From a virus: 25,128 bases of DNA. The translations under genes and the position numbers were made by a program. The stretch covers positions 1-25,128 of the IMG/VR virus record IMGVR_UViG_3300009124_000094; one strand, given 5' to 3'. Shown one piece after another: positions 1 through 25,128 of this stretch. Numbering within the stretch: position 1 is the first letter of the stretch; each line of letters begins with the position of its first letter. Below the pieces are notes generated by a model. It had not been told where the DNA came from and searched no databases. It worked only from the letters and a program-made list of their open reading frames with translations.

Positions 1-495
1 TTTGCGTCCACTATCAAACAGGAACCCCACGGGTTCTTTAGATAACTGTTCTTGAGTAGGACACTGAATGCTTGCTGTAGATGGTGGGATTACTGGTGCT
101 CCTTCTGCTTTAGGAACTTCTGATGTTTGTTCTGTTTCTTCTTTACTAGTCTTATCTCTAGTATCAACTCCAGAAAATTTATCCTTTCTAGTTGGAACAA
201 GATTCTCTGGTTCATACTGAATAGGATTAAATGATGGAATACCAGCATCACAATAAGTCTTCACACCCTTAGGATCATCTTGAGAGATAACTCCACTCCG
301 TTCTCTGTTGGAGTTTTGTTCGTGTGCCTCTACACATCCAGGAATATTAACAATTGGGAGACCAATCTGAACTGTGATGGGAGCACTAAGAGGAATAGAA
401 GTAGGATATTCTCTAACCCAATCTGGTATTTCAATATTCTGAACTGTGATCTCTCTAAAGTTTATATTCTTTAATTTAATCTCAGGTATATCCAT
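1..495 (-). CDS. Conserved phage protein of unknown function, 3' end outside window
   Basis: An open frame of 165 codons runs from an ATG at 495 to the left edge without a stop, so the C-terminus is missing. The start overlaps the stop of the preceding gene by one base (TGATG), which supports it. The protein begins MDIPEIKLKNINFREI, is rich in Pro, Ile and Asn, has the segment VNIPGCVEAHEQN near residue 50 and a charged Lys/Glu/Thr stretch near residues 110-130. No signal peptide or membrane segment is visible in the part present. It is the last gene in a run of small proteins with membrane segments. From general knowledge of cyanomyoviruses such a gene may encode a virion-associated protein, but no function can be read from the sequence. 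Confidence 0.8.
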   Translation of the reverse strand, partial: MDIPEIKLKNINFREITVQNIEIPDWVREYPTSIPLSAPITVQIGLPIVNIPGCVEAHEQNSNRERSGVISQDDPKGVKTYCDAGIPSFNPIQYEPENLVPTRKDKFSGVDTRDKTSKEETEQTSEVPKAEGAPVIPPSTASIQCPTQEQLSKEPVGFLFDSGRK

Positions 496-1076
496 CAGCA
501 ATCATTAAACACTGACCCAACCTGAGATCCAACTTCAGAACCAACTCTTCCACCTAAAAGGGATACCCAACCTGCTGCTAACCATCCAACATAAGGAATA
601 TTAATTACAGCAGGAACAAGAGCACCAGCAGCAATACTAGTTCCTGCCATTGCACCTTGTGATCGTGCTCCAGCGTCCGCGATCAAACACTCTACTTCTT
701 TTGCAGACTTTCCCTCTTCACCTGTTGCACCTCCTAGATTCCTGGTGCCCTCTCTGGTGTATTCATCACGACGATATTCTGTACGTTGTTCTGTGCCACC
801 ACCAAAGAATCCTCTCTTCTCTTTATCAAGATCCGAAGATCTTTCTGACTCCAATACTTTGGGATCATCTGCACGATATTCAATTGTATAACCTTCTTTC
901 CCTGCACTAATCTTATAAGAAGAGTATGGACCGCGAGGGATATTAATTGTAGGGACTTGTCTAACTGGTGGTTCTCTTTTAATTAAATGTCCAAGAACAC
1001 CAATATGTGCCACTGCAATCAAACCACCAAGACCAACAGCAGTCCACTTTAAATAAGGTCTGTTTGGTTTATCCAT
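495..1076 (-). CDS. Small membrane-anchored phage protein, unknown function
   Basis: About 193 residues from the ATG at 1076, which has a strong ribosome-binding site (GGAGG, 5 nt before the ATG). A longer form from an ATG at 1124 (209 residues) starts only 2 nt after the previous stop but has no clear ribosome-binding site. One hydrophobic segment lies near the N-terminus (about residues 9-30 of the short form, KWTAVGLGGLIAVAHIGVLG). The middle is highly charged and Arg/Glu/Gly-rich. The C-terminal 60 residues are Ala/Gly-rich with regular G-x3-G spacing, like a glycine zipper, and could insert in or pack against a membrane. Not recognised; a virion or lysis-related membrane protein is possible. 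Confidence 0.8.
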   Translation of the reverse strand: MDKPNRPYLKWTAVGLGGLIAVAHIGVLGHLIKREPPVRQVPTINIPRGPYSSYKISAGKEGYTIEYRADDPKVLESERSSDLDKEKRGFFGGGTEQRTEYRRDEYTREGTRNLGGATGEEGKSAKEVECLIADAGARSQGAMAGTSIAAGALVPAVINIPYVGWLAAGWVSLLGGRVGSEVGSQVGSVFNDC

Positions 1077-1126
1077 AGTTTCCTCCTCTGGAATTGGTGG
1101 TAGATTGAGTGATCTTCTGGGCATGA

Positions 1127-1369
1127 TCAGAATGGAATAGGACCACCAGTTTTTTCTGGCAGTGTTGGAACTTCAGGAATCTCAGGCATTGCAGAGTCTA
1201 GTAATCCAGGGAGAGCACCAGTGATACCCTCAGCAATTACTTCAGCAAGTCTTTCTTTGGCTTGTTCTTGCCATGCTTCTTGGTTCATAAGGACATAACC
1301 AGCACCACCAATAATAGCAGCACTAGTTAAACCAGATAATAGAGCGATAACATTAATTACTTTTTGCAT
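1127..1369 (-). CDS. 80-residue protein with N-terminal membrane segment, unknown function
   Basis: The N-terminal 28 residues are hydrophobic (VINVIALLSGLTSAAIIGG) and form one membrane segment or an uncleaved signal. An amphipathic Ala/Glu-rich helix follows (about residues 30-55), then a Pro-rich tail (PEIPEVPTLPEKTGGP). The ATG at 1369 overlaps the stop of the upstream gene by one base (TAATG), so the two are probably translated together. Together with its neighbours it makes a row of small membrane-type proteins. I do not recognise a family; holin-like or virion membrane roles cannot be told apart. Confidence 0.8.
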   Translation of the reverse strand: MQKVINVIALLSGLTSAAIIGGAGYVLMNQEAWQEQAKERLAEVIAEGITGALPGLLDSAMPEIPEVPTLPEKTGGPIPF

Positions 1370-1665
1370 TACTTCTTCGGCTCCACAGCAGAAACAACAG
1401 GGGGTTCCTCGTTCTTCTTCTTAGCACCATTGGCACCACCTGCTTTAGCAGGAGAGAGTCCGAAGGCAGCTAAAGATCCAGAGAACACGGATGCGATGAA
1501 CGTGGGATCAAAATCTAAAATCTTTTGACCGTTTGGAAGTCTAACGTAGGAAAATGTCAGGAGAGAGGCAGACCATATAAGTACAACAACTTTCACTAAA
1601 TTACCAAGAACTTCACTCTTATCATCATCGTCTTCCTTCTCTACCTTAGGCTTAGTATCAGCCAT
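1369..1665 (-). CDS. 98-residue protein with two hydrophobic segments, unknown function
   Basis: An acidic and lysine-rich N-terminus (residues 1-18) is followed by a hydrophobic segment at about 20-41 (LVKVVVLIWSASLLTFSYV), a short polar link, a second hydrophobic stretch at about 54-70 (FIASVFSGSLAAFGL), and a Lys/Glu/Pro-rich tail. Two membrane passes with charged ends resemble small holins in general shape, but no specific similarity can be shown. No strong ribosome-binding site precedes the ATG at 1665. A weak late-promoter-like box (CTAAATA) lies 22 nt upstream, overlapping the stop of the metallopeptidase gene. Confidence 0.8.
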   Translation of the reverse strand: MADTKPKVEKEDDDDKSEVLGNLVKVVVLIWSASLLTFSYVRLPNGQKILDFDPTFIASVFSGSLAAFGLSPAKAGGANGAKKKNEEPPVVSAVEPKK

Positions 1666-1686
1666 ATGTAGAATGCAAGTCTCTTC

Positions 1687-1693
1687 TATTTAG
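1687..1693 (-). promoter_or_regulatory. Possible late-promoter-like box before the 98-residue gene
   Basis: The minus strand reads CTAAATA 22 nt before the ATG at 1665, the same spacing as the better NATAAATA boxes in this window. Two mismatches to TATAAATA keep this weak. Confidence 0.28.
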
Positions 1694-2577
1694 TGAACAT
1701 GAAATTTAATCACAGTTTTATGTGGTTTATTTACTTTGTGCTTTGTGTCAATTCCATGATGACGATGACCATAACCATGTTCATGCTCATGTTTATGAAT
1801 CAAATCTTTTTTATTATGCCAATGAATATGAGAATGTTCTTGAAACTTATAATGACCGAAATGGTGGTGGGGATTATACTCAATGTGTGGTAAGTAATTA
1901 TTTTCTACCAACCATTTACGAGTCAATGGTGTGGGTTCATAATCAGTCCACATCGTTCCTGCAGCACAGGATTGAAGTGCTTTCATGGTCATGCCTTCAG
2001 TCTTACCTGCCCACCCTGCTTCTGCCTCCCAGGGAACAGCAGACTTCGGATAAGTACGCTCTGCCATAGTACGCCAGACGAATGGCACAGAATCTTCTGG
2101 TTTAATAATAGCAATCAAACTATTATCAATGGTTCCTGCCATACAATCCTGAGCGGCGTGCCATCCTTCGTGACGTGTGACACTCATGAGTACAGACTGA
2201 CGATGCATAAAAGCATCATTCAAATAAAAATTATTACTGACAGTATGGTACACCCCACGATGTCCTACTGGGAAATACTTTGAGTCTGCTAGAAATACCC
2301 CAACTCCGATGCGATCAAAAGCTTTGACAATACTGTTGAATTCGTCAGCAACAGCACCAAAATCGTCATCGGGATACTCGCGAGCAATATCACTGATACT
2401 TTTGATTCGTCTAACATTATCGGTACACTCTCCGACGATTAAACACCCCAAGGAATCCATAGTTTTGAATCCTTTAATGTGACCCCTAGCATGATCTGCC
2501 ATGGCAGGAACTGTCATACCGTGGGCAGCACCAAAAAGTGCTCCAGCAAGAATGGCATTCCAAAGATTGTTGCTCAT
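1690..2577 (-). CDS. Putative exported zinc metallopeptidase (HExxH) with His-rich tail
   Basis: 295 residues. The N-terminus looks like a signal peptide (hydrophobic residues 5-20, possible cleavage after AMA at 25-27). Residues 136-140 read HEGWH, a HExxH zinc motif in a predicted helix (VTRHEGWHAAQD). Glu184 or Glu186 downstream (WEAEAGW) could be the third ligand, as in gluzincins; this is inference. Residues 231-295 hold about 20 histidines in 65 positions, an extreme metal-binding-like tail. The ATG at 2577 overlaps the stop of the endonuclease-like gene (ATGA), so the two are coupled. It may act in the periplasm or on the virion; the substrate is unknown. The peptidase call rests on the motif alone. 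Confidence 0.75.
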   Translation of the reverse strand: MSNNLWNAILAGALFGAAHGMTVPAMADHARGHIKGFKTMDSLGCLIVGECTDNVRRIKSISDIAREYPDDDFGAVADEFNSIVKAFDRIGVGVFLADSKYFPVGHRGVYHTVSNNFYLNDAFMHRQSVLMSVTRHEGWHAAQDCMAGTIDNSLIAIIKPEDSVPFVWRTMAERTYPKSAVPWEAEAGWAGKTEGMTMKALQSCAAGTMWTDYEPTPLTRKWLVENNYLPHIEYNPHHHFGHYKFQEHSHIHWHNKKDLIHKHEHEHGYGHRHHGIDTKHKVNKPHKTVIKFHVH

Positions 2578-2912
2578 GATTTACCCTCAAATAATTGTAT
2601 AAAGTATTCAGCGTCAACTACCACCAGAGGTTTCTTACCATTCTTTTTGATAACAACAATTGGTTCGTAATCACCGCAATTAGAAGCAGACTGTTCGTAT
2701 GCCTCCCAGATATTTAGTTTCTCCACATTCTTGCATTCTATGCTATGTGGAAACTTTTGACGTGCTGCTCTCGCCATAATTAAATCTTCTCCACCAGCAC
2801 CCATACTACGAGACTCAATGTCTTCAGGATGAATGTCCAGTGCTTCAATAAGTTTATCTCTCACCCACTGCTGCAACCGTCTGCCCTTTGCTTTCGCAGA
2901 CTGTGCTTTCAT
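2574..2912 (-). CDS. Small PD-(D/E)xK endonuclease-like protein
   Basis: 112 residues. The N-terminal 25 residues are strongly basic and helical (KAKGRRLQQWVRDKL). The core has the order expected for a PD-(D/E)xK nuclease: GAGGEDLIMA with Asp43, then SIECKN with Glu59 and Lys61 on the next strand, then a helix with Gln74. The length fits small phage or Holliday-junction-type nucleases of this fold. The specific reaction is not known. The ATG at 2912 is preceded by GGGGG 9 nt upstream, and these Gs form the 3' arm of a hairpin. It is coupled to the metallopeptidase gene downstream. Confidence 0.75.
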   Translation of the reverse strand: MKAQSAKAKGRRLQQWVRDKLIEALDIHPEDIESRSMGAGGEDLIMARAARQKFPHSIECKNVEKLNIWEAYEQSASNCGDYEPIVVIKKNGKKPLVVVDAEYFIQLFEGKS

Positions 2913-2914
2913 AC

Positions 2915-2944
2915 AAAAATACCCCCATCATAAGATGAAGGTAT
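2915..2944 (-). terminator. Terminator-like hairpin overlapping the endonuclease ribosome-binding site
   Basis: On the minus strand ATACCTTCATC (2944-2934) pairs with GATGGGGGTAT (2929-2919) around a 4-nt loop; two of the 11 pairs are G-U. A run of T follows (2918-2915). It ends the nrd block and its 3' arm contains the only purine-rich site before the ATG at 2912, so it can also hide the ribosome-binding site. Confidence 0.6.
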
Positions 2945-2949
2945 TTAGA
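2942..2949 (-). promoter_or_regulatory. Possible late promoter before endonuclease-like gene
   Basis: The minus strand reads TCTAAATA, one mismatch from TATAAATA. A transcript starting about 6 nt downstream would begin near 2935, leaving out nearly all of the 5' arm of the hairpin at 2915-2944. Confidence 0.35.
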
Positions 2950-3147
2950 TTACATCAGAGGGTCATCCCACGGATCTGATATTTGTATTTGATTGCCTGA
3001 AGATGAAATGCTTGACCCAGACTCATCGGACCTAGTTTCAGAAGTGTATACTCTTCGTCCGTCAGTTTTGGGTCTGCTAACGCTAACAGTTTCCACTGTG
3101 GTGATTTGATCATAGTTGAAAACCAGCGAAAGTATCTTTCTTAACAT
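2950..3147 (-). CDS. Possible 65-residue protein overlapping the end of nrdB
   Basis: An ATG at 3147 opens a 65-codon frame that leaves the nrdB frame, overlaps its last 38 nt and fills the otherwise empty 160 nt before the terminator at 2944. GGGAGGA lies about 11 nt upstream of the ATG, but these bases also encode Gly-Gly in NrdB, so they may be chance. The protein is Ser/Thr-rich in its second half and ends in SDPWDDPLM. No family is recognised. The fit between the stop and the terminator (6 nt apart) favours a real gene. Confidence 0.5.
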   Translation of the reverse strand: MLRKILSLVFNYDQITTVETVSVSRPKTDGRRVYTSETRSDESGSSISSSGNQIQISDPWDDPLM

Positions 3148-4291
3148 CTTGCTTGATTCCTCCCACAATGTAACTTTCAACTTCAGTTTCCTGAGGAGCA
3201 ACCTGAAGACCCTTAGAAGAGATCCAGTGCTCTGTCCAGGGAAGAGGATTGTTCTTTGCAGGAATATCAAACATAGGTTTGATACCAATCGCTTTCATAC
3301 GACGATTAGCAACCCACTCAACATACTGAGTCAGAAGTTTAGCATTAAGTCCAATCATAGATCCATCTTTGAACAGATACTCTGCCCATACTTTCTCTTC
3401 ATTGACTGCCTTAGTGAAAGCTTCTTTCACCCATTCCTCTTCTTCTTTGGCGATCTGAAGCATGTCTGGATCGTCTCCTTGATACCATTTATTGATAATG
3501 TTCTGTGTAAGAACAAGATGTTGGTTTTCGTCTCTGGCGATGAGAGAGATAATTTTAGCGGATCCCTCCATGAGTTTAAGCTCTCCAAAAGCAAACGAGC
3601 AGGCGAACGAGACATAGAATCGGATTCCTTCAAGGATGTTGACATTCATTACAGCGCGATAGAGTTTGCGCTTGAGTTCATACAAAGTATACTGAGCAGA
3701 TGGCACACCGTCAAGGTTATGCTGCCACATGTTACTGCTTCCATACATTTGTGCTTCATTGATGAAGTCATTGTATGCCTCAGTAACGCTCTCTGCCCGT
3801 GAGAGGATCATCTTATCGTCTAGAATAGTGTCAAAAATCTCAGAAGGATCTGAGTATACATTTTTAATAATGTATGTGTAGGAGCGACTATGGATCATCT
3901 CCATGAATCCCCATACTTCCATACATGCTTCCAGTTCTGGTAAGGAGCAGTAAGGCATGAATGCCATACCAGGACCACGACCCTGAACAGAATCAAGAAG
4001 AATCTGATATTTTAGATTGCTTGTGAAGATGTGCTTTTGTTCTGGACGCAATGATTGATAATCACCACGATCTTTCTGTAAGGAAACCTCTTCAGGTCTC
4101 CAGAAGTATCCAAGTTGTGTCTGAGTAAGTTTATCAAACACTGGATACTTGTATGAATCATAACGCTGAATGCCAAGAGGAGCACCGAAAAACATCGGTT
4201 GCTTCTTTGCATCAACTTTACCCTTATTAAATACTGTCATTCCTTTGATATGAATATCATCGGAATTTGTCTTAAATTGCACAACTGTCAC
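3110..4291 (-). CDS. nrdB: Ribonucleotide reductase class Ia beta subunit
   Basis: 393 residues. This subunit holds the di-iron centre and tyrosyl radical needed by NrdA to make deoxyribonucleotides. By alignment with the E. coli pattern, the iron ligands are Asp100 (LLDSVQG), Glu131 and His134 (FMEMIHSRSYTY), Glu221 (ILEGIRFY), Glu255 and His258 (ARDENQH); the radical tyrosine is Tyr138. All are present, so it should be active. The start chosen is a GTG at 4291 with GGAGGA about 8 nt upstream, giving a 20-nt overlap with nrdA. An ATG at 4240 (MTVFNKG) would remove 17 residues and is a real alternative, as the conserved part begins there. Confidence 0.95.
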   Translation of the reverse strand: MTVVQFKTNSDDIHIKGMTVFNKGKVDAKKQPMFFGAPLGIQRYDSYKYPVFDKLTQTQLGYFWRPEEVSLQKDRGDYQSLRPEQKHIFTSNLKYQILLDSVQGRGPGMAFMPYCSLPELEACMEVWGFMEMIHSRSYTYIIKNVYSDPSEIFDTILDDKMILSRAESVTEAYNDFINEAQMYGSSNMWQHNLDGVPSAQYTLYELKRKLYRAVMNVNILEGIRFYVSFACSFAFGELKLMEGSAKIISLIARDENQHLVLTQNIINKWYQGDDPDMLQIAKEEEEWVKEAFTKAVNEEKVWAEYLFKDGSMIGLNAKLLTQYVEWVANRRMKAIGIKPMFDIPAKNNPLPWTEHWISSKGLQVAPQETEVESYIVGGIKQDVKKDTFAGFQL

Positions 4292-6590
4292 AGGCTTCTT
4301 CCTCCGTAGGTGATGAACTTAAAATACTTTCTACTAGTTTTTGTGCTGATAACTTTTCTGTATCCTCCTTATATTCGTCAGTCTTAATGTCGTATGTGTT
4401 CTGATAGTAAGAAGTTTTCCAACCATACTTGTAAGTAGTAAGGAAATCCTGTGCCATTACAGATACAGGAACTTCATTGTCATCATAATGTTCTGGATTG
4501 TAACTCCAGTTACCACTGATTGCCTGGTCAAAGAATTTTTGAATTACAGCAATACACTTAATGTATCCAGCGTTAGAACTCATCTCCCAAAGCAGTGTGT
4601 AATTATTTTTCAGTGTGGTGTACTGAGGAACAATCTGCTTAAGAGGTCCCTTCTTTGATTTTTTAATGGACAAGAAGTCTCTAGGTGGTTCAATTCCGTT
4701 TGTGGCATTTGACACAACGGAACTGCTCTCTGAAGGCATCTGTGCGGACAGTGTTGAGTGCCTAAGACCGTGGGTAATGATAGATTCTCTAAGACTTTCC
4801 CAATCATGATTGTATTCTGGTGTTACTAGTTCATCAATATCGCTCTTATATGTATCAATCGGAAGAATTCCATCAGAATACTTGGTACGATCAAAGAATT
4901 CACATGCTCCCTTCTCTTTAGCAATCTCATTAGAAGACTTAAGAAGGAAATATTGGAATGCTTCAGTCAACTTATGAATCTCGGACAATGCATCTGGATC
5001 CTCATAACTATAACCGTTCTTGGCGAGGTAATGTGCCAAACCAATATAACCAATACCAAGAGAACGACGTGCCTTTGTGGAACGTTCTGCAGCGATTACA
5101 GGATACTTCTGATAATCAATCAGTTCTTCCAGACCGCGAACAGAAAGATCACAGAGATCTTCCAACTCTTCAATGTGACGGAGTTTACCGATGTTGACAG
5201 CAGAAAGAATGCACAGAGCAATCTCTCCCTCAGGATCATCAATGTGACCGAGAGGTTTAGTGGGTAGTGTAATCTCCTGACAGAGATTAGACATGTTCAC
5301 TTTATCTTTGAACGAAGAGTGAGAGTTGCAGTGGTCAATGTTCATGATGTACAGACGACCAGTCTCTGCACGTTCTTTTAAAAGATCCAGAATGAGTTCT
5401 TGAGCTCCGATAGTCTTTCTCGGAATAGAGTCATCTCGTTCAGCACCCACATACATGTCGTCAAATCCAGGAGTACCAAAAGCATCATACAAACCTGGAA
5501 CATCGTGAGGGCTGAAGAGGGAGATCTCTCCGTTCTGGATGAATCGCTCGTAGAAGAGTTTGCTGATTTGGATTGAGTAGTCAAGTTTTCTGACACGGTT
5601 ATCTTCTGTTCCTTTATTGTTTTTCAGAACAAGAATGTCTTCAATTTCCTGATGCCAGATCGGAAAGTGGACAGTTGCTGATCCACCACGGATTCCATTT
5701 TGGGTACAGCATCGTACAGTTGATTCAAACTTTTTAAGGAAAGGAATAACGCCAGTGTGCTGTACTTCTCCGCCTCGGATCTTACTGTTGATGCCACGGA
5801 TTCTGCCTGCGTTGATACCAATACCAGCCCTCTGTGCGACATAACGACCGATGGCCATATCAGAAGTAAAAATACTATCCAGGGTGTCGTCAGAATCAAC
5901 CAGAACGCAAGACGCGAACTGACGTAGAGGAGTTCTGACACCTGCAAGGATTGGTGTTGGGACATTTATCTTATGCTTTGAGATTGCGTCATAATATCTC
6001 TTCACATAATCCAAACGAGTTTCCGCTGGATAATCTCCGAAAATTGTTGCAGCAACTAAGATGTAAGCATACTGAGGAATTTCAAAAATCTTTTTGTTGC
6101 TTCTATCTTGTACAAGATATTTATCTACAACTTGACGGAGACCAGCGTAGGTGAAAAGATAATCACGACCATGATCAACATATGTATTGATCTTATCCCA
6201 CTCTTCAGGAGTATACTTTACATACAGTTGTGAATCATAAATGCCAGCATCAACACCAGCTTTGACATGATCCCTCACTGAAGGAAAACCATGCTTCCAT
6301 TCTGGTCCAAGGACTTCTTTATACAGACCAAACAGAAGCAGACGTGCTGCAACAAACTGATAGTTAGGATTATCAAGACTAATCAGATCACTAGCAGAAC
6401 GAATTAGAATCTCCTGAATCTGTTCTGTGGAGATGCCATCAAAAAATTGAATACCAGAGTTCATTTCTACTTGACTCGCAGAAACTCCAGAGAGTCCACC
6501 GCAAGCACAGTCAACCATGCTGTGAATTTTCTCAAGATTCAGGGATTCAATATCTCCATCTCGCTTTACGACTTTGATTCCGTTGCTCAT
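4272..6590 (-). CDS. nrdA: Ribonucleotide reductase class Ia alpha subunit
   Basis: 772 residues, close to the usual NrdA length. The N-terminal 90 residues look like an ATP cone (KVVKRDGDIESLNLEKI), so allosteric activity control may remain. The redox pair is Cys228 (FASCVL) and Cys460 (LCILSAVNIG); the radical cysteine is Cys437 within NLCQE, with Asn435 and Glu439. The tail EACDSCAI carries Cys767 and Cys770, used for re-reduction by thioredoxin or glutaredoxin. No key residue is missing. The start overlaps the primase stop (ATGA) and the end overlaps nrdB, so primase, nrdA and nrdB read as one operon. It supplies dNTPs for phage DNA synthesis. Confidence 0.97.
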   Translation of the reverse strand: MSNGIKVVKRDGDIESLNLEKIHSMVDCACGGLSGVSASQVEMNSGIQFFDGISTEQIQEILIRSASDLISLDNPNYQFVAARLLLFGLYKEVLGPEWKHGFPSVRDHVKAGVDAGIYDSQLYVKYTPEEWDKINTYVDHGRDYLFTYAGLRQVVDKYLVQDRSNKKIFEIPQYAYILVAATIFGDYPAETRLDYVKRYYDAISKHKINVPTPILAGVRTPLRQFASCVLVDSDDTLDSIFTSDMAIGRYVAQRAGIGINAGRIRGINSKIRGGEVQHTGVIPFLKKFESTVRCCTQNGIRGGSATVHFPIWHQEIEDILVLKNNKGTEDNRVRKLDYSIQISKLFYERFIQNGEISLFSPHDVPGLYDAFGTPGFDDMYVGAERDDSIPRKTIGAQELILDLLKERAETGRLYIMNIDHCNSHSSFKDKVNMSNLCQEITLPTKPLGHIDDPEGEIALCILSAVNIGKLRHIEELEDLCDLSVRGLEELIDYQKYPVIAAERSTKARRSLGIGYIGLAHYLAKNGYSYEDPDALSEIHKLTEAFQYFLLKSSNEIAKEKGACEFFDRTKYSDGILPIDTYKSDIDELVTPEYNHDWESLRESIITHGLRHSTLSAQMPSESSSVVSNATNGIEPPRDFLSIKKSKKGPLKQIVPQYTTLKNNYTLLWEMSSNAGYIKCIAVIQKFFDQAISGNWSYNPEHYDDNEVPVSVMAQDFLTTYKYGWKTSYYQNTYDIKTDEYKEDTEKLSAQKLVESILSSSPTEEEACDSCAI

Positions 6591-7567
6591 ACTTTTTTCC
6601 AGGCGTTTAATTTGAGGTTTGCTTCTAGTCCGCTGTATGTGTTTGATTCTACCAGAGATTGAACGTCATGTCCAGCGAGAACCATGTCGTTCAGATCCTT
6701 CTCTCGTATTGAACTTGGCCAGATTATAATTTTATTTCCTTTGTTGATTAAGTTTTCATACTTAGATACGATTTCTTTGTTTCTTGGTTCGTTGTCCAAA
6801 ACATAAACAAGGTCACTGTAGTCAGTGCTATCCATGGTAACATCAGATCCACACATGGCGATGGAGTTTGATAAGAATAAGGAATCAAATGGTCCTTCGG
6901 TAACATAAGCAGTTTTAGATTTTTGTACTCTATCCAACCCAAAAATCTTTGGGTAGTTACTATTTAAAATTGTGGTGATATATCTCAACTTAGAATCCTT
7001 CTCTAAGGATCTTCCCTGATATCCAAAGACCTTTCCGTCGTCTGATATTAAGGGGATGATAATTCTAGATTCTTTGACATTATTACTGAGTTTTGCCCAA
7101 GCATTAAAGTCCTCTGCGTAGTAGAATATTGAGAAAAATTTCTCTGGTATTTGTCTTTGAGAGAGGTACAGTTTTGCTTTGTGTGTAGTATTTAGAATTG
7201 AGACTTTTTTAAGATTTGAAAAAATACTTTTATCAAAGTTTGGTGACGGAAGTTTGAATTCGGGTTCTGGTGTATTGCTTCCTTTGCCCGTGAGACCCTC
7301 TTTATATCGCTCCAGAACGTACTCATCATGCAAAAGGACATTGTGATCCTTCAGGAAATTTGAGAGGGTTCTACCGACGCCACAGTTATGACATTTAAAA
7401 AAGAAATCATTACGTTTGCGATAAAAATAACCCCTGGTTTTGTTGCGATTCTTTGACGAATCACCACAGTAGGGGCATCTAAATGTATAAAGATCTGTCT
7501 TCTTCTTTGAAAATTTGATTAACTGAGGAGAAACTAGATTGATGTACTTAGCATCAAGAAAGCTCAT
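6587..7567 (-). CDS. 61: DNA primase, T4 gp61-like
   Basis: 326 residues. An N-terminal zinc ribbon has CPYC at 31-34 and CHNC at 59-62, as in DnaG-type primases. A Toprim domain follows: YVTEGPFDSL with Glu224 and Asp228, then VLDNEP with Asp258 as metal-binding acidic residues. It makes RNA primers for lagging-strand synthesis together with the gp41 helicase, which lies further right. It overlaps the upstream coiled-coil gene by 14 nt and nrdA by 4 nt. Length and domain order match T4 gp61. Confidence 0.93.
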   Translation of the reverse strand: MSFLDAKYINLVSPQLIKFSKKKTDLYTFRCPYCGDSSKNRNKTRGYFYRKRNDFFFKCHNCGVGRTLSNFLKDHNVLLHDEYVLERYKEGLTGKGSNTPEPEFKLPSPNFDKSIFSNLKKVSILNTTHKAKLYLSQRQIPEKFFSIFYYAEDFNAWAKLSNNVKESRIIIPLISDDGKVFGYQGRSLEKDSKLRYITTILNSNYPKIFGLDRVQKSKTAYVTEGPFDSLFLSNSIAMCGSDVTMDSTDYSDLVYVLDNEPRNKEIVSKYENLINKGNKIIIWPSSIREKDLNDMVLAGHDVQSLVESNTYSGLEANLKLNAWKKV

Positions 7568-7991
7568 GCTGTAAGACTACTTCGTTTCCAGTCATACTAA
7601 CAGCATTACTGGAAGCTGTCAAGGGTCTTAGCATAGGAGAAAACATCTGCCCCACTGCCACAAGGGTAGAGAGGACAGCAGTAGCACCAACCACAAACTT
7701 TTGATTGGCGTCTACCTTCTTCTGTATTCCATCAATTCTTTCATGAAGAATCCGATGGTTCTTATCTTCCTGACTCTTCATCTCCTCAATCATCTTAATG
7801 ATGAGTTTATCTGTTCTTTCGCTTTCTTCCAAGCGACTTTCATGACGTTCTAAGATTATAGCAATCTTATTGCTGTTCTCAGAGATAGTGCCGACAGCAC
7901 GTTCAAGTTTGTCAAGCATCTCTTTGGAGAGATCTTCATAAATGTCCAGTTTTGATTCTAAAACTGCAAGTTTACCAAGACCGAATGCCAT
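7554..7991 (-). CDS. Coiled-coil protein with C-terminal hydrophobic segment, unknown function
   Basis: 145 residues. Residues about 10-95 are highly charged with heptad-like spacing of hydrophobics, predicting a long coiled coil. Residues about 98-118 (KFVVGATAVLSTLVAVGQMF) form a possible membrane anchor. The shape is like XhlA-type or spanin-like accessory proteins, but there is no specific motif, so this is only a comparison. The start is 2 nt before the stop of the basic protein gene, and its 3' end overlaps primase by 14 nt, so it is in the same transcript as primase and nrdAB. Confidence 0.8.
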   Translation of the reverse strand: MAFGLGKLAVLESKLDIYEDLSKEMLDKLERAVGTISENSNKIAIILERHESRLEESERTDKLIIKMIEEMKSQEDKNHRILHERIDGIQKKVDANQKFVVGATAVLSTLVAVGQMFSPMLRPLTASSNAVSMTGNEVVLQHELS

Positions 7992-7992
7992 C

Positions 7993-8739
7993 TCACATGT
8001 TGTTAGGATTGAACTGCATTACCTTAAGGAAGTCTTCAACGCTCTTGTTCATGAGGAAACGATACATATCCTGGCGGACAGGATCAAGTCCCTCAAACGT
8101 AGAGACCATTCTCTTAGCAACATCAGTGTTGACTCTGAGTGAACGACCGTCTCTAAACTGAACGTGACCTTCTACTTCTTGATTGCCGTAAGTAGATTCC
8201 TGAGCAAGTTTCATCAGAGTGCCAAGAACTTCTACGCCAGGTGCCTGAGTACCTGCTGCTTCACTAACTTGCTTTTGAAGTGAAGTAGATTTTTGGGATG
8301 CTTTCTTTCTGAAGTCAGACAAACGTGCCTTCATCAGAGTGTCCATCTCTTTAGTCTTATTCTGCATTTTGCCTTTGGCATCCTGCGCTTTCTTCTGAAC
8401 TTCCTTCTGCTTGTTCAGTTTCTTTTGTTGGGCAATCTGTTTCTGAGCACGTTCAGTATCTGAAGGTCCTTCTTTCTTGTCGTCTGCCTCAACGATGTGT
8501 TGTTCTTGTGTCATTTTTTTCTTTGCTCGCTTGTCTCGGTTGGATAGGATACGGTTTACAAGTTTACGACCTGCTTTGGTTCTACCATCATACTTTTTTT
8601 TCTTCTTTTTACTTGCAGGAATACCAGGGGGTTCATGTGCTGGAGGCAGTGCTAAATTAGCACCAGTACCTACTGACATAGTAGGTTCCTCCCACATGGA
8701 GTATCTTGCTTGTTGTAGAAGTTTTCTGATGTTTTTCAT
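7993..8739 (-). CDS. Lysine-rich basic phage protein, unknown function
   Basis: 248 residues. After a short N-terminus comes a Pro-rich linker (PPAHEPPGIP) and a run of six lysines with KYDGRTKAGRK, around residues 35-58. A long Lys/Gln-rich region (about 70-165) is predicted to be helical or coiled. The C-terminal 80 residues look folded, with VEGHVQFRDGRSLRVN and DPVRQDMYRFLMN. The basic middle suggests nucleic-acid or core-protein contact; this is inference. It starts in an ATGA overlap with the gene upstream. No enzyme motif is visible. Confidence 0.8.
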   Translation of the reverse strand: MKNIRKLLQQARYSMWEEPTMSVGTGANLALPPAHEPPGIPASKKKKKKYDGRTKAGRKLVNRILSNRDKRAKKKMTQEQHIVEADDKKEGPSDTERAQKQIAQQKKLNKQKEVQKKAQDAKGKMQNKTKEMDTLMKARLSDFRKKASQKSTSLQKQVSEAAGTQAPGVEVLGTLMKLAQESTYGNQEVEGHVQFRDGRSLRVNTDVAKRMVSTFEGLDPVRQDMYRFLMNKSVEDFLKVMQFNPNNM

Positions 8740-9098
8740 ATCTTATTTAGTTCTTCTAAACACTTACCGTCAGGTTCTACCTCAGACATATAGTTTGGTG
8801 GTAGTCTGTCCAGATATTCTAAAAAAGATTTGAGAACTGGCCAACAATTACTTTCAATCTTATAGAATAAAAGAGGAACTGTGGCATCATTGAATACATT
8901 AAACAGAATAATCATATGATTAAGTATTAAATGATGCTTAAGTATACCACTATTAAGATACTTTCGTATCAATTTTTTGACATACTTAAACCTTTTCAGG
9001 TCTTCGTCAAATTCCTCTTTCGTTGTGCAGTGTGGATTGTTGTAATATTTAATCGCAAAGAAGATGTAGTTATCTTCATTCAGTTCATCAAATCTCAT
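8736..9098 (-). CDS. Conserved phage protein, unknown function
   Basis: 120 residues, starting MRFDELNEDNYIFFAIKYY, with a charged helical region (about residues 25-50, EEFDEDLKRFKYVKKL), a hydrophobic histidine-containing segment (HHLILNHMIILFNVF) and a C-terminal region with Cys84 and Cys113. It appears soluble and all-helical. No catalytic motif is visible. It starts 8 nt after the stop of the Ig-domain protein and is coupled by ATGA to the basic protein downstream, so it may be read from the late promoter at 9736-9743. Proteins of this kind are common in cyanomyoviruses, from memory, but unassigned. Confidence 0.8.
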   Translation of the reverse strand: MRFDELNEDNYIFFAIKYYNNPHCTTKEEFDEDLKRFKYVKKLIRKYLNSGILKHHLILNHMIILFNVFNDATVPLLFYKIESNCWPVLKSFLEYLDRLPPNYMSEVEPDGKCLEELNKI

Positions 9099-9105
9099 TT
9101 ACTCA

Positions 9106-9702
9106 TCAGGCAACAGTAAGGGTAGCAGCGTCGGAAGTTACATTAGCACCGCCAGTAACGGATACTACGACACGATACTGGTATGTATCAAGTCCAGTGG
9201 AGTCAGAAATGTCAAGAGTATTTGTAGTTGTGTTGCTATAAACACCAGCATCAGCAAGGTTGGCGAAGGTAGTACCACCGTCTGTAGATTCTTGCCACTG
9301 GAAGGAAAGACTTCCGCCTGCTGGACGACTCGTAACGGCAACAACAAACTGAGCAGCAGCGGGAGCAGTTACGCTAGCAGCAGCGGGTTGCGAATCAATA
9401 GTGATACCGAAGTCTGCTGCGATAGCATCGTCTGCCTGAGTCTCGTTAGCATTGAGATCAGGACCAGTGATGAATGCGAGGCACTCAGCTTTGGTGCGAG
9501 TGACACTGCCCTGTGCATAAGTGTGGAAGTTCCACCAACCAGGACCATTAATTCCTCTTGCTTTGTTCTCAGCAAGTGCTGCTTCCTGTTCGTCAACAAA
9601 GACTACAGTCATATCACCAGTGGCAGAGGCAGGACCATTGCCGCGAGTAGCTTCAACTTTAGTCTTGTTTGCGTTGGAATCAGTTCTTCCGTATAACGCC
9701 AT
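9106..9702 (-). CDS. Virion decoration-type protein with C-terminal Ig-like domain
   Basis: 198 residues. The N-terminal 100 residues (starting MALYGRTDSN) form one domain with NGPGWWNFHTYA around 52-63. Residues about 103-198 fit a bacterial/phage Ig-like fold: Ala-rich strands, SFQWQESTDGGTTFANL, TLDISDSTGLDTYQYRVVVS and a final SDAATLTV strand. Ig-like domains of this kind decorate capsids and tails in many phages, so a surface role is likely, but the site on the virion is unknown. It has an exact TATAAATA late promoter 34 nt upstream and AGGGA about 8 nt before the ATG, fitting strong late expression. Confidence 0.85.
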   Translation of the reverse strand: MALYGRTDSNANKTKVEATRGNGPASATGDMTVVFVDEQEAALAENKARGINGPGWWNFHTYAQGSVTRTKAECLAFITGPDLNANETQADDAIAADFGITIDSQPAAASVTAPAAAQFVVAVTSRPAGGSLSFQWQESTDGGTTFANLADAGVYSNTTTNTLDISDSTGLDTYQYRVVVSVTGGANVTSDAATLTVA

Positions 9703-9735
9703 GTGAATTCCCTATAAAGTTCGTTAATCTTTTTT

Positions 9736-9743
9736 TATTTATA
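9736..9743 (-). promoter_or_regulatory. T4-type late promoter (TATAAATA)
   Basis: Exact match to the T4 late consensus on the minus strand, in a non-coding gap, just after a terminator and 34 nt before the ATG of the Ig-domain protein. Confidence 0.7.
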
Positions 9744-9772
9744 AAAAAAGGGGAGTCATGCTCCCCAAAAAA
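9743..9772 (-). terminator. Rho-independent terminator
   Basis: GGGGAG (9766-9761) pairs with CTCCCC (9755-9750) around a 5-nt loop, followed on the minus strand by seven T. It ends the transcript of the 72-residue gene. A run of A/T on the other side makes it nearly bidirectional. Confidence 0.85.
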
Positions 9773-9790
9773 TCTAGTTGTAAGTTGATA

Positions 9791-10009
9791 TCACTCTTCT
9801 GCTGCTGGTTCTTCTTCTCTAGCAAGGATTGCTTTTTCAACAACCGCAAGGAGTTGATCGTCCATTTCAGTTTTAGTCAGAGCAACTGCTTTCTTTAAAA
9901 TAAGAAGACAAACTTCAACTAATTTTTCTCCAAGTTCCTCGTTCTCAGGGATCTTGGCAACAGCATCAGAGATAATTTTGGATGCGAGTGGGAGTAAAAA
10001 GGCGAGCAT
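9791..10009 (-). CDS. 72-residue amphipathic protein, unknown function
   Basis: A small protein with a hydrophobic N-terminus (MLAFLLPLASKII), a helix with regular hydrophobics (about residues 25-45, LVEVCLLILKKAVAL) and an acidic tail ending in EEEPAAEE. It could lie on or in a membrane, or form a helical bundle; one true membrane span is not certain. It is bounded by a possible late promoter 25 nt upstream and a strong terminator 20 nt downstream, so it may be a single-gene unit. No family is recognised. Confidence 0.78.
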   Translation of the reverse strand: MLAFLLPLASKIISDAVAKIPENEELGEKLVEVCLLILKKAVALTKTEMDDQLLAVVEKAILAREEEPAAEE

Positions 10010-10032
10010 TGATTCATGGCATAGTGCATGAA

Positions 10033-10191
10033 CTATTTATTCTTATTCTTATTCTTATGCTTCCAGGCAGTTGCATAAGCAATAGATTTTTCGTCCTTCG
10101 TTAACTTACCATCCTTAGCATACCCCTTTTTGATATGCTTCACCATTCTTTCAAATTTTTTGCCAGGGGGTGCCTCCTCCTGACTCAATAC
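10033..10191 (-). CDS. C-terminal extension in the -1 frame (probable frameshift product)
   Basis: From the slippery site at 10197-10191 the -1 frame stays open for 52 codons to a TAG at 10035-10033. The encoded segment has a highly ordered sequence (KKFERMVKHIKKGYAKDG, then KSIAYATAWKHK), preceded by APPG and ended by a Lys/Asn repeat. From memory this type of segment occurs as the C-terminal end of longer cyanophage proteins, which fits translation as an extension of the 307-residue protein. As a separate gene it would have to start at an ATG at 10146 (37 residues) with no good ribosome-binding site. A true mutation or a homopolymer sequence error is the main alternative. Confidence 0.65.
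   Translation of the reverse strand, partial: VLSQEEAPPGKKFERMVKHIKKGYAKDGKLTKDEKSIAYATAWKHKNKNKNK
10034..10041 (-). promoter_or_regulatory. Possible late promoter (AATAAATA)
   Basis: The box lies 25 nt before the ATG at 10009, overlapping the stop of the frameshift extension. It is within a repeated AAGAAT coding run, so chance is possible. Confidence 0.4.
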
Positions 10192-10197
10192 TTTTTT
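10162..10197 (-). promoter_or_regulatory. Predicted -1 ribosomal frameshift signal (A AAA AAG plus hairpin)
   Basis: The minus strand reads A AAA AAG at 10197-10191 in the correct phase of the upstream gene (GTA AAA AAG), the same heptamer as E. coli dnaX. After a 6-nt spacer containing the zero-frame TGA region, GTCAGGAGG (10184-10176) can pair with CCCCCTGGC (10170-10162) with one mismatch and one G-U, around a 5-nt loop. The -1 frame enters the 52-codon extension. No clear upstream Shine-Dalgarno-like stimulator is seen. Confidence 0.6.
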
Positions 10198-11108
10198 ACT
10201 TTCTTGCTACCGCCGTCGCAACCACAACCTTCATCTACTGTAGGGCAGCACTCTTTGCCATGCTCAGGACAGTCAGTTCCCTCAGCAGTGGCATTACACT
10301 TTTTTGCTTCTTCAAGACCCATCTCGGATCTCCAGTCGGAACGCTCTTCCTTCTTCATTCCCATTGCTTTACCGATTGCCTTACGACGCTTCATCAAATA
10401 CTTGTCTGATGAATCCTTATCACCGTCATTATCTACATCGCCATCTTCCTTGCCAACGGGATCAAGTTTCTTCTCGTCAAGATCCTCTTCTTTCACGCAG
10501 TTAGGAACAACCTTACCACCTTTATTTTTAGTACCCTTTGCTTCATAACCATCCCAGCACTTGTCAGCACCAACATTCTTTCGTGCTTGCTTCATGCTGC
10601 CTTCAAAAATTCCGCCTCTAGAAAGGTTAGCAACAGCAGCGTCCATCAGTGATGATGTGAACTCATCTGACACTTCCTGCTTGTTCTCAACTTCACCGTA
10701 GCACTCTCCTCCACTAATACCTGAGGCAGTACGTTTGATTAATGATTCTGAATAACTATCGTTGTACATTTCTTTCTGGGTACTTTTTCTTTTATTATTT
10801 ATCATAGTAGACCATTCTGGAGTCTTGATCTTACCATATCTTTCTTTCTTCTGACCAGGAGTAAGATCCTGAAGGTACTCTCTAGTCTCATCAGTGCCGA
10901 GTTCATGAACCTCACTGATGTCAGAAATCCAACTTCTGAATGTCTTATGATTTTCATCTAAGCAGATAACATAGTTTGGTCCACGCCTAATAATAGTGCC
11001 GACCTGATCATTTCCATTCTTTACTTTCATCCCTTCTGGGAAAATCTCATCATTATAATACTGTTCACGGATGTAAACTCTCTGAGTGTATTCTGAAAAG
11101 TTGTACAT
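10185..11108 (-). CDS. Virion-type protein with SH3-like, calcium-loop and Cys-rich segments
   Basis: 307 residues in the zero frame. Residues about 25-68 look like a small beta-barrel (VGTIIRRGPNYVICLDENHKT). Residues 184-204 (CWDGYEAKG to PNC) and 222-236 (DGDVDNDGDKDSSDK, a dockerin or EF-hand-like calcium loop) are followed by KYLMKRRKAIGKAMG. The C-terminal 40 residues have six cysteines (271, 280, 287, 288, 295, 297), possibly metal-binding. Such mosaics occur in cyanophage structural proteins, from memory; function is unknown. The stop lies 3 nt beyond a dnaX-like slippery site, and frameshifting would give a 358-residue form. A late-promoter box lies 23 nt upstream of the ATG. Confidence 0.8.
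   Translation of the reverse strand: MYNFSEYTQRVYIREQYYNDEIFPEGMKVKNGNDQVGTIIRRGPNYVICLDENHKTFRSWISDISEVHELGTDETREYLQDLTPGQKKERYGKIKTPEWSTMINNKRKSTQKEMYNDSYSESLIKRTASGISGGECYGEVENKQEVSDEFTSSLMDAAVANLSRGGIFEGSMKQARKNVGADKCWDGYEAKGTKNKGGKVVPNCVKEEDLDEKKLDPVGKEDGDVDNDGDKDSSDKYLMKRRKAIGKAMGMKKEERSDWRSEMGLEEAKKCNATAEGTDCPEHGKECCPTVDEGCGCDGGSKKVKKY
10796..10803 (-). promoter_or_regulatory. Possible internal late promoter (GATAAATA)
   Basis: It lies inside the 307-residue gene, 27 nt before an in-frame ATG (codon 114, at 10769) that has AGAAAG just upstream. It could give a short form lacking the N-terminal domain. Confidence 0.25.
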
Positions 11109-11130
11109 TAATACTTAAATTCTATCAAAC

Positions 11131-11138
11131 TATTTATT
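11131..11138 (-). promoter_or_regulatory. Possible late promoter (AATAAATA)
   Basis: The box is 23 nt before the ATG at 11108 and touches the stop codon of the preceding gene at 11137-11139, the same placing as the TATAAATA at 21514-21521. Confidence 0.5.
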
Positions 11139-11682
11139 ACTTCAACATAATGTCCCTAATTTGATCCATGAGTTTCCTACAGTCTCCATCAGAAATAGTG
11201 GCAGGCATACCTGCTCTGAATGATTTGAAGTCAGCTTGAACTGCTGCAGATCTCATTTTTGTGGCAGACATTCCTGCAGCACCAGCAGCATCTGGATCTC
11301 TTTTACCAGCAGATTGTATTTCATATTTTCTAAATGTATAATCAATACCATTTTGTCTCTTAGTAAACTCAAAAGGTCTTACTTGATCACTACCCAGAAT
11401 TAATACACAGTCATGATAAGTTCCTTGCAATGACTGAAGAACTTTAATAATTGTATTTAAATTAGAATCTTGTATGATGTTATCTTTATAATGAGGAAAC
11501 ATTTTCCTTAAGATATCACACTTCTGCTGATGTGTTAGGGGATTCTTTTTCTTATCTTGAGTGTGTGAAGGGTAGATAAAAAAATCATCACCAGAAGCAA
11601 TATCTCGTACCTTATCAAAAAGTTTTTCATGTCCGATTGTAGGTGGATTAAATCTACCCCATGCAATAACTACTCGTTTCAT
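11137..11682 (-). CDS. HxGH-type nucleotidyltransferase (cytidylyl/adenylyltransferase fold)
   Basis: 181 residues from the ATG at 11682, chosen because it forms an ATGA overlap with the gene upstream and has AGGAG 4 nt before it; the TTG start at 11700 is not needed. The first strand and loop read WGRFNPPTIGH, with TIGH as the (H/T)xGH motif that binds the nucleotide triphosphate. MSATKMR near residue 140 fits the second motif (SxTxxR). The fold transfers a nucleotide to a small phosphorylated substrate, as in NMN adenylyltransferase or phosphopantetheine adenylyltransferase. The substrate cannot be read. It is the last of three coupled genes with a ligase-like protein and a possible nuclease. 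Confidence 0.85.
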   Translation of the reverse strand: MKRVVIAWGRFNPPTIGHEKLFDKVRDIASGDDFFIYPSHTQDKKKNPLTHQQKCDILRKMFPHYKDNIIQDSNLNTIIKVLQSLQGTYHDCVLILGSDQVRPFEFTKRQNGIDYTFRKYEIQSAGKRDPDAAGAAGMSATKMRSAAVQADFKSFRAGMPATISDGDCRKLMDQIRDIMLK

Positions 11683-12893
11683 TTGTCTCCTGCTACCCAA
11701 TCTTTAGATACATTGAAGTTCGCTACGCTAAATGACAAACGATCAACTAACTTCACAGCATTAGTACCGTCACTGATAGCGACATATCCTTCTGGTGCAG
11801 TAATCTCATACCCACCTTCAGTCTTGAGGAAGGTCTTAATCCTCTCACCTTTCTCAAGTTTACGAATGAATACTAACTTAGCGTCTTGTAATAACTTATA
11901 TAGTTCAACGGTGCTACTTAAAGAAGTCTTATTGTTCTCAATAAACTCAAGACCATCAAACATTTTTTTTAGTTTTGCCGCTTTTGCTTTAGGAGTCTTA
12001 ACTTTATCTACTGCCTTCTGACACTCTGCCTCAAAATACTTTGTAAACTCTTTATAGAATACATCTGGAGTAGGAACTGATCTGCCCTGACGAACATAAG
12101 CATTGAAAAAGATTTTCAGTCGTGGTCCTACAGTCAACTGATCCTTAGCAACAATCTGTTCAGCAACAGTGTTAAGGAAAGATCCTGCTGCTCTTAGATG
12201 TTGTGGTGCCTGTGTCCTAAGTCTACCAAGTTTATCTCGCTCTTGTGTCGTGAGTAGGGTATCTTTACCAAGTTCCCCAGTCTCAGCACTCAACACTAAA
12301 ACATCTTCACTACTCTTAAGTTTGGATATATCAAATCCAAATGAAGCATTCATAGTGCTAACATCATTTCCTTTGTATGTGGTATGGAATACCACACCGA
12401 TCTTTGCTTTCTTTGCTTTAGCATAAAGATCACTACCTTCAGGAATACAATATGTAATTGTATTTGGTTGGAAGGATATACAATTAGTTCCGTCAATAAC
12501 GACTTCTCTTTTGTCGTTAGTGAATAACAAATCTCCCTGTGCAACCCCATCAATATTCAATTCAGGAAAATATTTCAAAGCATCTTTTAATTTATTCACA
12601 AGACCAGGAGCATGTCCGTGATTTTTTTCAATGTCCTCATCTGTAAAATTAACTTTTGCATCTTTGTTGAAGACAGACTTAGTGCCAACAAAGAAGTTAG
12701 TGCTACCAGGATAGTTACCACAGAAGATAGCAGGTGCGCCATCCCACTTTGTAGTAATTTTAAAATTATTTTGTGACCCTGTAGTAAAAGTTTTTCCTAG
12801 GAGATCTAAAAATGTGAACGCATCCTTCGCTCCATTCTGTCCATCCAAAAGAATACTATCTTCTAAGTGTTCTAGGTGTGTGTTCTTACTCAT
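11679..12893 (-). CDS. Protein with ATP-dependent ligase-type nucleotidyltransferase motifs
   Basis: 404 residues. KITTKWDGAPAIF at 45-57 matches ligase motif I (KxDG), with Lys49 as the likely nucleotide-accepting lysine. Downstream in the expected order are GDLLF at 120-124 (motif III region), GVVFHTTY at 166-173, EGYV at 368-371 (motif IV, EGxV) and AVKLVDR at 379-385 (motif V region). The spacing between motif III and IV is wider than in T4 RNA ligase 2 because of a helical, Lys-rich insert (about 205-360). This suggests a covalent-nucleotidyl enzyme such as a DNA or RNA ligase, or a relative; the reaction is inferred only. Both ends are in ATGA overlaps, so it is coupled to both neighbours. 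Confidence 0.72.
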   Translation of the reverse strand: MSKNTHLEHLEDSILLDGQNGAKDAFTFLDLLGKTFTTGSQNNFKITTKWDGAPAIFCGNYPGSTNFFVGTKSVFNKDAKVNFTDEDIEKNHGHAPGLVNKLKDALKYFPELNIDGVAQGDLLFTNDKREVVIDGTNCISFQPNTITYCIPEGSDLYAKAKKAKIGVVFHTTYKGNDVSTMNASFGFDISKLKSSEDVLVLSAETGELGKDTLLTTQERDKLGRLRTQAPQHLRAAGSFLNTVAEQIVAKDQLTVGPRLKIFFNAYVRQGRSVPTPDVFYKEFTKYFEAECQKAVDKVKTPKAKAAKLKKMFDGLEFIENNKTSLSSTVELYKLLQDAKLVFIRKLEKGERIKTFLKTEGGYEITAPEGYVAISDGTNAVKLVDRLSFSVANFNVSKDWVAGDK

Positions 12894-14326
12894 CTGCCTG
12901 CAATGTATTCGGATAAACCATTCTGTTTCTCAACGTAATTACGAATAGCAGTACCACCCCATTCAATCTTATGTCTGAACTGAACCAGATCATAGATCTC
13001 ATTATCATTTTTATTCCTAGCACTGATCACAACTGTTGGTAAAGAAGCACCAACAGTAGGATCTCTGGGAACTGATGTATTATACGTTGATCTCAACTCT
13101 AAGTTAGGTTCAACATCCAAGTCTGGTCTGCCATTCAGTGCCACATGCAATCTAGAGAAGTCAAATTTCTCATAGGTAGATCCAGTAATCTCTACAAGTT
13201 TTACATTTTCCTCATTCTTTGTAGCAAACTCATCAAGTTTATTAACGAAGTGTTCCCTCCACGAAGAGTTACTAAACTTCTGCTGAATTCTATTGTGTGC
13301 CCACTGATAAACATCAATCATCACAGCAGCAGCATGTCGTTTGCTATCTGGATATGTCTCGTCGGCATGTCTAGCGTAAATTGCTTGTAACTGAGCGTTG
13401 TTTATTAAATTCTCATTGAGAATTTGACCCCAGAAACTATTTACATTTTCAATAAACCAACCACCAACCTGAGCAAACTGATTAACCTCACGCTTCAGCG
13501 AGATCTGCGTGATGTTTAATCTTTGATTGCCATATCTACCAGGGATTTCAATATGTTTCTGTCCATCAATTCTCAAGAAGATGTCAACCTTTGTTGTAAG
13601 TTCTCCACCAACACCGTCTGCCTCTACTTCAATTTTATTATACATTCTATTGTAGTACATGACGTTTGCTAACTGAGAAATCTCTCTAGAGTTAGCATAC
13701 TGAACACATGGCGTCATAATGTTCATGCGATCCATAATACCTTGTGCTCTTTCGTCCCGATCCAGCAACTGCTCACAGAACACCAATGACATATTGATAG
13801 GAGAAAGTTTGATTGTCAACTCAACATCATCATCAGGAATCATTCTAGTAGTTTCCCTAGAAGTTCTAAAGTTTTCGGACTTAAATACATGAAAACTTTC
13901 TTTGCGATCAGATGATAATGATCTATACTGTGTTGCTAGAACTTCTAAGATATGACTCTGATTAATTCTCTTTCCTTTATTAATAAAACGAGCAGCAATC
14001 GCTGCAGCAAGGATTCCTTCAGCAGCGTTACCCATATTATAACGTGCTCTCCCACCACCACTACCAACTCCATAGGCAATTGTAAGGGGAGTGCGAGCAG
14101 CGGACTTTAATTGTGATTCACTCAGATTAGATAACTGTCCTACTTCTGGATGTACTTTTACTTTGTTGCCACCATTAGCATCATTTAAAATAAGGGGGCG
14201 ATCAACTTCACGATAGTTAGTTGTAAGGTAGTCATAGAGTTCCGCAATTAAATTAATTTTGTCAGCTCTATAACTTGATATTTGGTATATTTCTTGTCTA
14301 TTCCTCGGACGAATACTATAAGCCAT
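12890..14326 (-). CDS. Large conserved phage protein, possible PD-(D/E)xK nuclease
   Basis: 478 residues. A Gly-rich segment (GSGGGRARYNMGNAAEGIL, about 88-106) leads into an Ala-rich helix with Glu103. A strand with Asp248 (TTKVDIFLRI) is followed by a strand reading ITQISLKRE with Lys278, then a helix with Gln286. The order Glu helix, Asp, then S-x-K is seen in diverged PD-(D/E)xK nucleases, where the usual Glu may be replaced. No other motif is recognised. It is first in a coupled group with the ligase-like protein and nucleotidyltransferase. Its ATG lies at the end of the T run of a hairpin that contains the GGGGG ribosome-binding site. Confidence 0.7.
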   Translation of the reverse strand: MAYSIRPRNRQEIYQISSYRADKINLIAELYDYLTTNYREVDRPLILNDANGGNKVKVHPEVGQLSNLSESQLKSAARTPLTIAYGVGSGGGRARYNMGNAAEGILAAAIAARFINKGKRINQSHILEVLATQYRSLSSDRKESFHVFKSENFRTSRETTRMIPDDDVELTIKLSPINMSLVFCEQLLDRDERAQGIMDRMNIMTPCVQYANSREISQLANVMYYNRMYNKIEVEADGVGGELTTKVDIFLRIDGQKHIEIPGRYGNQRLNITQISLKREVNQFAQVGGWFIENVNSFWGQILNENLINNAQLQAIYARHADETYPDSKRHAAAVMIDVYQWAHNRIQQKFSNSSWREHFVNKLDEFATKNEENVKLVEITGSTYEKFDFSRLHVALNGRPDLDVEPNLELRSTYNTSVPRDPTVGASLPTVVISARNKNDNEIYDLVQFRHKIEWGGTAIRNYVEKQNGLSEYIAGR

Positions 14327-14348
14327 AAAAAAACCCCCTTACGGGTTT
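14327..14348 (-). terminator. Terminator-like hairpin overlapping a ribosome-binding site
   Basis: AAACCC (14348-14343) pairs with GGGTTT (14336-14331) around GTAAGG, followed by four more T and then the ATG at 14326. The G run at 14338-14334 is the only Shine-Dalgarno-like site of the gene, 7 nt from the ATG, and partly lies in the 3' arm. Confidence 0.65.
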
Positions 14349-14877
14349 ATTTATTCGGAACAGCAAAGTTAAAATTGATTAGTAGTCTACACTTCTCATC
14401 AGAACATGTGAATCCAACATGCTCATGATGAGATTTAAATAACACCATTCTATTTTTAATAGAATCTACTTTGGTGCCATCTTTAAATTTAGTGTATCCA
14501 TCATTACTATTAATATAGTAAATTGCTGTCATACAGTCGTAATCAAAGTCAACATGATAGTTTCCAAGTTGATAGTTTCCTTCTTCTCGGGGATTCAAAT
14601 TTACTTTTGCACGATAAAGAATGATATGTCTGTGCGTTTTAGCAAAGAGCATAGCAAACTTTTGTATGATAGGGTCAATTTCAGGATAAAAGTTACTTGA
14701 TATTCCTACATTGATATCATAAAGCATGTGAACAAATTGTCCTCGCTCTTTGCTATCAGGAATTCCCCTCTCAGTGATGTTAGAACACCAACTCCAATAC
14801 AATTTATCGTTAACTACTGAAGATAATTGTTCGTATTGGTGGTGGGGTAAAAAATTATCAAGAACTTTTATCTTCAT
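14347..14877 (-). CDS. 2-oxoglutarate/Fe(II)-dependent oxygenase-like protein
   Basis: 176 residues. The iron-binding pattern HxD is seen at His108 and Asp110 (GNYHVDFDYD), followed by the usual strand TAIYYINSNDGYTKF. The distal histidine is in SHHEHVGF (His150, 151 or 153) and Arg164 (DEKCRLLINFNF) can bind the 2-oxoglutarate carboxylate. This is the layout of the phage and prolyl-hydroxylase-like oxygenases common in T4-like cyanophages. The substrate is unknown. It starts in an ATGA overlap with mazG and ends just before the hairpin at 14327-14348. Confidence 0.85.
   Translation of the reverse strand: MKIKVLDNFLPHHQYEQLSSVVNDKLYWSWCSNITERGIPDSKERGQFVHMLYDINVGISSNFYPEIDPIIQKFAMLFAKTHRHIILYRAKVNLNPREEGNYQLGNYHVDFDYDCMTAIYYINSNDGYTKFKDGTKVDSIKNRMVLFKSHHEHVGFTCSDEKCRLLINFNFAVPNK
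14348..14355 (-). promoter_or_regulatory. Possible late promoter (AATAAATA)
   Basis: It is 22 nt before the ATG at 14326. RNA starting about 6 nt downstream (near 14342) would lack the 5' arm of the hairpin that covers the ribosome-binding site. Confidence 0.5.
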
Positions 14878-15278
14878 AGATCGCCTGCTACTCGGTTTTC
14901 CGAGCGTTCAATACTGAATGTTCCTTCGGGGTAACGGGCACTCAGTTTCTCAAAGTTCATCTGAATAACTTCTTCAAGAGAAATGTCAAGACCCAGACAT
15001 GCTTGAGAGACATACCACATGATGTCACCAAGTTCACGTTTCAAATGAAAAAGATTTTCATTGTTGACAGGTTTACCTTGGAAGACCATCTTCTTCACAA
15101 TTTCAGTGAACTCACCTGCCTCAGCAGACATTCCTACAGCAGCAGTCATCAGACGCTCAGTAGGGAAACCCTGCCCTTCAAGTTCTTGAAGGCGATAGAT
15201 GAAAGCATCGTAGTCCTTACTAGGATTGGAAGTAGTGCTATCTACAAACTCAACATACTTGTTAAGATCAATAGTCAT
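14874..15278 (-). CDS. mazG: MazG-like nucleotide pyrophosphohydrolase
   Basis: 134 residues from the ATG at 15278, which lies one base after the gp41 stop; the longer frame from 15374 overlaps gp41 and has no support. The all-alpha NTP pyrophosphatase pattern is clear: SAEAGEFTE with Glu53 and Glu56, and KRELGDIMWYV with Glu82 and Asp85, which bind magnesium. It would hydrolyse (d)NTPs to monophosphates. MazG genes are a hallmark of cyanomyoviruses, where roles in dNTP balance were proposed. It sits between gp41 and an oxygenase in the replication transcript. Confidence 0.85.
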   Translation of the reverse strand: MTIDLNKYVEFVDSTTSNPSKDYDAFIYRLQELEGQGFPTERLMTAAVGMSAEAGEFTEIVKKMVFQGKPVNNENLFHLKRELGDIMWYVSQACLGLDISLEEVIQMNFEKLSARYPEGTFSIERSENRVAGDL

Positions 15279-15279
15279 A

Positions 15280-16668
15280 TCAATTAAAATTAAATTCAGT
15301 GAACTTCGCCTTGGATGTGCTTTGAGACTTGGCGATTTCCTCAAAGTCATATTGTTCCTGCCCAGAATCAACAATGTCGGTCTGAGCAGAATCCTCTACA
15401 TCATACAATCTCATCTTAGATCTGTCAATACCCACGACGAATCTTTTGAACATGTTCAGATCGTTGTATCTGTTTTTGAGTTGTTTAACCATGATCTGGT
15501 TAATCGCTTCAAGTTCTTCTGAAGCGATAAGAGCGAACATGAAGTCTGCAGTAGCAGGTAGTCCAAAAGATTCAGAGGTATCAGTAAGATCAACATCAGT
15601 GCTGCCATACCCAGAGCGAGTAGTCTGAGTGGCACTAACAATAGGGAGATCAAACTCAACAGCAAGACCTCTAAGTTCTTCCGCAATCGCTTTGACATAA
15701 GTGTAAGAATTAACTAGTGCTCCTTTGTATCTAGATGATGCACAGATGTTGAGGTAATCAATGAAGATGATATCGGGTTTAAAGCTCTTCTTAAGTGATA
15801 AATCATTGAGTAGTGCCTTAAAGTGATTAGAGTGTGCAGATGCTGTTGGATACTCCTTAATGATTAACTTACCACTAGTTTTCTGTGACAGTCTTTGAAC
15901 CTTGGATTCAAATAATTGTTCTGGTAAATCTTCAATATCCTTAATGTTTACATTGAGAAGATTTGCATCAATGCGTTCCGCGATCTTCTCTTCTGCCATC
16001 TCCAATGTGATGTAGAGGACATTTTTACTCTGAAGTAATGACGCAGCGGCCATGTGACACATAAACAATGATTTGCCCACGCCAGTGCCAGCAAGTGCGA
16101 CGTTGAGAGTTTTGTTAGAAATACCACCCTTCGTAATTTTATTGAAGAGAGACAAGTCAAACGCGATTTTGTTTTCATTGCGGTGATAGAATTCGTAACG
16201 ATCTTCATAATCTTCTATGTAGTCATGTCCGATATGGTCGTCAAAAGAAACAGCAAGTGCTTCCTGAAGAATTGATGGGATAGCATCTTCACTTCTCTTC
16301 TCATCCTTACCATCAGCAATCTTAACACTATCCAATAGTGCCAAGTAAACTGCACGTTGCTTACACCACTTCTCAGTAGCATCTAACATCCATTGACCGT
16401 CAACTTCAGTGTTATCAATGTCAGCAATTTTTACTTGCAGTTCCTTGTAAGAATCCTCATTCAGATCCTTACGATTATCAACCTCAATACGGAGAACTTC
16501 TTTCGTTGGTGATTGACCATACGAGACTACAAAATCATTAATTATATGAAAAAGAACTTGATCTGAATACTGTGTGAAGTACTCAGACTTGACATAAGGA
16601 ATAACCTTACGCATGTAATTTTCATCAACGATTAGATTTTTTAGAATAGTACTTTCAATTACTTCCAT
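15280..16668 (-). CDS. 41: Replicative DNA helicase, T4 gp41-like
   Basis: 462 residues from the ATG at 16668, which overlaps the uvsX stop (TAATG); the longer frame to 16701 is not needed. Walker A reads AGTGVGKS (Lys199), and Walker B reads IIFIDYLN (Asp304), as in DnaB/gp41 hexameric helicases. QTTRSGYGSTDVDLTDTSESFG near residues 350-370 covers the later DnaB-like motifs with an Arg finger region. It unwinds DNA at the fork and works with gp61 primase. Length agrees with T4 gp41 (475). Confidence 0.95.
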   Translation of the reverse strand: MEVIESTILKNLIVDENYMRKVIPYVKSEYFTQYSDQVLFHIINDFVVSYGQSPTKEVLRIEVDNRKDLNEDSYKELQVKIADIDNTEVDGQWMLDATEKWCKQRAVYLALLDSVKIADGKDEKRSEDAIPSILQEALAVSFDDHIGHDYIEDYEDRYEFYHRNENKIAFDLSLFNKITKGGISNKTLNVALAGTGVGKSLFMCHMAAASLLQSKNVLYITLEMAEEKIAERIDANLLNVNIKDIEDLPEQLFESKVQRLSQKTSGKLIIKEYPTASAHSNHFKALLNDLSLKKSFKPDIIFIDYLNICASSRYKGALVNSYTYVKAIAEELRGLAVEFDLPIVSATQTTRSGYGSTDVDLTDTSESFGLPATADFMFALIASEELEAINQIMVKQLKNRYNDLNMFKRFVVGIDRSKMRLYDVEDSAQTDIVDSGQEQYDFEEIAKSQSTSKAKFTEFNFN

Positions 16669-17681
16669 TAAGATCCATAGCAGAATTCTTTCTTGGCACA
16701 CTCGTCAAGTGCTTGGAGGATTTCTTCAGTGAAGAATTTTTCAGGTTCTTTGTAGATAGCAGAAGGATATACATTCCCATGCTCAGTCTTAACACGGTTC
16801 CCCACACGCTCAAAGACTCCGTGCTGTTGACCCAATTCCAATAGTCCATAATACTTGTCAAGTCCACGTTCGTCAAAGAATAACCTCGTTTCTACAATAG
16901 AATTTTCTTTAGTAAAGCGAGACTTATGTGCCTTCACTTTAATAATGTTACCAATCTGTTCAGTGCCATCCTTCTCCTTCTTCTTGGAGAGGAACAAGAT
17001 ACTAGAAGCAGCATACTTCAGACCAGTGCCACCACCCATTTCCTTGGTAGGAACATAAGCACCGACAACATCATAAGTATGATTAGTAACAATCAAAGGA
17101 ATGCCTGCCTGACCAAGTTTGAGTGACAGAATACGAAAGATAGATTTGATAACCTGAGCACGGGTCATGTCACGGGTCTCTTTTCCATCAGTAGCATCCT
17201 GCACTTCTTTGGTAGTAGACAGCATACCCAGAGAGTCTAGCACAAAAAGAAGCGGTGGGCGATCTTCTTTCTTGATTTTCATAAACTCATCAACTAATTT
17301 GATGCTCTGAGTACGAAACTCCTGAACTGTAGTCACAGGAACAAGACCAACACGCTTGACATCAATGCCGCGAGTCTCCATCATATCCTTAGAAATGGCA
17401 GACTCAGACTCAAAGTAAACAACTTCTCCTTTGGGATTCTGCTCAAGAAAGTTCTTTACGATTGAGAGGGCAAAGAAGGTTTTACCAGTGCTGGACTCTC
17501 CTGCGAGGGCAGTGACTTTGTTTTGTGGGAGACCACCAAAAATACTACCGCTGCATAGAGCGTTGAGGATATAAGAACCAGTGTCCACAAACGAACTACA
17601 ATCCCCAGCGGCGATGCCTTCATCAACGATTGATGCAAATTCATTGTCCAACTCCTTGATAGCTTTGTTAAGAAAACTCAT
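16668..17681 (-). CDS. uvsX: UvsX recombinase (RecA-like)
   Basis: 337 residues. Walker A is GESSTGKT at 61-68, the catalytic glutamate region ESESAIS lies at 91-97, and Walker B is LLFVLDS with Asp149. The segment [12 protein letters not shown] near 193-204 matches the RecA/UvsX motif after loop 1, and [12 protein letters not shown] near 215-226 the second DNA-binding loop. It drives strand exchange in recombination-dependent replication and repair. It is next to gp43 and gp41, 5 nt after the polymerase stop, so all three share a transcript. Confidence 0.95.
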
Positions 17682-17686
17682 AATAT

Positions 17687-20179
17687 TTAAGAAAAGAAAC
17701 TAGTTAGTGTGCCTATACGCTCATGCTTCCACCCGATACATTCTAACACAGACTTGAGAGGTTCTAGAAATGACTTCTCAAACTGCATTTTATGATCAAT
17801 GTATTTGTCCAGATCAAATTCTTTAGGAAGCGTGTTAAAGAATGAGATAATGTTTTCTCCGATAGGATTAGGAGTTTTGAGATAGATAAATTTTACCTTT
17901 TCTCCTTCTTGGATAAGAGGAAACTTATTAGTAATCTTATGCTTTCGGAGATAGTGATTATACAATAATGCACCTCGGACAGCAATAGGTGTGCCCTTCT
18001 TATAAATGGTTGTATAACTTTGATAGTTCGCAAGATTGTTACATCCTCGGGGGAATGCAATATCTAGGTAGTCTTGTTGCTTGGTATCACGTTTGATTTT
18101 ATGAATGAAATCAATCATGTCATCATTAGTACCCTCAATCAAAATCCTATATGCCTTGAGAAGTTTGTCTTTGAAGTATGCAGGAGTAGAAGAACGTTGA
18201 GTTTCAAGTCCCATGATCTTCATCTTGGGTTCCTTATAACGAACACCTTCACTATCAAATACATTAAGAATGTATCGCTTCTTAGCAGTCCAGATGCCAC
18301 GGTTAGCGATGTTCTCGCGCTTCATGACCATCTTCTGCTGGTAAGCATTTACATACTGTGCCAGTTCTTTGTAGCAACTCTCAATATAAGTTTCAAGTTC
18401 CATCTTACAGATCTTATCAAGGAAATTGACAACCTTCTCATCAGACGGCGTTCCTCCCTTGAATACATTCTTGACCAGATCACCCAGATCAAGATAGATG
18501 GAATCAGTATCCACAGCAATAACATAATCTTTATCCTCAGTCTTTAGAATTTTTCTAAGGTACTCATTCATTTTGTTCTCAATCCATCGGATTGAGAGTT
18601 GTCCCGAGAGAGTAATAGCTTCAGCATTTTCCAAGCGGAAATACCTGAAGTATTCATTACCAATAGCGCCATAAGCACTGTTGAGTTGAATCTTTCGTGC
18701 CATCTGGATATTGTTGTACTTAGCGATATCCTTGATGAGTTTAGGATCTTTAGTATCTTCATACTCTTGCTTTGCCTTAAGCATTTTCTTTTTATAGATC
18801 GTGCGTTCGTTGTAGATCTTCTCCATCAACTTCGGCAAGAATCCTTGCTTCTCTGTAGTGAACAGAGTGCCGTTAGGGCAGATAGTGACGCCCTCAAGGG
18901 TGCTTGTATCAATCTCGCGGTTGAGTAGTTTATCCACGTTGATGCCGCTTACACGGTCATCTAGGAGGGTCTCAGGAGAGATGTTGTACTGCATGATGAG
19001 GTGCGGGTACAGAGAGTTAAGGTCAAAGTTAACCACCCAGTCATAGATACCAGGCACAGGTTCTTTAACATAAGCACCAGCGTACTGCTGATCCTTTGTA
19101 CTCTCAGTCTTCGGAGGAATGACAATGTTCTCCTGTGTCAGGGCATCATAGATGATGCTGTCCCACATACGAACTTGATAGAACACATCCTCAAAGTTCA
19201 CCTTCGCGTCATATGCCATGGTGACAGCAAGTTCAATCAACTTCATCTTGTCTTCCAACATGTCCACAAGTTCTACGTCATGGATGTTGTACTCAATAAA
19301 CTTCTGCCAGTTGTTGCGATAGAAGTCTTGGAAGTTTTCAAACTCACTGTGGTCCAGTTTCTTCTGACCTAGTTCCACAAAAGCAATGTGATCTAGGCGA
19401 TATGATTCCTGATTGGTGTAAGTAAACTTCTGATACAAATCATAGTAGTCCAGAGTTGCTACACCAATGATGTCATAGTACAGTTTCTTCTGACCCTTCA
19501 CAAACAACTCACGCTCACGCACAGAGTTCCATGGAGACATAGATCTCATATGCTTAATGCTAAGCACACGATCAATACGACGGCAAATGAATGGCATATC
19601 AAAGAACTTGACATTCCATCCAGTGATGATGTCAGGGGTCTTCTGCACCCAGTATTCAATAAACTTACTTAGAAGTTCACGCTCATTCTGACAATAAATG
19701 TAATGAACATCATCGCGTGAGTTTTCAAACTCACCACATCCCCAGGTGATAATCTTCTTACTAGTGAAGTCTTTCACTGTAATACAAAGAATTTCTTCCC
19801 GTGCTTCCTGCACGTTAGGGAATCCATTCTCTGATGTAGTCTCAATATCAAGAGACATAATGTTGAGTTGACTAAAATCATAGTCAACTTCTTTTGGATA
19901 CTTACTCAGGATATACTGATACAAGTATTTTGTATTACCATAGATAACAAAATTATTTACATCCTCATATGTTTGGACAAACTCTTTTGCATCTTTAATG
20001 CTACCAAATTTGACGGGTTCTACATAGTTGCCCTCAAGAGTTTTATATTCACTTTTTTTCTTAGAAGGAACATAGAGAGTTGGAGAAAAATTCTCTCTGT
20101 TCTCAACTCTTTCACCTTGACTAAAACCACGATACAAAACAGTATCGTTAATGATAGCAACATTAGTATAGAAATCCAT
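17687..20179 (-). CDS. 43: DNA polymerase family B, T4 gp43-like
   Basis: 830 residues from the ATG at 20179 in a TGATG overlap; the TTG at 20182 is one codon longer and not needed. The 3'-5' exonuclease is complete: SLDIETT (Asp111, Glu113), TGWNVKFFD (Asp194) and YNIHDVE (Asp301). Polymerase motif A is FDLNSLYP (Asp386), motif B is KIQLNSAYG (Lys496, Asn500) and motif C is DTDS (Asp557, Asp559). KKRY follows in the palm/thumb region. It is slightly shorter than T4 gp43 (898). It is the replicative polymerase and is preceded by two small paralogous genes under a sigma70-like promoter. Confidence 0.97.
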
Positions 20180-20430
20180 CAAGCAGTGGTATCACGGTAC
20201 AAGTTTAACAGACTATCCATGGGATCCACAATAGTCAAAATATCAGAAGATCTAATCGGAACTTGTTTCTGATAAGTAAATGGAATAAAATTCTCAAGTT
20301 TCCATTCGGGAGAAAACCCAAGAATACGTTTAGGATTGATGAGGATACAATCAGCATCCTCATCAGGTCTCTCGTCAATCTCCGAGATCAGATACTGCCC
20401 CGTCTTCAACAGTAGCACTTTGACTGTCAT
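20179..20430 (-). CDS. Small LSm-like protein upstream of gp43, unknown function
   Basis: 83 residues. The sequence reads as five short beta strands with loops: LLLKTGQYLISEI, DCILINPKRI, NFIPFT and SSDILTIVDP, a small beta-barrel (Sm/LSm-like) pattern. It aligns by eye with the 123-residue protein upstream (LLKSGDEIIADV, LVFIRPVYI, FRPW, VVTVCAP), so the two are probably paralogues. RNA binding is a guess from fold resemblance only. It overlaps that gene by 56 nt in another frame and polymerase by one base. Confidence 0.78.
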   Translation of the reverse strand: MTVKVLLLKTGQYLISEIDERPDEDADCILINPKRILGFSPEWKLENFIPFTYQKQVPIRSSDILTIVDPMDSLLNLYRDTTA

Positions 20431-20746
20431 TTACTTTGACTCCAATTTTCTTAACGTAGTTTTCAATAATAGTTATGGTGGGAGCACATACAGTCACCAC
20501 CCAGTCATGAGGCACAAAGAATTCTTCTTCATCAGAATTTTCAATCCATGGACGGAACACATAAGTTACTTCAGATTCAGACTCTCCATCATCCTCTTCT
20601 GTGAGAAAAGTTACGCCAGTCTGTTCAATATAAACTGGACGAATAAAAACCAGACTCACTGGTTTATTTGTTTCTTTGTCAAATACTTCCCTAACGTCAG
20701 CGATGATCTCATCACCAGACTTCAGCAGAGCGAGTTGAAGCGCCAT
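20375..20746 (-). CDS. Small LSm-like protein, paralogue of the next gene
   Basis: 123 residues. It has a beta-rich core like its 83-residue neighbour, an acidic insert (EEDDGESESE, about 50-59) and an acidic C-terminal tail that is encoded in the overlap with the next gene. The ATG at 20746 has AGGAG only 3 nt before it, and a sigma70-like promoter ends about 22 nt upstream. It is thus the first gene of the transcript carrying gp43, uvsX and gp41. Function unknown. Confidence 0.8.
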   Translation of the reverse strand: MALQLALLKSGDEIIADVREVFDKETNKPVSLVFIRPVYIEQTGVTFLTEEDDGESESEVTYVFRPWIENSDEEEFFVPHDWVVTVCAPTITIIENYVKKIGVKVNDSQSATVEDGAVSDLGD

Positions 20747-20768
20747 AAACTCCTAGAATTCAACCCAC

Positions 20769-20797
20769 ATCATAGCATGTGATCAGTCTATTGACAA
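20769..20797 (-). promoter_or_regulatory. Sigma70-type early promoter of the gp43 operon
   Basis: On the minus strand TTGTCA (20797-20792) and TATGAT (20774-20769) are 17 nt apart; each matches its consensus at five of six positions. The start would be near 20762, 15 nt before the ATG at 20746. It overlaps the end of the preceding gene. Confidence 0.65.
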
Positions 20798-21493
20798 GCT
20801 GGCAACCTTAAGATTTTTTAAATGCTCTGATAGTTTGTCTAAGTATCCACGGTTACGAAGTTCTTTGAATACTAGATTCTCTACAGCAAACTCACCACCA
20901 CGCTGGATGGCAGAAGATCTCATGTCACGCAGTTTCTCTTTAAGTTTCTCAAATGCATCACGGTCGTCTGCTTTATTATCAATCAAGAAATCAATCTTCT
21001 CCATGTAGTGACGAACCTTTCTTACGATACTAGGATCGCCAAGATTAACTTCCTCATATGATGGACGACGCAACCACAGACTATTTACCAAGGAGAAAAC
21101 TCCCTGACCCGAAGGGGTGGGATCTCTTCTATCTTGGGCATAGAGTTCAACGTCGTGTCCATAAATTTTAATATCGTGGGTGAGAGCCCAGAGTTGTTTC
21201 TTGTCTCTAAGGTAATCGTCAATAAGATCAGGGCAGTCAGCAATATCCTCTTTGGAGACAATAAGATGAAGGTCCAAATCAGAATACTTAGTATAGTTGT
21301 AATTGGCATTTCCACCTACCAGAACGACATCAATAATAGCATTAGAAGGAATGTTAGCAAACTCTGCCCACTCGTCAGCAATGCGAAGCAGTCCTTCCCG
21401 AACTTCGGGTTTCATTGCCTCACCAACCCAAAACTTAGAGTTCAGTTGATTGTTGTATCGGAGAGTAAGTTTTAGATCTCTATATGTTTTCAC
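20783..21493 (-). CDS. Pol-beta-type nucleotidyltransferase
   Basis: 236 residues from a GTG at 21493. The motif VGGNANYNY then SDLDLHLIV gives Gly60-Gly61 and the two metal-binding Asp72 and Asp74; a third acidic residue is Glu116 in DVELYAQD. This is the pattern of the minimal nucleotidyltransferase (MNT/kanamycin nucleotidyltransferase-like) family. The C-terminal half is helical and charged (about 160-225). The substrate is unknown; such genes occur in many cyanophages, from memory. The GTG is supported by an exact TATAAATA 21 nt upstream. It follows the LicD-like gene. Confidence 0.82.
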   Translation of the reverse strand: MKTYRDLKLTLRYNNQLNSKFWVGEAMKPEVREGLLRIADEWAEFANIPSNAIIDVVLVGGNANYNYTKYSDLDLHLIVSKEDIADCPDLIDDYLRDKKQLWALTHDIKIYGHDVELYAQDRRDPTPSGQGVFSLVNSLWLRRPSYEEVNLGDPSIVRKVRHYMEKIDFLIDNKADDRDAFEKLKEKLRDMRSSAIQRGGEFAVENLVFKELRNRGYLDKLSEHLKNLKVASLSID

Positions 21494-21513
21494 ACTACTG
21501 ACACGGTTTTAGA

Positions 21514-21521
21514 TATTTATA
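21514..21521 (-). promoter_or_regulatory. T4-type late promoter (TATAAATA)
   Basis: Exact match on the minus strand, in the 28-nt gap between two genes, 21 nt before the GTG start of the nucleotidyltransferase. Confidence 0.65.
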
Positions 21522-22070
21522 TTACATGATACATTTGAATATTTCGTATCTGTAATCCCAGTGTTTTGCATAGTCACTATTAATTAATCCATTGTTCCTG
21601 TGAAACACTGTATCGGCATGTGTTCCTGATGGTGTCTTCCAGTCCTCTCCATACAACTGTTCAATATATAATTCACTTTCAACAGGAACATTGTAAGTAT
21701 GTCCTGCCATTTCTTTTTGAATTAATCTAGGGAATGCTGGATTGGCATAAATGTCACAATACAACTCTGACGATTCTGTTTTAACACTGATCAAATTACC
21801 TTCCATAAAATTTGGGAACAGTTCCCGAGTTCTAGTTCTAGTTAAATTGTAACTCTCAAAATTAATTGCGTTGAGTTTATCCCATTGAGATAAATGAATC
21901 GTGACATCAACGTCAGTATCATTAAAAATTAACTGCCCGTCTCTAATGCAACCAAGCAGAGTTCCACAATCTAGATAATAATCTATACTGTTCTTTCCCA
22001 AAACACTAACAACTTCTTTGAGAAGGTAGTTCATCAGATGCAGTTTATTATTTTTATCTAACTTATTCAT
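21522..22070 (-). CDS. LicD/fukutin-like transferase
   Basis: 182 residues. YYLDCGTLLGCIRDG (about 31-45) followed by FNDTDVDVTI (Asp51, Asp53, Asp55) is the typical LicD pattern of GTLLG and a DxD metal site. LYCDIYA with Asp106 and LYGEDWKTP (139-147) match the later family motifs. LicD proteins transfer phosphocholine or phospho-sugar groups to glycans. In a phage it could alter a virion glycan or a host surface polymer; this is inference. It is shorter than bacterial LicD (about 270) but has the key residues. It lies in its own unit between a terminator and late promoter upstream and a second late promoter downstream. Confidence 0.82.
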   Translation of the reverse strand: MNKLDKNNKLHLMNYLLKEVVSVLGKNSIDYYLDCGTLLGCIRDGQLIFNDTDVDVTIHLSQWDKLNAINFESYNLTRTRTRELFPNFMEGNLISVKTESSELYCDIYANPAFPRLIQKEMAGHTYNVPVESELYIEQLYGEDWKTPSGTHADTVFHRNNGLINSDYAKHWDYRYEIFKCIM

Positions 22071-22090
22071 AATGAAAGTGTAAGTTCATT

Positions 22091-22098
22091 TATTTATT
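22091..22098 (-). promoter_or_regulatory. Late promoter (AATAAATA)
   Basis: The box is just downstream of the terminator at 22104-22142 and 21 nt before the ATG of the LicD-like gene, in non-coding DNA. Confidence 0.55.
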
Positions 22099-22103
22099 GA
22101 CAC

Positions 22104-22142
22104 AAAAAAAAGAGGGTTACCTGACTGTGACCAGGACCCTCT
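22104..22142 (-). terminator. Rho-independent terminator after hsp20
   Basis: AGAGGGT (22142-22136) pairs with ACCCTCT (22117-22111); inside, CCTG pairs with CAGG after a 2-nt bulge, with an 8-nt loop. Eight T follow on the minus strand. Confidence 0.85.
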
Positions 22143-22163
22143 GTAGCGTAGCGACGACGATAT

Positions 22164-22598
22164 TCAATCACTATTTAGTTCATAAGTTTTCTTCTTCTGA
22201 TGATCAGGAATAACTCTCTTTAATTTAACTGTCAACATGCCATTGTTAAATCTAACGTCTGTCACTTCCACATCATCGGAGAGTGTTCTACTCCAAGTGA
22301 AAGATCTCTTAGCAATTCCTCTATGAAGATAATCTGATTCTTCTTCATCTGGTTTATTACACTCAACAAAGAGTTTGTTAGATTCTGTTGATACTGAGAT
22401 GTCATCCTTACTGTACCCAGCAAGTGCAAGTTCTAATCTAAACTCAATGCTAGATTCTCTCACCAAATTATGTGGTGGATAGTTTGGTTCTGACTCATGA
22501 ACTGATGCGAATCTACGAATCCATTCGTCCATTCCAATTCCGAATCTTGATGCGTCATTTAACAGACGATCAATATCTGCGATGTGGTACTTAACCAT
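22164..22598 (-). CDS. hsp20: Small heat-shock protein Hsp20
   Basis: 144 residues. Residues about 42-135 form an alpha-crystallin domain: FRLELALAGYSKDDISV, KLFVECN, YLHRGIAKRSFTWSRTL and the C-terminal strand NGMLTVKLKR. The first 40 residues are the variable N-terminal arm. It is an ATP-independent holdase; Hsp20 genes are common in cyanomyoviruses and may aid virion assembly. The start ATG has AAGGAG 8 nt upstream, and this site can be paired by CTCGCTT in a short hairpin. It ends in front of a strong terminator, so it is a single-gene transcript. Confidence 0.93.
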   Translation of the reverse strand: MVKYHIADIDRLLNDASRFGIGMDEWIRRFASVHESEPNYPPHNLVRESSIEFRLELALAGYSKDDISVSTESNKLFVECNKPDEEESDYLHRGIAKRSFTWSRTLSDDVEVTDVRFNNGMLTVKLKRVIPDHQKKKTYELNSD

Positions 22599-22606
22599 TA
22601 TAGTAG

Positions 22607-22652
22607 CTCCTTAAATAAGCGAGTTTGTGTTTTGGTGTCCCCGAAGGCGACA
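22607..22652 (-). promoter_or_regulatory. hsp20 leader with ROSE-like RNA thermometer candidate
   Basis: On the minus strand CTC-G-CTT (22623-22617) pairs with AAGGAG (22612-22607) across an ATTT loop, with one bulged G, hiding the whole Shine-Dalgarno site. The anti-site contains UCGCU, fitting the UYGCU motif of ROSE thermometers. A second hairpin with a TTCG loop lies upstream (22652-22636). Heat control is inferred. Confidence 0.5.
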
Positions 22653-22660
22653 TATATAAT
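22632..22660 (+). promoter_or_regulatory. Sigma70-type promoter of the plus-strand oxygenase gene
   Basis: TTGGTG (22632-22637) and an exact TATAAT (22655-22660) are 17 nt apart. The start would be near 22667, about 57 nt before the ATG. Confidence 0.5.
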
Positions 22661-22666
22661 TTATAA
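22659..22666 (-). promoter_or_regulatory. Possible late promoter for hsp20 (TATAAATT)
   Basis: Seven of eight bases match TATAAATA on the minus strand, overlapping the plus-strand -10 box. RNA from here would carry the whole two-hairpin leader. Confidence 0.3.
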
Positions 22667-22723
22667 GAGCACGACAAAAAAGTGAAGTGCTGTCCACCGA
22701 ACTAAACTATAGGGTTTTCCATA

Positions 22724-23560
22724 ATGAATTTATTGCATGATTATAATATCATCAACGATGAAACTATTTCAAAAACATTTGAGTTGTCAGAAACTATTGA
22801 AGAAAACATTTACACTGACAGAATTTCTGGACTGAAATATGGAGTCTTAAGAAATTTTTATAAAGATCCTGTTGCGGTAAAAGAATTTTGTAAAAACTTT
22901 CCTCTGTTAACTAAGACAATATCAAACTCTCCAGGTATTCAACTTTATTTCTCAATCACGATGATTGAGAGTTTGAAACCAATATACAAATATCTCCACA
23001 GTATGTTGCAGAGAAATAAATTTCCATGCAATCCAGAACAACAATTTCATGTTCCTGTCTGGGAAACATACTGCAATTTTTATTGGAAGAATATGAATGC
23101 TAGCAGAGCAAGCATGACTCCACACTTTGATAACTTTAATCTTGGATTTAATATCTGGTTGACAGAAGATGTTCCGTCAGGAACAGACTTCTATAGTTAC
23201 CGATGGAAAGACTATGAACCAGTTTACTTCGTAGAAGAATTTAGAAATCAAAGTGATACTGAGTTTGATGATTTCTTCAGAGAACTATGCGAATACTACG
23301 AGGATGGCGAAGAAATAGATTGGAATCCTGATGAAATTGACAACTCTTCTGTATGGGAAAAATATCACACTATTGATCCAGAGTATAATAGTGCAACATT
23401 CTATCCTGGTATTTTCTTTCACATGCCTTCTGTTCATCCAGACAAGTATGATGAAAACTTCTTACGCCATTCTCAAGTAATCACATACGCTTACACACAA
23501 TTGAGAGAGTATCAACATTACTGGAGATTCTATAAATCAACTGGTGATTTTTTGAAATAA
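22724..23560 (+). CDS. 2OG-Fe(II) oxygenase-like protein (only plus-strand gene)
   Basis: 278 residues. TPHFDNFN gives an HxD iron site (His134, Asp136), followed by a strand LGFNIWLTEDV. The distal part GIFFHMPSVHP has His238, with Arg248 ten residues later, the spacing usual for the 2-oxoglutarate-binding Arg. The acidic insert (about 170-205) is unusual. The family name is not certain; the substrate is unknown. It is the only gene on this strand, with its own sigma70-like promoter and a weak AGGG before the ATG, and is bounded by a convergent minus-strand terminator. This is the layout of a self-contained inserted gene (moron). Confidence 0.8.
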   Translation: MNLLHDYNIINDETISKTFELSETIEENIYTDRISGLKYGVLRNFYKDPVAVKEFCKNFPLLTKTISNSPGIQLYFSITMIESLKPIYKYLHSMLQRNKFPCNPEQQFHVPVWETYCNFYWKNMNASRASMTPHFDNFNLGFNIWLTEDVPSGTDFYSYRWKDYEPVYFVEEFRNQSDTEFDDFFRELCEYYEDGEEIDWNPDEIDNSSVWEKYHTIDPEYNSATFYPGIFFHMPSVHPDKYDENFLRHSQVITYAYTQLREYQHYWRFYKSTGDFLK

Positions 23561-23582
23561 AAAAAAGACCCCTTGCGGGGTC
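23559..23582 (-). terminator. Rho-independent terminator between convergent genes
   Basis: GACCCC (23582-23577) pairs with GGGGTC (23572-23567) around GCAA, followed by eight T on the minus strand. It serves the regA transcript. On the plus strand no T run follows, so it only offers a 3' hairpin to the oxygenase RNA. Confidence 0.82.
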
Positions 23583-23627
23583 ACGGGCGTTCCGATTGTA
23601 GAGTGTGCCGCACGAAAAGCACGAAAT

Positions 23628-23635
23628 TATTTATG
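23628..23635 (-). promoter_or_regulatory. Possible late promoter at the regA stop (CATAAATA)
   Basis: The box overlaps the regA stop codon. No minus-strand gene follows before the terminator, so any RNA would be a short non-coding one of about 60 nt. Confidence 0.3.
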
Positions 23636-24071
23636 CTTCAGTTGGGGTAGCTACTTTCTTCTTGCCGATGTTATACTTTGCTTCCAGTGTCCATTCAGAC
23701 TTTTCTTTGTAAGCAATGACTTTGATTTGATTGAGAGGAGATACATCTTCAATCGCCTCAGGTTTTACAACCGCAATCAATTCCCAGTCAACCAGAAGTT
23801 GAGTGATGCGGTTACGACGCTGCACATCATTCAGCGTCAGGTTAGCACGTTTGCCGTCCAGAGCAAAGAGTTCTTTAAAGTGAACGATGTAGTATCTACC
23901 CTGCTTATGAAGAATATGGCAGGACTGATACAGTTTCTTTTCTTTCCGAGAAGCAACACCAATTCTGGTCAGAGTTTCACGAACTTTAAGAAAGTCATCA
24001 GGCTCACTCAAAGTAACTTCTACCATGTCATGGGGTTCCCAAGTTACTTCAATATCAGTCGCTGTTGTCAT
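23631..24071 (-). CDS. regA: RegA translational repressor
   Basis: 146 residues. The core matches T4 RegA closely by memory: LSEPDDFLKVRETLTRIGVA, KLYQSCHILHKQGRYYIVHFKEL and SEWTLEAKYNIG. RegA binds the start regions of early phage mRNAs and blocks their translation. It has about 14 extra N-terminal residues and a short C-terminal tail (KKKVATPTEA) compared with the 122-residue T4 protein. It starts in an ATGA overlap with gp62 with GAGGTGG upstream, the same order (62-regA) as T4. Confidence 0.93.
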   Translation of the reverse strand: MTTATDIEVTWEPHDMVEVTLSEPDDFLKVRETLTRIGVASRKEKKLYQSCHILHKQGRYYIVHFKELFALDGKRANLTLNDVQRRNRITQLLVDWELIAVVKPEAIEDVSPLNQIKVIAYKEKSEWTLEAKYNIGKKKVATPTEA

Positions 24072-24457
24072 TGTTTTCCACCTCTAGTCAATTTTTGTTT
24101 AATAGCATTTAACTGTTCATCAGAAAGAATACTAAGAGCAGAGCGTGCTTTTTCATTACTATAACCATAGTATGATTTCACAGCATCCAGATCTGTAATT
24201 TTCTCCTTTTTCAACCAGGGAGAGAATCTCCTTTTTGGTCTGACAATATTTAGTAAAAATTCATATTGTAGTTTTTTAGACAGATGATGACTAATGTTCA
24301 TTTCATTCGCCACCATAATGGTATCTATAAAACCAGAGAGGCAGCGGTTTATGATATAAGGAGGATACTGTTTAAGGATATCAGGGTTTTCTTTAATAAG
24401 ATTTTCCTTATTAAAGTTGATAGAATTTAACCAGTGTTTTAGTTCAGTTTTGCTCAT
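24068..24457 (-). CDS. 62: Clamp-loader small subunit, T4 gp62-like
   Basis: 129 residues from the ATG at 24457; the longer frame to 24484 begins with TTG. The protein has LKHWLNSINF at the N-terminus, YPPYIINRCLSGFIDTIMVANEMN in the middle, and a basic segment RPKRRFSPWLKKEK like the T4 gp62 PRGKRYGKWAK region. gp62 joins gp44 to load the gp45 clamp for gp43. gp44 and gp45 are not in this window. It is shorter than T4 gp62 (187), as usual in cyanophages from memory. The regA gene follows directly, supporting the call. Confidence 0.85.
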   Translation of the reverse strand: MSKTELKHWLNSINFNKENLIKENPDILKQYPPYIINRCLSGFIDTIMVANEMNISHHLSKKLQYEFLLNIVRPKRRFSPWLKKEKITDLDAVKSYYGYSNEKARSALSILSDEQLNAIKQKLTRGGKQ

Positions 24458-24668
24458 CAGATGATATTTGATATTTGTATTCAAGAACCATTCGGTAGAA
24501 GAAATCTTTAAGCGCAGTCAACCGCTCCTGTTCATATGGATCTCCACCAGGCCAATGCTCCAAATGATATGACACTGACTGATAGACTTGATGAACATCA
24601 ATAACATCCAGTTCCATCACAATGTACGGAATGTCATCGTCGCTAAGTTGTCCGTCGTAGTTATTCAT
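24444..24668 (-). CDS. 74-residue acidic protein, unknown function
   Basis: A small acidic protein starting MNNYDGQLSDDDIPYIV, with histidine and aromatic residues around YHLEHWPGGDPYEQ (about 34-47) and a helical C-terminus (LTALKDFFYRMVLEYK). No catalytic motif or membrane segment is seen. It overlaps the methylase gene upstream by 8 nt and gp62 downstream by 14 nt, so it belongs to the same transcript. It takes the place where T4 has gp44 before gp62. Confidence 0.78.
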   Translation of the reverse strand: MNNYDGQLSDDDIPYIVMELDVIDVHQVYQSVSYHLEHWPGGDPYEQERLTALKDFFYRMVLEYKYQISSDEQN

Positions 24669-25128
24669 AATTGAATAGTAGTAATTCTGCTCGGTCCTTC
24701 TGCTCGTTCATATAATCGCCTGTAGAGCGCATGGTATATGTTAGATCATAAGTACATGCTAACCATCCTTCAAAGCGATCCTTGACCATCTGAGTGGAGT
24801 TGTAGGAGATTAATTGAGGACAAACGTAGCGGTCGCAGTCAAGAGCAAACTGATCATGATCAAACCGCTTGTGAAGATTTCCCTTCTTGCCATAGAGGTT
24901 ATCTTTAATATCATATGGAGGATCATGATAGATGAAAGTACTCTTATCATCAGTAAGAAGTCCTTCATAAGACCAGTTAGTAATCTTCCAGTTGCGAATA
25001 ATGTAACTATAACCCTTCAGTTTTTCAATTCCTGACATTGAGAAGTTTGAGTCAGATGCCTGCCTGCTAAAGGATGAGGACTCAGTGAGACCAGAAAAAG
25101 AGCACTTGTTAATAACGTAGAAAGCACA
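24661..25128 (-). CDS. Dam-like N6-adenine DNA methyltransferase, N-terminus outside window
   Basis: At least 155 residues; the frame is open to the right edge. The ATG at 25038 is internal, because the 30 codons before it already show family sequence (FYVINKCSFSGLTESSS, like the conserved FxxNR..FNG region of Dam enzymes). STFIYHDPPYD holds the DPPY catalytic motif, and PQLISYNSTQMVKDRFEGW resembles the segment after it. The N-terminal motif FxGxG that binds S-adenosylmethionine would lie outside the window. It may methylate phage DNA at GATC-type sites and protect it from host nucleases; the target is inferred from the family. Confidence 0.85.
   Translation of the reverse strand, partial: CAFYVINKCSFSGLTESSSFSRQASDSNFSMSGIEKLKGYSYIIRNWKITNWSYEGLLTDDKSTFIYHDPPYDIKDNLYGKKGNLHKRFDHDQFALDCDRYVCPQLISYNSTQMVKDRFEGWLACTYDLTYTMRSTGDYMNEQKDRAELLLFNYE

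Follow-up and report, generated by a model that had tools for sequence, protein, structure and literature searches.

Whether every ribosome that translates a 307-aa protein of a T4-like cyanophage ends at its stop codon, or whether some of them pass into the -1 frame and add a conserved-looking C-terminal tail, is the question raised by the stretch of DNA analysed here (25,128 bases of a virus record, hereafter the window). The window carries T4-like cyanophage genes, including those for DNA polymerase, a uvsX-like protein, a helicase, a mazG-like protein, nrdA and nrdB (named from reading of the translations), and their order is conserved among relatives. The ORF for the 307-aa Lys- and Asp-rich motif protein locates on the minus strand (10185..11108), preceded by a cytidylyltransferase-like gene (PF01467, 11137..11700, minus strand) and followed by a 72-aa gene of phrog_402 (9791..10009, minus strand), a syntenic landmark for the frameshift gene in cyanophages.

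The ORF ends with GTA AAA AAG TAT TGA on the minus strand. The slippery heptamer A_AAA_AAG (10191..10197) is in phase and ends one codon ahead of the 0-frame TGA (10187-10185), which is part of the 6-nt spacer TATTGA (10185..10190). The spacer is followed by a putative stimulatory hairpin, GTCAGGAGGAGGCACCCCCTGGC (10162..10184), with 8 bp, one bulged A and a computed stability of -11.9 kcal/mol. The -1 frame (VLSQEEAPPGKKFERMVKHIKKGYAKDGKLTKDEKSIAYATAWKHKNKNKNK, 10033..10191, stop TAG at 10035-10033) reads K K V L S Q E E A P P G and onwards, adds 52 residues to give a 358-aa fusion, and matches phrog_30733 and phrog_12887. The preliminary description of this DNA had given the same heptamer, spacer, hairpin, ORF sizes and end coordinate, and all of them were recovered. 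The canonical X_XXY_YYZ type of -1 frameshift has a heptamer in this phase, a stimulator at the right distance, here the computed hairpin after 6 nt, and a signal and new-frame ORF that are conserved under selection, and all three were found. Programmed -1 ribosomal frameshifting is the favored reading of the window gene, with a probability of about 85% judged from sequence; the slippage itself and its efficiency are what we infer. Most ribosomes would end the 307-aa protein at TGA. While two lysine tRNAs occupy A_AAA_AAG, a fraction would be stalled by the hairpin that follows after 6 nt, slip one base back to AAA AAA, read V-L-S-Q-E-E-A-P-P-G and add the 52-residue tail, so that the untailed protein would be the major and the tailed one (358 aa) the minor product, in a set ratio.

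A_AAA_AAG is the heptamer of E. coli dnaX, the shiftiest among those compared in E. coli (PMC5009743). The junction had been described as dnaX-like in build, which holds for the heptamer, the short spacer and the 3' stem-loop, but not for the rest. The upstream Shine-Dalgarno stimulator that belongs to the dnaX element is represented in the window by a weak match only (-6.3 kcal/mol), although C3 and most C5 relatives (classes described below) have such a sequence; the shift makes a shorter product in dnaX and a longer one here, and the proteins are unrelated. The Rfam search returned no family at its gathering score, so no curated dnaX element was matched. The window hairpin is also weaker than that of its kin (-16.2 kcal/mol) because of one change in the stem, which reads CCCCCTG where relatives have CCTCCTG. 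Its z score is -1.7 and a fraction of 0.07 of synonymous-codon shuffles was equally stable, and taken alone it is only suggestive as evidence of a stimulator. Besides the 307-aa ORF, just one window ORF of 100 aa or longer has the heptamer in phase at its end; it is antisense and its extension is 11 codons long.

Homologues were sought by scanning with back-translated peptides. Lysine could be either AAA or AAG in these peptides, therefore these scans did not favour the heptamer. The tail (..EEAPPGKKYERMIKHIKKGYAKDGKLTKDEKSIAYATAWKHKNK..) is common in IMG/VR, with 528 matching stretches, and in the best 80 of the 528, which were examined, it is an in-frame part of other proteins, stands as a gene by itself, or follows A_AAA_AAG in the -1 frame. 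The nearest -1 group, class C1, consists of the window, L002, L007, L021, L027, L033-L035, L037 and L038. Its upstream proteins are of three kinds, namely 307-aa relatives, an ORF of 200–235 codons that contains an I-E-V-M-P segment, and an ORF of 616 codons. Despite these differing 0-frame proteins, the lysine codons are AAA AAG in every tailed C1 relative, and the codon ahead of them is GTA, GCA, GGA, GAA or CCA, always with a final A. Most C1 relatives have the hairpin stem unbroken. The pN/pS of eight C1 tails was 0.11 in the -1 frame versus 2.3 one base on, in the 0 frame, and because of this difference the tail is very probably translated in the -1 frame. The conserved look attributed earlier to the C-terminal segment was borne out, and heptamer, tail frame and a hairpin all persist in relatives.

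The other 307-aa relatives that could be read to their end have a plain stop and no tail, and none of the readable ones carries the tail in the 0 frame. These tail-less proteins end with A_AAG_AAG or similar (L003-L015) or with A_AAA_AAA (L016-L020, L023, L025), and A_AAA_AAG was never found at their end. Relatives with one continuous frame and another A count were sought and none was found; in the 307-aa relatives the tail is either in the -1 frame or missing. This bears on the explanation that the preliminary description had ranked as the main rival, a sequencing error in the A6 run or a real mutation. Runs of six A are error-prone on some platforms. On this view the junction is a fault of sequencing or assembly, or the gene has decayed through a true frameshift mutation. 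However, such junctions are present in independent metagenome contigs and in two S-CAM1 genomes, purifying selection acts on the tail in its -1 frame, and no same-frame tailed version of the 307-aa protein was found. Because independent contigs and isolate genomes share this kind of A run, assembly error is out, and error or decay as a whole has a negligible chance of being correct.

The main rival to frameshifting is re-initiation. By this translational coupling, the tail would be a separate protein of ~49 aa, started by terminating ribosomes at a TTG that overlaps the stop (TTGA; TTG at 10188-10186, minus strand), the sole candidate start codon at the junction. Coupling is a real rival because the window TTG is correctly placed over the stop and related phages have ATGA-coupled genes, with a syntenic separate gene of this kind in S-RSM4, S-WAM2, S-H9-1 and Sf-CH1b. 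Re-initiation is formally possible because TTG overlaps the stop at nearly all C1 sites and GTG does so at C5 sites (GTGA in C5 and S-CAM1). However, L027 has CTG at the overlap, and the sites with TAA or TAG (most of C2 and C3, and C4) have GTA, which is no start codon. In C2 and C3 the conserved residues start right at the junction, and the hairpins are placed at a spacing suited to slippage.

All loci were also searched mechanically for upstream stops overlapped by a tail or VEVMP ORF. This gave 72 distinct junctions, every one in the -1 frame. The in-phase A_AAA_AAG was present in all 32 junctions without ATG and in none of the 40 with ATG nearby (Fisher p = 3.5e-21, with shared descent ignored; the counts overstate independence because sites at the locus may share ancestry). 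Coupling fails to predict a heptamer in every ATG-less junction and in no ATG junction, and we regard it as an unlikely account of the window. At the ATGA-coupled junctions L041, L044, L048, L088 and L203, several upstream ORFs end with A_AAA_AAA TGA, itself a slippery run; because A_AAA_AAA stands at the stop of some of the 40 ATG junctions, slippage and coupling may coexist there.

The 32 heptamer junctions, which the frameshifting reading takes as shift sites, fall into classes with unrelated downstream sequence. C1 has the stem CAGGAGG/CCTCCTG, and C2 has A_AAA_AAG TAA with the stem AGGCTTG/CAAGCCT. C3 has GAA AAA AAG TGA or TAA AGAAGCCAGTGG with weak hairpins, and C4 is L107/L260. C5 has long stems, such as TCCGCTTCCGTC/GACGGAGCGGA or GGCACACGTC/GACGGTGTGCC, and C6 is L280 together with Sf-FR1, the latter from the cultured set. 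When later loci were added, 41 distinct sites were obtained, with the heptamer required by construction. Stability was controlled with synonymous-codon shuffles of the -1 frame. The stems of C2, C4, C5 and most of C1 exceeded the stability of the shuffles (z about -2 to -5), and the hairpins of C3 lacked significant stability (z about -1; L269 +1.1). In 12 of the 14 C3 sites, AAGGAGG was found upstream of the heptamer at about 7 nt, slightly below the 9–14 nt given for -1 stimulation by a Shine-Dalgarno sequence (PMC5009743). An AGGAG-like sequence ~11 nt upstream was found in most C5 sites and was absent from most C2 sites. The C5 arms vary among relatives but their pairing persists, and chimeras of 5' and 3' arms lost 4.5 kcal/mol on average and were worse in 88% of 82 swaps. 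The putative stimulators are therefore diverse. Among the stable hairpins at least three are unrelated, and one class combines a weak hairpin with a strong Shine-Dalgarno-like sequence upstream. Related phages would keep the same outcome through these other stimulators, and in further relatives the shift would be replaced by a separate gene that starts with ATG and overlaps the stop of the preceding ORF (ATGA).

The A run itself allows one more explanation. RNA polymerase could gain or lose an A in a run of A6-A7, which would put some mRNAs into the fused frame. Efficient transcriptional slippage usually requires longer A runs, and the run in the window has just 6 A. The conserved phase of the heptamer, its terminal G and stimulators close enough to act on a ribosome are marks of a ribosomal mechanism. 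Transcriptional slippage is used by IS elements as an alternative to ribosomal frameshifting (PMC5009743), but for the window we consider it very improbable.

The phrog_402 gene provided a bait that is independent of the signal. Reading upstream from it, about a dozen of ~60 usable loci had an A_AAA_AAG junction. In all the loci fetched, most of which had been collected on account of the frameshift locus itself, ORFs of 100 aa or more have 1094 distinct ends. Of these, 44 had an in-phase heptamer within the last three codons, and 41 of the 44 had a -1 extension of at least 30 codons, nearly all at the frameshift locus, which goes beyond chance. Transfer as a mobile DNA cassette was considered and rejected, as the checked sites are syntenic and the cytidylyltransferase and phrog_402 genes are present where the locus covers them; the tail and phrog_402 are separated by another gene in L027. 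Recombination at a single locus suffices. Two candidates of the pattern scan, L209 and L211, were unrelated chance matches on inspection.

The scan upstream of phrog_402 also brought up two candidates at other genes. In L376 (~1932), an ORF of ~490–500 aa, from an unrelated gene upstream of phrog_402, ends with A_AAA_AAG TAA, followed by a stem TAGCGAGG..CCTCGCTA (-21 kcal/mol) and a -1 extension of ~170 residues. In L364 (~2181), a 613-aa ORF ends with A_AAA_AAG TCA TAG and has a -1 extension of ~84 residues, which resembles a segment that is in-frame in P-HM2 (L208); L364 is likely another frameshift with a different modular tail.

In cultured phages, the heptamer directly ahead of the stop together with a -1 extension was found in S-CAM1 (for which two separately deposited genome records were read), S-CAM3, Syn1, S-RIM44, Sf-FR1, S-RIM32, Sf-CH11 and S-H9-2. 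An ATG-started overlapping gene was found instead in S-CAM4, ACG-2014h, ACG-2014e, S-RSM4, S-WAM2, S-H9-1 and Sf-CH1b. The databases annotate the heptamer-bearing isolates with two ORFs. In Sf-CH11 and S-H9-2 the M of VEVMP is taken as the first residue of the annotated tail gene; conserved residues ahead of this M would thus be read only by ribosomes coming from upstream. The database starts at L200 (1938-2144) and L292 (2007-2171), in Sf-CH11 an ATG inside VEVMP and in S-CAM1 a GTG adjoining the slippery site, are probably artefacts of the frameshift.

The first ~100 aa of the 307-aa protein match the C-terminal part of phrog_395, a cyanophage cytidylyltransferase family, and the remainder matches phrog_22379 and phrog_4359, families without known function. 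T4-GC190, a cytidylyltransferase cluster of cyanophages, was detected in virions of S-SM1 (PMC3037559), and virions of other cyanophages contained NMNAT-like proteins (PMC9602691). Judged from its neighbours, the 307-aa protein is likely to act in the virion or in its assembly. The tail is basic, ~50 residues long and predicted to form two helices with modest confidence (mean pLDDT 67). The fold search of the tail model against PDB gave nothing significant, the Pfam search gave no match for the 0-frame protein or the tails, and tblastn with the short C3 peptide gave no match, perhaps owing to low-complexity filtering.

Coat proteins are extended by frameshift in T7/T3 gene 10, Lactobacillus phage A2 and the Listeria phages A118, A500 and PSA. 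In contrast, the gene here encodes a different protein of a T4-like cyanophage, and its tail is a basic, predicted helical segment with no Ig-like domain. For CsoS2 of alpha-carboxysomes, frameshifting is reported to yield two isoforms in part of its species (PMC5009743). CsoS2 is likewise a disordered repetitive scaffold protein with frameshift isoforms, but it is a bacterial gene product with a different role, and the likeness carries no claim of homology. The orfA/orfB genes of the IS3 family are also fused by a -1 shift with a hairpin and/or Shine-Dalgarno stimulators (PMC5009743), but the locus here has no transposase and no transposable element. The literature was searched for programmed frameshifting in cyanophages and T4-like Synechococcus phages and no report was found, within a coverage that largely leaves out subscription papers, so that an earlier description is possible; the 2010 paper that compares T4-like cyanophage genomes (PMC3037559) does not use the word 'frameshift' in its main text. 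The best explanation is a new, unannotated case of a known type of recoding, used repeatedly at one locus.

Beyond the window gene, we lean slightly towards the view that T4-like cyanophages use -1 frameshifting repeatedly to dose modular C-terminal tails. The signal would have been re-tooled, or have arisen several times, at one locus with unrelated stimulators, interchanging with ATGA coupling, and would act also in the L364 and L376 genes with other tails. The cultured phages, now annotated with two ORFs or with an ORF that starts at GTG, would have to be re-annotated, and the presence of the locus in these phages makes the frameshift prediction directly testable. T4-like cyanophages are abundant viruses of the ocean, and the ATG-coupled, frameshifted and tail-less versions at one locus form a natural series that would show how recoding signals arise and are exchanged.
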